Origin: Anaerolineae bacterium
GTDB taxonomy: Bacteria; Chloroflexota; Anaerolineae; Aggregatilineales; J027
DNA length: 64,000 bases
Assembly: GCA_021463865.1 (NCBI GenBank)
Contig: JAJTXY010000002.1
Coordinates: 190,219 to 254,218, forward strand
Reading direction: 5' to 3'
Of the stretch, positions 1-64,000 are shown piece by piece. How positions within the stretch are numbered: position 1 is the first letter of the stretch; the number at the start of each line of letters is the position of its first letter. Made by a program: the position numbers and the translations under genes. Under the pieces are notes generated by a model. The model was not told the origin of the DNA, did not search any database, and was given only the letters and a program-made list of their open reading frames with translations.

Positions 1-298
1 TCAACACTTGGCGGCACTCCCCACAGGGCGTTCCACCATTTTCGGTGACGACAGCAACGGCTTGAAATGAGATACAACCCTCGCTAATTGCCTTGACCAC
101 TGCACTACGTTCGGCACAAATCCCGACCGGGTAGGCAGCGTTTTCAACATTGCAGCCCGTATAGACGTCTCCATTCTCCCCTAACAAGGCTGCGCCAACG
201 TAATAATGACTATACGGAGCATAAGCGCGTTGACGGACGGTTTTGGCTTTTTCAATCAACTGCCGAATCGTCTCGGAGGACAGACTGGGTGTAGACAT
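1..298 (-). CDS. cdd: Cytidine deaminase, 3' end cut by the window edge
   Basis: Zinc-dependent hydrolytic deaminase converting cytidine and deoxycytidine to the uridine forms in pyrimidine salvage (cytosol). I translated this strand by hand. 99 residues are visible, with the family pattern YAPYSHYYVGAA near residue 27, GCNVENAAYPVGICAER at 48-64 (zinc ligand C61 and catalytic E63) and PCGECRQ at 91-97 (zinc ligands C92 and C95). Family members are about 130 residues, so only the C-terminal part is missing. The ATG follows directly on the stop codon of the CorC-like gene upstream with no gap, which points to translational coupling. CorC-like and cdd genes are commonly neighbours in bacteria. 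Identification is secure. Confidence 0.93.
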   Translation of the reverse strand, partial: MSTPSLSSETIRQLIEKAKTVRQRAYAPYSHYYVGAALLGENGDVYTGCNVENAAYPVGICAERSAVVKAISEGCISFQAVAVVTENGGTPCGECRQVL

Positions 299-1690
299 TT
301 AGGACTCACTTGGTTTGTTAGTTAATGAAGGGGAAGGCAATGCTTCAACGGTTGGGTTGGTACTGGTCGTCCGGCTATCTTTGGGATGGTCGGTTGTTTC
401 TTCAGGTTGCGGCATGACCTTCTTGACATTCACACGCCGTATGCGTCGGCCCGTTACCGACAGTACCCGAATCACGACCTGATTAGCCGTAATCTCATCA
501 CCCGGCACTGGCACCCGCCCCAATTTTTCAAAGATGTAACCGCCAAGTGTATCACTTTCTTCAGTTGGAAGCGAGACACCCAATAGATGGTTGACGTTAT
601 CGAGGTCTATACGGGCATTAAAGATATATTCCGTGTCACTAACTTCTTCGTAAAGGGCTTCTTCTTTAAAGTCATACTCGTCTTGGATTTCCCCAACAAT
701 TTCCTCAATCAAGTCTTCAATCGTGAGGATACCCGCCGTCCCGCCAAATTCATCCACAACATAAACCAGATGCGTTTTGCGCTCCTGTAATTCGATCAGC
801 AGGTCGCTCGCTTTTTTGGACTCCGGAATAAAATAGGCTTCACGCAGGAGGGATTGAAGGGATTCGGGTTTCTGTCCGTCGCGCCAGACCTTCAACAAAT
901 CTTTGGCATACAGGCTACCCACTATATTATCAATCGTATCGCGGTAGACCGGGATACGTGAGTGACCCTCTGTGATGATCAAATCCAGCGCTTCCTCAAT
1001 GGTGGAATCAATATCCAGCGCCACAATATCAATGCGAGGAACCATGACTTCACGGGCAAGGGTATCATCGAAAAAGCGGATGATTGAGTAAATCATCTCT
1101 TTTTCTTCATCCTCCAAAACACCTTCCTCTTGGCCTGCATCTACCAGCGTCTTGATTTCTTCTTCGGTGACGAGTTGACTGGTGCCACTGCCGCCGAGCA
1201 GGGTAGCGATTTGTCCCGATATTCGCAAGATGAGCAGAATGAGAGGCGCGAAGAACCGCACCAGATTGAACATGGCCCATCCTGCAACAATCGCATATCG
1301 TTCTGGACGACTTGCCCCGATAACGGTAGGGATACGATCTCCCACGACCAGCAGCAGGATACTCGTTAGAGACACCAGCCCGATGTATAACACACCGAGG
1401 CTAAGAGTATTATTCGTCGCTTTTTCAATTGGGTCAGTAAAAGTCGCAATTACCAGTAGCACAATTAGACTGTCGAGCACAATGGACAAAAACTGATATG
1501 TCGCCATTAAGCGTGTAGCATCTTCACCAAGCTTCAGGGCGCGGCTGACACGCTTCTGACCGTTTTCGAGGCGCTCCCGTAGGAGGCTCTTGCGAGAATT
1601 GACTAATCCGCTGTAGCCAAGTGTAAGCAGCAGCTTAACGGATAGCAATACGAGCGCGGCGACTAGGCCGGTTGTAAAACTAATCTCCAC
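299..1690 (-). CDS. CNNM/CorC-HlyC family membrane protein (DUF21, CBS pair, CorC_HlyC)
   Basis: Integral membrane protein of the CNNM/CorC family, linked in other bacteria to magnesium or cobalt efflux and often annotated as hemolysin. An N-terminal DUF21 domain with about four hydrophobic helices (roughly residues 1-170) is followed by a CBS-domain pair (about 200-330, with REVMVPRIDIVALD and DEFGGTAGILTIEDL) and a CorC_HlyC C-terminal domain (about 350-430). I start it at the GTG at 1690, because AGAGGG lies six bases upstream (1697-1702) and the protein then begins at the first membrane helix as in relatives. A longer reading from a TTG at 1744 has no ribosome site. It sits in one transcript with cdd downstream. 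The transported ion cannot be read from the sequence. Confidence 0.88.
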   Translation of the reverse strand: MEISFTTGLVAALVLLSVKLLLTLGYSGLVNSRKSLLRERLENGQKRVSRALKLGEDATRLMATYQFLSIVLDSLIVLLVIATFTDPIEKATNNTLSLGVLYIGLVSLTSILLLVVGDRIPTVIGASRPERYAIVAGWAMFNLVRFFAPLILLILRISGQIATLLGGSGTSQLVTEEEIKTLVDAGQEEGVLEDEEKEMIYSIIRFFDDTLAREVMVPRIDIVALDIDSTIEEALDLIITEGHSRIPVYRDTIDNIVGSLYAKDLLKVWRDGQKPESLQSLLREAYFIPESKKASDLLIELQERKTHLVYVVDEFGGTAGILTIEDLIEEIVGEIQDEYDFKEEALYEEVSDTEYIFNARIDLDNVNHLLGVSLPTEESDTLGGYIFEKLGRVPVPGDEITANQVVIRVLSVTGRRIRRVNVKKVMPQPEETTDHPKDSRTTSTNPTVEALPSPSLTNKPSES

Positions 1691-1872
1691 AATAGTCCCT
1701 CTGAGATTGAACAACAATGGTACGGCAGCAAGACCAGAAGCCAATAACTGACTTTCGGCGCTGAAAAAACAAGTAGGCCGTTAAGCAATGTAAGGGGGGT
1801 TCAGTTAAAGAAGGTTCGTTCACGCTCGTCGCGTCTTGCCTTATTAAACGCAAGTTTGCCTTTCTATTTGGC

Positions 1873-1901
1873 ATTATATCAAGCCCCCCTGTCAGATGCA
1901 A
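1873..1901 (-). promoter_or_regulatory. Sigma-70-type promoter for the corC-like/cdd pair
   Basis: Read on the minus strand: TTGCAT (1901-1896), a 17-base spacer, then a perfect TATAAT (1878-1873). Transcription would start near 1866, leaving a leader of about 175 bases before the GTG at 1690. Position and spacing fit a housekeeping promoter. Confidence 0.6.
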
Positions 1902-1944
1902 CAGAAAATGCCTCCCACAGAATGCAAATCAACCACATCTCTGC

Positions 1945-1950
1945 TAGAAT
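1945..1950 (+). promoter_or_regulatory. -10 element placed for a leaderless holB transcript
   Basis: TAGAAT ends seven bases before the ATG at 1958 and there is no Shine-Dalgarno sequence between them. Transcription would therefore begin at or next to the start codon. No convincing -35 hexamer is visible. The same arrangement occurs at 10331-10336. Confidence 0.4.
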
Positions 1951-1957
1951 ACACATC

Positions 1958-2971
1958 ATGACGCAACGTGACACATTTTCCGCAAATTGGCCTGTGATCG
2001 GCCATAATTGGGCGATAGATCAATTCCGACGTGCCTTACAATTCGAACGGACCCGCCATGCATATCTCATCACTGGGCCTGCCAGCATCGGTAAAACCAC
2101 GCTGGCTTGGGCGCTTGCTACTGCGCTCAACTGTCAGGGTGAGACGCCGCCGTGTGGTCAATGTCGAAGTTGCAAGCTGATGGCCGCTGGCAGTCATTCA
2201 GATGTAGTAGTGATCGAAGCCGAACAGGTTGGTGGTACACTCAAAATCGAGCAGGTGCGGGATTTGCAGCACGGGTTGGCACTCCGACCCTATGAAGGGC
2301 GTTTTAAAATTGCCATTTTGCGCCGCTTTCACGAGGCCAACCTCGCCGCCCAAAACTCCCTGCTGAAAACGCTCGAAGAACCATCCTCACAGGTGGTATT
2401 GATTTTAACGGCGGAACACGGTGATCTGCTTTTGCCTACCATCGTCTCGCGCTGCCAAGTCTTAAACCTGCGTCCGCTTGGCCTAGAAGAAACCGAAACC
2501 GCCTTGCGAAATTATTGGAATATCGAACCAGAGCAAGCGACCCTACTGGCAAGGCTCTCCGGCGGACGGATCGGTTGGGCGATTCGAAGCACTACCGACA
2601 CGACGGAACTCGATCTTCGCCATGAATCTGTGAATGCGCTAGAACAGGCGATTGCCGGGACACGCTATGAGCGATTTCAGTTGGCCGAAGGTTTAGCCAA
2701 AGATAAGCCGACCCTGTTAACCGTGCTGGATATTTGGCAGACCTATTGGCGTGATGTCTTGTTGGCGACCACTGGCAGTCAAGTCGCTCTTGTCAATATT
2801 GACCATGAATCAGCCATCCTTCAAATCGCGTCTGCCATTACCCCGGAAGATGCCCAACGCGCCCTTCAAGCGACCCGTCGGGCTGTAACCCAGCTTGGGC
2901 AAAACGCCAATACCCGCCTATGTATTGAAGTCCTCTTATTAGATTATCCCTTCGTTAAGCCATTTCAATGA
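1958..2971 (+). CDS. holB: DNA polymerase III delta' subunit (clamp loader)
   Basis: AAA+ clamp-loader subunit that helps load the beta sliding clamp during replication. The protein has 337 residues. GHNWAIDQFRRAL is followed by a Walker A motif GPASIGKTTL, a zinc-finger-like CGQCRSC with one further cysteine just before it, then QNSLLKTLEEP and the sensor/Arg-finger region PTIVSRCQ, all typical of delta'/DnaX relatives. The length suits delta' and is too short for DnaX. An intact Walker A is common in delta' outside the enterobacteria. I start at the ATG at 1958, because the 34 residues upstream in frame look nothing like the family and a -10 box lies just before this ATG. It is divergent from the corC-like gene. 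Confidence 0.85.
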   Translation: MTQRDTFSANWPVIGHNWAIDQFRRALQFERTRHAYLITGPASIGKTTLAWALATALNCQGETPPCGQCRSCKLMAAGSHSDVVVIEAEQVGGTLKIEQVRDLQHGLALRPYEGRFKIAILRRFHEANLAAQNSLLKTLEEPSSQVVLILTAEHGDLLLPTIVSRCQVLNLRPLGLEETETALRNYWNIEPEQATLLARLSGGRIGWAIRSTTDTTELDLRHESVNALEQAIAGTRYERFQLAEGLAKDKPTLLTVLDIWQTYWRDVLLATTGSQVALVNIDHESAILQIASAITPEDAQRALQATRRAVTQLGQNANTRLCIEVLLLDYPFVKPFQ

Positions 2972-3011
2972 TGGCCTAAACCGCCTTTCCTATTAGGGTT
3001 ATTAAAATTAA

Positions 3012-3100
3012 CCATTTTGCTTCTGCTATATTGATTAGCTGGGTTATTCGTGCTATATTGTTTTGCTAATAAGGCTACTCATGCCCGTTCCATTTTGCGG
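3012..3100 (+). repeat. Short repeated motifs in the 347-base gap before the methyltransferase gene
   Basis: The gap 2972-3318 holds no gene I can support. It is AT-rich and contains CCATTTTGC at 3012-3020 and CCATTTTGCGG at 3090-3100, plus GCTATATTG at 3025-3033 and again at 3052-3060. The same words recur in the gap after the SET gene (4778-4816). A short hairpin of AGGGTT with AACCCT sits at 3272-3287, too weak to call a terminator. Function unknown. The motifs could be operators or scars of a moved cassette. Confidence 0.45.
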
Positions 3101-3318
3101 ACACACGGGGGCTGTTGAGTAGTTTTTTGGTTTCTATTGCACGGGGAGGTGACTGGCAAAGCACATTGCTACTAATACGCATGTTTTAAACTGCCCAGTA
3201 GCATTTGCCTCTTGATAAAACCAATAGACAAATGTGTGCTCGCGGTGGCTCATTACGATTTACCAAACCTTAGGGTTCTCCAACCCTGAAAAACTCAATA
3301 TCCTCAAAAGGTTTAACA

Positions 3319-4104
3319 ATGGCCGAGCACAATAATCTGTATCAACGTGCAATCTATTATGATGTGATTTTTGACCGTGACGTAAGCCGCGAAGTCGAAT
3401 TCTTGAAAGAAGTCTACTACCAGATCGTAGGCCGTGATCTACGGTCCGTCCTAGACTTGGCATGTGGGCCGGGGTATCACGCCCGTACTTTCGCCAAACA
3501 AGGCTATCGCGCCGTAGGGCTAGATTTGCGCCCGGAGATGATCGAATTTGCCCAAGACAAGGCCCGTGAAGTCGGGGCGGATGTGGAATGGGTAGCGGCG
3601 GACATGACCAATTTCCGTCTACATCAACCCGTAGATTTCGCATTTTGTATGTTCGACAGCATGGATTGTCTAACCACCAATGAGCAAATCTTGAATCATT
3701 TTCGGGCGATGGGCGATAACCTGACCCCCAATGGCTTGTATCTCGTGGATTTGAACCATCCTATAAGTTGTTCCATCGGCGTCTATGAGCCGTTCTGTTA
3801 TGCAGGTCAGCGGAATGGCATCTCTGCTGAAATTCGTTGGGCCGAAACCCCACCGCAAATTGATATGATCGCAGGCGTGGCACACACCACCCTTGAAATA
3901 AGAATAAAGGATAACGGAAAGGAAATGGTCATTACCGACCATGCCCAAGAGCGACTGCTAACCCCACAGGAATTGCAGTTGTTCGCCGAGCTTTCCGGCA
4001 CGTTGAAGGTTGTCGGTTGGTATGGTGATTTTGACCTCAACCAGCCTTTTTCTAGTTCACCCGCATCACGACGTATGATCGTCATATTTCAAAAAAGGAG
4101 TTAA
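3319..4104 (+). CDS. Class I SAM-dependent methyltransferase
   Basis: Cytosolic methyltransferase of the seven-beta-strand Rossmann class, 261 residues. Motif I is VLDLACGPGYHARTF (about residues 40-55), followed by AVGLDLRPEMIEFA with the acidic SAM-ribose contact, then WVAADMTNF and a post-I aspartate strand AFCMFDSMDCL. The C-terminal half has the antiparallel strands seen in methyltransferases acting on small molecules, but the substrate cannot be deduced. The start has AAAAGG nearby and the gene ends three bases before the SET-domain gene, so the two are co-transcribed. Both use S-adenosylmethionine, which suggests a joint modification role, though this is inference. Confidence 0.8.
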   Translation: MAEHNNLYQRAIYYDVIFDRDVSREVEFLKEVYYQIVGRDLRSVLDLACGPGYHARTFAKQGYRAVGLDLRPEMIEFAQDKAREVGADVEWVAADMTNFRLHQPVDFAFCMFDSMDCLTTNEQILNHFRAMGDNLTPNGLYLVDLNHPISCSIGVYEPFCYAGQRNGISAEIRWAETPPQIDMIAGVAHTTLEIRIKDNGKEMVITDHAQERLLTPQELQLFAELSGTLKVVGWYGDFDLNQPFSSSPASRRMIVIFQKRS

Positions 4105-4107
4105 TAA

Positions 4108-4650
4108 ATGAACGAATTCGACGACCACCCTAGCTCATACCTCTCACCCAAACTAGAGGGGCGTGTGTTCCCTGAAAAGGGCGGTCATGGTGCTTTTGCC
4201 CGTGAATTGATTCAGGCCGGAGAAGTCATTTCGGTCTGGGGTGGAAAAGTCATGACAAGGGCGGAAGTTGCCCGGCTCAATAATCCAGCGATAACGACAC
4301 TTGCCGTCCAGATTGATGAGGACATCTTTCTGGTAACGACGAAGGAGGGTCCCGGCGATTGGGTCAACCATTCGTGCGAGCCAAATGCTGGTTTGCAGGG
4401 GCAAGTGACTTTAGTCGCCATGCGCGACATTCAACCCGGCGAAGAGGTTTGTTTTGACTATGCCATGACCGATGGGTCGGTATATGATGAATTTACCTGC
4501 GCCTGTGGATCGCCTAAGTGCCGGGGATACGTCAGCGGCAATGATTGGCAAATTCCAGAATTATGGGAACGCTACAGCGGGTATTTTTCACCCTATTTGC
4601 AAAAAAGAATTGAGCGTCTCCGCGAAGAAGTAACCGTTTCGGCTGTTTAA
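4108..4650 (+). CDS. SET-domain protein methyltransferase-like
   Basis: A 180-residue single-domain SET protein, the fold of eukaryotic lysine methyltransferases, present sporadically in bacteria. Visible hallmarks are the N-terminal GRVFPEKGGHGAFARE (Gly-rich SAM site), WVNHSCEPNAG (the NHSCxPN motif), GEEVCFDYAM (the conserved catalytic tyrosine region) and a post-SET zinc cluster CACGSPKCRGY. All catalytic elements appear intact, so activity is likely. The target is unknown, and bacterial relatives can modify ribosomal or nucleoid proteins. A good ribosome site AAGGAG precedes the ATG. It follows the methyltransferase gene by three bases and is closed by a hairpin terminator, making a two-gene unit. 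Confidence 0.88.
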   Translation: MNEFDDHPSSYLSPKLEGRVFPEKGGHGAFARELIQAGEVISVWGGKVMTRAEVARLNNPAITTLAVQIDEDIFLVTTKEGPGDWVNHSCEPNAGLQGQVTLVAMRDIQPGEEVCFDYAMTDGSVYDEFTCACGSPKCRGYVSGNDWQIPELWERYSGYFSPYLQKRIERLREEVTVSAV

Positions 4651-4660
4651 GGCCTCAAAA

Positions 4661-4694
4661 AAGGGCTGGCATGTGTATGTCAGTCCTTATTCCT
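4661..4694 (+). terminator. Hairpin terminator after the SET gene
   Basis: An 11-base-pair stem (4661-4671 with 4678-4688, two G-T pairs) and a six-base loop TGTGTA, followed by ATTCCTT, a weak T-tract. It lies 10 bases after the SET stop codon. Confidence 0.7.
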
Positions 4695-4777
4695 TAATAA
4701 ATGGCCGATGAAGTAGGTTGTGCAAAATACCGAATGTCCCTCAAGAATAGGTTTTTAATCTTATAATATTTTTTTGA

Positions 4778-4847
4778 CCATTTTGCGGTTAAATCTTGTC
4801 TATATTGACATTTTGCACTATACGTTGATGGTATTTGTCAATATTGA
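4778..4847 (+). repeat. Repeat motifs and a 12-bp palindrome in the gap before gltB
   Basis: CCATTTTGCGG at 4778-4788 is an exact 11-base copy of the word at 3090-3100. CTATATTG at 4800-4807 and CATTTTGC at 4809-4816 also match motifs in the 2972-3318 gap. GTCAATATTGAC at 4836-4847 is a perfect 12-base palindrome, the form of a site for a dimeric regulator. The whole gap (4651-5083, 433 bases) has no credible gene. Confidence 0.45.
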
Positions 4848-4904
4848 CTAGATTCGTTGAGTTTCTGCCCCCACCTGCCCTATCATCTTTAACAATAACC
4901 GTAA

Positions 4905-4932
4905 ACCAGCCTCGACTGAGGGTGGGTTTTTT
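4905..4932 (+). terminator. Intrinsic terminator or attenuator upstream of gltB
   Basis: A stem of CCAGCCTC (4906-4913) with GAGGGTGG (4918-4925), one G-G mismatch and a GACT loop, is followed soon after by six T residues (4927-4932). No gene ends here, so it could stop a short untranslated transcript or read-through from the SET unit, or attenuate gltB expression. Confidence 0.5.
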
Positions 4933-4961
4933 GCCCCCCAATTCTGGTTGGTTGTTCGTAC

Positions 4962-4999
4962 CTCTTTTCACAATTCACAAAATCATCATGTGTGAAGAG
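4962..4999 (+). promoter_or_regulatory. Stem-loop in the gltB leader
   Basis: CTCTT and CACA (4962-4972, two bases bulged) pair with TGTG and AAGAG (4991-4999) around an 18-base loop, about 85 bases before the gltB start. I could not match it to a known riboswitch. Low-confidence structural element. Confidence 0.3.
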
Positions 5000-5083
5000 C
5001 AGCGAAAATCCGGCCAGTTAAGCCAAAGGAAACGGAACTAATTTGAAGACTTAGGTTTTTTCTTATCTTGCGAGGGCAGCACC

Positions 5084-8000
5084 ATGACCATTCCCAACAT
5101 TCGTACCGACACCCCCCCTGACTCCCCGGATGGCCCAGAACATGACGCCTGTGCGCTTATTATGAGCGTGCGTAAAGGCGGCGAAAGCACTTATGGAACA
5201 TTAAAACGCTCTATTCATGCCCTAAGCCACATGGGTCACCGTACTGGCTTTGTCGAAGGGGAAGGTGACGGCGCAGGCATCCAGACCGACATCCCCCGTC
5301 AATTATGGGGCAAGAAATTAAGCGAAGCCGGTCTGCGTTCCTCCATCGCCACCGATCCACGTTTCTGGGTGGGACACTGTTTTATCCCCGCCAATGAAGA
5401 CTGGCGTGAAATCAGTGAAATCTTGAATGCCCATTTTAATGACGCGGGTTTAAATCTCCTGATTGCCGAGCCGGGGCCAGTCGTGATGAACGCATTGGGC
5501 CGCCAAGCCCGCCAAAATGCCCCTCTGTTCATCCAATTAGCCGGGTATGGGGAAACTTCGGATGTGGACAATGTCTTGTTCCGTGTGCAGTCCGAAGTGG
5601 AAAAAATACTGCCGATTCATTTTGCCTCGCTGAGTTCGCATGTGGTCGTTTATAAAGTACGCGGCTCAGTTGAAGTGCTGCCTCGTTTTTATCCGGATTT
5701 GCAAGATCGCACTTATTACACCGCAATGGCCTTATGTCATGCGCGTTATTCAACCAATACCGCCTCAAGTTTCGAGCGTGTGCAACCCTTCCCACTGATG
5801 GGGCATAACGGCGAAATCAACACCATCAGCCGTTTTCGTCAAGAGGCCGTGCAGATTGGAGCAGAACTTGACCCCAATAACTCCGACTCGCAAGACATTG
5901 ACCGCACCCTCCAAACCCTCTGTGCCAAATATGGTTTAAGTGTTATTGAAGGCCTCGAAATCCTCTTTCCCCCTGTCCCTTTTGAAGTTGAAAATATGCC
6001 CAAACCCCTCCAAGCAGTCTACAACCGTCTGCGCCAGTCCTTCGGGCCATACGCGCAAGGGCCAGCCGCGATTATTGCCCGCTATGCGAATATGGCGGTG
6101 GTCAGTGTGGATGCCCTCGGTTTGCGGCCTTTATGGTTTGTGGAGACTGAAAAAGAATTCATCTTTAGCTCCGAACGTGGCGTCGTGCCGCTTGAAAACA
6201 TGATGTGCGACCCACGCCCCTTGGCCCCCGGCGAGAAAATGGCGGTGCGGCTCAATCGTGGTAAAAGCGTCGAAGTTTTTGACCATGCCGAAATCCGCCA
6301 ATATGTCATGAAACAGGCCTTTCAGCGCGAAGTACCCCAATTTGCCGAACGTTATTGGTCAGATTGGAGCAGCTACAGCGTTCCCGGTGAGGTTCGTACA
6401 CGTGGGGGAGATGGCGGAGGTGTCGCTCAGTCATTGGCTCAAGCTGAGGTCGCCGTAGACACTGCCCTGATGGAAGTTGCCACGCTTGCCGCAACCGTCG
6501 AGATGCCTTGGCAATACGCTCAAGCCCGTGCGGTGGATGCGGTAGTCATGGCTGCAACAGGCTGGAACCGCGAACAAATCCAAGAAATCGAATCGGTAGT
6601 AGACACCAGCGGCAAAGATTTGGTCGGCTCGTTGGGGCATGACGGCCCATTAGCCGTCTTGAGCAAAAACCGCGTCAACGTGGCGGATTTCTTCAAAGAG
6701 ACCGTCGCCGTCGTCACCAACCCCGCCATTGACCGCGAGCGTGAAGCGGAGGCGTTTTCAACCCGCATGATTGTTGGGGCACGTCCCGCCATTGGTGCCG
6801 CCCCTCACCCCGATGATATTTTGGTCGTTTTGGAAACCCCCATCTTATCAGGTGGGCATCCAACATTGGGCGACGCCGAATTGGTACGCGCGGTAGCTGA
6901 ACCCTATGGCACCATGAGCATTGAAGATTTGCTGGAGCGGTTTAGCAGCCGTGTGGCATGGCTGACGTTGGGCCTCTACCCCGGCGAAACCGCCAATGCC
7001 GCCATCAACCGTCTCGCACACGAAGCCGTCAACGCCGTGCGCTCGGATGTACAATGTCTCGTGTTGGACGATACCCAAACGCTTGAAGAAAATCTCGGCT
7101 GGCTCGATCCCCATCTAGCAGCAGGCGTCATTGACCGTACCCTGCGCGAAGCCGATGATGAAGTGAATTTGCGCCGCCGGGCCGGGATTGTGGTTCGCAG
7201 CGCCAGCATTCGTACCCTACACGATGTTATTTTGTTGTGCGGTTTGGGGGCGGATGCCGTCAATCCCTATGCGATGTTCGTTGTGGCGATTGGGGCCGAT
7301 AAAAAATCCAAGACCCTGACGGGCCAAGATTCCATCAAAGCCCAGCGCACCGTCTTGAAAAATCTAACGGCGGGTTTGGAAAAGGTGACTTCCACCATTG
7401 GCTGTCATGAACTGCGTGGTTATGGCCGCACCTTCAGCAGCATCGGCCTTGCCCCCAGCGTCGCAGGGATGTTGAACACCCCCAATTACTTCGGCAGTGA
7501 AAAAGTTGGCCTGACATGGGAACGCCTTGACCGCGAAGCCGATATCCGTGCCGCCGAATTACGGGGTGAAGCCAAAGCCCAAATTGCCCGCGTAGACCGC
7601 TTCTACCCCAAATTCTGGAAAAAGGCCGAAGCGGTGGCACATGGCGAAATGTCGCTGGATGAATTTATTGAGATGTACCGCAATCTCAAAGAAGAAGTGC
7701 CAATTGCGCTGCGCCATATCATTGAAATTAAACACTTGACCGACAGCATCTCCCCTGAGCATGTCGAAATCGGCGTGGATATTCACGATATGCCCTTGCT
7801 CATTAGCGCCATGTCATTTGGGTCGCAGGGCGAATTGGCCTATCGTGCCTATGCTGAAGCTGCCAAGCGCCTGAACATTGTTTGCGTCAATGGCGAGGGC
7901 GGTGAACTGCCCGACTTGATGAATCGCTATCACAACAATCGCGGTCAGCAGGTCGCATCGGGGCGCTTTGGAGTGAACGCCGAATTTTTGAACTCTGCCT

Positions 8001-9736
8001 ATGTGATTGAAATCAAGATTGGGCAGGGCGCTAAACCGGGGGAAGGTGGGATGCTGCCCGCGTCAAAGGTCAGCCCACAGGTCGCCGAAGCCCGCCATAC
8101 TACGCCCTACGTTGCCTTGATTTCGCCGTCCAACAATCACGACCTATATTCGATTGAAGACCTTGCGCAACTGATCGAGGAACTTAAGACGGTCAATCCC
8201 GAAGCCAAAGTATCGGTCAAAGTGCCTGTCGTGCCGGGAATCGGGGTCATCGCGGTTGGGGTTGCCAAAGCTGGCGCGGATATTATCAATATCACCGGAT
8301 ATGATGGCGCAACCGGGGCGGCCCGTCGTCACTCTTTGCAATACGTTGGCCTGCCCACCGAAATCGGCGTGATTCAGGCCCACCGCGCCCTGATTGAATC
8401 CGGCTTGCGTCACCGAGTCGAATTGTGGTGTGACGGCGGCATGAAGACGGGTAGTGATGCGGTCAAGATGATTTTGCTCGGCGCGAACCGGATTGGTTTT
8501 GCGACAATGGCGATGGTAGCGATTGGCTGTACCATCTGTCGTAAATGTCATGAAGGGACGTGTCATGTCGGCATCACTACCCACATTAAGACCGTCGAAG
8601 AAGCCACCGAAAAAGGCCTCAAGAGTTTTGTCCCTCGTGATTACGATATGGCGGTTGAGGGTATTGTCCGTGTATTTAATGTCATCGCCGATGAGATGCG
8701 CCGCCTTACTGCCCAATTGGGATCAACCTGCCTGCAAGATTTGGTGGGGCGTGCCGATTTGTTGGAACAGGTGGCGGGTCTGGACATGGTAGACCTCTCC
8801 ACTATGCTCTACCACATGCCGATGAAACCCCGCCTGCTCTCCGAACCCGGCATTGGTCGCCGCCTGACCCGTCCACGTAACAGTTTGACCCACACCATCA
8901 GCAACCTGATTCTCAGCGCCGTGCAAGATGGGGAACAAGAAGCCACCTATGAAGATGAGGTCATGGCCTATGACCGTGCGCTTGGGGCATATCTGGCAGG
9001 CGAGATTGTCCGTAACCCGCGTATCGCGCAACGGCTCAACTGCGCCCACCTCAATTTCGGCCCGTCCTCGATTGCCGGCAATGGCTTTGCAGCATGGACA
9101 ACCGACCAACTCGACATTTTTATCGAAGGCGGGGCACAGGACGGCGTAGCGAAAAGCGCCAATGGTGGACGAGTGGTGGTCATGAAAGGGTTAAATCACA
9201 AAGGTACGCGCTTGGATGGCAGTGTGGGCAAGAGTTTTGCTTATGGTGCACAACGCGGTCTGTTGATTGTACAAGGCAATGCCGATTCCCGCGCCTGCAT
9301 CCGCCTATCTGGTGCGGATGTCATCTTTGGCGGCGAAATCACCGAACCGCTGGATGATACGAGTGTTAATGTTGGCACCCGCGCCAACCTCAAAGGCTTC
9401 GCGTGTGAATACATGACCTCCGGGCGAGTCATCATCATGGGCGACCCCGGCCCCTATGCCTTTGCGGGGATGACAGGTGGTACGGTCTATCAACAACTCA
9501 CCCCCGAAATGGGCTTTGATGAAAATACGCTACGCCGCCGTTTTGCCAAAGGTGCAACCGTCACCATTCAGCCATTGGACGAGAGTGACATCACCCAACT
9601 GCGTGATTTGTTTGGCTACTATATCGAAGCTCTCGAACAAACCTCCCAAATCGAAGATGCCGACCGGATTGTGGCCCTGATGGAACCGGGTACACTGGCC
9701 CGCCGCTTCGTGAAGGTTGTCCCGGTTAAGAATTAA
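5084..9736 (+). CDS. gltB: Glutamate synthase large subunit
   Basis: Makes two glutamates from glutamine and 2-oxoglutarate in nitrogen assimilation. At 1550 residues it has the normal family length. The class II glutaminase domain is recognised by EHDACALI, where C23 is the expected nucleophile exposed after removal of a short propeptide, then GDGAGIQTD and MGHNGEINTI. The central region keeps LVGSLGHDGPLAVLS and VTNPAIDREREAE. The FMN-binding barrel has KPGEGGMLPASKVS, then a 3Fe-4S cluster motif CTICRKCHEGTCHVG. A glycine-rich beta-helix ends the protein. Several motifs are shifted from the usual forms (NNHDLYS, GYDGATGAARRHS), so it is a divergent branch. No gltD small subunit is adjacent: a distant NADPH subunit or ferredoxin may supply electrons. 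The start is ATG after GAGGG. Confidence 0.92.
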   Translation: MTIPNIRTDTPPDSPDGPEHDACALIMSVRKGGESTYGTLKRSIHALSHMGHRTGFVEGEGDGAGIQTDIPRQLWGKKLSEAGLRSSIATDPRFWVGHCFIPANEDWREISEILNAHFNDAGLNLLIAEPGPVVMNALGRQARQNAPLFIQLAGYGETSDVDNVLFRVQSEVEKILPIHFASLSSHVVVYKVRGSVEVLPRFYPDLQDRTYYTAMALCHARYSTNTASSFERVQPFPLMGHNGEINTISRFRQEAVQIGAELDPNNSDSQDIDRTLQTLCAKYGLSVIEGLEILFPPVPFEVENMPKPLQAVYNRLRQSFGPYAQGPAAIIARYANMAVVSVDALGLRPLWFVETEKEFIFSSERGVVPLENMMCDPRPLAPGEKMAVRLNRGKSVEVFDHAEIRQYVMKQAFQREVPQFAERYWSDWSSYSVPGEVRTRGGDGGGVAQSLAQAEVAVDTALMEVATLAATVEMPWQYAQARAVDAVVMAATGWNREQIQEIESVVDTSGKDLVGSLGHDGPLAVLSKNRVNVADFFKETVAVVTNPAIDREREAEAFSTRMIVGARPAIGAAPHPDDILVVLETPILSGGHPTLGDAELVRAVAEPYGTMSIEDLLERFSSRVAWLTLGLYPGETANAAINRLAHEAVNAVRSDVQCLVLDDTQTLEENLGWLDPHLAAGVIDRTLREADDEVNLRRRAGIVVRSASIRTLHDVILLCGLGADAVNPYAMFVVAIGADKKSKTLTGQDSIKAQRTVLKNLTAGLEKVTSTIGCHELRGYGRTFSSIGLAPSVAGMLNTPNYFGSEKVGLTWERLDREADIRAAELRGEAKAQIARVDRFYPKFWKKAEAVAHGEMSLDEFIEMYRNLKEEVPIALRHIIEIKHLTDSISPEHVEIGVDIHDMPLLISAMSFGSQGELAYRAYAEAAKRLNIVCVNGEGGELPDLMNRYHNNRGQQVASGRFGVNAEFLNSAYVIEIKIGQGAKPGEGGMLPASKVSPQVAEARHTTPYVALISPSNNHDLYSIEDLAQLIEELKTVNPEAKVSVKVPVVPGIGVIAVGVAKAGADIINITGYDGATGAARRHSLQYVGLPTEIGVIQAHRALIESGLRHRVELWCDGGMKTGSDAVKMILLGANRIGFATMAMVAIGCTICRKCHEGTCHVGITTHIKTVEEATEKGLKSFVPRDYDMAVEGIVRVFNVIADEMRRLTAQLGSTCLQDLVGRADLLEQVAGLDMVDLSTMLYHMPMKPRLLSEPGIGRRLTRPRNSLTHTISNLILSAVQDGEQEATYEDEVMAYDRALGAYLAGEIVRNPRIAQRLNCAHLNFGPSSIAGNGFAAWTTDQLDIFIEGGAQDGVAKSANGGRVVVMKGLNHKGTRLDGSVGKSFAYGAQRGLLIVQGNADSRACIRLSGADVIFGGEITEPLDDTSVNVGTRANLKGFACEYMTSGRVIIMGDPGPYAFAGMTGGTVYQQLTPEMGFDENTLRRRFAKGATVTIQPLDESDITQLRDLFGYYIEALEQTSQIEDADRIVALMEPGTLARRFVKVVPVKN

Positions 9737-9750
9737 TCGAATAGGAAACC

Positions 9751-9786
9751 GAGGGGTATTGTGGTTTAAATACCCCTCTTATTTAT
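9751..9786 (+). terminator. Terminator of gltB
   Basis: A perfect 10-base-pair stem (9751-9760 with 9769-9778), eight-base loop and a T-rich tail TTATTTAT. The stop codon of the convergent PD40 gene falls inside the loop. Confidence 0.8.
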
Positions 9787-10324
9787 CCGCTGTTGCGAAC
9801 CCAAGCCCACTCCGGCAAAAACGACACTTATACCGACCAAGATAAGATAATCCCAAGCTTTATCAATGGGTGGCGACCAACTAATGAAGGTTACTTCGGG
9901 ATGTATATTTGCCAAAAGCTCTTTGCGGCTGCCATCATTGCGTATTCGATAGACCGCAAGATCGTCACCAGAGTAATAGGCTATCCACTCTCCATCAGGC
10001 GATAACACAGCATCATAAAAAATGGAGTCCGCGATTATCTGCTCAAAATGGCTGCCATCTGACCGTATTCGATAGACGCCTTTCGTGAAAGGGTCTTCAT
10101 AAGAACTATTCCGAAAATAAATCCATTTTCCATCGGGCGACCAAATAGGATAGGCCCCACCTCCCATCGCATGTAGTTCCTCATTATTGAGATCATAGTT
10201 GATTGAAATAATCCGAAAAGCCAAGCCAAGCAGGGGCAGGTTGCAGCCGAGCAATAAACAAGGCACTGCTCAACACCAACAACAACATACTAAAAATCAG
10301 GCTGAGGAAGTTAAGTAATCTCAT
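9766..10324 (-). pseudogene. Membrane-anchored PD40 (WD40-like) protein with apparent frameshift
   Basis: The reading frame 10266-9766 (166 residues) has two PD40-type blades, YPIWSPDGKWIYF and AVLSPDGEWIAYY, as in TolB-like propellers, and a C-terminal membrane helix. It has only a weak GTG start. One frame over, an ATG at 10324 opens 43 residues (MRLLNFLSLIFSMLLLVLSS and on), an ideal signal anchor, stopping at 10193 where the PD40 frame is already open. A TATAAT lies six bases before that ATG. The natural protein therefore seems to be the N-terminal anchor joined to the PD40 part, with a single +1 shift between 10266 and 10193. It may be a decayed gene, a sequencing error or programmed frameshifting. 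Function unknown. Confidence 0.5.
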
Positions 10325-10330
10325 ATCCCC

Positions 10331-10336
10331 ATTATA
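10331..10336 (-). promoter_or_regulatory. -10 element for the PD40 gene, leaderless arrangement
   Basis: TATAAT on the minus strand (10336-10331) ends six bases before the ATG at 10324, so the transcript would begin at the start codon. This supports 10324 as the true start. Confidence 0.45.
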
Positions 10337-10462
10337 AACTCAAGCCATCATCAGCGTAATCACATCGTAGGGCAAGTCGCCAGCACATCCCTCAAATTTG
10401 TGTACAATATTCACCGACGCCGTAGCTCAAAAACCTTTGCGGCTTTGTGTGGAGAATCTTGC

Positions 10463-13120
10463 ATGAAAAAATGCACTTTAATCATGGGAGCCTTGCTCCT
10501 ACTGCTGACCGTTTCGGGCATAACGTTTGCCGTGCCCCCTCACCAAGCCCCGCCAGAGCCAATTGTCTATGGGGATACCGCAACAGGCAGCATCAGCGAA
10601 ATTCAGACCGAAGCCCGTTATGTGGTCGAGGCGGCGCAGGGAGATCGTTTGGTTGCGCTGGCCTCAACGACCAACGGCGACCTTGACCCCCTTCTAAATT
10701 TGACCTCAGTTGAAGGTACGCTGTTGGCGAGTGATGACAATGGCGGCGGTGGAACGACGGCCCAAATCACTTTTGTCGTGCCAGCGAGTGCGGCTTATTT
10801 AATCGTGGTGACGCGCTCCCCCGAAGGCGCAGGCAATACGACAGGTGATTTTCAATTAACGGTGACGAATGCCGCCGCACCTGTTGCCACTGAAGCCACC
10901 CCTGAAGTGGAAATTCCGACCTCGACTCCTGCCACTACTTCAAGCCCCGCCCGTTTGCAACCACTTCAATCCGGCACACCGACACGGGGCAGTGTGGACA
11001 CCGCCAGCACCTTTAATCTGTATTGGTTTGAGGGCACAGCCGGACAGGAAATCAGCCTTTCGCCAGATACCACCAGCCCCTTGCAGCCGCTTTTGGTACT
11101 CTACGGGGCCGACTTCAGCGAAATCCTGCGTGCCCAACCGGGCCAAGTCCTGAATGCCACCTTAGAGGATAACGGCATCTATTTTGTCGCGGCAGCGCAG
11201 GTTGAACCCGGCAGCAGCGGCGAGTATGCCTTCACCTTCGCCAATGGCACGGGTAATACCGGCTCATCCATTGACCGCGATTTCCTGTTGTACGGTCAAA
11301 ATATCAGTGGCAGTGTCTCCAATACCACGCCCACCACCCGTTTTCGTTTTCGCGCTGAAGCGGGGGATGCCGTTACCATCAACATGAATGCTATCGGCGG
11401 CGATTTGGACAGCTACCTTTTATTGGTAGACTCAAGTGGCAGCACCATCGCGGAAGATGATAACAGTGGCGGTAATGGCGATGCCCAAATTAGTACGACC
11501 ATGCCGACCAGCGGCGAATTTTTCATTATTGCCACCCGTTTAGGCCAAGCGCAGGGCGTGACGACGGGCGAATTTTTATTAGCCCTGATTTCCGATGCCC
11601 CACCGCGTTTACCCCAAGCAACCCCACCAACCCTGCCCACCGAATATGCTGAATTCCCACGCCTGACCTATGGCGAAAGTGCTGAGGGTGAAGTGAGCAA
11701 CGCCGTATTCCTAACCGTCTATGTTTTTGAGGGGCGGGCCGGGGACAATGTGAATATTGTAATGCAGGCCACCGGCGGCAATCTGGACAGCTATATGGTG
11801 CTGTTGGATGATGCACGCATCCCGCTACAAGATGCCGACGACATCAGTGAGACCAACAAAAATGCCCAACTGCAATTTACCCTGCCGCGTGACGCCTTTT
11901 ATGCCATTGTCGCCACCCGTTTCGATCAGGGCGAGGGAACAACAGAAGGCACTTTTGAACTTAGCCTTGACCTTGCCTCCAACGATCAGGCCCCCGGCAA
12001 CCCCGTTTTAGATGAACTCGTTACCGAGCGTTTGGCAGCGGGTGATACCCCCTCCGGTACATTTGAACCACTGCGTTTCGCCAGCCTCTATTCCTTCACT
12101 GCTGTTGAAAATTCACTGATAGACTTCGCCGTAACCGCCGACGGAGGTGAAACGGGCACGTTGATTTTGACGGATGCCTTCTTGAATCCCATCAGCGTCT
12201 CCAACAACGGCGTCCTCTTGGCAATTCCGGCCCCGGTGAGCGGCGACTATCTGGTCATTGTAGCTCCCCAAGCTGGCCCGGCTGCGAATATCTCCGGCGG
12301 TTTTTTTGTGGCGTTGAACGCGGGCGCAGGTGAAACCGATACCCCGCCTGATGATGGGAATACGACAACCGGTGGCACTGCTGCCCCCGTCGCCATCGCC
12401 TATGGGACAAGCGTGCGCGGACGTATCACCGAAGACGTCACCGCCGAACAATATGTTTTTCAGGGGCGGGGTGGGGACATTGTAGATATTTCCATGACCT
12501 CTAATGGCCCGGATATTTTGGACTGTTTTCTGCAACTGCTGGATGCGAATGGGGATGTTATTGAAGAAAACGACGACATTGACCCCGGCGTCATTCGGGA
12601 TTCGCTCATCACCGCCACCTTGCCGAGCGATGGTCAATATACGATTGTCGCTACCCATTTTGAAGACCCAACGGGGCAGGTTGAGCAGACCTTTGGCAAC
12701 TATACGCTGACCCTTGCCTATCGTGACCCCACTACCGCTGGGGTAGATCGAGAAGCACGGGCGATCAATTTTGACCAAAGCCTCAGCGACACGATTGATG
12801 CCGACACCTATCTGTATTTTTATTACTTCACGGGCACACAGGGCGATACCATCACCATTACGGTAGATACAACCGAGGGCAACTTAGACCCCCTTCTCTA
12901 TCTCTACACCTACGATTCGGCTAATCAACCGCGTCTGTTGACGGCCAATGACGATAGTCCCTTAGGCAGTACATATGACCCGTACATTGAATACCGTTTG
13001 CCACGTACTGGAACCTATTTGATTGCCGTTACACGTTATGCTGAAACTGCCGCCAATCCAACCGCCGGGACGTATACCATCACCCTGCAAAATTTGGGGG
13101 CAGGCCCCACTAGCCAGTAG
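10463..13120 (+). CDS. Secreted protein with seven PPC-like repeats
   Basis: 885 residues from the ATG at 10463, which has GGAG nine bases upstream. The in-frame residues before it are not plausible. A classic signal peptide (KKCTLIMGALLLLL and on) is followed by about seven repeats of roughly 105 residues that resemble the bacterial pre-peptidase C-terminal (PPC) beta-sandwich. Each runs YG..x..G.I, a strand with Y.F.A..GD, GNLDP.L.L or similar, a DDN-type turn, and Y.I.ATR. A Thr/Pro linker (about residues 137-160) separates repeats 1 and 2. No peptidase domain is attached, so it is a stand-alone exported repeat protein, perhaps for cell-surface binding. The next gene encodes a shorter relative. 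Confidence 0.8.
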   Translation: MKKCTLIMGALLLLLTVSGITFAVPPHQAPPEPIVYGDTATGSISEIQTEARYVVEAAQGDRLVALASTTNGDLDPLLNLTSVEGTLLASDDNGGGGTTAQITFVVPASAAYLIVVTRSPEGAGNTTGDFQLTVTNAAAPVATEATPEVEIPTSTPATTSSPARLQPLQSGTPTRGSVDTASTFNLYWFEGTAGQEISLSPDTTSPLQPLLVLYGADFSEILRAQPGQVLNATLEDNGIYFVAAAQVEPGSSGEYAFTFANGTGNTGSSIDRDFLLYGQNISGSVSNTTPTTRFRFRAEAGDAVTINMNAIGGDLDSYLLLVDSSGSTIAEDDNSGGNGDAQISTTMPTSGEFFIIATRLGQAQGVTTGEFLLALISDAPPRLPQATPPTLPTEYAEFPRLTYGESAEGEVSNAVFLTVYVFEGRAGDNVNIVMQATGGNLDSYMVLLDDARIPLQDADDISETNKNAQLQFTLPRDAFYAIVATRFDQGEGTTEGTFELSLDLASNDQAPGNPVLDELVTERLAAGDTPSGTFEPLRFASLYSFTAVENSLIDFAVTADGGETGTLILTDAFLNPISVSNNGVLLAIPAPVSGDYLVIVAPQAGPAANISGGFFVALNAGAGETDTPPDDGNTTTGGTAAPVAIAYGTSVRGRITEDVTAEQYVFQGRGGDIVDISMTSNGPDILDCFLQLLDANGDVIEENDDIDPGVIRDSLITATLPSDGQYTIVATHFEDPTGQVEQTFGNYTLTLAYRDPTTAGVDREARAINFDQSLSDTIDADTYLYFYYFTGTQGDTITITVDTTEGNLDPLLYLYTYDSANQPRLLTANDDSPLGSTYDPYIEYRLPRTGTYLIAVTRYAETAANPTAGTYTITLQNLGAGPTSQ

Positions 13121-13130
13121 AACGGGTCGT

Positions 13131-14600
13131 ATGCGAAAGGCACTGTTTTTTATCACTCTCCTGCTGCTGATCTCAAGCTATCCATCCGCTTATGGCGATT
13201 CCTATCGGCAGCAGGGGGATCAACTCCCCTTTGGCGAAACCGTGACAGGCGAGATTACCAACGAGGAATTTCGCCAGTTATATACGTTTTCCGGTAACGA
13301 GGGGCAGGTGATCGCCATCCGCATGACCCGTGTGGAGGGTGATCTTGATCCAGTGGTGCTTCTCATGAATACCAACGGCGTCGTTTTGAGCTACAGTGAC
13401 GATGAGGACGAAGGCCGCAACGCTCTGATAAGCTCCCAGCGCCTCCCCACCAACGGCACCTATGTCGTTATTGCCACACGCTTTGGACACGAACACGGCA
13501 GCACCACAGGCACATACGAAATCCGTATGGACAGCCTTGGCGCAACGGCTTCCAGCGGCTCTAGTCTGAATCTAGGCACGTCTATTGTGGGGGAAATCAC
13601 CAACGAACGGCATGAGGTCATCTATACTTTTGAGGCCGAACGTGGGCAGGTCATCAATATCTATATGAAACGCACCAGTGGCAATCTTGACCCCCTCTTG
13701 GATTTGTTTGATGCCAGCGGCGGCTATCTCATCAGTGGCGATGACGACCCGAATTCCTATGGCAGTCTCAACGCCGCGATTTTGAATTTTATGATTCCCA
13801 ACAACGGGAGTTATATCATTCGGGCGACGCGCTGGGGTTATGATGTGGGTACAAGTTCGGGGAGCTTCTTGATTGAACTGACTGAAATCCCCCCTGAAAC
13901 ATTAGGGACACGCCCCGCCAATGCCCGCTTTATGGCCTATGACGATACCGTAACCTCCCAAATTGATAATGAAATCTCCATCCGATTTTTTCAATTTGAG
14001 GCCACACGCGGGGATGTGATTTCTGCCGTCGCCACCCGTGAAACAGGCAACATCTCCCCTCAACTGAGCCTGCTCTATATGGATTTACGTCCGATCAGTG
14101 TAGGCACAACGGGTTCGGGCCAAGAGGAATCGCGTATTAGTGCGACCATTCCCGAAAATGGGCGCTATTTGTTGGCGGTCTCCCGTTTTCGCGGCACAGA
14201 GGGTACATCCGAAGGAGAGTTTTCACTAACCCTGATTGGGCGGCAGGGCATCGGCGGCGGGGTTGCCCTCGAAATTGTCTACGAGGCACAGGTGACAGGC
14301 ATCATTGACAGCGCCCATACCTCCGAAACCTACATTTTTCTGGGCGAGGAAGGTGATCTAGTCACTATAACCATGCAGCGCTTAGATGGGAATCTCGATT
14401 GCCTGCTCACCTTGCAAGATGAAACAGGCAAACAGTTGATTTTTAACGACGATATTGAGCAGGGCGTGGTGCAAGATTCAAGAATTTCCCGCTTTCGTCT
14501 GCCTGCCGATGGCCTCTATAGCATCGAAGCCTCCCGTTTTGACCGCATCGCAGGTACAACCAGCGGGGCCTATTCTCTGACCCTTGTGAAAGAGAATTAG
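13131..14600 (+). CDS. Secreted protein with four PPC-like repeats
   Basis: 489 residues from the ATG at 13131, ten bases after the stop of the previous gene. The upstream in-frame extension overlaps that gene and is rejected. It has a signal peptide (MRKALFFITLLLLISS) and four PPC-like repeats, e.g. GEITNEEFRQLYTFSG, then GDLDPVVLLMNTNG, DDEDEG and YVVIATRFGHEHG. The repeats match those of the 885-residue neighbour in order and motif, so the pair probably arose by duplication and are co-transcribed. No catalytic domain is present. A surface or extracellular binding role is likely, substrate unknown. Confidence 0.8.
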   Translation: MRKALFFITLLLLISSYPSAYGDSYRQQGDQLPFGETVTGEITNEEFRQLYTFSGNEGQVIAIRMTRVEGDLDPVVLLMNTNGVVLSYSDDEDEGRNALISSQRLPTNGTYVVIATRFGHEHGSTTGTYEIRMDSLGATASSGSSLNLGTSIVGEITNERHEVIYTFEAERGQVINIYMKRTSGNLDPLLDLFDASGGYLISGDDDPNSYGSLNAAILNFMIPNNGSYIIRATRWGYDVGTSSGSFLIELTEIPPETLGTRPANARFMAYDDTVTSQIDNEISIRFFQFEATRGDVISAVATRETGNISPQLSLLYMDLRPISVGTTGSGQEESRISATIPENGRYLLAVSRFRGTEGTSEGEFSLTLIGRQGIGGGVALEIVYEAQVTGIIDSAHTSETYIFLGEEGDLVTITMQRLDGNLDCLLTLQDETGKQLIFNDDIEQGVVQDSRISRFRLPADGLYSIEASRFDRIAGTTSGAYSLTLVKEN

Positions 14601-15187
14601 TCCTTATCAGACCGCTGCCTTTCCCGAAAATGCGCCACATTGTAGCGATTAGCACAGCGCTCCCCGCAAAATCGGCGTGATTTGTTCTTGGATACGTCTA
14701 TAAAAACCTCTTGGCAAGGCGCGGCGGCACAAACTTTCAATCGTTCCGTTCCATACTGCTGCAAGGCCAATGTCAGTCCTAGACCCACCTGAACTGCCAA
14801 TTGTTCCCGAAGAGCCACATTCGTCAGGACTGCGTATTTTATTTCTATTGGTTCAATCCCACTTATGATGGCCTGCAAATTTACCGGGGTTGCCCCCAAT
14901 AGGCCATTAATTACCCTTTGAATTTCAACAGGTTCACTAGTCTCCAATCGCAGAAATATCTCACGCAGTTGGTCACGTAACTGGCGAATTTTCAGGAATT
15001 CCATTTCGGTGAGTGGCTCACTCATTTCAGTATGGCGCTGCTCCAAAAATTCCTGCAAATCGGCGGGCGTGCGCAAAAATTCCGGTTCATCCAAAAACGG
15101 ATCATAGGTGTTGGCAAAATCCACCACAAATTGAATAAGCTGTTCGCTGTAATGACTCAATTGAATTTGACTCCTTACATATTCCAT
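14597..15187 (-). CDS. CGNR zinc-finger (ABATE-type) transcriptional regulator
   Basis: 196 residues from the ATG at 15187. The C-terminus carries a CGNR-type treble-clef zinc finger: KVCAAAPCQEVFIDVSKNK, then RRFCGERCANRYNVAHFRER, with four cysteines and the usual arginine/asparagine run. The N-terminal about 140 residues are helical, as in the ABATE (putative stress-induced transcription regulator) domain. Members are predicted DNA-binding regulators that often control a nearby transporter. Here the gene is divergent from an MFS exporter across 60 bases. A TATAAT sits just upstream of the start. Its end overlaps the convergent PPC gene by four bases. Confidence 0.75.
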   Translation of the reverse strand: MEYVRSQIQLSHYSEQLIQFVVDFANTYDPFLDEPEFLRTPADLQEFLEQRHTEMSEPLTEMEFLKIRQLRDQLREIFLRLETSEPVEIQRVINGLLGATPVNLQAIISGIEPIEIKYAVLTNVALREQLAVQVGLGLTLALQQYGTERLKVCAAAPCQEVFIDVSKNKSRRFCGERCANRYNVAHFRERQRSDKD

Positions 15188-15203
15188 GATATTATACCGT
15201 AAG

Positions 15204-15234
15204 CACCATAAAATATTTTGACACTTACACCATA
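15204..15234. promoter_or_regulatory. Direct repeats between regulator and MFS gene, candidate operator
   Basis: CACCATA occurs at 15204-15210 and again at 15228-15234, 24 bases apart, within the only 60 bases separating the divergent start codons. A TATAAT for the regulator gene (minus strand) lies at 15190-15195. Repeats at about two helical turns suit a regulator binding one face of the DNA. Confidence 0.35.
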
Positions 15235-15247
15235 TAGGAGTCAAGGG

Positions 15248-16480
15248 ATGGAAAACATTGCCCGTTCATTAAACTCGCCTCGGAACAATTTTTGGATATT
15301 GTGGAGTTCAACCACAGCCTCTAATTTAGCGGATGGTCTCTTCAAAATCTCCCTGCCTATTCTTGCTGCCGGACTTACCCAGTCTCCCGGATTGGTGGCA
15401 GGTGTAACCTTTGCGATAACACTCCCTTGGCCTGTTTTAGCCTTGCACGCCGGAGTTTTGGCAGACCGTTATGATCGTCGTTTGATGATGGTTACAGCCA
15501 ATCTATTACGGGTCGTCGTGCTTTCTACCATTGTATTATTTGCGGCTACCAACCTCGTTTCCATCTGGATGTTATATGGCTGCGCCCTGCTGCTGGGTAT
15601 TGCCGAAACCTTTGCCGACACTGCGGCGATGGCACTTATTCCAGCGGTAGTACAGTCCAGTTCGCTCGAAAAAGCCAATGCACGGTTGGTCGCCACCCAA
15701 ACCCTCACCAATGAATTTATCGGGCCTGCGCTGGGTGGGCTGCTCACCACCATCGGCGTAGCCTTAACGCTCGGACTCAGCAGCGGTCTATATGCCCTTG
15801 CCATGTTCTTTTTGCTCAATTTGGTCGGCATCTTCCGGTCAGAGCGCGTACACTCTACCACAATTTCAGCCGATCTTAGCGAAGGGTTGAGTTATTTAGC
15901 CCGACAACGCCTTCTCCGAACTTTGACACTCATTGTGGGAGTAATGGCAGGTTGTTGGAGCGCATGGTTAGCGATTTTAGTTGTCTATGTGGTCGAGCCG
16001 GGACCAGTCGGATTAGATAAATGGGGCTACGGCTTATTATTGGCAGGCATCGGCACAGGGGGATTCATCGGCACACTGATTGTCAACCCAATCACCCGTT
16101 GGCTGGGTCGGCGCTGGGCGATCGGCATGGACATCCTCGGCACGTTCACAATGATGGCAGTTCCGGCGATTACCACCAACCCCATTTTCATTGGCATCGC
16201 AGCTATTATCGGTGGCATGGGTGGAACGATGTGGTCAGTCGTCGTGGCGACCCTACGGCAAAAAATCGTGCCCGATCATTTGTTGGGGCGGGTCAGTGGC
16301 GCGATGCGTTTGGTAGGTTGGGGAACCTTACCTATTGGGGCAGCATTCGCGGGTATCATTGCCCAAACCGTTGGCGTCCGCATGGTGTTTGCCCTATGCG
16401 CTCTGATAACCTGCCTGTTGTTTATTCCGTTTTTCCGCATTATAACAGATGAGGTAATCTCAACTTCGCTCCGTGAATAA
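15248..16480 (+). CDS. MFS transporter (multidrug/exporter type)
   Basis: 410 residues from the ATG at 15248, preceded by AGGAG. The ten residues upstream in frame are rejected. It has about twelve hydrophobic helices and the loop 2-3 signature GVLADRYDRRLMMV, characteristic of the major facilitator superfamily, with a central cytoplasmic loop near residues 190-215. Overall pattern is that of drug or siderophore exporters (EntS-like). The substrate is not readable. The divergent CGNR-type regulator probably controls it, and azlC begins inside its last codons, so the exporter and azlCD form one operon, suggesting shared induction. Confidence 0.85.
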   Translation: MENIARSLNSPRNNFWILWSSTTASNLADGLFKISLPILAAGLTQSPGLVAGVTFAITLPWPVLALHAGVLADRYDRRLMMVTANLLRVVVLSTIVLFAATNLVSIWMLYGCALLLGIAETFADTAAMALIPAVVQSSSLEKANARLVATQTLTNEFIGPALGGLLTTIGVALTLGLSSGLYALAMFFLLNLVGIFRSERVHSTTISADLSEGLSYLARQRLLRTLTLIVGVMAGCWSAWLAILVVYVVEPGPVGLDKWGYGLLLAGIGTGGFIGTLIVNPITRWLGRRWAIGMDILGTFTMMAVPAITTNPIFIGIAAIIGGMGGTMWSVVVATLRQKIVPDHLLGRVSGAMRLVGWGTLPIGAAFAGIIAQTVGVRMVFALCALITCLLFIPFFRIITDEVISTSLRE

Positions 16481-17240
16481 GCGTAATTTCAATAGTGCAG
16501 CGCAGAACAGATTGGAGTCCAATGTGTCCAAGTGGGCTTTATGTTGGCAGGGGTATCGGGCGACCATGCCATTGATGGTCGGGGTCGCGCCGTTTGGATT
16601 AGTATTTGGCGCAATAGCCATCGGAAACGGTATGAGCATCATTGAAGCAGTAGGGATGTCCATCATTGTACTGGCTGGCTCATCGCAGTTTATCGGCACA
16701 CAACTCATCGGCGACAATACTCCGGCTCTCATAATTATATTGACGACTTTCGTAGTCAATCTGCGTCACTTCTTATACAGCGCATCCCTCGCCTCATTTA
16801 TCCGCCCCTTGAACAAGGGCTGGAAAGGCTTGCTGGCCTACATGATGGTGGATGAAGTGTACGCCATCGTCATCACCCGCCATCTGAAACGCGATCTCAC
16901 CCCATTGGAACTCGCATGGTTTTTCACGGGCAGCGGCATTTGTCTAATTAGTCTCTGGTGGGCCAGTACATTGGCGGGGGCTTTAATCGGCGATGTTTTG
17001 CCTGATGACGCCGTAGATGCGCTAAGTTTTACGCTTCCTCTAATTTTCACGGCGATTGTCGTCCCCGCCCTCAAAACCCGACCTATGCTGTTTTCGGCTG
17101 TCAGTGCCGCCGTTACCGGGATTATTTGCGCCCCCATGCCCAACAAATTAGGTTTGTTAGTGGCTGCCGCTGTGGGCATTGCCGCCGGATTGTGGAGTGA
17201 ATCCCAAATCACGGCTACCCCATCACAGGAGGTCGCATGA
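16473..17240 (+). CDS. azlC: AzlC family branched-chain amino acid exporter, large subunit
   Basis: 255 residues with a GTG start that overlaps the end of the MFS gene by eight bases. AzlC-family hallmarks are GVAPFGLVFGAIA, MSIIVLAGSSQFIGTQLI and TTFVVNLRHFLYSASLA, with about seven to eight membrane helices. AzlC and the small AzlD act together to export branched-chain amino acids or analogues. The gene is followed by azlD with an ATGA overlap, the standard arrangement. The start choice is the first codon consistent with the overlap and leaves about 30 residues before the first helix. Confidence 0.9.
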   Translation: MNKRNFNSAAQNRLESNVSKWALCWQGYRATMPLMVGVAPFGLVFGAIAIGNGMSIIEAVGMSIIVLAGSSQFIGTQLIGDNTPALIIILTTFVVNLRHFLYSASLASFIRPLNKGWKGLLAYMMVDEVYAIVITRHLKRDLTPLELAWFFTGSGICLISLWWASTLAGALIGDVLPDDAVDALSFTLPLIFTAIVVPALKTRPMLFSAVSAAVTGIICAPMPNKLGLLVAAAVGIAAGLWSESQITATPSQEVA

Positions 17241-17536
17241 TCTGGTTAACGATTTTGGGGATGGGCCTTGTCACCTATGGGGTACGGGTGCTGCCCTTCA
17301 CCTTTTTACGTGAAGAGATGCTGCCCAATTGGGTGCGACGCGGGTTAAATTATGTACCAGTCGCGGTACTTTCCGCGATTATCGCGCCCGAATATTTGCC
17401 ATCCAACGATTGGGGGCACATTACAATAGATGCCCATTTAGTGGCGGGTATCGCGGCAATTCTGGTAGCATGGTTTAGCAAAAATACGATCCTCACCATT
17501 GTGGTTGGCATGGCAATCCTGTTGATCTTAGGCTAA
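17237..17536 (+). CDS. azlD: AzlD family small subunit of branched-chain amino acid exporter
   Basis: 99 residues, about four membrane helices. The pattern MGLVTYGVRVLPFTFL at the N-terminus and VPVAVLSAIIAPEYL in the middle is typical of AzlD. It overlaps azlC by four bases (ATGA) and is its obligate partner. It ends the MFS-azlCD operon; no strong terminator is visible before the next promoter near 17600. Confidence 0.9.
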   Translation: MIWLTILGMGLVTYGVRVLPFTFLREEMLPNWVRRGLNYVPVAVLSAIIAPEYLPSNDWGHITIDAHLVAGIAAILVAWFSKNTILTIVVGMAILLILG

Positions 17537-17599
17537 TCGTGGGTCAAGCGTTGACTGAGGGTACAAGGAATCGTCGTTTATCAGCCCTCCTACCTCTGC

Positions 17600-17605
17600 T
17601 ATAAT
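17600..17605 (+). promoter_or_regulatory. -10 element for the MoxR operon
   Basis: A perfect TATAAT lies 39 bases before the MoxR start codon. The -35 region at the expected distance (TTTATC) is weak. Confidence 0.45.
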
Positions 17606-17644
17606 GACGCGGCGGCCTGATACCAGAGAAAGTGGAATGACAGC

Positions 17645-18607
17645 ATGAATATTGTTCAATCGGTTGCTGAACGCCTTATTGATAATGTCGCACGAGTCAT
17701 CATCGGCAAACGTAATGAAATCCGCATGACGGTTTTGGGCTTGTTGTGTCAGGGCCATATCCTGCTGGAAGACGTGCCCGGCGTTGGCAAAACGATGATG
17801 GCAAAAGCGTTGGCAAGATCCATCGGGGCAACCTTCAGTCGTATCCAATTCACTCCTGACATGCTGCCATCCGACGTGACCGGGGTCTCGATTTTTAATC
17901 AAGGCACTCGTGAGTTTGAATTCCGCCCCGGCCCAATCATGGCTCAAATTGTGCTGACCGATGAAATCAACCGTGCCACTCCCAAGACCCAAGCCGCTTT
18001 GCTGGAAGCAATGGAAGAAAGACAAGTCACAGTGGATGGCACCACTTATCCGCTTGAAGAACCATTCTTGGTATTGGCGACACAAAATCCTATCGAATAT
18101 GAAGGAACATTTCCCCTGCCTGAAGCTCAATTGGATCGTTTTATGATTCGTATCCGCTTGGGCTACCCCACCCCCCAAGAGGAAATCTCCATGTTGGATT
18201 CGCAGCAGTATCAGCATCCACTGGCGGAACTACGGCAGGTGGTTTCGGTGGATGAACTCTTGCGGGCACAGCGGGCCGTGCGGGATACCTATCTGAATTA
18301 TGATGTCAAAGCCTATATTGTGGAACTTGTCACCGCCACCCGCCGCCACCCCGATGTTTATCTAGGGTCGAGTCCGCGTGGGGCATTGGCACTCTATCGT
18401 CTGGCCCAAGCCAACGCCGCGCTACAGGGACGTGAATTTGTACTGCCGGATGATGTGAAATTACTAGCCGAGGCGGTTCTGGCCCATCGCATTATTCTTG
18501 GCCCAACGGCGCGTATCAAGGATATTTCGTCGGGGAGTATCGTTCAGTACATTCTCAACACGACGCCCATTCCCGGTGTCACGGTTGGGCAGCGGTATTC
18601 ACAGTAA
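17645..18607 (+). CDS. MoxR family AAA+ ATPase
   Basis: 320 residues. Cytosolic chaperone-like ATPase of the MoxR family, thought to help assemble or activate proteins with von Willebrand A-type or DUF58 domains. Walker A is [14 protein letters not shown], Walker B is [20 protein letters not shown], and sensor 1 is [19 protein letters not shown]. The C-terminal lid helices contain [14 protein letters not shown]. The DUF58 gene starts six bases after the stop, the usual MoxR-DUF58 pairing. Start is ATG with GTGGA upstream. Confidence 0.92.
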
Positions 18608-18613
18608 ATTGTT

Positions 18614-19885
18614 ATGGCACAACGACGCCTTGCCATCTATGTCATTTTAATATTGGCACTGGTCGGTGGATTCCTCAGCGGGCGAGCATTTTTTTATAAC
18701 ATCACCTGCGTTTTCGGGGGTATCCTCATCACCTCATTGGTCTTTTCATGGGCTTCGATCAACTGGCTCAATATTGGTCGGCACACCCTTGTTCGCCGCG
18801 CACAGGTTGGGCAATATTTCGAGGAAAATTTCGCCGTCCGCAACAAAAGTATCATCCCCAAGCTCTGGTTAGAAATCCGCGATCATTCCGATTTACCCGG
18901 TCATAACAGCAGCCAAGTCGTCCCGTTTATGACCCCCGGCAGTACCTATCGCTGGAAAGTTGGTACATTATGCGTGCGGCGGGGTCAATTTACACTCGGC
19001 CCGATGACTGTCACCAGCGGCGACCCTTTTGGTTTTTACATCTTTCCACGTCACATCGCCGCGACCTCTAGTATCATCGTCTATCCCATCACCGTACCGA
19101 TTTATGATTTTGCCACGCCCACCGGTGCGCTATCCGGTGGTCAGGCCATTCGCCGTCGCACCTTTGAAATTACACCCAACGCGGCAGGCATCCGTGAATA
19201 CGCTCCCGGCGACAGCCTTAATCGTATCCATTGGAAAAGCACCGCCCGGCGTGGCAAGCTGCTGGTTAAGGAATTTGAAGAAGACCCGCTCGGTGATGTG
19301 TGGGTTATTTTAGACCTTTCCAAAGCCTCGCTGGTCGAACGCCCATCCGCAGCGACATGGGGCGCATCCGATTTGGCCTACAGCCGCAGTATTCCACTGC
19401 CTCCCTCCACCGAAGAATATGCCATCGCCGCTGCTGGTTCGATTGCCCAGTTTTTTGTGGAGAAGGGGCGCTCGGTGGGCTTCCTAAGCTACACCCCCCA
19501 TCGAAATTATGTCGCGCCGGATCGCGGAGATCGCCAACTCACTGATATATTGGAGGTCTTGGCAGTTGCCAAGAGTGAAACCCAATTGACCCTCCTGCAA
19601 CTGCTTTCGATGGAAGCCCAACATCTCACACGTGGGACAACCCTTGTCCTGATAACCGCATCATTGGATACTTCTTGGGCGGCATTGGCCCATATTCAGG
19701 TGCGGCGTGGCCTGTCGGTCATTGCGGTGATGATAGATCCAACCAGTTTTGGGGTCTATGGCCCAAATTTTGAAGGGGCACGCCAGCAGGTCGAGGCGGC
19801 TGGGGTCACAGTTTACCCACTGCGCCAAGAAGATGATCTAACCGCAACGCTAAGTTACCATCCCGGCTCGAACGGGAAATTTTGA
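18614..19885 (+). CDS. DUF58 domain membrane protein
   Basis: 423 residues with two N-terminal membrane helices (about 7-50), then a beta-rich region and the DUF58 signature GIREYAPGDSLNRIHWKSTA near residue 200. After it comes a von Willebrand A-like fold (VWVILDLSKAS and on). DUF58 proteins pair with MoxR ATPases and are often followed by a membrane transglutaminase. Here the next gene is instead a spermidine-synthase-like protein. Role is likely in envelope assembly but is not established. Confidence 0.88.
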   Translation: MAQRRLAIYVILILALVGGFLSGRAFFYNITCVFGGILITSLVFSWASINWLNIGRHTLVRRAQVGQYFEENFAVRNKSIIPKLWLEIRDHSDLPGHNSSQVVPFMTPGSTYRWKVGTLCVRRGQFTLGPMTVTSGDPFGFYIFPRHIAATSSIIVYPITVPIYDFATPTGALSGGQAIRRRTFEITPNAAGIREYAPGDSLNRIHWKSTARRGKLLVKEFEEDPLGDVWVILDLSKASLVERPSAATWGASDLAYSRSIPLPPSTEEYAIAAAGSIAQFFVEKGRSVGFLSYTPHRNYVAPDRGDRQLTDILEVLAVAKSETQLTLLQLLSMEAQHLTRGTTLVLITASLDTSWAALAHIQVRRGLSVIAVMIDPTSFGVYGPNFEGARQQVEAAGVTVYPLRQEDDLTATLSYHPGSNGKF

Positions 19886-19889
19886 TTCA

Positions 19890-21497
19890 ATGACGACACC
19901 AGATTTCATTCGTGATAATAATGCTTATCAAGATGTAATTCCGAAATGGCATCCCCACTATCTCTATTTCACCGTCTTTGCCAGTGGCATGACCACCCTT
20001 GCTATTGAATTATCCGCCTCCCGTTTGTTGGGCAATATCTATGGGACAAGCAATCTGGTTTGGGCCAATATCATCGGTTTAATGCTGGTCTATCTGACCG
20101 TCGGTTATTTTCTGGGTGGGCATTGGGCAGACCGTTCCCCTAATTATTCGACCTTCTACCGCATTATCATCTGGGGGGCTTTTCTCAGTGGCATTGTACC
20201 TTTGGTGGCCCGACCTGTCTTACGCGGGGCTGCCGAAGCGGTTAATGATTTGGACGCAGGTTTGGCGATTGGCTCATTCATCGGTGTGTTGGTCTTGTTT
20301 TCCATCCCGGTCACGCTGTTGGGTTGTGTCTCTCCATTCGCTATCCGCCTCGCTATCAAAGAAGCGCATGAGGCGGGCAAAACCAGCGGCACCCTCTATG
20401 CGGTCAGTACGCTAGGAAGCATTTTGGGAACATTCGCCCCTGTTTTGTTGCTCATTCCAAATCTGGGGACTGCCAAAACCTTTCTGATAATCTCGGCAGT
20501 CTTGTTGGCAATTGGATTTTTGGGATTATTTTTGACGGAGGGCAAAAAGGTACTGCGCCTATTTTGGATGCCCCCCGGTCTAATTTTGCTGGCAGCACCC
20601 GTTCTTAGTGGCCCGACGCGACCCGCCCCTGATGGAATGAAACTGCTCTATGAACGGGATTCCGCCTACAACCTTATCCAAGTTGTCGAAGATGGTGACG
20701 GCACACGCTATCTGCTGCTCAATGAAGGGCAGGGTTATCATTCCCAATGGAATCCCAATGTCCAATTTTATCGCCGCACATGGGATTATTTCCTAGCCGC
20801 GCCCTATTTCAATAATGCGCCATTCACTACCGCCGATGTACAAAATATCTGCATTATCGGTTTAGCAGGCGGCACAATTGCCCATCAATATACCGACGCC
20901 TATGGCTCTATTCCGATTGACGGCATCGAAATTGACCCAACCATTATTGAAGCCAGTCGCCAATATCTTGACCTCACCATGCCAAACTTGCATGTGATTA
21001 TCGGGGATGGACGCTATGAACTCAATCGCCTCGATAAGAAGTATACGGTGGTCGGGATAGATGCCTACCGCGTCCCCTATGTTCCGTGGCACCTCACCAC
21101 ACAGGAATTTTTTGAGGAAATCCGCGATCACCTGACCGAAAACGGCGTGGTCGTAATTAACGTCGGACGGACAGACACGGATCGGCGTTTGGTTGAGGCT
21201 ATGACCCGGACGATGCTCCAAGTGTTCCCGACAGTGCATACAATGGATGTGCCAGATTCCTTCAATACCATTTTGGTCGCCACCCGCCAGCCCACCGTCA
21301 CCGAAAATTTGGCGCGGAATATGGCGTTGGTTGACCAAGCCCAGTACCCTTTGGTCTTTCAAACGCTAACCCTCGCATTTCAGACCCTTGTCCCGACCCA
21401 AGCATCCAATCTGGTTTTTACCGATGACCATGCTCCTGTCGAAACCATTATTGATGACATGGTGATTGACTATTTATTGGAAGGAAATGCGCCCTAA
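19890..21497 (+). CDS. Membrane-fused spermidine synthase-like protein
   Basis: 535 residues. The first about 240 form seven to eight hydrophobic helices that resemble half of a transporter. Then comes a spermidine-synthase-like Rossmann domain with TRYLLLNEGQGYHSQW, a SAM-type loop CIIGLAGGTIAHQY, the acidic strand DGIEIDPTIIEASRQY and IIGDGRYELN. Fusions of this kind are widespread in bacteria and are annotated as fused MFS/spermidine synthase, but the reaction is unproven. The loop GLAGGTIA differs from the GGGxG of true polyamine synthases, so polyamine production should not be assumed. It starts four bases after the DUF58 stop and is followed by a TAATG-coupled gene. Confidence 0.82.
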   Translation: MTTPDFIRDNNAYQDVIPKWHPHYLYFTVFASGMTTLAIELSASRLLGNIYGTSNLVWANIIGLMLVYLTVGYFLGGHWADRSPNYSTFYRIIIWGAFLSGIVPLVARPVLRGAAEAVNDLDAGLAIGSFIGVLVLFSIPVTLLGCVSPFAIRLAIKEAHEAGKTSGTLYAVSTLGSILGTFAPVLLLIPNLGTAKTFLIISAVLLAIGFLGLFLTEGKKVLRLFWMPPGLILLAAPVLSGPTRPAPDGMKLLYERDSAYNLIQVVEDGDGTRYLLLNEGQGYHSQWNPNVQFYRRTWDYFLAAPYFNNAPFTTADVQNICIIGLAGGTIAHQYTDAYGSIPIDGIEIDPTIIEASRQYLDLTMPNLHVIIGDGRYELNRLDKKYTVVGIDAYRVPYVPWHLTTQEFFEEIRDHLTENGVVVINVGRTDTDRRLVEAMTRTMLQVFPTVHTMDVPDSFNTILVATRQPTVTENLARNMALVDQAQYPLVFQTLTLAFQTLVPTQASNLVFTDDHAPVETIIDDMVIDYLLEGNAP

Positions 21498-22231
21498 TGT
21501 CTGATGCACAAGCAGTCTCGGTGGATGAAATCACCTTATCATCACCTAAATCGAATATTTGGTACAAGCTGGCAATCATCCCCCAAATCGCCATTACCCT
21601 GACCCTGCCATTTATTTTGGTCTTAGGCAGTGTTCGCTTGGTCATGACCCCGGCATTTTTGCAACTGGAATATCGCCGCCCCGGTTTCCCCGAAGACACC
21701 TTTGGCTTTTCTACCGAAGACCGTTTGAAGTATGGCCCATATGGGGTACGCTACCTTACCAACGACGCCGACATCAGCTATCTGGGTGATTTAAAAATTA
21801 ACGGCGAACCAGCCTTTAAAGCCGATGAATTGCAGCATATGGAAGATGTCAAAGTTGTGACTCGTGCCGCTTTTCAAGTGCTGCTGCTGGCGGGGGCGTT
21901 ATTTGTCATGAGTACCATTTTACTGATACGCCAACCGTCAACCCGTTCCCATATTTTGCGAGGGTTGCAACACGGCGGAGGATTGACCATCGCGCTCATT
22001 TTGATTTTGACGGCGCTTGTGTTCATTAATTGGGATTTTTTCTTTGATACGTTCCATGAAATCTTTTTTGAAGCCGGGACATGGCAGTTCTATCGCAGCG
22101 ACACCCTCATCCGCCTCTATCCTGAGCAATTCTGGTTTGATGTCTCGCTGGTCATTGGTGGGTTAACGATAGGCGCATCGGTCTTATGTATGGTGATTCC
22201 TCGCTGGTGGAAAAGTCGCGCCGAGCAATAA
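21497..22231 (+). CDS. DUF1461 (TIGR01906-like) integral membrane protein
   Basis: 244 residues. The ATG overlaps the stop of the previous gene (TAATG). About four membrane helices (near residues 25-45, 120-140, 155-175, 210-235) flank an extracytoplasmic part containing ELQHMEDVKVV and a conserved segment FDTFHEIFFEAGTW followed by DTLIRLYPEQFWFD. These motifs fit the DUF1461/TIGR01906 family, which has no known function. Membership of the MoxR-DUF58 operon suggests an envelope role. Confidence 0.78.
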   Translation: MSDAQAVSVDEITLSSPKSNIWYKLAIIPQIAITLTLPFILVLGSVRLVMTPAFLQLEYRRPGFPEDTFGFSTEDRLKYGPYGVRYLTNDADISYLGDLKINGEPAFKADELQHMEDVKVVTRAAFQVLLLAGALFVMSTILLIRQPSTRSHILRGLQHGGGLTIALILILTALVFINWDFFFDTFHEIFFEAGTWQFYRSDTLIRLYPEQFWFDVSLVIGGLTIGASVLCMVIPRWWKSRAEQ

Positions 22232-22257
22232 TTTTTTACTAAAGGAGTGTCTGCCCC

Positions 22258-23580
22258 ATGCGCGGCCTTCTAAAATGGATGCGGCCCGGTCTCTATATCA
22301 AGCGTTGGTTGCTGCTGATGTTGGTAGCATTGACGATTTTTAGCCTCGCCTTTGCCCAACTGCTTCTCATTATATATAGGAACGAGGGCCGACCCGATTG
22401 GTTCACCAGTGCTACCCTCGGTTTTTTGACGCCGGGGCTGCGTGGGCTGATTTTGATTGCCATCGGCATCCTATTTTTTGCCATTGCCCTGCGTGGGCTT
22501 AATCGCTCATTGTTTGGCCCCGTCTTTTCATCCCACAGTCTAAGCCAATGGGCCGATATTGTGCAATCGCGTCAACAGTTACGGCAGGGGCTACGGGTGG
22601 TCGCGCTTGGTGGGGGTACCGGCTTACCAAGCGCCCTGCGTGCGATGAAAACCGAGACCAGCAATATCACTGCTGTTGTCACCATGTCTGACGATGGCGG
22701 CAGTTCGGGCCGATTGCGCCGTGACTTAGGCGTCCAACCCCCCGGTGACCTACGCAACAATTTGACAGCTTTGGCCCGTGATGAAGCCTTGATGACCCAG
22801 CTTTTTAATTATCGTTTTGAAATGGGTGAGTTGGCGGGTCACAGTTTTGGCAACTTATTTCTTGCCGCGCTGGTTGGCATCAAGGGCAGCATGGATGAGG
22901 CGGTGTTGGCAGCAGGCCGGGTCTTGGATATTCAGGGCCGTGTTCTCCCCTGTACCTTAACCCATGTCACGTTGGTCGCCAAAACACGCCATCGGGAAAC
23001 GGGTGAATTAGAGCAAATCAAAGGTGAATCCCTCATACCCCGTCGGGAGGCCGTCATCGAACGAGTATCGCTTGAACCACAATGGGCTAGAGCCATGCCA
23101 GAAGTCATGCGTGCCTTACTAGCTGCCGATCTCATCATCATTGGGCCGGGTAGTTTGTATACCAGTATCCTGCCAAACCTGCTGGTCAACGGTGTCACCG
23201 AGGCCATCCGTGCCAGCAATGCTCTCAAGGTCTATGTGTGCAATATCGCTACTCAGCCGGGAGAAACCGAGCATTATTCGGTTGCCGACCACGTAGTTGC
23301 TCTTGAAGAGCATATTGGCGAACGGCTATTTGATGTGGTCATCGCCAATAATCATTTCCCAATCGAAAATGCTGGCCCCAATACCATCTATGTTCGACCT
23401 GCCGCATCCAATCATCCCATCAATCAGAGGTATTATCTGGCCTATGCCGATTTGACCGATGACGAGCGCCCTTGGCGGCACAGTCCCGAAAAATTACGCG
23501 CTGTCCTTTTAAGTTTGCCCCCCGCATCTCAGCGAATTGCACAATCCGAAGGGGAGGGCAAAGTTGCGAGTCTAGGATAA
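22258..23580 (+). CDS. yvcK: YvcK/CofD-like protein with N-terminal membrane anchor
   Basis: 440 residues. The C-terminal about 330 match the YvcK (gluconeogenesis factor, CofD-like) family: VVALGGGTGLPSALRAMK at its start, TMSDDGGSSGRLRRDL, PPGDLRNNLTALA, GHSFGNLFLAAL and IIGPGSLYTSILPNLLV. YvcK supports growth on gluconeogenic carbon and cell-wall precursor supply in Firmicutes and binds UDP-sugars. Two hydrophobic helices (about 14-35 and 58-78) at the N-terminus would anchor this one in the membrane, unlike the soluble B. subtilis protein. Start has AAAGGAG eight to nine bases upstream. It lies directly before gap. Confidence 0.9.
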   Translation: MRGLLKWMRPGLYIKRWLLLMLVALTIFSLAFAQLLLIIYRNEGRPDWFTSATLGFLTPGLRGLILIAIGILFFAIALRGLNRSLFGPVFSSHSLSQWADIVQSRQQLRQGLRVVALGGGTGLPSALRAMKTETSNITAVVTMSDDGGSSGRLRRDLGVQPPGDLRNNLTALARDEALMTQLFNYRFEMGELAGHSFGNLFLAALVGIKGSMDEAVLAAGRVLDIQGRVLPCTLTHVTLVAKTRHRETGELEQIKGESLIPRREAVIERVSLEPQWARAMPEVMRALLAADLIIIGPGSLYTSILPNLLVNGVTEAIRASNALKVYVCNIATQPGETEHYSVADHVVALEEHIGERLFDVVIANNHFPIENAGPNTIYVRPAASNHPINQRYYLAYADLTDDERPWRHSPEKLRAVLLSLPPASQRIAQSEGEGKVASLG

Positions 23581-23617
23581 AATCGTTAGGCCGAAGCAAA
23601 AATATCGGCACGCCTAG

Positions 23618-24649
<1,032 letters not shown>

Positions 24650-24659
24650 TTGCGTATTC

Positions 24660-24680
24660 GGATGGGTCAAAAGCCCATCC
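24660..24680 (+). repeat. Hairpin after gap
   Basis: GGATGGG (24660-24666) pairs with CCCATCC (24674-24680), loop of seven bases, ten bases after the gap stop codon. No T-tract follows, so it may stabilise the gap message rather than end it. Confidence 0.5.
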
Positions 24681-24710
24681 CTGCGAGAATTTCTAAACTT
24701 TCTACGTAGG

Positions 24711-24732
24711 GGCGGGTCAACCCGCCTTTTTT
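24711..24732 (+). terminator. Terminator/attenuator between gap and pgk
   Basis: GGCGGG, loop TCAA, CCCGCC (24711-24726) followed by six T residues. An intrinsic terminator shape. Partial read-through would give more gap than pgk message. The GC-rich palindrome also resembles dispersed REP-like elements. Confidence 0.7.
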
Positions 24733-24756
24733 GTTGACTGCAATGGAGTGCAGAAC

Positions 24757-25944
24757 ATGAACAAGAAAACGATTCGTGATATTGATCTCAAAGGCAAACG
24801 GGTATTGGTACGAGTGGACTTTAACGTCCCTCTCGAAGACAGCACCGTCACTGACGATACTCGTGTCCGGGAATCCGTTCCCACCCTCAAATACATTCTT
24901 GAGCAAAAACCCAAAGCCGTCATTTTGATGTCGCATTTGGGCCGTCCGAAGGGTGGGCCAGACCCCAAATTTTCACTGAAGCCAGTAGTGCCCGTCTTGC
25001 AAAAATACATCACCGCCCCGATTGCTTTTGCCGAAGATTGCATTGGCCCAGTTGCAGAAAAAGCCGTCGCCCAATTGCCTGCGGGGGGTGTACTGCTACT
25101 GGAAAATACTCGTTTTTACCCCGGTGAGGAGAAAAACGACATGGACATCGCCAAGCAACTTGCGGCGCTGGGGGACGTATATGTAAATGACGCCTTTGGT
25201 TCAGCCCATCGTGCCCACTCTAGCACCGAAGGCGTGGCCCAGTTGCTGCCAGCCGTTGCAGGATTCCTGATGGAAAAGGAACTCGACTTTTTGGTAAACG
25301 CAATTGAAAAACCCGAACGTCCTTTTGTGGCGATTTTGGGCGGAGCAAAGGTCTCTGGCAAGATTCAGGTGATCGAGGCCCTGTTAGGCAAGGTGGACAA
25401 GCTGCTGATTGGTGGCGGGATGGCAAATACCTTCTTCAAAGCCAAAGGTTGGAATGTCGGTGATTCGCTGGTTGAAGATGATGCCCTCGATCTGGCCCGC
25501 AGTTTGATGGAAAAGGCAGGCGACAAGTTGATACTGCCACGTGAAGTGGTCATCGCTGATGCTTTCAGCAATGACGCCAAATCGGTTTCGATTCCAGCCG
25601 GTGAAGATGTACCAGTGGGTTGGCGTATCATGGACATCGGCCCCGGTGCGATTAAGGCGTATGAGGCCGAACTCGCCAAAGCTAAGACTGTTGTCTGGAA
25701 TGGGCCAATGGGCGTAAATGAAATGTCGAATTTCGCCAAAGGCACCGTTGAACTCGCTAAGATTTTGGCAACGCTGACAGCCAAAGGCACGAAGACGATC
25801 ATTGGCGGGGGTGATTCCGCCGCCGCCGTAAACGATGCTGGCGTTGCCGACAAGATGACCCATATCAGTACGGGTGGTGGTGCCAGCCTTGAACTATTGG
25901 AAGGTAAAGCCCTACCGGGTGTCGTGGCATTGAATGATCGCTAA
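24757..25944 (+). CDS. pgk: Phosphoglycerate kinase
   Basis: Catalyses transfer of phosphate between 1,3-bisphosphoglycerate and ADP. 395 residues from the ATG at 24757, which has GGAG eight bases upstream; the GTG three codons earlier lies inside that ribosome site and is unlikely. Family motifs: [16 protein letters not shown] near the N-terminus, [51 protein letters not shown] and the nucleotide-binding [12 protein letters not shown] near the C-terminus. Complete and normal in length. Part of the gap-pgk-kinase-tpiA block. Confidence 0.97.
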
Positions 25945-25970
25945 TTTTGCAGACCGATAACCCTATATGG

Positions 25971-26000
25971 TTGTTCGGTTAACAATTTCCGGTCTATAAT
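25971..26000 (+). promoter_or_regulatory. Promoter for the kinase gene between pgk and tpiA
   Basis: TTGTTC (25971-25976), 18-base spacer, TATAAT (25995-26000). It lies 27 bases after the pgk stop and would start transcription near 26007, within the hairpin region that follows. Confidence 0.5.
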
Positions 26001-26040
26001 GCCCAACAGGGGTAGTCCAAAATACTACCCCTCATTGGGC
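26001..26040 (+). promoter_or_regulatory. Long hairpin between pgk and the kinase gene
   Basis: Outer arm GCCCAA (26001-26006) with TTGGGC (26035-26040) and inner arm GGGGTAGT (26009-26016) with ACTACCCC (26024-26031), separated by a small internal loop: 14 pairs in total. The following sequence ATTTAACTTGATTT is only moderately T-rich. It could end the pgk message or form the 5' leader of the kinase message. Confidence 0.6.
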
Positions 26041-26090
26041 ATTTAACTTGATTTATGGATATTGAGAGGGAGGAGGGACAGCGGCCCCCC

Positions 26091-27968
26091 ATGAGTTTTA
26101 CAATCGGACAAACCGTTGGCCCATATACAGTTATTGAGCAATTGGGGCAAGGCGGTATGGCAACCGTCTATAAGGCGTTTCATGCCAACTTGAGCCGCTA
26201 CGTCGCCATCAAAGTTCTGCATGTCGCCTTTAGTAGCGACGAGGGTTTTCAGGAACGCTTTCGACGTGAGGCACAAATTGTTGGACGTTTGGATCATCCC
26301 CATATCGTGCCGATTTTCGATTACGCCATGCAGGAAAACCAGCCCTACTTGATCATGAAATTTATCGAGGGGCAGACACTTAAGCAAGACTTGCGTGCTG
26401 AACGCCTCACGTTACAAGAAGTCACCCGTATTATGACGGCGGTGGCCGATGCGTTAGATTATGCCCACCGCAATGACGTGCTGCACCGTGATGTCAAACC
26501 CTCAAATATCATCATTGATCGAGATGGCGTCCCCTACCTGACTGATTTTGGCTTGGCCCGCATCGCCAGCTCAGGTGAATCCACCCTAAGCCAAGATATG
26601 ATGTTGGGCACACCCCAATATATTTCACCGGAACAGGCGCAAGGGCGACGCGATCTTGGCCCCAGCACGGACATCTATTCGCTTGGGGTAGTTTTATATG
26701 AACTCGTTGTCGGGCGTGTACCCTTCACTGCCGATACTCCCTACGCCATCATTCATGATCACATCTATAAATCCCTTCCTCTGCCAAGCAAGGTTAATCC
26801 CGCCGTTCCAGAAGCAGTGGAGCGCGTGTTACTAAAGGCGTTGGCGAAAAACCCTGAAGATCGTTATCGCACCGCTGGTGAAATGATTCAAGCATTTAAG
26901 GCCGCTGTTGCCGAAGGCCGCATGAGTGAACTCAGCCGCCAAATGCTGCGGCCTGAAGCGTTCGCGGAATCCAACTATGTGGCCGCGCCCTACGCTGCCC
27001 CCGGTTATACGGGCCAACCTATTCCACAAATGATGTCTACCCCTGTGCCTATTTCAACCGGACAGATGCAAATGACCCCGGCAGGCATGGTCGTGACGGG
27101 CAGTTCCGCCACGCGCAAAAACAAACGCAAAGGGAATGGTGCGGCATGGGCATTGGGGGGCTGCTTTGTGTTTATCTGCGCCTGTGTACTTTCTACTGGA
27201 CTGATATTCTCAGCGTTTGGCGACCCACGCTTTGAGCACAACGGCGTCAGTGAGGCCAGCGGGGAAACAGAACTGCTTGACCTCTCTGATTTTGCAGTGG
27301 GTGTACAAGATGCGGTTCGGTTGGAAGATGCCGAAGCCCTTGTTGAGACTCACCCTAACGACCCGGCAGCCTATTTTGTCCTTGCACTGGCCTATTTGGA
27401 CGCAGGTGACCCTAATAAAGCCGCCGAAGCCGTGCAATCGGCTGTCGCTCTGAATCCGACAGTTGATACCATATTGGAAGCAGCCGAGGTCGCCGCAGCA
27501 CGCGGTTATGACGACGAAGCAACCACCCTATTGGCTTCCACTTTAGCCGAAAATCAAGACGACCCAGTGGTGCGGAATGAGGCAGGGGGGTATCTTTATA
27601 CACAGGCGTTCAATGCCAAACCGGACGACGTAGCGGTATTTTGTGAGATTCTAGGACAATATCCCGATTATGCCGTCTTTCAATCCATGCTGGGGCAAGC
27701 CCTAGTCTCTGCCAGCACCATTCCGCGTCGGGCTGCTGTTCCCCAACGCTGCCCGGTTGAAGGTGGCACCAGTGCAGAGGAACTCATATTGAAGGCCACT
27801 GCCCAAACGCCTGAATACGCCGAGGCTTTCTTTGTGCTTGGGAACTATTATGAGGCCATTGACGAGATGGACGCTGCCAAAGAACAGTGGAATCTGGCCC
27901 TAGCCATGCCAAATGCACCAACATGGGTGCGTGAGCGAGCGCAAATCAAGTTGGCGAACAGTGAATAA
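26091..27968 (+). CDS. PknB-type Ser/Thr protein kinase with extracytoplasmic TPR-like part
   Basis: 625 residues from the ATG at 26091; an alternative ATG at 26055 adds 12 residues and has no ribosome site. Kinase domain about residues 10-270 with LGQGGMATVYKA (P-loop), VAIKVL (catalytic lysine), HRDVKPSNIIID and DFGLAR, GTPQYISPEQAQG: all catalytic residues present. A Pro/Met-rich linker leads to one membrane helix (about 350-372, WALGGCFVFICACVLSTGL). The outer about 220 residues contain tetratricopeptide-like repeats such as DPAAYFVLALAYLDAGD and PEYAEAFFVLGNYYEA. Probably a membrane sensor kinase. It lies between pgk and tpiA, so it may act on central-carbon enzymes or on the nearby YvcK (inference). 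Confidence 0.9.
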   Translation: MSFTIGQTVGPYTVIEQLGQGGMATVYKAFHANLSRYVAIKVLHVAFSSDEGFQERFRREAQIVGRLDHPHIVPIFDYAMQENQPYLIMKFIEGQTLKQDLRAERLTLQEVTRIMTAVADALDYAHRNDVLHRDVKPSNIIIDRDGVPYLTDFGLARIASSGESTLSQDMMLGTPQYISPEQAQGRRDLGPSTDIYSLGVVLYELVVGRVPFTADTPYAIIHDHIYKSLPLPSKVNPAVPEAVERVLLKALAKNPEDRYRTAGEMIQAFKAAVAEGRMSELSRQMLRPEAFAESNYVAAPYAAPGYTGQPIPQMMSTPVPISTGQMQMTPAGMVVTGSSATRKNKRKGNGAAWALGGCFVFICACVLSTGLIFSAFGDPRFEHNGVSEASGETELLDLSDFAVGVQDAVRLEDAEALVETHPNDPAAYFVLALAYLDAGDPNKAAEAVQSAVALNPTVDTILEAAEVAAARGYDDEATTLLASTLAENQDDPVVRNEAGGYLYTQAFNAKPDDVAVFCEILGQYPDYAVFQSMLGQALVSASTIPRRAAVPQRCPVEGGTSAEELILKATAQTPEYAEAFFVLGNYYEAIDEMDAAKEQWNLALAMPNAPTWVRERAQIKLANSE

Positions 27969-28000
27969 GTTTATCCGTTTTGCATTTTGAGGAGTCTCTC

Positions 28001-28774
28001 ATGAGAGTGCCGATTATCGCCGGCAATTGGAAAATGAATAAAACCCCGGCGGAAGCATTGGAATTTGTGAACAGTTTAAAAGATGAACTGAGCCGCCTGA
28101 CCCAGATTGAACGAGTCGTGTGTCCCCCCTATCTTGCAATTCCTTTCGTCAGCAAGGCGCTCAAAGGAACGGGAATTGGCGTTGGGGCACAAGATGTCCA
28201 TTGGAAAGAGAGCGGGGCATTTACCAGCAGCATCGCGCCCGCTATGTTGGTAGGCCTCGCCGAATACACGATTATCGGTCACTCCGAAACCCGCCAATAT
28301 CTCGGTGTTACAGACGTACAGGTCAACAAAAAAACCAAAGCCGCCCTTGCCAATGGCCTTAAACCGATTGTCGCTATCGGTGAAACCCTTGAACAAAACG
28401 AACGCGGCGAAACTGAAGCCGTATGCAGCAGCCAATTACGTGCTGCTTTGGAAGACATCACGGCTGAAGAAACCCACAAGATCATCATCGCGTATGAACC
28501 TGTTTGGGCCATTGGCACGGGCAAAAATGCCACACCCGAACAAGCCCAAGATATTATCGGCAACGTCGTCCGCCAAACCCTGATTGAGCTTTACGGACGC
28601 GATATAGCACAAACGATCCGTATTCAATATGGCGGCAGCATGAACCCAGCCAACTGCGGTGACTTGATGAAACAGCCCGATATTGACGGCGGATTGATTG
28701 GCGGGGCATCCCTCAAGAAAGACGATTTCCTTGCCCTGATGCGAATTTCCATTGAAGCCAAAGGCCTAGCGTAA
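28001..28774 (+). CDS. tpiA: Triosephosphate isomerase
   Basis: Interconverts dihydroxyacetone phosphate and glyceraldehyde-3-phosphate. 257 residues from the ATG at 28001, seven bases after GAGGAG; in-frame residues before it are not family-like. Catalytic residues are visible: IIAGNWKMNKTP (Asn and Lys), IIGHSETRQYLG (electrophilic His), AYEPVWAIGTGKNATP (catalytic Glu and flexible loop), and the phosphate-binding QYGGSMNP and GLIGGASL. Complete. It follows the kinase gene by 32 bases. Confidence 0.97.
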   Translation: MRVPIIAGNWKMNKTPAEALEFVNSLKDELSRLTQIERVVCPPYLAIPFVSKALKGTGIGVGAQDVHWKESGAFTSSIAPAMLVGLAEYTIIGHSETRQYLGVTDVQVNKKTKAALANGLKPIVAIGETLEQNERGETEAVCSSQLRAALEDITAEETHKIIIAYEPVWAIGTGKNATPEQAQDIIGNVVRQTLIELYGRDIAQTIRIQYGGSMNPANCGDLMKQPDIDGGLIGGASLKKDDFLALMRISIEAKGLA

Positions 28775-28789
28775 TCACCGAGGAAGCCA

Positions 28790-30304
28790 ATGGACGTCAC
28801 CAGTTTGATTGCCCCTTGGCTGACCCTGCTGGGAATCCTCATTCCGTTGATTTACGCGGAACGATGGATTCACCAGCATATGTACGGGGTGGGTTATCTG
28901 CTCACCCTTGATAAAGCACAGGCCACTGGTTTTTATTATATGATCTTTTTCCCCGGCGTTTTAGTCCACGAAGTAATTCAGTGGCTGGTCGCTGGGGCGC
29001 TCAATGTTAAAGTCAAAAAAATCAACTCCTACCCTAAAGCACAAGAAAACGGCACCATCCGCTACGATTTTGTGGTCATTGAACAGACTTCGCGTTTCAA
29101 GGCCATGCTCATCGGCGGCCTGCCGTTTGTCATCGCCGGGGTCATCGTCTATTACTTAAGCACTTCCATTTTGGAACTTGATGCCCTCCTTGCCGCCATC
29201 GGGACGGGTGATTTAAATGAAATTGGGCGCGGCATTAAGGAGTTTTTGAAAACGGGTGATGTCTGGTTGTGGTTATATCTGATGTTCTCGCTCAGTAATG
29301 GCATGATTCCAACCAAAGAAGATCGGCAGGGCTGGTTTTTGATTCTGGGGGCAGCGGCAGGGATCACTATTGCCATGTTGTTTCTTGGATTCGATGTTTT
29401 TGTCACCAAAACCTTATCTGGCCCAATTGCCCATGCCCTAGAACTCGTTAGCACAGCCCTGATTGCCATTCTGTTTATAGATGTCGTGTTTGGCTTTGCG
29501 TTGGCCCTGTTTGAAAGCGGTTTGGAACGATGGCGCGGCCAAAAAATGAATTACAATACCGAGCAGCGCGTCAAATCCAAAGCCGAGCAGCAGCGTGAAC
29601 CCGGCAGCAATATCCCTTTGCCCAAAGGCACTCCGATTCCCTCTATCTATCGTCTTGACCTGCCCGTTCCGCCTCTACCAACCAAGCGACCTGCCAAGCC
29701 TACGCCTTCTACCAGTCCCGCTTTCGCTTCCAGCCCTGCTCAACCAGCATCGGCTCCGATGTTTAACCGACCAACACCTAGCCCAATGGCAGATGAAAAT
29801 AAGCCTGACGAAGCTCCGCCGCGACCCACGCCATCCTTCACCCGGCCAGAATCCAAAACCGACGAGCAGCCCCAAGTCCGGCCCGCTTTTCAACCACCAG
29901 CACGATCCAGTTTTGCGGAAAAATCGGTGGAAATTCCGGCTGCCACACCTGAAAAATCGGAAACATCCGAACAACCTGCCATTCCAGCCAGACCCGCCGC
30001 CCCAACCTTTACCCCGCGTGCGGCTCCCAGCGGAGATACAGGTCGTCCACCCGCCGTGGCTCCATTTCGGCGATCAGGGGCAGATGAAAATGAGGAATCA
30101 TCTTCGGTCACACGCGATCAGTTGCTTGGGGGCCATCGGCCCACACCTTCAAGCGGTGATCCAACCCCGCCTCGCAGACCTCTATCTCCCAATAATCCTC
30201 CCACTGACAAGGACGATGATGAAAATACCTCGCGGGTTATGGGGCGCAAGCCACCCGATAATGACACGAATGAGGTACAATATGTGGACATTGATGACGT
30301 ATGA
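28790..30304 (+). CDS. Membrane protein with degenerate HExxH-like motif and Pro-rich tail
   Basis: 504 residues. The first about 245 carry six or so hydrophobic helices. The segment FFPGVLVHEVIQWLVAGA (H60, E61, Q64) looks like the HExxH of site-2/M50-type membrane metalloproteases, but the second histidine is glutamine. The C-terminal 240 residues are rich in proline, serine and charged residues and probably disordered in the cytoplasm, ending in an acidic stretch. Relatives with a Pro-rich tail are plausible but I cannot name a family with certainty. It starts 15 bases after tpiA with GAGGAAG upstream and is probably co-transcribed. Could be an inactive protease-like scaffold. Confidence 0.6.
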   Translation: MDVTSLIAPWLTLLGILIPLIYAERWIHQHMYGVGYLLTLDKAQATGFYYMIFFPGVLVHEVIQWLVAGALNVKVKKINSYPKAQENGTIRYDFVVIEQTSRFKAMLIGGLPFVIAGVIVYYLSTSILELDALLAAIGTGDLNEIGRGIKEFLKTGDVWLWLYLMFSLSNGMIPTKEDRQGWFLILGAAAGITIAMLFLGFDVFVTKTLSGPIAHALELVSTALIAILFIDVVFGFALALFESGLERWRGQKMNYNTEQRVKSKAEQQREPGSNIPLPKGTPIPSIYRLDLPVPPLPTKRPAKPTPSTSPAFASSPAQPASAPMFNRPTPSPMADENKPDEAPPRPTPSFTRPESKTDEQPQVRPAFQPPARSSFAEKSVEIPAATPEKSETSEQPAIPARPAAPTFTPRAAPSGDTGRPPAVAPFRRSGADENEESSSVTRDQLLGGHRPTPSSGDPTPPRRPLSPNNPPTDKDDDENTSRVMGRKPPDNDTNEVQYVDIDDV

Positions 30305-30448
30305 TTGGGTTGGGGCCTAAATTCTTACCTTTCGTTGACTTCACACAACCCAGTACGTTTTCGACTGTCGGCCAACATGTTATAGTTGTCCTACAGCATC
30401 AAAAATGAACGTTTTAAAAGGGATTATGCAGGAGAGATAAATAAAGCT

Positions 30449-31672
30449 ATGCGTAAGAGATACTCACTTGCTTTAATTGTTGTATTGTTGGTTACATTGG
30501 TGATAGGGGCAGGCTTTGCCAATCAATCCAAAGCCACAGCACAAGACGAATTTGTGTTTGGCATGATCTTGGTTGGCCCCCACGATGACAATGGGTGGAG
30601 TGAAGCGCACTACAATGGTGGATTGTACGTTGAAGAACATGTAGAAGGCGCAAAGATGATCTGGATTGACAAAGTAAATCCAGCCGACTCCCCTGAACTC
30701 ACGATGGATTTGGTCGTGGAAGACCTTGTTTCGCAGGGCGCGAAATTGATTATCGCTACCTCCGACGACTTCAAGGCCGATTTTACGGCAGTCGCTCCCA
30801 ATTACCCCGATATTGTTTTTCTCCATGTCTCTGGCGACGGCGTGTGGACGGGTGAAGCCTCCGAAAATATGGGCAATCTCTTTGGGCAAATGCAATATGG
30901 CAAAGCGATTGCGGGCTGCGCGGCTGCCCTCAAGACCGAAACCGGCAAAATCGCCTATTTAGGGCCGCTAATCAATAATGAAACGCGCCTGTTTGCTAAT
31001 GCCGTCTATCTGGGCGCGAAATATTGCTATGAACATTATCGTGGTATGGACCCCGCCACCCTACAATTTACGGTGAATTGGATTGGGTTCTGGTTCAGCA
31101 TTCCCGGTGTCACACTCGACCCCACCGAAGTTGCCAACGCCTTCTTTAATGATGGCAATGACGTGGTTCTCTCCGGCATTGACACCACTGAAGCAACAGT
31201 CGTTGCGGGTCAACGTTCCGCTGAAGGTGAGCGCGTTTTCTCAGTTGGATATGACTATATTGACACTTGTGCTGAAGCCCCATCGGTCTGCCTCGGTGTG
31301 CCCTACTACAACTGGGGACCTGCCTATGTGACAACAGTCAATGCCGTTAAAGATGGCACTTGGACTCAAAGCTTCGATTGGCTTGAACCGGACTGGTCGG
31401 ACATCAACAATCCCGACACTAGCATCGTTGGCTTCGCTAAGGGTACGGCCCTGACTGAGGAAGAAGCCGCTATCCTCGACGAATACACTGCGGCTCTCGG
31501 TGCTGGAGCGAAGGGTGAAGAAGGTGGCGTTGTGCTGTTCCAAGGCCCGCTAAATTATCAAGATGGCAGCACCTATCTTGAGGACGGTGAAGTGGCGACC
31601 CCAGAAAAAGTTTGGTACATGCCTCAATTGTTGGAAGGTATGATCGGCGAAAGCAGCGCCGAAAGCGAGTAA
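30449..31672 (+). CDS. BMP/PnrA-family substrate-binding protein
   Basis: 407 residues from the ATG at 30449, where the signal peptide MRKRYSLALIVVLLVTLVIG begins; the 21 residues upstream in frame are not signal-like. It belongs to the basic membrane protein (BMP, PnrA-like) periplasmic-binding fold: FGMILVGPHDDNGWSEAHYNGG, VFLHVSGDG, GKIAYLGPLINNET and SVGYDYIDTCAEAPS. Relatives bind purine nucleosides. Unlike most BMP proteins it has no lipobox cysteine, so it may be cleaved after ATAQ rather than lipid-anchored. It is followed by a hairpin and then the ATPase and two permeases of the same importer. Confidence 0.85.
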   Translation: MRKRYSLALIVVLLVTLVIGAGFANQSKATAQDEFVFGMILVGPHDDNGWSEAHYNGGLYVEEHVEGAKMIWIDKVNPADSPELTMDLVVEDLVSQGAKLIIATSDDFKADFTAVAPNYPDIVFLHVSGDGVWTGEASENMGNLFGQMQYGKAIAGCAAALKTETGKIAYLGPLINNETRLFANAVYLGAKYCYEHYRGMDPATLQFTVNWIGFWFSIPGVTLDPTEVANAFFNDGNDVVLSGIDTTEATVVAGQRSAEGERVFSVGYDYIDTCAEAPSVCLGVPYYNWGPAYVTTVNAVKDGTWTQSFDWLEPDWSDINNPDTSIVGFAKGTALTEEEAAILDEYTAALGAGAKGEEGGVVLFQGPLNYQDGSTYLEDGEVATPEKVWYMPQLLEGMIGESSAESE

Positions 31673-31693
31673 TTGAAGAAGTAATCACTCAAC

Positions 31694-31724
31694 GGGGTGG
31701 GCCACATCGCTCACCCCTCCTTTT
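31694..31724 (+). terminator. Attenuating terminator between binding protein and ATPase genes
   Basis: GGGGTGGGC (31694-31702) pairs with GCTCACCCC (31709-31717, one G-T), six-base loop, then TCCTTTT. Such hairpins after binding-protein genes let the binding protein be made in excess of the membrane components. Confidence 0.65.
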
Positions 31725-31757
31725 AACCGCATACTTATTTCTTTTCAGATCAAAACA

Positions 31758-33401
31758 ATGCGCTTAGAAATCCACAATATATCCAAGAGTTTTGGTCCAT
31801 TAAAAGCGAATGATCACATTTCCTTCACTTTTGAAGGGGGTCGCATCTACGCGATTCTCGGTGAAAATGGGGCTGGCAAAAGTACCCTGATGAAAATCCT
31901 CAGCGGGTATCAATCAGCCAGTAGTGGTCAAATCATCATTGATAGCAACCCCGCCCAAATCAATTCACCCCATCATGCCATTGCACATGGCATTGGAATG
32001 CTTTATCAAGACCCACTTGATTTTGCTCCACTGACCGTCCTTGAAAATTATATCGAGGGCAAACCGTTCACCTTCCTGATGCGTCGCCGCGAAGCCGAAG
32101 CTGATTTATTGGCCCGCTGCAAGATTTTGGGTTTTAACCTCAATCCTCACGCGATGGTCGAATCCCTCACCGTTGGCGAACGTCAGCAACTCGAAATTGT
32201 GCGCCTGCTCTCATTAGGGGTCAGGATTTTGATTCTCGATGAGCCAACCACTGGTATCTCCGCCGAACAAAAATCGCAGTTATTCCAAACCCTCAAAAAT
32301 TTGGCGCGAGAACAAAATATGATCGTGATTTTGGTCTCGCACAAACTGGCTGATGTTGAGGAATTGTGCGACGAAGTGCTGGTGCTGCGGCGTGGCAAAT
32401 TGGTCGGTTATCGTTCTTTGCCCTGCGAAACCGATATACTGGTCGAAATGATGTTTGGCAAACGTATCAGCACGACAACGCCGCAACCTCTGTATACGGA
32501 TAAGCCTATACTCAAAATTCACAAGCTCAGTGTCCCCGCCCGCCTATTTACCATTCAAAATATTAATCTTGAGGTGCGAGAGGGTGAGGTCATTGGCTTG
32601 GCAGGTCTGGATGGCAGCGGTCAAGTTGAATTTATGCGTACTGTCGCCGGATTAGGGCGTCCGACATGGGCCGATCAACTGACAGCGATTGTCGCGCTTG
32701 TAGGCATGTGGTGGGTCTTTGGCAAAATCCTTGATGAATCCTCAGCCGTACTTAATCTAGCCCGCATCGCCATCCTAATTTTAGTCCTCGGCCCAATGCT
32801 CAAAACCCTCTATTTGTATATTCGCCAACGGGCTAACAACGACCAAAACACCCAAATCATGTTGAATGGCAAAAACATTGGCTGGCGTGGTTATCGGGAT
32901 TTGCTGGAACGGGGGATTGCCTACCTTGCCGCAGGTCGTTTGGAGGAAGGGCTGGTGGCTGGGTTAACTTTGGTAGATCATTCCGCGTTGGCAGAGCGCA
33001 GTAGCCTACCGCATGTCAATTGGTTACGGGCATGGCGGCGCACCAAACAAGCCATTACCGATTTTTCCATTAAGGGACGACCCTTTAGCCAAATTCAAAC
33101 GCTATCTGGTGGCAATCAACAACGGGTCTCGTTGTCCCTTCTGCCCACCAATCTGCGTCTGATTTTATTGGAAAATCCGACTCGCGGGCTGGATGTCGAA
33201 AGCGCAGGGCACATCTGGTCGTTGCTGCTCAATCGCCGTAAACAAGGGACGGCCATTATCTTTAGTTCGCCCGACCTTGATGAAATCATTGATTATAGCG
33301 ACCGTATCCTCGTATTTTCTTCGGGACAAACGACCCTCGTGGAAAATCCAGAGCAGATGACTACCGCCCGATTGGGTGAATTGATCGGGGGCAAATCTTG
33401 A
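31758..33401 (+). CDS. ABC transporter ATP-binding protein (two NBDs), with hydrophobic insertion
   Basis: 547 residues, two nucleotide-binding domains as in nucleoside and sugar importers of the RbsA/NupO type. NBD1 (about 1-235) has GENGAGKST, VGERQQLEIVR and ILILDEPTTG. NBD2 (about 250-547) has a degenerate Walker A GLDGSGQ, normal for this class, plus LSGGNQQRVSL and LLENPTRGLD. Directly after the NBD2 Walker A helix, residues about 303-362 form an insertion not seen in the family, holding two strongly hydrophobic stretches (308-324, LTAIVALVGMWWVFGKI, and 334-353). The family sequence resumes at IAYLAAGRLEEGLV. It is coupled to the permease gene by overlap. Confidence 0.88.
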   Translation: MRLEIHNISKSFGPLKANDHISFTFEGGRIYAILGENGAGKSTLMKILSGYQSASSGQIIIDSNPAQINSPHHAIAHGIGMLYQDPLDFAPLTVLENYIEGKPFTFLMRRREAEADLLARCKILGFNLNPHAMVESLTVGERQQLEIVRLLSLGVRILILDEPTTGISAEQKSQLFQTLKNLAREQNMIVILVSHKLADVEELCDEVLVLRRGKLVGYRSLPCETDILVEMMFGKRISTTTPQPLYTDKPILKIHKLSVPARLFTIQNINLEVREGEVIGLAGLDGSGQVEFMRTVAGLGRPTWADQLTAIVALVGMWWVFGKILDESSAVLNLARIAILILVLGPMLKTLYLYIRQRANNDQNTQIMLNGKNIGWRGYRDLLERGIAYLAAGRLEEGLVAGLTLVDHSALAERSSLPHVNWLRAWRRTKQAITDFSIKGRPFSQIQTLSGGNQQRVSLSLLPTNLRLILLENPTRGLDVESAGHIWSLLLNRRKQGTAIIFSSPDLDEIIDYSDRILVFSSGQTTLVENPEQMTTARLGELIGGKS

Positions 33402-34558
33402 CGGCTTTTCGCAAAATACTCATCCAAATTTCCAGCAATACCGTCTTGGGGATTCTTCCATTATTCGTCGGAATACTGGTGGCGCTGGCGGCGATTCTGC
33501 TCATCTTGAACAATGAAAATGTTGAGCCGCGTGCCGTCTATGACCTCATTTACGAACGCACCCTCTCTCTACCCGAAAACCGCGCCAACGTAGTAGATTT
33601 CTGGCTGCCAATCTTGCTTTGTTGCTGCGGTCTGCTGCTGACTTTTACCGCCGGATTGTGGAATATCGGCATTGAAGGCCAAATTACGATGGGGGCTGTC
33701 GGCGCGACCAGCATCGCCCTGTTTGTTGAACTCCCGCGCAACGAGCAGATTTTCACTGAATTATTCATGGCCGGGGCCGCAGGTGGCACTTGGGCCTTAT
33801 TTACGGGAATCATGCGGACACGTGGCGGTGTAAACGAGATTTTTGGCGGGGTCGCCATGAATTTTCTCGCCAGCAGTTTCTCATCCTATCTGCTGGTTGC
33901 GCCTTGGTCACCCCCCAATGCGACAGGCAGTGCAACTGTGCGTTTCCCTGCAAATGCCATCTTGCCCAGCATGGACGACTATCGCCTTAGCCCGATAACC
34001 ATCTACATCACTTTGACCGCGTTTATTTTTGTTTTGCTCACCCTGTCTGGTTCAAGGTGGGGTTTACAGCTTCGGGCAATGGGCAAAAATGAAAAATCCG
34101 CCCAAATGTTAGGTGTCCCCACTGAACGTAATATTTGGTTAGCCATGCTGATCTGCGGCATTATGGCGGGCTTGGCAGGCGGGCATTTGGTGTTGTTCCG
34201 CCGCGCTAACCTACCTGCGAACGTCTCTGGCGGTATTGGCTTTTTATCACTGCTCGTGGTGCTGCTGGCTTCGATACGTGTCCGCTGGGTTCCCTTTGTA
34301 TCCTTCGCCTTCGCATTGCTCTATTCGGCGGGCCTGCCCCTGCGAACACGGCTACAATTGGATGCCTCACTCATCGGTATCTTTTTAGGAATTTTGGTAT
34401 TCTGTGTACTCATTTTTGATGGCGTGCGGCAGCGTTTGAAAGAGCGAGTGGAGCAGCGCAAACTTCTGGCAGCATCCGGCGGTGAAAAATCACCACCCCC
34501 ACCTACAGTTGAAATCCAAATCGGTCAGGAGGCATCCAGTGGATCCGGTTCTAACTAG
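33398..34558 (+). CDS. ABC transporter permease, BMP-type importer, first subunit
   Basis: 386 residues with a TTG start overlapping the ATPase stop by four bases (TTGA). About nine to ten membrane helices. The motif LTFTAGLWNIGIEGQITMGAVG and the cytoplasmic loop RAMGKNEKSAQMLGVPTERN are typical of the branched-chain/ribose/nucleoside permease superfamily (BPD_transp_2), matching YufP-like nucleoside permeases. The second permease begins inside its last 20 bases. The C-terminal about 35 residues are charged and likely cytoplasmic. Confidence 0.88.
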   Translation: MTAFRKILIQISSNTVLGILPLFVGILVALAAILLILNNENVEPRAVYDLIYERTLSLPENRANVVDFWLPILLCCCGLLLTFTAGLWNIGIEGQITMGAVGATSIALFVELPRNEQIFTELFMAGAAGGTWALFTGIMRTRGGVNEIFGGVAMNFLASSFSSYLLVAPWSPPNATGSATVRFPANAILPSMDDYRLSPITIYITLTAFIFVLLTLSGSRWGLQLRAMGKNEKSAQMLGVPTERNIWLAMLICGIMAGLAGGHLVLFRRANLPANVSGGIGFLSLLVVLLASIRVRWVPFVSFAFALLYSAGLPLRTRLQLDASLIGIFLGILVFCVLIFDGVRQRLKERVEQRKLLAASGGEKSPPPPTVEIQIGQEASSGSGSN

Positions 34559-35513
34559 CACCCTCGCCGACATCGTGCGGAACGCGGCCCCGCTGCTGAT
34601 TGCCAGTCAAGGTGAACTCATTACCGAACGGGCTGGTGTGGTTAATCTTTCACTGGACGGCACGATTCTGTTGGCAGCAATGGCGGCCTTTGCCGTTACG
34701 TACAATACGGGCAGTCTCGGCATGGGCATTGTGGTCGCCATGCTGATCGGCATGTTAGTGGCTTTGATCGTTATCTCCGCCAGCGTTTTTCTCAAACTCA
34801 ACCAAATTGCAGTCGGCTTTGTATTGACCCTACTCTGCGCCGACCTCAGCACCTTTTTTGGTCGGAAATATTCAGGGCAGCAGGGCACCGAAATCCCCTA
34901 TGCCCCCATCCCTATCCTAGAAGATATTCCAGTGATTGGTGAAGTCTTTTTCCAGCACAATATTTTGATTTACTTCAGTCTGCTCTTGGTCATTTTTGTT
35001 TGGCTGTGGACGTATCACACTCGTTTAGGCCTTTCCTTACGTGGTCTGGGTGAGCATCCAGCAGCGGCCTATGTGCGTGGGACACGAGTCCAAGCGTGGC
35101 GCTTTGTATACGTCGCGGCAGGTGGAGCATTGGTTGGCTTGGCCGGGGCATCCTATTCCCTGAGTGTAAAGTTGGGCTGGCGGGAAGGCTCAACACTCGG
35201 CAATGGCTGGATTGCACTGGCAATTGTGATTTTTGGCGGTTGGCGACCCTTCCGCATCGCGTTTGGCGCGTATTTCATTGTTGGTCTGCGTGCCCTAGCC
35301 CTCTATTTCCAACAAGAGGATGTACTGAATCTGCCTATTCAAATCATCAATATGACCCCTTGGGTATTGATGCTGGTCACGCTTATCTTTGTAACCAGCG
35401 GCCTAGCCGAAAGCCTCTTGGTAATCGTACCTCCCCGTTGGCGACCCGCTGCCCAAAATCTGCTGCGGGCCAAACCCCCGGCAGCCCTCGGCTCAAATTT
35501 CGAGCGCAGCTAA
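34539..35513 (+). CDS. ABC transporter permease, BMP-type importer, second subunit
   Basis: 324 residues. I place the start at the GTG at 34539, because a perfect AGGAGG (34527-34532) lies six bases upstream; an ATG at 34482 has no such site and would overlap more. Eight to nine membrane helices and the motif ITERAGVVNLSLDGTILLAAM, plus LGEHPAAAYVRGTRV for the ATPase-coupling loop, mark it as the YufQ-like partner of the preceding permease. The gene overlaps it by 20 bases. It ends the importer operon and its 3' end overlaps the convergent VTT gene. Confidence 0.88.
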   Translation: MDPVLTSTLADIVRNAAPLLIASQGELITERAGVVNLSLDGTILLAAMAAFAVTYNTGSLGMGIVVAMLIGMLVALIVISASVFLKLNQIAVGFVLTLLCADLSTFFGRKYSGQQGTEIPYAPIPILEDIPVIGEVFFQHNILIYFSLLLVIFVWLWTYHTRLGLSLRGLGEHPAAAYVRGTRVQAWRFVYVAAGGALVGLAGASYSLSVKLGWREGSTLGNGWIALAIVIFGGWRPFRIAFGAYFIVGLRALALYFQQEDVLNLPIQIINMTPWVLMLVTLIFVTSGLAESLLVIVPPRWRPAAQNLLRAKPPAALGSNFERS

Positions 35514-36239
35514 ATGGACGGGCGGTTGGTTGGTAGTTCTGGCAGCCGCCCATTTTCCTTTTTCCACTTGATAGGCCATCAGCAAAACAAATCCGACCAG
35601 CAATAGTAGTGCAAATTCGGCCCGCACGCTGTTGGAAATCATACCGCCGATGGTATCTGCCGAGTAATGTGCAATGAGAGCCAAAACGATGCAATGCGTG
35701 ACTTTGGCGATCAAAATCGGCAGGAAAACTTTGCTTGTCGGATATGTGGTCATCGCCAGCGGCAAAATAATCAACATATCAGGAATGGGGGTCGCCACAA
35801 TAATAAACACAAAAACGGGGATTGAACTGGGATATTTTCGGATTGTATTTTCGACAAATTGAAACAGAACGGTTTTGGAAAGGCCCTGTATTTTGGCGGT
35901 AATGCGATGTGCCAGCGAATAAGAAATCGTCGCCCCGATGCCTGCCCCTACGCCCGTGCCAATACTTAATGCCATCACCGCCAGCGTATCATGATTGTAA
36001 AATGCGGCTGAAAGCATCGGCAAGGTATATGGCACTTGAATTACTAACGTCGCGTTCCCGACCAGCGCCAGCAAAAAGCCACCTGCCACATCCAGCACCA
36101 ACATCTGGTCAAAAAAAGGTTCAAACGCTATGTGTATCCGTTGAAATTCCTCTAACTGTCCAGACAGCAAAAGCGAGGCACTCAGCAACAGCAAGAGCGC
36201 ACTATATTTCAATTCAAGTCGGTAGCGGCGCAGCATCAT
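35493..36239 (-). CDS. VTT/DedA-like membrane protein
   Basis: 248 residues with about six hydrophobic helices. The pattern GTGVGAGIGATISYSLAHRI followed by a segment with PVFVFIIVATPIPDMLIILP fits the VTT (SNARE-associated, DedA/TMEM41) family, now regarded as lipid flippases or scramblases. The start is one of two consecutive ATG codons at 36239-36234. It converges on the nucleoside importer and overlaps its last gene by 21 bases. Substrate lipid unknown. Confidence 0.7.
   Translation of the reverse strand: MMLRRYRLELKYSALLLLLSASLLLSGQLEEFQRIHIAFEPFFDQMLVLDVAGGFLLALVGNATLVIQVPYTLPMLSAAFYNHDTLAVMALSIGTGVGAGIGATISYSLAHRITAKIQGLSKTVLFQFVENTIRKYPSSIPVFVFIIVATPIPDMLIILPLAMTTYPTSKVFLPILIAKVTHCIVLALIAHYSADTIGGMISNSVRAEFALLLLVGFVLLMAYQVEKGKWAAARTTNQPPVHLAALEI
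35520..35563 (+). terminator. Terminator of the nucleoside importer operon, inside the convergent gene
   Basis: GGGCGG (35520-35525) pairs with CCGCCC (35546-35551) over a 20-base loop, followed by ATTTTCCTTTTT. It lies within the 3' coding region of the VTT gene. Confidence 0.5.
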
Positions 36240-36324
36240 ACCCCCTTCTATTTGGTGAGGGTTGTCATTATACAGGCAGGGGGTTAAGTCCGGTTTAAGG
36301 TTAGGAAAATATTAGGTTACGGCC

Positions 36325-36369
36325 CTGTAACCAGCCTGTAACCGCCCTGTAACGCCCGTTCGTTATCTT
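36325..36369 (+). promoter_or_regulatory. Three 11-bp-spaced direct repeats and -10, operator/promoter of the ABC-two-component operon
   Basis: CTGTAAC occurs at 36325-36331, 36336-36342 and 36347-36353, at exact 11-base steps, the one-helical-turn spacing used by OmpR/PhoB-family regulators and close in sequence to E. coli Pho boxes (CTGTCAT/CTGTAAC). A -10-like TATCTT lies at 36364-36369, about ten bases after the last repeat, with no -35, as in activator-dependent promoters. An OmpR-type regulator is encoded at the end of the downstream operon. Confidence 0.65.
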
Positions 36370-36411
36370 TCTCTCAGATTTGGAAACGTTTTTTGAGAGG
36401 AGAAAGACTGC

Positions 36412-39123
36412 GTGAAATCGCCCGCCTTTGGATTTAGACGAATAACCAGTATTGTGCTACTGGCGGTCATGCTGTTGGCAAGTGTGCTGCCAACAGCCCA
36501 TGCCCAAAACAATACACCCATCTCTTTGGCCCTGCCGAGTTTTTGGCAGAACATCATGGGAGAGGAGTTTTTAGCTGATTTTGAGACCCAATATGGTGTA
36601 GATGTCTATGTCAACTACGTAGACACCGAGTTTTCTTCGGCCAACGACATCGCCACCTTTTTGGACGATGGTCAAGATTATGTGAGTCAAGCCGATGTGC
36701 TGTATGTGGATGATTCTACATTAACACCCGAACGCACCCGCGCCGGATACTTCCTTGATCTCGCCCCATTGATTGCCAGCGATGGGTCGTTGGATACCAA
36801 CGATTTTTATCCCGCCGCTCTGCAATCCTTCCAATGGGACGCCGGAACTTGGGGACTGCCCACGTCGCTAGATGTCATTCTCATCACCTATGATGCCGCC
36901 GCCTTTGATGAAGCAGGCTTGGCCTATCCGACCTCCGCATGGACTCTCGATGATTTTGCCAATGCGGCCCGTGTCTTAGCCCAAATAGATGCCAGCGGCG
37001 CGGTGACAGTCCCCGGTCTATCTGTGCAAACTTTTGGGGATAATCTGGGCTTATTTTTGCGAACGCTGCTGTCACACGGCTTGTATGACGACAGCACCTT
37101 GCCCAACAATCCCTCATTTTCTGACCCCGCCCTTGAAACCCTTTTGACCACATGGAAAGAACTCGTAGATGAGGGAGTTGTCGGGACTAGCTTTGGGGAA
37201 ACATCCGACCAAATTCCGCTGCGTATCGAGCAGAGCATCGGTCTATCTGGTTTTGGCCCGGATTCAGTCCAGCGCAGTGGGGCAATGCTGCCGGGTGACA
37301 CCGTTGGCTTAACCGTTGAAGGCTTCGCGGTAAGCAGTGGTACACAAAACCCCGAATTGGCCTACGAATTGGTCAAATATCTGACGACCCGCCCCGAAAT
37401 CGCCAATTCATTCCAAAGCATTAACCCCGCCCGTCGCAGCATGGTCGGTGTACAGGCGGATACTGGCAATGGACAGGGCGGGCCGGGTGGCGGTGGCGGC
37501 ATCCAATTTGGACGAGGTGGTAATCTCTCCGAAGAAAATCAAGCCATCGTCAATGAGGCCATTGAAAAAGCCCTACCTATTTCGGAGACACGTTTCACCG
37601 ATTATCTCAGTTTCGCCCTACAAAAAATGCAGAATGATGGATTAGACGCCCACAGCGCCCTCCAAGAAGTCGAATTGGAAGCCATGACCGCCATGCAAGC
37701 TGCTGATGAGCGCCGCAATACGGTCACCATTTCGATTATGCCACCACCCGAACCTGTTGTCCTTGCTCCCGGCGAAGTCGCCCTAAATTTTGGTATGGCG
37801 TCCTCATTTATCATGATTGGCCCCGGCGGTGGGTTGCCCAATCAGGAACAATGGGATCAGATTTCGCAGGATTTTGCTGCCAATGACCCTGACGTGGGAG
37901 CAGTAAATGTTGAGCAGGCAATGGGGCGGTCATTGGAAGAGTTGGCGCAACAATATGACTGCTTTACCCTCGGTTACAATGCGGTTTCGGGTGACGCCGA
38001 TCTCAGCAGCATTTTGAGTCTCGACCCCTTCCTCGATACCGATCTCAATTTTAATCGTAACGATGTAATCGGGAACACCCTATCCCAATTACAGGTAGAT
38101 AACAAAACATGGGCCTTGCCAATTGGGATTCAAGCCGACGTGCTGCGGTACGATACCGAGTTATTCAGCAACGCGGGTGTGCCACTGCCCGACGGTGGCT
38201 GGACAGTAGATGAATTTGCCGACGCGCTGGAATCCTTGCAATACGGGCTGGGTGATACCGCCACATTCCAACCAGCCGACCCCGGTGGCACCTATCTGTT
38301 GATGCTCATCGCGGCCTATGGCGGCTTGCCCATTGATTATCGCACCGAACCCCCGACCATCAATTTCACCGATCCCGCGACGGTAGATGCCATTCGTCAG
38401 GTCTTGGATTTAGCCAAGAATGGTTATATCGAATATCAGGAACTCGGCGGGAACACCTTTGCTGTGTCCATTGGCGGGGGTGGTGATTCAACCCCCATTG
38501 CCATCACCACCGACAGCCTCAGTCCATTCAGCTTCCGGCGTGGTGGCCCTCCCGGTAGCCAACAAACCGAAGACACAACCGCAATTGTCAGCTATCCGCG
38601 TGGCACAACTTATAATGTGGCCTCCTATAACATCGTGACGGGGTATGTCAGCGCCACTGCCGAAAATCCCGAAGCGTGTTATCGGTGGTTGAGCGAAATC
38701 GCGCAGCACCCCGAACTCTATTCGGCCATGCCTGCCCGTACTTCGCAACTCAGTGATCCAACCATCACCACCTCTCAAGGGGAAGATTTGACGGCGCTGT
38801 ACAACGAACTTGCCACTACGATTAGCGACCCCAATACCATCACCTTCCCGCAGTCGTTTCGTGAAAGCGGCTCCCCCGCCAATTTCGCCAGAGAGTATTG
38901 GCTAAAGCAGGCGTTTGACCGCTATGTCTTGGAAGACGCAGAATTGGAGACAGAATTGGCACAGGCCCAGCAGTACACCCAAGACTACATTAGCTGTATC
39001 AGCGACCTGCCGCCGTTTGATCCTAGCAGCACCGACCAGAATTACATGCGGGATTATTTCGGGCAAATCACCACCTGTGCGGCAACTGCCGACCCGAATT
39101 ATCCGCTACCCGGTCAGGAATAA
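36412..39123 (+). CDS. Exported protein with two tandem solute-binding (family 1) domains
   Basis: 903 residues with a GTG start nine to ten bases after AGGAG. A signal peptide (RRITSIVLLAVMLLASVLP, cleaved near AHAQ) has no lipobox cysteine. Two successive domains resemble sugar-type extracellular solute-binding proteins (SBP_bac_1). Domain 1, about 35-345, has FWQNIMGEEFLADFETQYG and WGLPTSLDVILITYDAAAF. Domain 2, about 455-840, has WALPIGIQADVLRYDTELF. They are joined by a glycine-rich segment (GGPGGGGGIQFGRGG) and a helical stretch. A duplicated binding protein together with an FtsX/MacB-type permease is unusual, since such permeases do not normally use binding proteins. Perhaps it senses an envelope ligand for the kinase in the operon. 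Confidence 0.82.
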   Translation: MKSPAFGFRRITSIVLLAVMLLASVLPTAHAQNNTPISLALPSFWQNIMGEEFLADFETQYGVDVYVNYVDTEFSSANDIATFLDDGQDYVSQADVLYVDDSTLTPERTRAGYFLDLAPLIASDGSLDTNDFYPAALQSFQWDAGTWGLPTSLDVILITYDAAAFDEAGLAYPTSAWTLDDFANAARVLAQIDASGAVTVPGLSVQTFGDNLGLFLRTLLSHGLYDDSTLPNNPSFSDPALETLLTTWKELVDEGVVGTSFGETSDQIPLRIEQSIGLSGFGPDSVQRSGAMLPGDTVGLTVEGFAVSSGTQNPELAYELVKYLTTRPEIANSFQSINPARRSMVGVQADTGNGQGGPGGGGGIQFGRGGNLSEENQAIVNEAIEKALPISETRFTDYLSFALQKMQNDGLDAHSALQEVELEAMTAMQAADERRNTVTISIMPPPEPVVLAPGEVALNFGMASSFIMIGPGGGLPNQEQWDQISQDFAANDPDVGAVNVEQAMGRSLEELAQQYDCFTLGYNAVSGDADLSSILSLDPFLDTDLNFNRNDVIGNTLSQLQVDNKTWALPIGIQADVLRYDTELFSNAGVPLPDGGWTVDEFADALESLQYGLGDTATFQPADPGGTYLLMLIAAYGGLPIDYRTEPPTINFTDPATVDAIRQVLDLAKNGYIEYQELGGNTFAVSIGGGGDSTPIAITTDSLSPFSFRRGGPPGSQQTEDTTAIVSYPRGTTYNVASYNIVTGYVSATAENPEACYRWLSEIAQHPELYSAMPARTSQLSDPTITTSQGEDLTALYNELATTISDPNTITFPQSFRESGSPANFAREYWLKQAFDRYVLEDAELETELAQAQQYTQDYISCISDLPPFDPSSTDQNYMRDYFGQITTCAATADPNYPLPGQE

Positions 39124-39140
39124 ATCGGTGATGCTGGGGT

Positions 39141-39182
39141 GGAGTGTGCCAAAATTTCGTGGGAGCGTTCTGGCACACTTCC
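39141..39182 (+). terminator. Intercistronic hairpin after the binding-protein gene
   Basis: AGTGTGCCA (39143-39151) pairs perfectly with TGGCACACT (39171-39179), 19-base loop, 19 bases after the stop codon. No long T-tract, so it may protect the upstream message or cause partial termination. Confidence 0.5.
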
Positions 39183-39208
39183 TCCTTCATCCGTAGGAGA
39201 CAACGACT

Positions 39209-41968
39209 ATGTTCCGCCTGTTTGACATCTTGACGCTAGTATTCGAGCGCCTTTGGCAGCACCGGATTTTAGTGTTCTGGACGCTACTTGGCCTTTCAAC
39301 CGCGACGACCCTTGCCCTAAGCCTAACGCTGTATGTGGATGCGGTCTATAGCAATCTGCTCGACGACCAATTAGGCGACCCACCCTATGCCTTCCGTTTT
39401 CGTTATCTAGGGGCATGGGAAGGGAACATCTCACCGCAGGATGTCAGCAGTGCCAGTGCCAGTATCCATCAGGAGTTTGCCCAATCATTCGGTCTGCCTC
39501 TCCTGCGCGAAGCCCAATATATCGGCATCGGTTTTTGGGGGATTCGTAGCGCCGAAAACAACCTCAATATCGGCAATTACAGCATTGGGACACTCGAAGG
39601 GGCGGACGCACAAATTCAAATTATCGCCGGGGAATGGCCTGCGAAATCTACCTCGGTGGATGAAATTCCGGTACTCATTTCGGAAGAACTGTTTTATACA
39701 ACGGGGTTGGAGGTTGGGGATACCCTCACCGCGACCCGTTCCGGCGGCAAAACCGTCACTCTCAAAATCGCAGCGATGTGGCGGGCGGTCAACGTCAATG
39801 ATACGTCGTGGATGCTGCCACCCAAGTTTTTTAATGAAGTGCTGCTTGTCCAACCCACCGACCTAAACGCGATGGTCGAGGGCAACGACTCACCGATTGA
39901 GGAAGTGGACTGGTACGTCCTATTTGATGGCACGGGCCTACGTACCTCGGATGTACAAGCCTTGCTGTCGAATATCATCAATGGTGAGCGGAACGTCAAT
40001 GCGACCTTGCCCGGTATCCGTCTCGATATTTCACCCAAGAACGGCCTAGAATCGTTTAACCAAGAGGTTAACGAACTGCGCCAACAACTCGTCATTGTGG
40101 TGCTACCCGTTGGCGGCCTGATCCTCTATTTCGTGACCATGCTGTCGGGCATGTTGGTGGGTCGTCAGCAGCAGGAAGACGTGATTTTGAGCAGTCGGGG
40201 GATGAGCCGCCGTGCCTTGTTACGTCTACATGCGCTCATGTGGCTGATTCTGGCAGGGATAGCCCTCGGCATTGGCATGTTCGTCGCGCCATCGGTAGTG
40301 GAATTGGTAGGCCGCACCACTTCATTTTTGCGCTTCAACAACCCCACCCCCGATTTAAGCATCCAGTTTACCCAACAGGCGATTTTGCTGGGGGCCGCCA
40401 CCGGGTTGATTGCCGCCAGCAGTGGCCTCTTGATTGCATGGCGCACGACCCGCCAAAACATCACCAGTTTTAAACAGAGCCAAGCACGGGCAGGCAAGGC
40501 GTGGTGGCAGCGTATGTATCTAGATATCCTGCTGCTTATCCCGGCTGCCTATGTGTTTTATAACCTGAACGCCGAAGGGGGATTGCAGGCCGACGCTGAA
40601 AATCCGTTTAGCAATCCACTCGTGTTCCTTGCCCCCACACTGTTTTCACTCGGCCTCACACTGTTGTTCCTGCGTCTCTACCCGATGCTCTTGAATTTCG
40701 GCGCTCGTATGATTGGTATCACCAGCAGCATCGCTTTGTTGATGGCTCTGCGCGAACTGACCCGTTCGATTAGCAGGTATCGTGGGGCACTGTTGATGAT
40801 GTGCTTCACTCTGAGCCTAACCGGATTCACCGCATCTATGGCAAGCACGCTGGATCGCAGTTTGGAAGACACCATCAATTATGAAATTGGTGCCCCGTCG
40901 GTGCTGGTGGTCGCGTCGGAGGCCCAAACCGAAACCACCACCAATGACAGCGGTGAGGCGGAGGAGGAATTGGTCGGCTATAACACCCTGCCTGCCAGCA
41001 ATCTCTTGGCAGTGGAGGGTATTGACAATGTTTCACGGGTGGGCCGCTTCACAACCCAAATTCTGCTGAATAATCAGCGCATCAGTGGTACGACACTGGG
41101 CATTGATCGCGGCGCACTGGCAGCAATCGCCTATTTCCGTGACGACTATGCCGACGAAAGCCTGCCCGCCCTGCTGAACAAACTCGCCGGAAATCGCACG
41201 GGCATCCTATTAAACCGTGAAACTGCCGAAACCTACCATTTGCTAGTAGGCCAAGAAATCACTATGCAGTATTCGGCGTTGGGCGAGACCTATCAGACTA
41301 CTGTGCCCATTGTTGGACTGCTGGATTATTTCCCGACGCTTGACCCAGCAGACGGCTTTTTTGCCATCACCAATCTTGACCCAATTTTTGAACTGGTTGG
41401 GACGGAACTGCCCCATGATGTGTGGATCAGCCTCGCCCCAGATGCGGATCGAGATACGGTTCAGGCAGGTGTTCAAGAAATTGGCTTTCCGGTGCTACGC
41501 TGGCTAGACCCTCAAGAATCGTTGTTGGAAGCGCAACTCGCGCCGGGGCGACGGGGGGTGCTTGGTTTTCTTTCAGTTGGCTTTGCATCTTCAATTGTAT
41601 TGACACTCGTCGGCAGCATTATCCAAAGTACCGCCTCATTTCGCGCTCAGGCTCTGCAACTCGGTTCGCTGCGGGCAATGGGTTTGGGCGGAGGGGCGGT
41701 TGGGGAGTACCTGATTTTTGCACAGGGCATCGCCTCCAGTGGCGGTGTTATCGGCGGCACACTCATCGGGACTGCCACCACTCTGCTGTTTTTGCCACTC
41801 TTGGATTTTAGCGGAGGTCTGCCTCCCTATCTCATCCGCGTGGCATGGGATGAAATCACGTTAGTCTATGGGGTATTTGCGGGAATCCTCATCATCGTAA
41901 CTTTAATGACCACCATCCTCCTCAGCCGCGAGCATCTATCGGCTCTGGTGAAACTGGGGGATGCGTGA
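39209..41968 (+). CDS. FtsX/MacB-type ABC transporter permease
   Basis: 919 residues with AGGAG upstream. One N-terminal helix (about 20-42), a large extracytoplasmic MacB-type domain (about 45-285), then two FtsX-like blocks. The first is around 290-420, containing VGRQQQEDVILSSRGMSRRA. The second is at 775-919, containing FRAQALQLGSLRAMGLGGGA, with another extracytoplasmic domain between. About ten helices in total. This mechanotransmission class moves lipoproteins, peptides or drugs or transmits signals rather than importing solutes. It is coupled to the adaptor gene by overlapping start codons and has two ATPase genes downstream. Confidence 0.86.
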   Translation: MFRLFDILTLVFERLWQHRILVFWTLLGLSTATTLALSLTLYVDAVYSNLLDDQLGDPPYAFRFRYLGAWEGNISPQDVSSASASIHQEFAQSFGLPLLREAQYIGIGFWGIRSAENNLNIGNYSIGTLEGADAQIQIIAGEWPAKSTSVDEIPVLISEELFYTTGLEVGDTLTATRSGGKTVTLKIAAMWRAVNVNDTSWMLPPKFFNEVLLVQPTDLNAMVEGNDSPIEEVDWYVLFDGTGLRTSDVQALLSNIINGERNVNATLPGIRLDISPKNGLESFNQEVNELRQQLVIVVLPVGGLILYFVTMLSGMLVGRQQQEDVILSSRGMSRRALLRLHALMWLILAGIALGIGMFVAPSVVELVGRTTSFLRFNNPTPDLSIQFTQQAILLGAATGLIAASSGLLIAWRTTRQNITSFKQSQARAGKAWWQRMYLDILLLIPAAYVFYNLNAEGGLQADAENPFSNPLVFLAPTLFSLGLTLLFLRLYPMLLNFGARMIGITSSIALLMALRELTRSISRYRGALLMMCFTLSLTGFTASMASTLDRSLEDTINYEIGAPSVLVVASEAQTETTTNDSGEAEEELVGYNTLPASNLLAVEGIDNVSRVGRFTTQILLNNQRISGTTLGIDRGALAAIAYFRDDYADESLPALLNKLAGNRTGILLNRETAETYHLLVGQEITMQYSALGETYQTTVPIVGLLDYFPTLDPADGFFAITNLDPIFELVGTELPHDVWISLAPDADRDTVQAGVQEIGFPVLRWLDPQESLLEAQLAPGRRGVLGFLSVGFASSIVLTLVGSIIQSTASFRAQALQLGSLRAMGLGGGAVGEYLIFAQGIASSGGVIGGTLIGTATTLLFLPLLDFSGGLPPYLIRVAWDEITLVYGVFAGILIIVTLMTTILLSREHLSALVKLGDA

Positions 41969-41988
41969 TGCAGGAGAAATTCGACGAT

Positions 41989-43323
41989 ATGAAAAAACAT
42001 GTTTTCGCTCTGATGGCTTTATTGATGGTGGTATCGGCTTGCACAAATGGCGATCCGAATACAAACGGCCCTTCTGCAACGATTACCTCCATTCCCACCG
42101 CGCCCGCTGCGGCACGTCCCAAATACACCGTGCAGCGGGGTAATGTGGAGGAAATTTTCGAGTTTAGTGGTCGCTGGCAGCCGCGTGATCAAATGGAATT
42201 GTCCTTCGAGATCAACGGTACGATCCGCCAAGTCAATGTGCGGCAGGGCGATGCCGTCAGTACGGGACAGTTGCTTGCCGATTACCAGATTGAAGACCTT
42301 GAAGAACAACTGGTAAGCGCCGAACTATCGCTGGAAACGGCCCAAACCAATTTAGAGACGGGCGCAGGGACGGATGTCCAGTCGGTGGAAGATGCCGAAA
42401 TCCGCTTGGCGAATGCTAAACTAAGTCTTGAGCAGACCAAAGCCAGCCGTGATTGGACAGGGGTCGCCAATGCCCGAATTTCACTCGATGCTGCCCAACG
42501 CGATCTGGAAGACGCCGAACAAGCCTATCAAGAAGCCCTCAGCCATCCTGAACAGGGAGCAAGCGCGGTAGACAACGCCTATACCCAACTGCTCAATGCT
42601 CAAGACAGTCTGCGCCGTGCTGAAAACTCCTATTTCTCAGCCGCCCAAAGCTACAACAATGCCGAGTTCAATATCAAACAGCAGGAAAATTCGGTGATTG
42701 AGGCTGAACTAGCATTGGAACGGGCGCGGAGTGGGCAAGGCGACCCCAGCGGCCTCGAAAATTTGCGGCAGGCCCAATTGAAAGTAGATCAACTCAAAAC
42801 CGATATTGCCCGTTCTTCCCTGTATGCCCCGATTGACGGCGTGATTTTGGAAGTCAGCATCAGCCCCGGCGACCAAGTGACGGCCTACAACGCGGTCATC
42901 ACCATCGGCTTGCCCGAACCCAAAGAGGTCATCGCCAGCCTTGCGATTGGGGATGCCCAAAATCTAAGCGTCGGGATGGTTGGGGTATGTCAGGTCGCCA
43001 ATAAACCAGAAACGGCTGTGCAATGTGCCGTGCGGCGTATCCCCAGCAGCAATCGGGATGCTGACCAAACCACTCGTATCGGGGCGGGTTTTGAAAATTT
43101 GACCGACGGTCAATTGATCCAAGTGTATATGCCACTGCAAATCCGCGAAAACGTTTTGTGGCTACCTCCCGCCGCGATACGCACCTTCCAAAATCGCACC
43201 TTCGTGGTATTGGATACCCCCGACGGACAGCGTTCGGTAGATGTCGAACTCGGCCTGCAAACCGATGATCGGGTCGAAATTATCAGCGGTGTCAACGAGG
43301 GCGATGTCGTCGTCGGGCCATGA
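41989..43323 (+). CDS. Membrane-fusion/periplasmic adaptor lipoprotein (HlyD/MacA type)
   Basis: 444 residues from the ATG at 41989, which opens a lipoprotein signal peptide ending in LMVVSAC (lipid-modified cysteine about residue 18). An upstream ATG at 41965 overlaps the permease stop and would precede the signal by eight residues. It has a lipoyl-like hairpin (INGTIRQVNVRQGDAVSTGQ), a long alpha-helical coiled coil (about 95-250), the return lipoyl half (SLYAPIDGVILEVSISPGDQ) and beta-barrel and C-terminal parts. Matches MacA-like adaptors, which work with MacB-type permeases, here upstream. Confidence 0.86.
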   Translation: MKKHVFALMALLMVVSACTNGDPNTNGPSATITSIPTAPAAARPKYTVQRGNVEEIFEFSGRWQPRDQMELSFEINGTIRQVNVRQGDAVSTGQLLADYQIEDLEEQLVSAELSLETAQTNLETGAGTDVQSVEDAEIRLANAKLSLEQTKASRDWTGVANARISLDAAQRDLEDAEQAYQEALSHPEQGASAVDNAYTQLLNAQDSLRRAENSYFSAAQSYNNAEFNIKQQENSVIEAELALERARSGQGDPSGLENLRQAQLKVDQLKTDIARSSLYAPIDGVILEVSISPGDQVTAYNAVITIGLPEPKEVIASLAIGDAQNLSVGMVGVCQVANKPETAVQCAVRRIPSSNRDADQTTRIGAGFENLTDGQLIQVYMPLQIRENVLWLPPAAIRTFQNRTFVVLDTPDGQRSVDVELGLQTDDRVEIISGVNEGDVVVGP

Positions 43324-43336
43324 TCGAGGTGCAAGC

Positions 43337-44269
43337 GTGACGAGTTATATCTACTGCAAAAATCTGGTGCGGGCCTATCAAGTCGGCGGTCATGAGGTTT
43401 TAGCGCTCAAAGGGGTGGATTTTTCGATGGAACAGGGCGAGATGGTAGCGATTGTCGGGCCAAGCGGTGCAGGCAAAAGCTCCCTGCTGAATTTGTTAGG
43501 AGGATTGGATAAACCCACTGCCGGACAGTTGACGGTAGATGGTCTGAACCTGCTGGAACTTAAAGGCAAGCGGCTGGCGGAATATCGGCTGAAACGGGTC
43601 GGGTTTGTCTGGCAAAACGTCACCCGTAATCTGCTGCCGCATCGCTCCGCCTTTCATAATGTGACCCTGCCCATGACTCTTGCCGGGATGTCCCCTTGGC
43701 AGCGCGGCAAACATGCCCGCGAATTATTGGATGCGGTGGGGCTGAATGACCAAACTCATAAACGACCTGCCACTTTATCAGGTGGTCAGCAACAGCGTGT
43801 TGCTATCGCCGTCGCCCTTGCCAATCGGCCTTCGCTGTTATTGGCGGATGAACCCACCGGCGCATTGGATCGCAAAAACGCGATTCAGGTGATGCAACTG
43901 ATTAATGATTTGCGGGGGCGCTATGGCCTGACGGTGTTGATGGTGACACATGACCTTGATATTGCGGCTTATGCGGATCGCACCTTGACCCTGCGCGATG
44001 GGGCATTGGGCCAAGACGTCTCGCACGCCTACGAAGAAACACCTGTCTTAGATACCGAAGGCAGAATCCAGCTACCCGATACTGCCAAATCACAACTATC
44101 CGAGGCGACCCGTATTGCTGTCGAGGTGCGACCAGAGGGCATTTTGCTGCGACCTGAACACGATGCCCCCGACGATACCCATCTGCTGCTCAATGAGATG
44201 TTCCCGCAAGATGCTCCCCCCACGCGGCGGCGTTTCCTGCGACGGGGTAAGAAACGAGGGGCGGCATGA
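43337..44269 (+). CDS. LolD/MacB-type ABC ATPase, first copy
   Basis: 310 residues from a GTG at 43337, eight bases after GAGG; an in-frame ATG upstream (43241) lies inside the adaptor gene. Walker A GPSGAGKSS, signature LSGGQQQRVAIA, Walker B LLLADEPTGALD and the H-loop VTHD are all intact. Beyond about residue 230 is an 80-residue charged tail containing RRRFLRRGKKRG, not part of the usual domain. It should drive the FtsX-type permease. The next ATPase gene starts within its stop codon (ATGA). Confidence 0.9.
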   Translation: MTSYIYCKNLVRAYQVGGHEVLALKGVDFSMEQGEMVAIVGPSGAGKSSLLNLLGGLDKPTAGQLTVDGLNLLELKGKRLAEYRLKRVGFVWQNVTRNLLPHRSAFHNVTLPMTLAGMSPWQRGKHARELLDAVGLNDQTHKRPATLSGGQQQRVAIAVALANRPSLLLADEPTGALDRKNAIQVMQLINDLRGRYGLTVLMVTHDLDIAAYADRTLTLRDGALGQDVSHAYEETPVLDTEGRIQLPDTAKSQLSEATRIAVEVRPEGILLRPEHDAPDDTHLLLNEMFPQDAPPTRRRFLRRGKKRGAA

Positions 44270-45003
44270 GAAACAATAATCATAAAGGCCACCCCACAAC
44301 CCTCTGTGTGACGGTAGCCCGTGTGGAACGTCGTTTTGGTGATGTTCAGGTGCTGCGCGGGGTAGATTTGAATGTTGAGCGTGGTGAATTGGCAGCCTTA
44401 TATGGCCCATCCGGCAGCGGCAAAACCACCCTCTTGAATCTGATTGGGGCATTGGATCGTCCCACTGCTGGACAAATTGCGTTTTATGGGCAGGATATTT
44501 TGCGGATGAATGACCGTGCCCGTACCAAACTGCGCCGTAAATCCATCGGCTTTATTTTTCAGAGTTCGACGTTGCTGCCGACCTATACTGCCAATGAAAA
44601 CATTGACCTTGCGCTGCGTCTGCTGAAATTAAACGTTTTTGAGCGTAGTCGCCGTGCCAAATCTGCTTTGCAGGCCGTTGGTCTCAGCGCATGGGCCAAT
44701 CATGTCCCCGATGAATTAAGCGGGGGTCAGCGCCAACGGGTTGCCATTGCGCGTGCCCTTGCCATGCACCCCAAGCTGATCCTTGCCGACGAACCCACCA
44801 GCGGTCTAGATACGCGCCTTGCCCGCCGGATGCTGGCACTGTTTCGCAGTATCGCCGCGACGCAGGGCACAACCTTTTTGATCGTCTCCCACGACCCAAT
44901 GGTCATCGAATATGTAGACCATGCTTACGATCTTTTTGACGGGCAATTAACGCCCCGCCTGATTGTCCGAGAAGAAACATCTCAAGAGGAAATCCCATGC
45001 TAA
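44266..45003 (+). CDS. LolD/MacB-type ABC ATPase, second copy
   Basis: 245 residues, four-base overlap with the preceding ATPase. Walker A GPSGSGKTT, signature LSGGQRQRVAIARALA, Walker B LILADEPTSGLD and VSHD are intact. Two different ATPases for one permease suggest a heterodimeric motor, since the single large permease has two FtsX blocks. The LysM gene starts before its stop codon. Confidence 0.9.
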   Translation: MRNNNHKGHPTTLCVTVARVERRFGDVQVLRGVDLNVERGELAALYGPSGSGKTTLLNLIGALDRPTAGQIAFYGQDILRMNDRARTKLRRKSIGFIFQSSTLLPTYTANENIDLALRLLKLNVFERSRRAKSALQAVGLSAWANHVPDELSGGQRQRVAIARALAMHPKLILADEPTSGLDTRLARRMLALFRSIAATQGTTFLIVSHDPMVIEYVDHAYDLFDGQLTPRLIVREETSQEEIPC

Positions 45004-45872
45004 AAGTTATCATGAAACAGGGCATGTCGGCCCTAACGATGATTCTGGCGATGATCGCCGGGGGAGTTATCACCCGTCTCGCCATTCCCAGCGACAATGT
45101 TACAGATAATGATTCTACCCCGTATGCCAATGTCCAGCAGCAGGAAACCACCCCGTCGCCTACCGCTTCGGAGACCATTCCGCCGTATACGCCCCTACCA
45201 TCACTCACACCCTCACAGACACTCAAGCCACCACCCACCTTTGAGCCACCAACACTGACCCCGCAGCCATCATTGACGCCGACCTTGACGCTGACCCCAA
45301 CCATTCAACTGGACGTGTCTGTTCCCGGTCTCAATGGGGCAGAAACACCGACACCCTCCACCACACCCGGTTGTGTCCCGCGTGAGGATTGGACATTGAC
45401 TTATACCGTCAAACGGGATGATGCGCTGGCCTTAATCGCCGAGCAGTATAACACCTATGTGGATGAGTTGGTCAAAGCCAACTGCCTCAAAGATAAGAAC
45501 CTCATTGTTATCGGGCAGGTGTTACGAGTACCGGGGACAGCCCAACCCGTCCAAGCCTACGATTGCAAAGCATGGGAAGTCCTAACTCCGTTTAATGGCA
45601 CGGTGACAGTAGCAGGAGACGGCCAGATTACCTTTAATTGGCGTGGCCCGGATGCACCCAAATATCTGATTCGCATCTATCGGCCCGATGGCACAGTTTT
45701 TGAGCGATTGGTAGAACTACGCCAAAATGAACAGATTCAGGCCAGCGAAGACCTGCGACCCGGGGGAACCTATACATGGTATGTTTACCCACTGGACAAT
45801 AACTTTGTGCAAATCCCCTGTCACGAAGGCGGCCCTTGGCAGTTCACCAAAGAAGCAGCGGGAGGGGCTTGA
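44997..45872 (+). CDS. Membrane-anchored LysM-domain protein
   Basis: 291 residues. An N-terminal helix (about 8-28, SALTMILAMIAGGVI) acts as signal anchor, followed by a Thr/Pro-rich spacer of about 80 residues. A LysM-like domain (about 135-180, LTYTVKRDDALALIAEQYNT and LIVIGQVLRVPG) should bind peptidoglycan. A C-terminal beta-sandwich-like part follows with WNGTV-type strands and two cysteines. The start overlaps the second ATPase gene by seven bases. It probably tethers the ABC complex or senses the cell wall. Confidence 0.8.
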   Translation: MLKVIMKQGMSALTMILAMIAGGVITRLAIPSDNVTDNDSTPYANVQQQETTPSPTASETIPPYTPLPSLTPSQTLKPPPTFEPPTLTPQPSLTPTLTLTPTIQLDVSVPGLNGAETPTPSTTPGCVPREDWTLTYTVKRDDALALIAEQYNTYVDELVKANCLKDKNLIVIGQVLRVPGTAQPVQAYDCKAWEVLTPFNGTVTVAGDGQITFNWRGPDAPKYLIRIYRPDGTVFERLVELRQNEQIQASEDLRPGGTYTWYVYPLDNNFVQIPCHEGGPWQFTKEAAGGA

Positions 45873-45928
45873 CAGGGAATCAGCTTGCGCTACGCTGAAA
45901 AGAAGTGAGATGTAGTGGAGAGAAATAA

Positions 45929-47575
45929 ATGAGCACCTTGCAATCCATCCGGTGGCGACTACCCCTCAGCTACGCGGGCATCGCGTTGTTGGCGACCCTA
46001 GCTTTAGGGACGGTTTTGCTGACCACGCTCAATGGCTATTATACGCAGCGTGAACGCGAATATCTCCATCGCATTTCTGGGCCGTTCTCGCGTAATATCG
46101 AGCAGTTTGCCTCGGATGGGGTTGCTTTGGACGATATGCAATATGTCATAGACAATCACAGCTTTATTGCGCGTTCACGGGTACGCCTCCTCGATCCAAA
46201 TTCACAAGTCGTCTTAGATACCGGTACTTTCACAGGTGGCGACTTTATCACCATTAGCGTCGAAGGTGCGCCTCCCGATGCCATCCTGAGCACAGGCAGT
46301 ATGGCGGTAGCAGGAGGGGGCGGAGATTCGAGGATACCTCCAGATTTGCAAGTGACGCAAGGCTCAGTGGCCGCACCAGCGATTATCTCGTTTCTCAGTC
46401 TCAATGGCAGAGTACCCTTTGAATATGCTGTGTCCGATGGCGAAGACCGTACAGTTTATGGCCCGCTAGAATTCAAGGGACAGTCCCGCATGTTTTCCGT
46501 ACCTGTCGGCGGCAGCCCATTTGGATATGATTTAGACAACCCCGAGATTTCGAAAGATGGGCGGCACTCCAGCGAAAAAATCATCCGACCATTGTATACC
46601 GATGATGGGACATTCATCGGTTATCTTGAAGTGTCGGAAGGGCCAGCCTTTGGACGCGAGATTTTAGACAGCGTAGCAAAGGGCTTGATTAGCGCGGGAG
46701 CAGTAGCGATTATTCTGGCCGCGCTGGTTGGCTGGTTAGTGAGTCGGAATATCAGCCAACCTCTGCTTGTTTTGACTGAAGCCACCAGCCACATGGCCGA
46801 TGGTCGGCTTTCGGCCCGCGTAGATTTAAAGCGACAGGATGAGCTTGGTGTCTTGGCTCGTTCGTTTAATGACATGGCGCATCGCGTCGAGAATACCGTT
46901 GTCACCCTGCGCCGATTTGTAGCCGATGCCGCTCATGAACTGCATACCCCCCTGACCGCCCTGCGCACCAATCTCGAGTTAGCGGTTGTCGAAACCGACC
47001 CGCAGACCCGTGAAAACTTTATCCATCGTGCCGAAGCCCAAGCCAACCGCCTTGAACATCTGACCAACAGCCTGCTCGATTTGGCACGCATTGAATCCGG
47101 TTCGTATCAGCATCAGACCCAATCGGTGGATTTGACAGGATTGGTCAAACAAATTAATGAGGTTTATGCGTCACGGGCTGAACAGGCCGGGTTATCACTG
47201 AACCTTGAGACTCCCGCTCAGGAAGTTGTCATTGAAGCCAATGAGCCACAAATCACGCGGGTGATTGATAATCTGCTCGATAACGCGCTCAAATTTACCC
47301 CCGAAGAGGGCACCATTACATTGGGGCTGATTCCACAAGAAAGTGATGTTGAATTGTGGGTCAAAGATACAGGTATCGGCATTCCTCCCGAAGATTTGCC
47401 GAATCTATTTAACCGTTTTTATCGGGGGCATAACGTCGCGGCTTATCCGGGCAATGGCCTCGGCCTTGTGATTATCAAAGCTATTGTAGAGGAACATCGG
47501 GGGACAGTTGCAGTTCACAGCGACCATTCCGGCACACGTTTTTCGGTCAGGCTGCCAAAGGGAGCAGTATCATGA
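45929..47575 (+). CDS. Sensor histidine kinase
   Basis: 548 residues, GGAG before the ATG. Membrane helices at about 14-34 and 247-268 enclose a 210-residue extracytoplasmic sensor. Then come HAMP (about 270-325), a HisKA domain with the phospho-acceptor H336 in DAAHELHTPLTALRTN, and a HATPase_c domain with NLLDNALKFTPEEG (N box), VKDTGIGIPP (G1), FYRG and GNGLGLVIIKAI (G2). The residue after HEL is His, where Arg or Lys is usual. Forms a two-component pair with the following regulator by ATGA overlap. The sensor is likely responsive to the envelope. Confidence 0.93.
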   Translation: MSTLQSIRWRLPLSYAGIALLATLALGTVLLTTLNGYYTQREREYLHRISGPFSRNIEQFASDGVALDDMQYVIDNHSFIARSRVRLLDPNSQVVLDTGTFTGGDFITISVEGAPPDAILSTGSMAVAGGGGDSRIPPDLQVTQGSVAAPAIISFLSLNGRVPFEYAVSDGEDRTVYGPLEFKGQSRMFSVPVGGSPFGYDLDNPEISKDGRHSSEKIIRPLYTDDGTFIGYLEVSEGPAFGREILDSVAKGLISAGAVAIILAALVGWLVSRNISQPLLVLTEATSHMADGRLSARVDLKRQDELGVLARSFNDMAHRVENTVVTLRRFVADAAHELHTPLTALRTNLELAVVETDPQTRENFIHRAEAQANRLEHLTNSLLDLARIESGSYQHQTQSVDLTGLVKQINEVYASRAEQAGLSLNLETPAQEVVIEANEPQITRVIDNLLDNALKFTPEEGTITLGLIPQESDVELWVKDTGIGIPPEDLPNLFNRFYRGHNVAAYPGNGLGLVIIKAIVEEHRGTVAVHSDHSGTRFSVRLPKGAVS

Positions 47576-48270
47576 GACCCACGAATCATATTCTGGTGAT
47601 TGAAGACGACCCCGGCATCGCCTATAGCCTGCAAGATGGCCTCAAACGCGAGGGCTACACGGTAACATGGAAAGCCAATGGGCATGACGGAATGGATTTT
47701 GCCCGCGACATCAAGCCTCACCTGATTATTTTGGACGTTCGCCTGCCTGACGGCTCCGGCTTCGATTTTTGTCGCCAAATGCGCTATATGGGTCTGCGGC
47801 AGCCGATTATTATGCTGACCGTCAACCGCGAGGAGATGGATAAGGTGCTGGGGCTGGAAATGGGCGCGGATGATTATGTCACCAAGCCCTACAGCTTGCG
47901 CGAATTAGCCTCAAGGGTACGGGCGCAGTTACGGAGGGCCTATGGCGAACTTGCTAGCACCGACAGCAATACCCTCTATGTCGGCGACCTTTTGATTGAC
48001 CGGGCGCGAGGGCAGGTGACGCGCGGTGAAGAGGTGGTCAATTTGACCCCCACCGAGTTTCGGTTGCTGACATTTATGGCCCAACACCCCAATCAAATCC
48101 TCAATCGCAACCAGATTTTGGACGCGGTGTGGGGCTATGAAAGTGACCCCGACAGTGAACAAATCGTCAAGGTAAATATCCGGCGTCTCCGTGAAAAAAT
48201 TGAGATTGACCCCAGTCGTCCCACATTGCTGCTGACGGTGCCGGGGATTGGTTATAAGCTGGTGTGCTGA
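47572..48270 (+). CDS. OmpR/PhoB-family response regulator
   Basis: 232 residues with an N-terminal receiver domain: acidic pair in VIEDDPG, phospho-acceptor D55 in LIILDVRLPDGSG, and the lysine of VTKPYSLREL. The C-terminal winged helix-turn-helix contains LTPTEFRLLTFMAQHPNQIL and VNIRRLREKI. It overlaps the kinase gene by four bases. OmpR-type regulators bind direct repeats about 11 bases apart, matching the repeats at 36325-36353 upstream of this operon, so it probably controls its own operon. Confidence 0.94.
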   Translation: MRPTNHILVIEDDPGIAYSLQDGLKREGYTVTWKANGHDGMDFARDIKPHLIILDVRLPDGSGFDFCRQMRYMGLRQPIIMLTVNREEMDKVLGLEMGADDYVTKPYSLRELASRVRAQLRRAYGELASTDSNTLYVGDLLIDRARGQVTRGEEVVNLTPTEFRLLTFMAQHPNQILNRNQILDAVWGYESDPDSEQIVKVNIRRLREKIEIDPSRPTLLLTVPGIGYKLVC

Positions 48271-48279
48271 GGCTACACG

Positions 48280-49269
48280 TCAGGCTGTCAGCCCCATCCG
48301 CGCATACGCATAGCGACGTTTAAAGCCGAGTTGTTCGACGGCTTCAATCAGATTGGTCTGCCAAATGGGAATTTGAATCTCGATCTTATGACCCGGACTG
48401 AGTTCAAGGATTTCGCGCACCAACTTGACCAAGAGAGGATAAGCCAGTTCAGGCTGAGAGGGGTCTATCTCTAGGATGATATTATTTAGACCGCCCTTTT
48501 TTCTCAACGCCCCAAAACGACCAACCGCTACCACCTGCCCATTTTTGTCCTGCACCTGATAGCGGCGGCGAGTCGTCTTCGTAAAATAGCTGAGAATGGA
48601 CATGATGGTTCGGGCGGCGGCGGGTACGCGATAGACCGATTCCACAATCGGTTCGTATTCCCGCACAATCGCCGGGGTGATGCGTTGCGCTAGGTGATAA
48701 CGCGGCTGCCATTCCGACGGCTTAAGAGGAGTCATCGTATAAGTGGAAGACCATGCGGCCTCGGCGGGCGCGGTAGGGGCTTCATAATCGTAGGTGATGC
48801 TGGTCGTATAGTTCACAAATCCCAGTTTTTCATAAAGTTGTTGGGCGGGTAAATTGCCATCAATTACATCTAATATAATCTTCTTCGCGCCGCGCTCCCG
48901 GCCCAATTGCAAACAGGCTTCAACCAATTTTCGGGCGAGACCCTTACGCCGATGATCCGGCAGCACCGCAACATTCGATACCATCCATGTATCACTTTTG
49001 CCACGTCGTCCGATATTGGCTGTCCCAATGCGTTTGCCATCTTCCTCCCAGACATAACCGTGCATCATATCTTTCATTGCGGGTGAAATAAGGAATAGCA
49101 CCCGAAAAAGGGGCCAGAGTTTTTTTACCGTTCGCAGCATATCGAGTGCAGATTCTTGTTCTTCATCCTCCATATCCCATTCGGGGTGGTCAGGATATTT
49201 GGCAGCAACGCTCCAGACTTCCAACATGCTGTCAATGTCTTTGGGCATGGTAAAGGGGCGGAGAGACAT
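48280..49269 (-). CDS. GNAT-family N-acetyltransferase, two-domain
   Basis: 329 residues with GAGGAG eight bases before the ATG. The first GNAT domain has the acetyl-CoA loop VAVLPDHRRKGLARKLVEAC and the following DVIDGNLPAQQLYEKLGF. The second half (about 170-329) repeats the GNAT architecture without a clear acetyl-CoA loop and ends in LIEAVEQLGFKRRYAYARMG. Acetyl acceptor unknown. Convergent with the response-regulator gene nine bases away. Confidence 0.82.
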   Translation of the reverse strand: MSLRPFTMPKDIDSMLEVWSVAAKYPDHPEWDMEDEEQESALDMLRTVKKLWPLFRVLFLISPAMKDMMHGYVWEEDGKRIGTANIGRRGKSDTWMVSNVAVLPDHRRKGLARKLVEACLQLGRERGAKKIILDVIDGNLPAQQLYEKLGFVNYTTSITYDYEAPTAPAEAAWSSTYTMTPLKPSEWQPRYHLAQRITPAIVREYEPIVESVYRVPAAARTIMSILSYFTKTTRRRYQVQDKNGQVVAVGRFGALRKKGGLNNIILEIDPSQPELAYPLLVKLVREILELSPGHKIEIQIPIWQTNLIEAVEQLGFKRRYAYARMGLTA

Positions 49270-49345
49270 TTTAAACGCTCCTCACTAGGAACAGAAAGTT
49301 GACTATATCGCTTATACGTAGGGAGCGCTTTATTGTTTCAGGTGC

Positions 49346-49377
49346 AAAAAGAGGGTAGCCCCAGTTGACTACCCTCT
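49346..49377 (-). terminator. Terminator of the branched-chain oxoacid dehydrogenase operon
   Basis: Read on the minus strand: a nine-base-pair stem (49377-49369 with 49358-49350), ten-base loop, then TTTTT (49350-49346). It lies 30 bases after the E2 stop codon and is correctly oriented for the minus-strand genes. Confidence 0.75.
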
Positions 49378-49406
49378 GATTTATTACCCCGTTTTTGGCC
49401 TATATT

Positions 49407-50765
49407 TTAGGTCCAGTTTTCCAGCCGCTCTTTAAGCATCATCATCCAACCATCCCCCGTCGCGCCATCCGCAATACGATGATCGAAAGTCAGGCTGGCA
49501 TAACAACAGGGGCGAATGGCAATCGCGTCATTAATCACTTTGACCCGTTTTTCGATGATGCCGACACCAAAAATCGCGGCTTGGGGCTGATTGATAATCG
49601 GCGTAGCGAACAGGCTGCCACTGACACCGTGATTGGTAATGGTGATCGTGCCACCTTGAATATCATCGGGTTTTAACTGCTTGTTACGGGCGCGATTCGC
49701 TAAATCGTTGGCTTGGCGGGCAAGACCCATCAAATTATATTCCCCCGCGTTTTTGATAACAGGGACGATCAACCCGTCGTCAATTGCCACCGCCATGCCG
49801 ATGTTGACGATATGGTGCAAATAAATACCCTCATCTGTCCATTGGCTGTTGATGATGGGCATGGCGCGGCAGGCATCCACCATCGCGGCAAGGAAATAGG
49901 CGGTCAGGGTCAAATTCACCCCACTCTTGGCAAATTCGGCTTTATGGGCTTCGCGGTGGGCCATGACCGCACTCATATCTATTTCAAAAACGGTGGTGAC
50001 ATGCGGACTGGTGTGCAATTTGGAGCGCACCATATGGTCGGCAATGGCGCGGCGCATGTTGCTGAGGGTCACGAGTTCACCGGGGACACCCTGCGGAATG
50101 GGTTCGGCGGGGATGGCACGCGGTGGGGCGGATGACACAGGGGCAGCAGGTGGCAACGCGACAGGTGCAGGTTTGGCTTGTGGCTTAAATTCACCTGTTG
50201 GTTTGAACAAGTCACCGGAGCCGGGTTGTTCCCACGGGGGCAGTGCAGTGGCAGTAGATGTCTGGCCCTGTTGCAAATAGGCTTCCACATCTTTTTTGGT
50301 GACACGCCCGCCCGTACCTGTGCCTTTGATTTGGGTCAAATCGAGTTGATGTTCGGCAGCCATGCGTGCCACGACGGGGCTAATCCGCATATTCTCATGC
50401 GATTCGGCTTTTCCGCCGTTGGTATGAGCAGTGGTAGTTGCGACTGCGGTGGTCTCCATCACGGGTTGAGGGGTGTGGGTAGTGTGAGAAGCGCCACCGC
50501 TGGACTGTCCACCTGACGGCACTTCACCGGGTTTGCCAATCACCGCTAACAACACACCCGCTTTGACCGTTTGGCCCTCCTGTACATATACCTCAAGTAA
50601 AGTGCCCTCGGCGGGTGCAGGCACTTCCGTATCTACTTTATCCGTGCTGACTTCCAACAGCGGTTCATATTCGCGTACCATATCGCCGACCTGATGCAGC
50701 CAGCGGTTGACTGTTCCTTCGACCACCGACTCACCAAGTTGGGGCATAATGACATTGGTTGGCAT
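49407..50765 (-). CDS. bkdB: 2-oxoacid dehydrogenase E2 (dihydrolipoamide acyltransferase)
   Basis: 452 residues, core acyltransferase of a 2-oxoacid dehydrogenase complex. N-terminal lipoyl domain with STDKVDTEVPAP (lipoylated K43), a Pro/Thr-rich linker, the peripheral-subunit binding domain (ISPVVARMAAEH and GTGTGGRVTKKDV, about 128-162), a second linker, and the catalytic domain (about 225-452) with the active-site DHRIADGA near the C-terminus. AGGGAGAG precedes the ATG. Last gene of the E1alpha-E1beta-E2 operon. The E1 sequences point to branched-chain substrates. Confidence 0.92.
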   Translation of the reverse strand: MPTNVIMPQLGESVVEGTVNRWLHQVGDMVREYEPLLEVSTDKVDTEVPAPAEGTLLEVYVQEGQTVKAGVLLAVIGKPGEVPSGGQSSGGASHTTHTPQPVMETTAVATTTAHTNGGKAESHENMRISPVVARMAAEHQLDLTQIKGTGTGGRVTKKDVEAYLQQGQTSTATALPPWEQPGSGDLFKPTGEFKPQAKPAPVALPPAAPVSSAPPRAIPAEPIPQGVPGELVTLSNMRRAIADHMVRSKLHTSPHVTTVFEIDMSAVMAHREAHKAEFAKSGVNLTLTAYFLAAMVDACRAMPIINSQWTDEGIYLHHIVNIGMAVAIDDGLIVPVIKNAGEYNLMGLARQANDLANRARNKQLKPDDIQGGTITITNHGVSGSLFATPIINQPQAAIFGVGIIEKRVKVINDAIAIRPCCYASLTFDHRIADGATGDGWMMMLKERLENWT

Positions 50766-50780
50766 CGCTAAAATCTCTCC

Positions 50781-51767
50781 CTAATAAGCAGCTAGATCGC
50801 GGATGGCATCGGCAATTTTCTGGGGCGACGGCATAAATTCTTCTTGGACGGGGTGGCTAAAGGGTACACCCGGCACATCCGGCCCAGCGAGGCGGCGAAT
50901 TGGGCCATCCATATATTCAAAGCCATCGTCAGCCAAAACCGCCGCGATTTCGGCACCATAGCCCATTGTGAAATTATCTTCGTATACAATCAGGGCCTTG
51001 CCTGTTTTCTTAAACGAATTCAAGATACCTTCGCGGTCAACCGGCAGTAGGGTACGCACATCTACTACCTCGGCGCTGATGCCGTCTTGGTCTTTGACCA
51101 TCTCGGCGGCCTGCAAACAATAATGCGCCATCATGCCATAAGCATACACGGTAACATCTGACCCGGGGTGCGTGACATTGACCGGGCCAATTGGAACCAT
51201 GTATTCGCCATCCGGCACATCGCCTTTAATCGCACGATAGCCCTTCTTCGGTTCAAAATAGAGCACTGGATTAGGGTCACGCACGGCACTCTTGAGTAAA
51301 CCCTTGGCATCATGGGGGGTGCTGGGAATGACCACTTTGAGGCCGGGGCAGTGGGTAAAATAGGCTTCGAGGCTCTGGCTGTGATAGAGTGCCCCACCAA
51401 TCCCGCCACCATAGGGAGCACGGATGGTCATCGGGACATTCCATGTGCCATTGCTGCGATAATACATCTTGGCGGCTTCGTTCATAATCTGGTTCATAGC
51501 GGGGTGGATAAAGTCGGCAAATTGGATTTCACAGATGGGTCGTAAATCCGCCATCGCCGCGCCAATACCGATGGCGACAATGCTCAACTCCGCCAGCGGG
51601 CTGTCAATAATCCGCGTCGGGCCATATTTGTCGAATAGGCCCATGGTGGCACGGAACACCCCGCCACGCTGACCCACATCCTCACCCGTAATAAAGACCC
51701 GTTCATCGCGGGCCATTTCTTCATCCATCGCCTCACGGATGGCATCAATCAAGGTCATGTTACGCAT
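50781..51767 (-). CDS. bkdAB: Branched-chain 2-oxoacid dehydrogenase E1 beta
   Basis: 328 residues, transketolase-like beta subunit of E1. Starts with LIDAIREAMDEEMARDERV and GEDVGQRGGVFRAT. Core motifs APYGGGIGGALYHSQSLEAY and PGLKVVIPSTPHDAKGLL resemble branched-chain (2-oxoisovalerate) enzymes more than pyruvate ones. The ATG overlaps the E1 alpha stop (TAATG). It forms an alpha2beta2 heterotetramer with the preceding gene product and binds thiamine diphosphate at the interface. Confidence 0.92.
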   Translation of the reverse strand: MRNMTLIDAIREAMDEEMARDERVFITGEDVGQRGGVFRATMGLFDKYGPTRIIDSPLAELSIVAIGIGAAMADLRPICEIQFADFIHPAMNQIMNEAAKMYYRSNGTWNVPMTIRAPYGGGIGGALYHSQSLEAYFTHCPGLKVVIPSTPHDAKGLLKSAVRDPNPVLYFEPKKGYRAIKGDVPDGEYMVPIGPVNVTHPGSDVTVYAYGMMAHYCLQAAEMVKDQDGISAEVVDVRTLLPVDREGILNSFKKTGKALIVYEDNFTMGYGAEIAAVLADDGFEYMDGPIRRLAGPDVPGVPFSHPVQEEFMPSPQKIADAIRDLAAY

Positions 51768-52849
51768 TAAACAAAGTCTCCGGGGGCATATACACTGCGC
51801 GGGTCAAGATTGGGTTCAACCTCGGGATACGGCGCCTCCTCAGCGGCATGTTGGGAAGAATCCACTACTGATTTAGCTTTCGCCTCAAGGTCATTAATCG
51901 CGTTCTGGGTCAACACACCCCGATCCAACAGCACTTTTTGGAAACGCGAGATGGGGTCTTTCTTTTTCCACTGATCCACTTCATCACGAGTGCGATAGCT
52001 ACGGTCATCGTCGTCGGAGGAATGAGGTACAGGGCGATAGGTTTTGGCTTCAATCAGAGTCGGGCCATCGCCAGCATAGGCTTTATCACGGGCATAGGCC
52101 ATGACATCGTAACAGGCTAGGACATCATTCCCGTCTACCACCAATCCCTCGACTCCATAGGCGGCGGCACGATCCGCCACATCATTGACCGCCATTTGAC
52201 GCTCGACGGGGACAGAAATGGCGTAGATGTTGTTTTGCACAAGGCAGATAAAGGGCAGTTTATGGACACCAGCCCAATTCATGCCTTCATGCCATTCACC
52301 TTGACTGGTTGAGCCTTCACCGAGGCAGGTCAGCGCGAGGCGGGGTTGGGTATCGTCGTTAGGGTCTTGGAGGCCGTGTGAAATCTTGTATTGAATGGCA
52401 AATGCTAATCCAGCCGCTTGTGGCACTTGGGTGGCGACGGGGGATGAGTGCGACAGGATATTGAGCCACTTAGCGCTGAAATGGCTGGGCATCTGACGCG
52501 CACCGGAACTCGGTTCACCTGCCTTGCCAAGCAAACTGAGCATAAATCCTTCGGGGGTAAACCCGACGGTCAGTACCAGCGCAAGGTCACGATAGTAGGG
52601 ATGGACGTAATCCACACCCCGATTAATGGCAAATCCCGCCCCAACCTGACAGGCTTCATGGCCCATGCCGGAAATATGAAAGGCAATGCGGCCTTGACGG
52701 TGCAGAATCCATGCACGTTCGTCCAAGCGGCGACTGAGCAGCATCATCCAATACATATCGCGGAGGGTGTCGGCGGAGAGGGAATCTGAGGGGCGTGAAC
52801 CACTGGCAGTCACAAAAGCCGTAATTTCTGCCGGCGCGTGATTGGTCAT
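51767..52849 (-). CDS. bkdAA: Branched-chain 2-oxoacid dehydrogenase E1 alpha
   Basis: 360 residues. Thiamine-diphosphate motif GEGSTSQGEWHEGMNWAGVH followed by NN closely matches branched-chain rather than pyruvate dehydrogenases, as does YRPVPHSSDDDDRSYRT near residue 270. The complex decarboxylates the 2-oxoacids of valine, leucine and isoleucine to acyl-CoA. GGGAGAG lies before the ATG. First gene of the operon, with a good promoter 120 bases upstream. No E3 (lipoamide dehydrogenase) gene is in this cluster. Confidence 0.92.
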   Translation of the reverse strand: MTNHAPAEITAFVTASGSRPSDSLSADTLRDMYWMMLLSRRLDERAWILHRQGRIAFHISGMGHEACQVGAGFAINRGVDYVHPYYRDLALVLTVGFTPEGFMLSLLGKAGEPSSGARQMPSHFSAKWLNILSHSSPVATQVPQAAGLAFAIQYKISHGLQDPNDDTQPRLALTCLGEGSTSQGEWHEGMNWAGVHKLPFICLVQNNIYAISVPVERQMAVNDVADRAAAYGVEGLVVDGNDVLACYDVMAYARDKAYAGDGPTLIEAKTYRPVPHSSDDDDRSYRTRDEVDQWKKKDPISRFQKVLLDRGVLTQNAINDLEAKAKSVVDSSQHAAEEAPYPEVEPNLDPRSVYAPGDFV

Positions 52850-52966
52850 TCAATCTCTCCCTAAGCTAATTCAGCGGGTCAAAAAAATCTACCTGCTTCT
52901 CATGGGTACGGTTGCAAATTATCCAGAATCAAGAGTTTTGATTTTTAAATCATTTACAACAGAACC

Positions 52967-52994
52967 ATTATAGCAACTATTCTCATTCCGACAA
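52967..52994 (-). promoter_or_regulatory. Promoter of the bkd operon
   Basis: Minus strand: TTGTCG (52994-52989), 16-base spacer, TATAAT (52972-52967). Transcription would begin near 52960, giving a leader of about 110 bases. The 279-base gap 52850-53128 otherwise holds nothing I recognise. Confidence 0.6.
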
Positions 52995-53128
52995 TTCACG
53001 AAATTCTTTTAATATTTTTCCTTGTTTCACAAAACGAATAAAACTTTGTAATCTGTGACACAGAGGATTATAAAACGAAAACGCGCCCAACCGAGCGCGT
53101 CTTCATTTTCCCTAGTCGCTAAACCATA

Positions 53129-53440
53129 TCAAATTCTGGAAAGTTTGCGGATCATCTGGAGGATTCGCCCCCGCGAACCAGATGCCGTATTTTTGTCTAC
53201 CGTTGCAGCGATGGCTTCTTGTCGTAGTCGTTCCACTTCGAGAAGCACCCATCCACGCTCACGTTCTGTCCCGTCAATAACAAACATCCGCCCAACCAGA
53301 TGATAGCAGTCGGTTGGGTTTTGCCCATGCACGGAAAAATAAGCCGAGCGATAGGCATCCACAATGTTGCGGCTGGTCAGGGTATCGGCTTTGCTAGGAT
53401 AGAGCAGAGCATGGTTATCCGCTGTAGAATAATCGCTCAT
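53129..53440 (-). CDS. Small hypothetical protein
   Basis: 103 residues from the ATG at 53440, which has AGAGG about ten bases upstream. A longer reading from a TTG at 53596 has a cysteine-rich, unlike-coding extension and is rejected. I do not recognise the family. The sequence is charged and soluble, with VDAYRSAYFSVHGQNP and ERGWVLLEVERLRQEAI, and ends in RILQMIRKLSRI, a probable amphipathic helix. A -10-like TATACT (53508-53503, minus) lies upstream. Divergent from the large kinase gene. Confidence 0.55.
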   Translation of the reverse strand: MSDYSTADNHALLYPSKADTLTSRNIVDAYRSAYFSVHGQNPTDCYHLVGRMFVIDGTERERGWVLLEVERLRQEAIAATVDKNTASGSRGRILQMIRKLSRI

Positions 53441-53611
53441 GGGGTCACTTTTCCTCTCATCACATGGAAAGGTGTTAATTTGCCTTCTTTCCCCTTTTCC
53501 CCAGTATAGCGGGAAACAAGTCATAACCTTCTGAATTCCGTCTGAATTTATTGTGAAGAAATTCAAACTATGTTTCATGCGCATACGTTCACCCAAAATG
53601 ATCTAAACCTG

Positions 53612-53617
53612 TATACT
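53612..53617 (+). promoter_or_regulatory. -10 element for the kinase-nSTAND-WD40 gene
   Basis: TATACT, 40 bases before the start codon, with TTCACC (53588-53593) 18 bases upstream as a weak -35. Confidence 0.35.
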
Positions 53618-53657
53618 TAAAAAACATCCACTTATTTGGCTTTTTTGTGAGGTACGA

Positions 53658-56600
53658 ATGGAAGACCTAAGCGGTCAGATGATTAAAGGTTATGAATTAC
53701 ATGAGATGATCGGCGCGGGTGGTTTTGGGGCGGTCTATCGTGCCCACCAAGCCATTGTTGACCGTGAAGTCGCTATCAAGATTATTCTGCCCAACTATGC
53801 CAGCCAGCCCGATTTTATCCGTCGTTTTGAATCCGAAGCTCAACTGGTCGCCCGGCTGGAACACCTGCACATTGTTCCCCTCTACGATTATTGGCGTGAC
53901 CCTAGCGGGGCCTATTTGATTATGCGCTGGCTGCGCGGGGGCAGTTTGCAGGGGCATATCAAAAAATTTGGGCCGTGGCCCCCGGAACAAGCCGCCCATT
54001 TGCTCGATCAGGTTGCGGCAGCACTGATGGTGTCGCATCGTCATCATGTCATTCACCGCGACCTCAAACCCGCCAATATTTTGCTGGATGAAGACGGCAA
54101 TGCATATTTGACCGATTTTGGGATTGCCAAAGACCTCGGTGGGGATGACAGCCGCGAAGATACTGGGGTGATTGGTTCACCCGCCTATATGTCGCCAGAG
54201 CAAATTCGCAGCGGCCCAATCACCCCTCAGACCGATATTTATGGACTGGGTATGGTGATGTATGAAGTATTGACGGGGGAGCAACCGTTTGCGGGCACAA
54301 CTGCCTCCGATTTAATCATCAAACAACTTGGGCACGCCCTACCTGAATTACGAGAACTTCGGACGGACTTACCGGGTGATCTGAATCGCGTGCTGCAAAA
54401 AGCCACTGCCAAAGACCCCCATGAGCGGTACCTTGATACACTTGCCTTTGCTAAAGATTTTCGCCACGCCATTGGGGAAAAGTCGCGTGCAGGCGAAACA
54501 GGAACATGGATAGATGTAGATAGCGGTGATGAAATATTTATCTCAATTGGCGATGCTACTACGCGACTACAAATCACGGGGGAGATGCTGGGTATCACTA
54601 TCCCGCTGGAAATTAGTAATCCCTATAAAGGACTACGCGCATTCCAAGAAGCCGATGCCGATGACTTCTTTGGTCGTGACATCCTAATTCAACACCTCAT
54701 CCATCGCCTCAATGAAAAACATCCATTGGCCCATTTTCTGGCGGTGGTTGGGCCAAGCGGTAGTGGAAAATCTAGCGTCGTCAAAGCAGGGGTGCTGCCA
54801 GCCCTGCGTAAAAATGCGATTCCGGGTTCAAGCCGCTGGTTTGTGTCCGAAATGACCCCCGGCACTGACCCCATCAGTGAACTCGAAACGGCCCTATTGT
54901 GCATCGCCCCCCAACCGCCAGATGATATGGCCCAACGCCTGCGGGCCACACCCAACGGATTAGTTGAACTGCTGCCGGAAGTCTTACCGGATTACCCCAA
55001 CTGCGATTTTCTGTTGGTGATTGACCAGTTCGAAGAAGTTTTTACGCAGGTCGAAAATGAAGCGGGTCGTGCCCATTTTCTGGAAAGTTTGCGAATCGCT
55101 ACGAGTGCTCCTAATATTCCCTTTCGGGTCATTATCACCCTCAGAGCCGATTTTTATGACCGCCCCCTGTTGTATCCCGAATTTGGCGCATTGATGCGGG
55201 AACGGACGGAGGTTGTATTACCTCTTTCGGCAGAAGAATTGGAGCGGGCGATTGCTGGCCCGGCGGAACGGGTGGGCATGACAGTTGAACCTGCCCTGAT
55301 TGCAGGCGTGATTGCCGATGTGCGTGAAGAGCCGGGTGCGCTGCCCCTGTTGCAATATGCCCTAACCGAAGTTTTTGAACGGCGGGAAGGCAAAAATCTC
55401 ACCCTAGACGCCTATCATTCCAGCGGAGGGGCGTTGGGAGCATTGGCCCGTCGCGCCGAAGACCTGTTTGTGGATATGCCAGAGGATGAACGGCAGGCCA
55501 CCCGCCAATTGTTTATGCGCTTGGTCACACTTGGCGAAGGCACGGAAGATACCCGCCGTCGAGCACGTTGGGCTGAGTTGATTTCGATGTCCGGCGACTC
55601 GCAATTGGTGCGGCACGTCTTGGATAAATTTGGCAAGTTCCGTCTATTCACCTTCGACAATGACCCGCAGACCCGCGAACCTACGGTTGAGGTCGCGCAT
55701 GAAGCCCTGATTCGGCAGTGGCGGCGATTACGGGAATGGTTGGATGACAGCCGTGAAGATTTGCGGATGCAGCGGCGGCTGACCAGTGCCACCGAAGAAT
55801 GGCTCAATCAGAAAAAAGACCCCAGTTTTCTTGCCAGCGGGGTGCGCTTGCAGCAATTTGAGGCGCTTGCTAACAGTGGACGTTTGGCCCTGACACAACA
55901 GGAAATCGAATATATCCAGTCCAGCGTGGTCGAACGTCAGCGCCAAATCGAGGCCGAAAAAGCCCGTCAAGACCGCGAATTGGCCCTCATTAAGCAAGGT
56001 CGAGATCGGCTACAGTTATTATTGACCGGGGCGAGCGTGGCAGCGGTAGTAATGTTGATCTTGGCGGTTTTTGCGTTTAATCAGCGCAATGTCGCTCAAG
56101 ACAATGAGCACCGCGCCGTGTCGGAATCGAATTTACGCGCGACGGCCCAAGCCGAGACACAGATCGAACGTGACCAAGCTCTTGCCAATGAATCACGCCT
56201 ACTCTCGAATTTATCGTTGCAGCAGTTAACGGTTGATCCGGTGGCGGCGCTCAATTTGTCGTTACGTGCATTGCCGAGTGTTGCGACACCCCGCCCCTAC
56301 GTGCCCCAAGCTGAATTTGCCCTCACCCGCGCTCTGCAAAGCAGCATGGAACGAGTCTATCTCCAAGCCTTTGATGGTTCAATTCGGGAGGTGGCCTTTG
56401 ATGAAGAGCAAATCGCAGTAGGCGGTAGCAAGCTCATCACCGTAAACGACAATCTGGATACTGATTTAGTCGTCCCACTCAATGACCACACCCGCACTGT
56501 ACAAGGGGTCGAATGGGGCACAAATCATCAACTGCTGAGTTATGACGACCAAACGGTACGGGTATGGGAAAACGGCGCACTCATCAACACCTATACCGCC

Positions 56601-58565
56601 GATCAGCAAGTTTTATGCGCGACATGGCAGCCGAATGCTGATGTTATAGCGATCTGTGTCGGTCAGTTATTGTTTGTCTGGACACCTGCAACCAATACCG
56701 TCGCGGATGTGCATCTGTTTAATGCCCCCATCCAAGCCGATACCGCCAAATGGTCACCGGATGGTCGTTGGTTAGTGGCATGGGACAGTACGACACCGGT
56801 AGCCGCCCCTAGCATGGTCATCCTCTGGGACAGCCAAACCGGGGAAACTGTTATCGAGAACAACGCCGCCCACACCAATACCATCAACGCCGCCGCATGG
56901 TCGCACGATAGTCAATTTTTTGTGACCGTCTCCGCCGATTTCACCGCCCAAATTTGGCAATCCGATGCTGATCCGGCGGCGCTGTCAGGCCATACCGGAA
57001 ATATTGTCGGAGTGCGCTTTTTGGATGATACCCGCTTCATGACATGGGGCGAAGATGGCACAGCGCGATTGTGGAATACCTCCGGGGAAGCACTTGCCAC
57101 ATTTGGGGGCGGATCCGTCGCCATTAATGCGGTTTACCCTTCGCCAGATGGCAGCAAAATATTGTTGGCACTGAATGACGGCACGGGCGAAATTTGGGAT
57201 GTAGCGGCGGCAACAATGGTGACAGCCCTGCGTGATTTGTCGAGTGTGATTCAGGCGGTGGCTTGGCGTGATGAAAATATCCTTGCGACAGGCAACGCTG
57301 ATTTCCAAATCCGGATTTGGGATGCCAGCACCGGACGGCAAATCAATAGCCTATTGGGGCATCAGGGTCGTTTGGTCGGGTTGCGCTGGCTAGACAATCA
57401 GCAATTGCAAAGCTATAGTCAAGATGGGTCACTGCGCATCTGGCAGGTGTTTGATGCTAATGATGTTCCACAGGGGCGCGGCATTGATTTTGTGCTGGCA
57501 GGTCACACCAATCGTATTGAAAACGCGAGGTGGCTGGACGACAACACGATTATCAGCAGTGGGCGTGATGGCACAGCCCGAAAGTGGTCACTGGATTCAG
57601 GTACAAGCCTAGTCTTGGAAAATGAATCCGGCGAGGCACGTACCATCGTTTGGAGTCCTGATGCCACCCGTATTTTGGCTTATGTACCGGATGGCGATGG
57701 TCAAATTTGGGATGTCGCCACCCAAACCACGCTATTGGATGTCCCCGGCCCGATCTTTAATGCGTTTTGGCTGAATGAGGGTTTATTGATTACCCGCGCC
57801 ACTGGCGAAACTTTCCTCATTAATCCTGAGGATGGACAGCGCATCGTCGGCTTGGAGGGTCACACCGCCCCGGTGAATGATGCACAGGTGTATGGCACGA
57901 CAATCGCTACCGCCGGATCAGACAGCATGATTTATCTGTGGGATTTGTCGCAGGTCACTGGGGAACTCATCGCCCCAACATTGTCCATGTCCACCGATGA
58001 CCGCCAACCTGTGCGTTTACAATGGAGCGCCGATGGCACACGTCTACTCAGCGGCGGATTCAATGGGGATGTGCGCCTGTGGGATGCCAAAACAGGTGAG
58101 GTGTTGCTGTTCCTGACCGAAAATCAGGAGTTCCCAGCCCGTAGTGTGCGCTTTAGCCCCGATGAGCAATACATCGCCGCACCTGTCGGGGAAGCAGTGT
58201 TTGTATGGAACATGGCGGGCGACCTTATTTGGCAAACCAATGCCCATAACGATTCGGTGTTGGGGTTGGATTGGTATCAAAATGGCGACACACTGCGTCT
58301 ACTGACATGGGGTGCCGATGGCACGGCCCGTCTCTGGGATTTCCCATCTGGCGTGGAAGTGCTGCGATTAACCGATACGGATGGCATCAGCGAGGCCGGG
58401 TTTAACAGCACGGGTACACAAATTATGACCGCTGGACGGAGTGGCACGATTTTGGTGTGGCAGGCATGGCCTAATGTTGATGCCGCCATCGCCGACGCCG
58501 AATCTTGTTGTCGCACCCGCCCATTATCTGAAGAACAAAAAGCTGCTTTCAATATCGCGGAGTAG
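53658..58565 (+). CDS. Ser/Thr kinase - nSTAND NTPase - WD40 repeat protein
   Basis: 1635 residues. Kinase domain (about 8-275) is catalytically complete: IGAGGFGAVYRAH, K41, HRDLKPANILLD (D135), DFGIAK and GSPAYMSPEQI. After a short linker comes an nSTAND-type P-loop NTPase (about 321-720): NPYKGLRAFQEADADDFFGR, Walker A GPSGSGKSS (365-373) and Walker B LLVIDQFEEVF. A single hydrophobic helix (near 790-812) precedes about 14 WD40-type repeats filling 860-1620, many ending in WD or WQ (e.g. DGTARLWNTSGE, DFQIRIWDAST). Such proteins occur in multicellular or developmentally complex bacteria and in predicted conflict systems. Role and ligand unknown. A small membrane protein follows. Confidence 0.9.
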   Translation: MEDLSGQMIKGYELHEMIGAGGFGAVYRAHQAIVDREVAIKIILPNYASQPDFIRRFESEAQLVARLEHLHIVPLYDYWRDPSGAYLIMRWLRGGSLQGHIKKFGPWPPEQAAHLLDQVAAALMVSHRHHVIHRDLKPANILLDEDGNAYLTDFGIAKDLGGDDSREDTGVIGSPAYMSPEQIRSGPITPQTDIYGLGMVMYEVLTGEQPFAGTTASDLIIKQLGHALPELRELRTDLPGDLNRVLQKATAKDPHERYLDTLAFAKDFRHAIGEKSRAGETGTWIDVDSGDEIFISIGDATTRLQITGEMLGITIPLEISNPYKGLRAFQEADADDFFGRDILIQHLIHRLNEKHPLAHFLAVVGPSGSGKSSVVKAGVLPALRKNAIPGSSRWFVSEMTPGTDPISELETALLCIAPQPPDDMAQRLRATPNGLVELLPEVLPDYPNCDFLLVIDQFEEVFTQVENEAGRAHFLESLRIATSAPNIPFRVIITLRADFYDRPLLYPEFGALMRERTEVVLPLSAEELERAIAGPAERVGMTVEPALIAGVIADVREEPGALPLLQYALTEVFERREGKNLTLDAYHSSGGALGALARRAEDLFVDMPEDERQATRQLFMRLVTLGEGTEDTRRRARWAELISMSGDSQLVRHVLDKFGKFRLFTFDNDPQTREPTVEVAHEALIRQWRRLREWLDDSREDLRMQRRLTSATEEWLNQKKDPSFLASGVRLQQFEALANSGRLALTQQEIEYIQSSVVERQRQIEAEKARQDRELALIKQGRDRLQLLLTGASVAAVVMLILAVFAFNQRNVAQDNEHRAVSESNLRATAQAETQIERDQALANESRLLSNLSLQQLTVDPVAALNLSLRALPSVATPRPYVPQAEFALTRALQSSMERVYLQAFDGSIREVAFDEEQIAVGGSKLITVNDNLDTDLVVPLNDHTRTVQGVEWGTNHQLLSYDDQTVRVWENGALINTYTADQQVLCATWQPNADVIAICVGQLLFVWTPATNTVADVHLFNAPIQADTAKWSPDGRWLVAWDSTTPVAAPSMVILWDSQTGETVIENNAAHTNTINAAAWSHDSQFFVTVSADFTAQIWQSDADPAALSGHTGNIVGVRFLDDTRFMTWGEDGTARLWNTSGEALATFGGGSVAINAVYPSPDGSKILLALNDGTGEIWDVAAATMVTALRDLSSVIQAVAWRDENILATGNADFQIRIWDASTGRQINSLLGHQGRLVGLRWLDNQQLQSYSQDGSLRIWQVFDANDVPQGRGIDFVLAGHTNRIENARWLDDNTIISSGRDGTARKWSLDSGTSLVLENESGEARTIVWSPDATRILAYVPDGDGQIWDVATQTTLLDVPGPIFNAFWLNEGLLITRATGETFLINPEDGQRIVGLEGHTAPVNDAQVYGTTIATAGSDSMIYLWDLSQVTGELIAPTLSMSTDDRQPVRLQWSADGTRLLSGGFNGDVRLWDAKTGEVLLFLTENQEFPARSVRFSPDEQYIAAPVGEAVFVWNMAGDLIWQTNAHNDSVLGLDWYQNGDTLRLLTWGADGTARLWDFPSGVEVLRLTDTDGISEAGFNSTGTQIMTAGRSGTILVWQAWPNVDAAIADAESCCRTRPLSEEQKAAFNIAE

Positions 58566-58569
58566 TGCT

Positions 58570-58755
58570 ATGGTTCAGCGATTAAAGCCACATGTTAGCG
58601 CTCTGGTGATAATAACCAGTTGGTTTGTAATTGTTGTTCTAATAGAAGGTCTCATAGATGCTCTAAAAATACTTCTTGTATTGCTTTGCGTCGGCCTAAT
58701 AAACTGGATAGTCGTAAAACTGTTTCATTATGTTTCGGCTCGGAGTCATCATTGA
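58570..58755 (+). CDS. Small two-helix membrane protein
   Basis: 61 residues from the ATG at 58570, five bases after the kinase stop. Two hydrophobic stretches (about 10-28, ALVIITSWFVIVVLIEGL, and 32-52) with a basic end. No recognised family. Its position directly behind the kinase-nSTAND gene suggests co-transcription and perhaps a partner role, but it may be a chance reading frame. Confidence 0.4.
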   Translation: MVQRLKPHVSALVIITSWFVIVVLIEGLIDALKILLVLLCVGLINWIVVKLFHYVSARSHH

Positions 58756-58774
58756 AAGGTGTTACACAACCAAC

Positions 58775-59959
58775 ATGCGTGAAGCTGTAATCGTTGCCGG
58801 AGCGCGGACTGCTGTCGGCAAATCACACCGGGGGGTCTCCAAAACGGCCCGCCCCGATGACATGGCTGCTACCGTTATTGCCGATTTGCTGCGCCAGACC
58901 AATGGCAAGCTCGACCCCGCCGAGGTGGATGATGTGGTGATTGGATGCGCCTATCCCGAAAGTTCACAGGGGTTGAATTTTGCCCGGATTATCGCGCTAC
59001 GAGCAGGCTTACCTGTACATGTGGCAGGGCTGACGGTCAATCGGTTCTGTGCCAGCGGCCTGCAAACCATTGCCCAATCCGCCGAACGCATTATTGCTAA
59101 TGGGGCGGATGTGATTATCGCAGGCGGGGCCGAATCCATGTCGCTGATTGTACGCGGTGGCACACGGCGCAGCCCCAATCCCTATCTGGCAGAACACGAG
59201 CCGGGGACATATATCAACATGGGACTGACGGCAGAAAATGTGGCCGATGAATTCAAGGTGAGCCGCGAAGATATGGACGAATTCGCGGTGCAGAGCCATC
59301 AAAAAGCCGCCCATGCGCTGGACGCCGGATATTTTGCCGAGGAGATTGTGCCATTTGAATTTGAGGAAACAATCATTGGCAAGGATGGTCGTCCCCAGAT
59401 TATCACCAAAGTGCTGAAAGAAGATGAACATCTGCGCCGCGATACGACCCTACAAGGGTTGGCGAAATTACCCCCTGCTTTTAAAGAAGGGGGACGGGTC
59501 ACGGCAGGTAATTCCAGTCCACTCAGCGATGGCGCGGCGGCGGTTATCATCATGGAAGCCAGCAAAGCCGCCCAATTGGGATTAACCCCGTTGGCCCGAT
59601 TCGTCGGGTTTAGTGTGGCAGGCGTGCGCCCCGAAGTGATGGGGATTGGGCCGATTGAAGCCATTCCAAAAGTGCTTAAACGCACGGGCATTCATCAAGA
59701 TGACCTTGACCTGATTGAACTGAATGAAGCCTTTGCCGCTCAATCGCTGGCGATTATCCGTCATCTGGAACTTGACCCGACCAAGATCAATGTTAACGGT
59801 GGGGCGATTGCGTTGGGGCATCCGCTTGGCTGTACGGGGGCAAAATTGACCGTACAGCTTATCAATGAGATGAAACGGCGCGATTCCAAATATGGCATGG
59901 TAACGATGTGTATCGGCGGGGGTCAAGGTGCGGCAGGGATTTTTGAAAACTTGAACTAA
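58775..59959 (+). CDS. Acetyl-CoA C-acyltransferase (thiolase)
   Basis: 394 residues from the ATG at 58775; 15 upstream in-frame residues are not family-like. Thiolytic cleavage of 3-oxoacyl-CoA, as in fatty-acid or phenylacetate catabolism. Motifs: AVIVAGARTAVGKSHRG, nucleophilic cysteine in NRFCASGLQTI, NELNEAFAAQ-type LIELNEAFAAQSLAI, GGAIALGHPLGCTGAK and the second cysteine in CIGGGQGAAGIFE. Which chain length it prefers cannot be read. Neighbouring enoyl-CoA hydratase and paa genes suggest phenylacetate or beta-oxidation use. Confidence 0.92.
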   Translation: MREAVIVAGARTAVGKSHRGVSKTARPDDMAATVIADLLRQTNGKLDPAEVDDVVIGCAYPESSQGLNFARIIALRAGLPVHVAGLTVNRFCASGLQTIAQSAERIIANGADVIIAGGAESMSLIVRGGTRRSPNPYLAEHEPGTYINMGLTAENVADEFKVSREDMDEFAVQSHQKAAHALDAGYFAEEIVPFEFEETIIGKDGRPQIITKVLKEDEHLRRDTTLQGLAKLPPAFKEGGRVTAGNSSPLSDGAAAVIIMEASKAAQLGLTPLARFVGFSVAGVRPEVMGIGPIEAIPKVLKRTGIHQDDLDLIELNEAFAAQSLAIIRHLELDPTKINVNGGAIALGHPLGCTGAKLTVQLINEMKRRDSKYGMVTMCIGGGQGAAGIFENLN

Positions 59960-59979
59960 AAATAACACGGCATATTCAG

Positions 59980-60011
59980 AAGTGGGATATTTTTGAACGT
60001 TCCACTTTTTT
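59980..60011 (+). terminator. Terminator after the thiolase gene
   Basis: AAGTGGGA (59980-59987) pairs with TTCCACTT (60000-60007), 12-base loop, then TTTT. Twenty bases after the stop codon. Confidence 0.65.
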
Positions 60012-60115
60012 GTTTTTAAGGAAATTTGACCAAACACGCTATACTATATTTGAATAGTGGGTAGTGTATTTAATTTTTGGCAACCCAAAAGCTAGAGGGG
60101 ATTATAGTTTCGCAA

Positions 60116-61009
60116 ATGAGTGACCGTACCTTTGTTGGCAAAGCCGCCGACTCTTTTCAGTTTGAAAATATCCTCTATGAAAAGCGTGACCGTCGCGCCA
60201 CCATCACTTTTAATCGTCCCAAAGTCCTCAATGCTGTCAATTATGGCATCCTCAGCGAACTGAATATCGCGCTCAAAGATGCCGCGTGGGATGATGAAAT
60301 TGGTGTCGTGGTGCTGACCGGAGCTGGTGAACGGGCTTTTTGCACCGGGGCCGATCTAAATGAGCAAAAGCAGTTTATCCAGCGCCCCCGCGATTATTAC
60401 AAATGGATGGGTGAATTTATTGAGGTGCATGAACGCCTGCGGAATCTCGGCAAACCCACCCTCGCCCGTCTGAATGGGATTGTGGTCGGAGGAGGTAACG
60501 AATTTAATCTCAGTTGCGATTTAGCTGTCGCCGCCGATGATATTTACATCCGGCATGTCGGCACGAGTCATGGGAGTGTGCCACTGGCAGGGGCGACCCA
60601 ATTTTTGCCGCTGGTGGTAGGGGAACGCCGCGCCCGTGAAATTTTGCTGTTGAATGAAGAAATCCCGGCTCAAAAAGCCTGTGAATGGGGCTTGGTCAAT
60701 TGGGTCGTGCCGCGTGCCGAATTGGATGCCAAAGTGGATGAAATCGTTGGCAAGCTACTAGCGAAATTCCCCGAAAAAACACGCTATACCAAACAGCAAT
60801 TAAATTTCTGGCGTGATCTCAGTTGGCATTTGACCATCGGGCATGGGCGCGATTGGTTAGCCATCCACAATACCAGCCCCGAAACGTGGGAAGGCGTACA
60901 AGCCTTTGCCGAAAAACGTCAACCTGATTATGATGAAATCCGTCGCCGTTGGGCCGATGATGATGCACCGGAATGGCTCGATGGCGAAGTACCGGAAGCC
61001 AAATCTTAA
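60116..61009 (+). CDS. Enoyl-CoA hydratase/isomerase family protein
   Basis: 297 residues from the ATG at 60116; a TTG at 60077 lacks a ribosome site. Crotonase fold: RRATITFNRPKVLNAVNYG, the oxyanion-hole segment GERAFCTGADLNEQ and VVGGGNEFNLSCDLAVA, then the usual helical C-terminus ending in EAFAEKR-like QAFAEKRQPDYDE. The C-terminal part is longer than in a minimal hydratase. Hydration of enoyl-CoA in phenylacetate or fatty-acid breakdown is likely, but ring-cleaving hydrolases of the same fold cannot be excluded. Position before paaABC supports aromatic-acid catabolism. Confidence 0.85.
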   Translation: MSDRTFVGKAADSFQFENILYEKRDRRATITFNRPKVLNAVNYGILSELNIALKDAAWDDEIGVVVLTGAGERAFCTGADLNEQKQFIQRPRDYYKWMGEFIEVHERLRNLGKPTLARLNGIVVGGGNEFNLSCDLAVAADDIYIRHVGTSHGSVPLAGATQFLPLVVGERRAREILLLNEEIPAQKACEWGLVNWVVPRAELDAKVDEIVGKLLAKFPEKTRYTKQQLNFWRDLSWHLTIGHGRDWLAIHNTSPETWEGVQAFAEKRQPDYDEIRRRWADDDAPEWLDGEVPEAKS

Positions 61010-61079
61010 TCAGAATGATGAGTTATTATGCCAATCAGCGAGATGACAGTTTTGGGTAAATCTTGAAGAGGTGAATAGT

Positions 61080-62429
61080 TTGCAAATTCTTAGAAAGCTT
61101 AATCGTACTTTGCGACAGAAATATCCAAAATCACGCCTGCGAAAGTTTCGGATACGTGTTGTTAGGACCGCAAGGATAATAGATGTCAAAAATTTGGTGT
61201 GGGCCATTTTCGCTTGCGGCTTAATTGCGATTAGTGTTTTCTATATACGACGACTCGACTTAGTTCCTGAAAAAGGCTTATGGGAAATTTCGGAGTTATT
61301 GCTCATCCCCGCAGCCTTATTTCTAGTTGGCTCACTCTTTACATGGATAAATAGCAGGACAGAGCGTCAGGTTGCGTCCGAAAATCGTCTTGAAGATGAG
61401 TTGCGTAATTATATTGAAAAAATAGAAGAACTATTGATTAAAGAAAAAATTTTGTCCAGCGAAATTTCGGAAGGGAGAGATGTAGCGCGAGTAAGAACCC
61501 TTATGGGACTGCGAAGACTTGACCCCATTCGGAAAGGTATTCTATTAAAATTCCTTGTAGAGGCGGGGTTAATTACTAGAAGTTTGGAATCTGAGGGGTC
61601 AATAATCAACTTGGAAAACGCAGATCTAGAAAAGGTTGATTTAAGATTTGCAAAACTTCATAAAGTTGATTTAAGTCAGGCTATACTGCGAAGAGCCAAT
61701 CTGCAAGAGGCTCGGTTAATGAAGGCCACCCTTATTGAAACTTCTTTTGTTAAAGCATATCTTCAAGGTGCAGATTTGAGAAAGGCTAATCTGAGAGGGG
61801 CTGATTTCAGAGGAGCCGATTTGCGAGATGCCAATTTAGAAGGGGCTGACCTGAGCGAGGCCGATTTTTCAGGTGCCAATATGGAAGGGGCAAACTTGTC
61901 AGAAACTATCATGACAACAGAGACTAAGTTCCGCTCGACCAAACTACGATGGGCTTGTCTTGATGGAGCCAGCCTACAGCACGCGGATTTAGAAAGGGCT
62001 GATTTAAGAAACGCGCAGATGGAACCTAAACAATACAATGGCGAACCTGTGAGATTAGAAAGAACGAATTTGACTGATGCCAAGTTTGACGGAGCACAGA
62101 TGTCTAAAGTGGTTTTAAATCAGTGTAATCTTCGTCGGACTAGTTTTAGAAGAGTAAATTTACAAAGCGCCATTCTGAGGAGTGTTAATTTAGGCTATAC
62201 CAACCTAAAGGGCGCTAATTTGAGAGGGATAAATCTGGAAAATGTGAGATTTGAAGTTGATGTCTATACTACTCACGGGTCAGTACGATTGTATGATTTG
62301 ACCGGTAGAAAAGCAAACCCAAAAGATGTATTTGATGAAAAAACAATCCTACCAGACGGTGAATATTGGAAGCCTCAAAAAGACATATCGCAGTTTTTTG
62401 ACCAAGAAGACCTTGACCTTCACGACTGA
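61080..62429 (+). CDS. Membrane-anchored pentapeptide-repeat protein
   Basis: 449 residues. I choose the TTG at 61080, since GAGGTG (61068-61073) stands six bases before it; the GTG at 61071 lies inside that ribosome site. Two hydrophobic helices (about 40-58 and 73-92), a charged coiled-coil-like segment (about 100-150), then about 230 residues of pentapeptide repeats of the A(D/N)Lxx form (GADLRKANLRGADFRGADLR and onwards), predicted to fold as a right-handed quadrilateral beta-helix. Codon use (AGA, TTA, AAT rich) and low GC differ sharply from neighbours, which suggests acquisition. Function unknown; it separates the hydratase gene from paaA. Confidence 0.82.
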   Translation: MQILRKLNRTLRQKYPKSRLRKFRIRVVRTARIIDVKNLVWAIFACGLIAISVFYIRRLDLVPEKGLWEISELLLIPAALFLVGSLFTWINSRTERQVASENRLEDELRNYIEKIEELLIKEKILSSEISEGRDVARVRTLMGLRRLDPIRKGILLKFLVEAGLITRSLESEGSIINLENADLEKVDLRFAKLHKVDLSQAILRRANLQEARLMKATLIETSFVKAYLQGADLRKANLRGADFRGADLRDANLEGADLSEADFSGANMEGANLSETIMTTETKFRSTKLRWACLDGASLQHADLERADLRNAQMEPKQYNGEPVRLERTNLTDAKFDGAQMSKVVLNQCNLRRTSFRRVNLQSAILRSVNLGYTNLKGANLRGINLENVRFEVDVYTTHGSVRLYDLTGRKANPKDVFDEKTILPDGEYWKPQKDISQFFDQEDLDLHD

Positions 62430-62460
62430 GATAGCCTTGCTAGAAGGGTAGAGTGCAATT

Positions 62461-63423
62461 ATGTACGGCGCAACAGTCGAACCGATAGAGGATATTCGTA
62501 CCGACGCGGAAAAATTAGCTGAATTTGAAGCCCGGATTGCACGCGGGGAAAAAATCGAGCCGGGGGATTGGATGCCGGATGAATACCGCCGCCAATTGAT
62601 TCGCATGATCTCCCAACATGCCCACAGCGAAGTGGTCGGGATGCTACCCGAAGGTGCGTTTATCACCCGCGCCCCCAATCTACGCCGCAAGCTAATTTTG
62701 CTGGCAAAGGTGCAAGATGAAGCGGGGCATGGGCAATATCTCTATCATGCCGCCGAAACATTGGGAGCAACCCGTGAAGAAATGTTGGAGGCGCTACTTT
62801 CCGGCAAGGCGAAATATTCCAGCATTTTTAATTACCCTACCCTTTCATGGGCTGATATGGGCGCGATTGGCTGGCTGGTGGACGGCGCGGCAATTCTTAA
62901 TCAGACCATGCTGGCAAAATGTTCGTATGGCCCTTATGCGCGGGCAATGGTGCGTATTTGTGCCGAGGAAAATTTCCACCGCCGACAGGGGCAGGATATT
63001 GTAATTACCCTTGCGATGGGCACACCCGAACAAAAAGCGATGATGCAGGATTCGATTAATCGCTGGTGGTGGCCTACGCTCATGATGTTTGGCCCCCATG
63101 ACACCGACTCCCCCAACAGTGCTGTCTTGATTCGGTGGGGCATCAAAACCAAGACCAATGATGAACTCCGACAGACGTTTGTTGACCAGACCGCCCCTGA
63201 ACTCATGGCACTTGGTTTGACCATCCCCGACCCCGAACTGCGTTATGACAAAACCAGCGGGCATTGGCATTTCGGCGAAATCAATTGGGACGAGTTTTGG
63301 AATGTGGTCAAGGGGAATGGCCCATGCAACGCGGAACGGATGGCAACCCGTCGCCAAGCCCATGAGGAGGGCCTATGGGTACGCGAGGCAATGGCGGCTT
63401 ACGCGGAGAAATATCAATCATGA
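62461..63423 (+). CDS. paaA: 1,2-Phenylacetyl-CoA epoxidase catalytic subunit PaaA
   Basis: 320 residues. Diiron monooxygenase component that epoxidises phenylacetyl-CoA in the aerobic phenylacetate pathway. Ferritin-like helices supply iron ligands: [17 protein letters not shown] (Glu and His) and [14 protein letters not shown] (second Glu/His set), with [18 protein letters not shown] upstream. [20 protein letters not shown] is a strongly conserved PaaA segment. Full length. The stop overlaps the paaB start (ATGA). Needs PaaB, PaaC, PaaE partners; paaC begins at the window end. Confidence 0.96.
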
Positions 63424-63971
63424 CCGATACCCAGTGGCCCCGTTACATGGTGCTGCATCAGGAGCAGGATGATAAACCCCATCAACATGCTGGAACGGTT
63501 CATGCCCCCGATGCGGAGATGGCTCTACTTAATGCGAGGGATGTGTTTGTGCGCCGTCCCGATTGTGTCAGTTTATGGGTGGTGCGGGCCGATCTCATTT
63601 TTACGCGCACCCAAGAGGAACTGGCCCTGCACCCCGAATGGCTTGATAGCATCCAGCCGAGGGGCGACACCGCCGAAACCTATTATGTGTTTGCCAAGCT
63701 GACACAAAAAGGCCAGTTTTCGTATGTCGGGGAAGTCGAGGCCGAAAATCCAGCCCGCGCCTTGAAAATGGCCCTGCAAAAATATGGGGATATAGCTGGT
63801 CTGGCGTGGTGGGTGTTTCCAGTGAAGGCCGTTTTGAAATCTACCCCCGATGATATTGAAGCGATGTTTGCCCCGGCAGCGGCCAAGGATTTCCGCGATC
63901 AAGCCAACTTCCATGCCTTGTCCGTGCTGCGAAAATTGATGCGAAAGCAGGAGACTTCGGATGAACCCTGA
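63420..63971 (+). CDS. paaB: Phenylacetyl-CoA epoxidase subunit PaaB, duplicated form
   Basis: 183 residues, about twice the usual 95. The start at 63420 overlaps the paaA stop; longer in-frame reading is inside paaA. The first half has the PaaB core WPRYMVLHQ and [20 protein letters not shown], then [10 protein letters not shown]. The second half has the same spacing and fold pattern: YVFAKLTQ, then [31 protein letters not shown], followed by the PaaB-type tail [20 protein letters not shown]. This is a fused tandem PaaB, so one chain could fill both sites that a PaaB dimer occupies. Confidence 0.9.
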
Positions 63972-64000
63972 ATTGAAGCAGGCATTGGTAGATTATTTGC
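63961..64000 (+). CDS. paaC: Start of paaC, cut by the window edge
   Basis: ATG at 63961 opens [13 protein letters not shown], overlapping the end of paaB by 11 bases. PaaC, the structural subunit pairing with PaaA, normally follows PaaB. Only 13 residues are visible, so the call rests on position. Confidence 0.55.
   Translation, partial: MNPELKQALVDYL

Follow-up and report, generated by a model that had tools for sequence, protein, structure and literature searches.

Why is a solute-binding protein (SBP), a receptor of the importer type, encoded together with an export-type ABC machine and a two-component switch, and do the three form one system that regulates itself? The locus that raises this question lies in the window, the whole stretch of 64,000 nucleotides analysed here, from a Chloroflexota genome (G000). 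Positions 36412-48270 hold eight ORFs, all on the same strand and overlapping or closely spaced, and the 3' end of a convergent acetyltransferase gene lies 10 bp past the regulator gene. The initial annotation had described co-directional genes with overlaps or short gaps, in an order with which the ORF map agrees. Its count of nine genes was rejected and becomes eight, because one ORF of 903 aa encodes both SBP domains of the tandem binding protein, the two supposed copies being halves of one polypeptide; the term tandem here stands for two homologous domains and not for separate genes. The features are as follows.

36312..36369, + strand: promoter element, with an inverted half-site within GGTTACGG, three CTGTAAC repeats, a 10-nt spacer and a -10-like TATCTT
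36412..39123, + strand: tandem SBP, 903 aa, with a signal peptide and without a lipobox; two SBP_bac_1 halves at about 33-440 and 451-890
39209..41968, + strand: type VII ABC permease of YbbP topology, 919 aa, 10 TM helices, extracellular domains at about 60-274 and 564-776
41965..43323, + strand: MacA/RND-type periplasmic adaptor (TIGR01730, 100 bits, cut-off 94.9) with a lipobox-like VVSAC
43337..44269, + strand: ABC ATPase 1, LolD/MacB class (Pfam/NCBIfam), GTG start inferred
44266..45003, + strand: ABC ATPase 2, LolD class, Walker and signature motifs intact
44997..45872, + strand: membrane-anchored LysM protein (PF01476, E 8e-11)
45929..47575, + strand: sensor histidine kinase with two TM helices, an extracellular domain of about 215 aa and HAMP-HisKA-HATPase
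47572..48270, + strand: OmpR/PhoB-family response regulator (PF00072, PF00486; alignment)

Judged by gene content and order, this is a conserved eight-gene set of a Chloroflexota group that joins a tandem SBP, a predicted ATP-driven membrane machine and a putative two-component switch, and no description of such a pairing was met in the open-access papers searched. The window's genome also has a gene for a VTT-domain-like membrane protein (35493-36239, minus strand, below the Pfam cut-off), which lies between the operon and the transporter genes preceding it; the four congeners have only about 160 bp at this position.

Comparison by hhalign shows the two SBP halves to be homologous (probability 99.9%, E 1e-33; 371 columns aligned at 20% identity), and the AlphaFold model of the tandem protein, built from a 64-row alignment, has a pLDDT of 86.6 and a pTM of 0.79. 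Structural alignment of the first half, to which the Z values refer exclusively, places it with MalE/UgpB-class oligosaccharide-binding proteins (Z up to 27), in agreement with Foldseek, and matches to sugar-binding-protein profiles span both halves. From the fold only, we infer that the ligand is glycan-like. The suggested cell-wall or peptide sensing has to be narrowed accordingly, as the match of both halves to oligosaccharide-binding proteins makes a peptide less likely than a glycan.

The permease matched no Pfam or NCBIfam model and, even with a 31-row profile, no PDB entry by sequence. Membership in the Pfam FtsX/MacB family was rejected for lack of a Pfam match, and the protein was assigned by fold instead. 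Its AlphaFold model (31 rows; pLDDT 82.1, pTM 0.66) runs in the order TM1, extracellular domain, TM2-6, TM7, second extracellular domain, TM8-10, and the best PDB folds found by Foldseek are E. coli YbbP (9ge6/9ge7, E 1e-20), followed by BceB, LolE and MacB. The adaptor scores far under the cut-off of the MacA equivalog model. ABC ATPase 1 probably starts at 43337; the two ATPases are 42% identical, and both are retained across loci. The LysM protein comprises an N-terminal hydrophobic helix, a Pro/Thr stalk, the LysM domain and a C-terminal domain, and its gene is a core member in nearly all loci with enough sequence. Within the operon there is no gene for a hydrolase, a CUT1 permease, a TolC outer-membrane channel or a TesA-like esterase. 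In the five loci of the order that were examined (L057-L061), sister permeases of 10-TM length and ~30% identity often lie next to two ATPases without an adjacent tandem SBP, and the two-ATPase arrangement may be older than the partnership with the SBP. For the regulator, the best family model is MtrA (NF040689), with 219 bits against a curated cut-off of 300; naming it PhoB or MtrA was rejected, since the scores fall under the curated cut-offs.

Of all parts of the observation, the promoter has the strongest support. Its region had been described as three CTGTAAC repeats at exact 11-base spacing with a -10 about ten bases beyond. The repeats begin at 36325, 36336 and 36347, as claimed, and the -10-like TATCTT (36364-36369) starts exactly 10 nt past the third; an inverted half-site, GGTTACGG, located upstream of the repeats (36314-36321 region), had been overlooked. 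No further spaced pair of CTGTAAC was found elsewhere in the window with up to two mismatches (0.14 expected per shuffle) or elsewhere in its genome with up to one. Chance repeats were rejected on the basis of this rarity in window and genome together with pattern and matrix scans against reversed controls. The spacing is exact in 18/18 lineages, with the consensus RTTACRR-N2-CTGTAAY-N4-CTGTAAS-N4-NTGTAAY-N10-NATNNT, in which the GTAA columns of units 1 and 2 are invariant and those of unit 3 nearly so, the spacer columns being mostly variable. A2 and T6 of the -10 stand at offset 10 in all 18 lineages, and at any other offset in three at most. By this layout, the element is a predicted response-regulator-type promoter, in which four half-sites replace the -35 box and the -10 follows 10 nt on.

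Genome-wide motif scans were run as patterns. Across 154 genomes of the order, the degenerate pattern gave 30 matches in 26 genomes and none in the reversed control; 24 of the matches lie directly before the tandem SBP (22 within 133 bp of its start, two on truncated contigs), and one lies upstream of a kinase-regulator unit (L112/L178). A weight-matrix scan of 68 loci yielded 46 matches of at least 13 bits, compared with 2 in reversed sequence, and 38 of the 46 precede SBP, kinase or permease genes; because the matrix was built from part of the scanned sites, the reversed control and a leave-one-out test carry the weight here. In three split operons, every part is preceded by a copy of the element, although some copies are weak: the scores are 22.7 (permease), 21.8 (SBP) and 15.2 (kinase) for L204, 34.3 (kinase) and 24.4 (SBP) for L178, and 28.5 (SBP) and 15.4 (divergent kinase) for L162. 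This is the picture that one regulon under one regulator should give. The operon also contains an OmpR-family regulator gene together with 7-bp direct repeats at 4-bp spacing before the -10, and the two-component switch very probably controls the promoter of its own gene set.

Some sites lie apart from the operon. The promoter element occurs 36 nt before a gene for a PMT_2-type membrane glycosyltransferase (L104:9030-10631; G000:C8:90586-90630); this site is kept in the window's genome and its congeners G001 and G003, with a degenerate copy in G004, and the Pfam match was obtained in G000 only. In one family the element occurs twice, the additional copy lying about 650-700 bp further upstream (L169:9236, L203:132, L171:9174, L172:7018, L159:43, L179:2340), in front of a gene that adjoins the tandem SBP and encodes a small secreted protein (about 150 residues when mature). 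Both kinds of site fit an envelope theme and prove nothing about function. TTGTGAC-type repeats with an 11-bp period and a TATATT 10 nt on (G000:C7:4108-4135, L144) are kept in G002, G003 and G004, and in G000 an ankyrin-like gene follows them. They were initially taken as a site of the same regulator, an assignment not kept because the half-sites differ, and perhaps belong to a related one.

How widely the parts travel together was examined by searching Chloroflexota relatives for the gene order and the CTGTAAC repeats, a check proposed in the initial annotation. Since both recur across families of the order, sequence evidence gives good support to the claim of a single system that regulates itself. 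Permeases with ≥50% identity occur in 43 genomes of the order, and all 43 have the tandem SBP; conversely, 43 of the 45 genomes with a tandem SBP have the close permease (Fisher's exact p 3e-36, which, the genomes being related, is not a true probability). Among 400 genomes across the phylum, the tandem SBP (E 1e-60) was found only in two, both of the order, and permeases of ~30% identity are spread across the phylum. In a tree of 67 tandem SBPs, that of the window belongs to an 18-row clade (SH-aLRT 99) with permease and site in every row and kinase and regulator in 13 rows, the other five being short contigs that end too early to show them. Tandem SBPs outside this clade are of three kinds: some are accompanied by just the permease, some by just kinase and regulator, and some are solitary. 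The frequent occurrence of the binding protein without permease or kinase, named at the outset as an argument against a single system, is seen for some paralogs (22/67 stand alone), but neither for the window's clade nor by genome. Comparative evidence identifies a conserved and co-inherited core, namely the tandem SBP with the YbbP-type permease, both ATPases, the adaptor and the LysM protein, with kinase and regulator linked to it in the window's clade. In some operons (L050/L180, L051/L167, L052/L174), the core comes without a kinase-regulator pair linked to it or without a clear site, which implies that there are other ways of wiring the transporter. With one exception, the hosts are MAGs of Chloroflexota. 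The exception, L194, bears the label Bacteroidetes; its contig carries the full kinase-regulator-SBP-SBP-exporter set and, because it nests with an Anaerolineaceae row, probably comes from a mislabelled or mixed bin.

The role of the tandem SBP can be approached through loci in which it has other neighbors. Its gene directly adjoins those for kinase and regulator in L183, L188 and L165, and in the window the three share one operon; L183 and L188 consist of regulator, kinase and tandem SBP without an exporter, with the site before the kinase. On another contig of the window's genome (L062:6676-10377, contig C59), a tandem SBP paralog 33-36% identical to that of the window forms a 1233-aa fusion with a BlaR1-type M56 peptidase. 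The M56 domain (PF05569) was confirmed by Pfam in L062, in its counterparts L211/L220 and in L215, a separate lineage; by length and match, L212 and long proteins in G002, G003, G004, G052 and G069 are similar. A gene for a BlaI-type repressor (PF03965) lies directly upstream of the fusion in L211 and L215, and a BlaI-type reading frame is likewise visible upstream in L062. BlaR1 itself senses through its outer domain. No paper on BlaR1/M56 proteins with an SBP was found in the open-access literature. The existence of exporter-free regulator-kinase-SBP loci and of M56 receptor fusions favors a sensor role, and the genomic company of these paralogs points to such a role for the tandem SBP.

Taken together, the set probably detects something harmful at the cell surface and mounts a response to it. 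We lean, with a little more belief than doubt, toward a glycan-sensing, positively autoregulated envelope-defence module built as a type VII ABC/two-component system. A glycan-like ligand would be bound by the tandem SBP outside the membrane, and the SBP would signal to the kinase, directly or via the transporter. The phosphorylated regulator would then bind the repeats and recruit RNA polymerase, so that the entire operon would be expressed more strongly in a positive feedback. Driven by the ATPase pair, the permease, a pseudodimer, would act by mechanotransmission; adaptor and LysM protein would extend to the wall, and the output would be removal or handover of an amphiphilic or cell-wall-targeting compound. 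In a broader and more tentative version, for which our belief falls slightly short of our doubt, the SBP pair, an importer-type receptor, came to serve as ligand receptor for a mechanotransmission ABC machine of the export type and for the two-component system that goes with it. The same tandem receptor would also have been built into BlaR1-type proteases, and one order of Chloroflexota would possess a family of envelope alarms set off by glycans.

The same proteins could be arranged differently. The tandem SBP may be the soluble outer partner of the transporter, capping the permease and receiving or delivering cargo as in LolA-LolCDE and TesA-YbbAP, with the kinase sensing alone, as its own extracellular domain may allow it to do without the SBP. 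This arrangement, unlikely on balance but deserving serious attention, would suit an SBP gene that directly precedes the permease in most loci, is present in every one of the 43 permease genomes, and stays with the permease where the kinase is missing (L050, L051, L052, L122) or the order is altered (L201, L214); in the known case, TesA sits on the two periplasmic domains of YbbP (PMC12646458). It fails, however, to explain the exporter-free kinase-regulator paralogs (L183, L188) and the M56 fusions. A dual role of the SBP as sensor and transporter partner, analogous to the transporter-based sensing of BceAB (PMC5985334), is possible. More doubtful is a wall-remodelling regulator resembling FtsEX-EnvC, in which permease force would act on the LysM protein and adaptor and the SBP would read wall fragments without efflux: the mechanotransmission fold of the permease and the LysM protein in the core of nearly every sufficiently long locus are in line with it, but an adaptor of the RND/MacA type is usual in efflux systems and has no counterpart in FtsEX, and the operon lacks a hydrolase gene.

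The direction of control is not readable from the sequence by itself, so that the repeats could also be an operator for repression. We regard this as very improbable, as the half-sites fill the -35 place at a fixed 10-nt gap to the -10, as for an activator, and a consensus scan revealed no sigma-70 -35/-10 pair at the promoter; activation is therefore the likelier sense. Hardly credible, finally, is a loose collection of genes whose SBP belongs to a conventional sugar importer with its genes at another locus. The MalE-like character of both SBP halves would agree with it, yet the operon has no CUT1 permease, SBP and exporter permease co-occur near-perfectly, and the parts of split operons share the promoter element; the co-inheritance data thus disfavor it. 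If the glycan-sensing module is correct, a type VII ABC machine that works outwards can be controlled by a receptor of the uptake kind. The promoter signature is exact enough for sequence-only mapping of the regulon in uncultured Chloroflexota, and the tandem SBP as outer domain of M56 proteins offers a way to learn what poorly known envelopes monitor.

A soluble outer partner, such as EnvC, LolA or TesA, is common among type VII permeases (PMC12646458). The view that an SBP with a mechanotransmission permease is a non-standard pairing therefore does not hold for outer partners in general, which are common, but it does for a tandem SBP in that place, of which the papers searched gave no description. 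The open-access literature likewise yielded no paper on SBPs with FtsX/MacB permeases in Chloroflexi or on tandem substrate-binding domains with exporters. The closest relative by predicted structure is E. coli YbbAP-TesA (PMC12646458), which shares the 10 TM helices, the two extracellular domains (TM1-2, TM7-8) and the pseudodimeric build. It differs in having a single ATPase gene whose product forms a homodimer, where the operon has two distinct ATPases; the operon further adds a MacA-type adaptor, a LysM protein and a two-component system, and the tandem SBP replaces the esterase. Kinases of BceAB(S)-RS systems have no extracellular sensor domain, unlike the kinase here, with about 215 extracellular residues between its two TM helices. 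The likeness to BceABS/BceRS lies in a type VII 10-TM permease that is accompanied by a two-component system, as are the permease genes of B. subtilis BceABS (PMC5985334), and in the fold match to BceB; BceB has one extracellular domain (PMC12646458) compared with two in our model, and adaptor and SBP are extra here.

With MacAB and YknXYZ, the operon shares an RND/MacA-type adaptor combined with LolD/MacB-class ATPases, but MacB is a 4-TM protein with a fused ATPase, whereas here a 10-TM pseudodimer permease has separate ATPases, and the operon adds the tandem SBP, the LysM protein and the two-component system. A sugar-type SBP gene adjoining kinase and regulator is also found in CuaDSR (PMC10384115), whose output is an importer; here, the SBP is tandem and the output operon encodes an exporter-type machine. 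The arrangement of 7-bp repeats with 4-bp spacing resembles OmpR-family promoters of the PhoB/PhoP/MtrA type: M. tuberculosis PhoP binds 7-bp direct repeats with 4-bp spacers (PMC4832192), and Streptomyces MtrA binds GTnAC-type repeats (PMC5650626). The promoter described here differs in its three direct repeats plus one inverted half-site, and its regulator scores under every curated cut-off of these families. All the kinds of component are already known, and it is their combination that is new, rather than the kind of machine.
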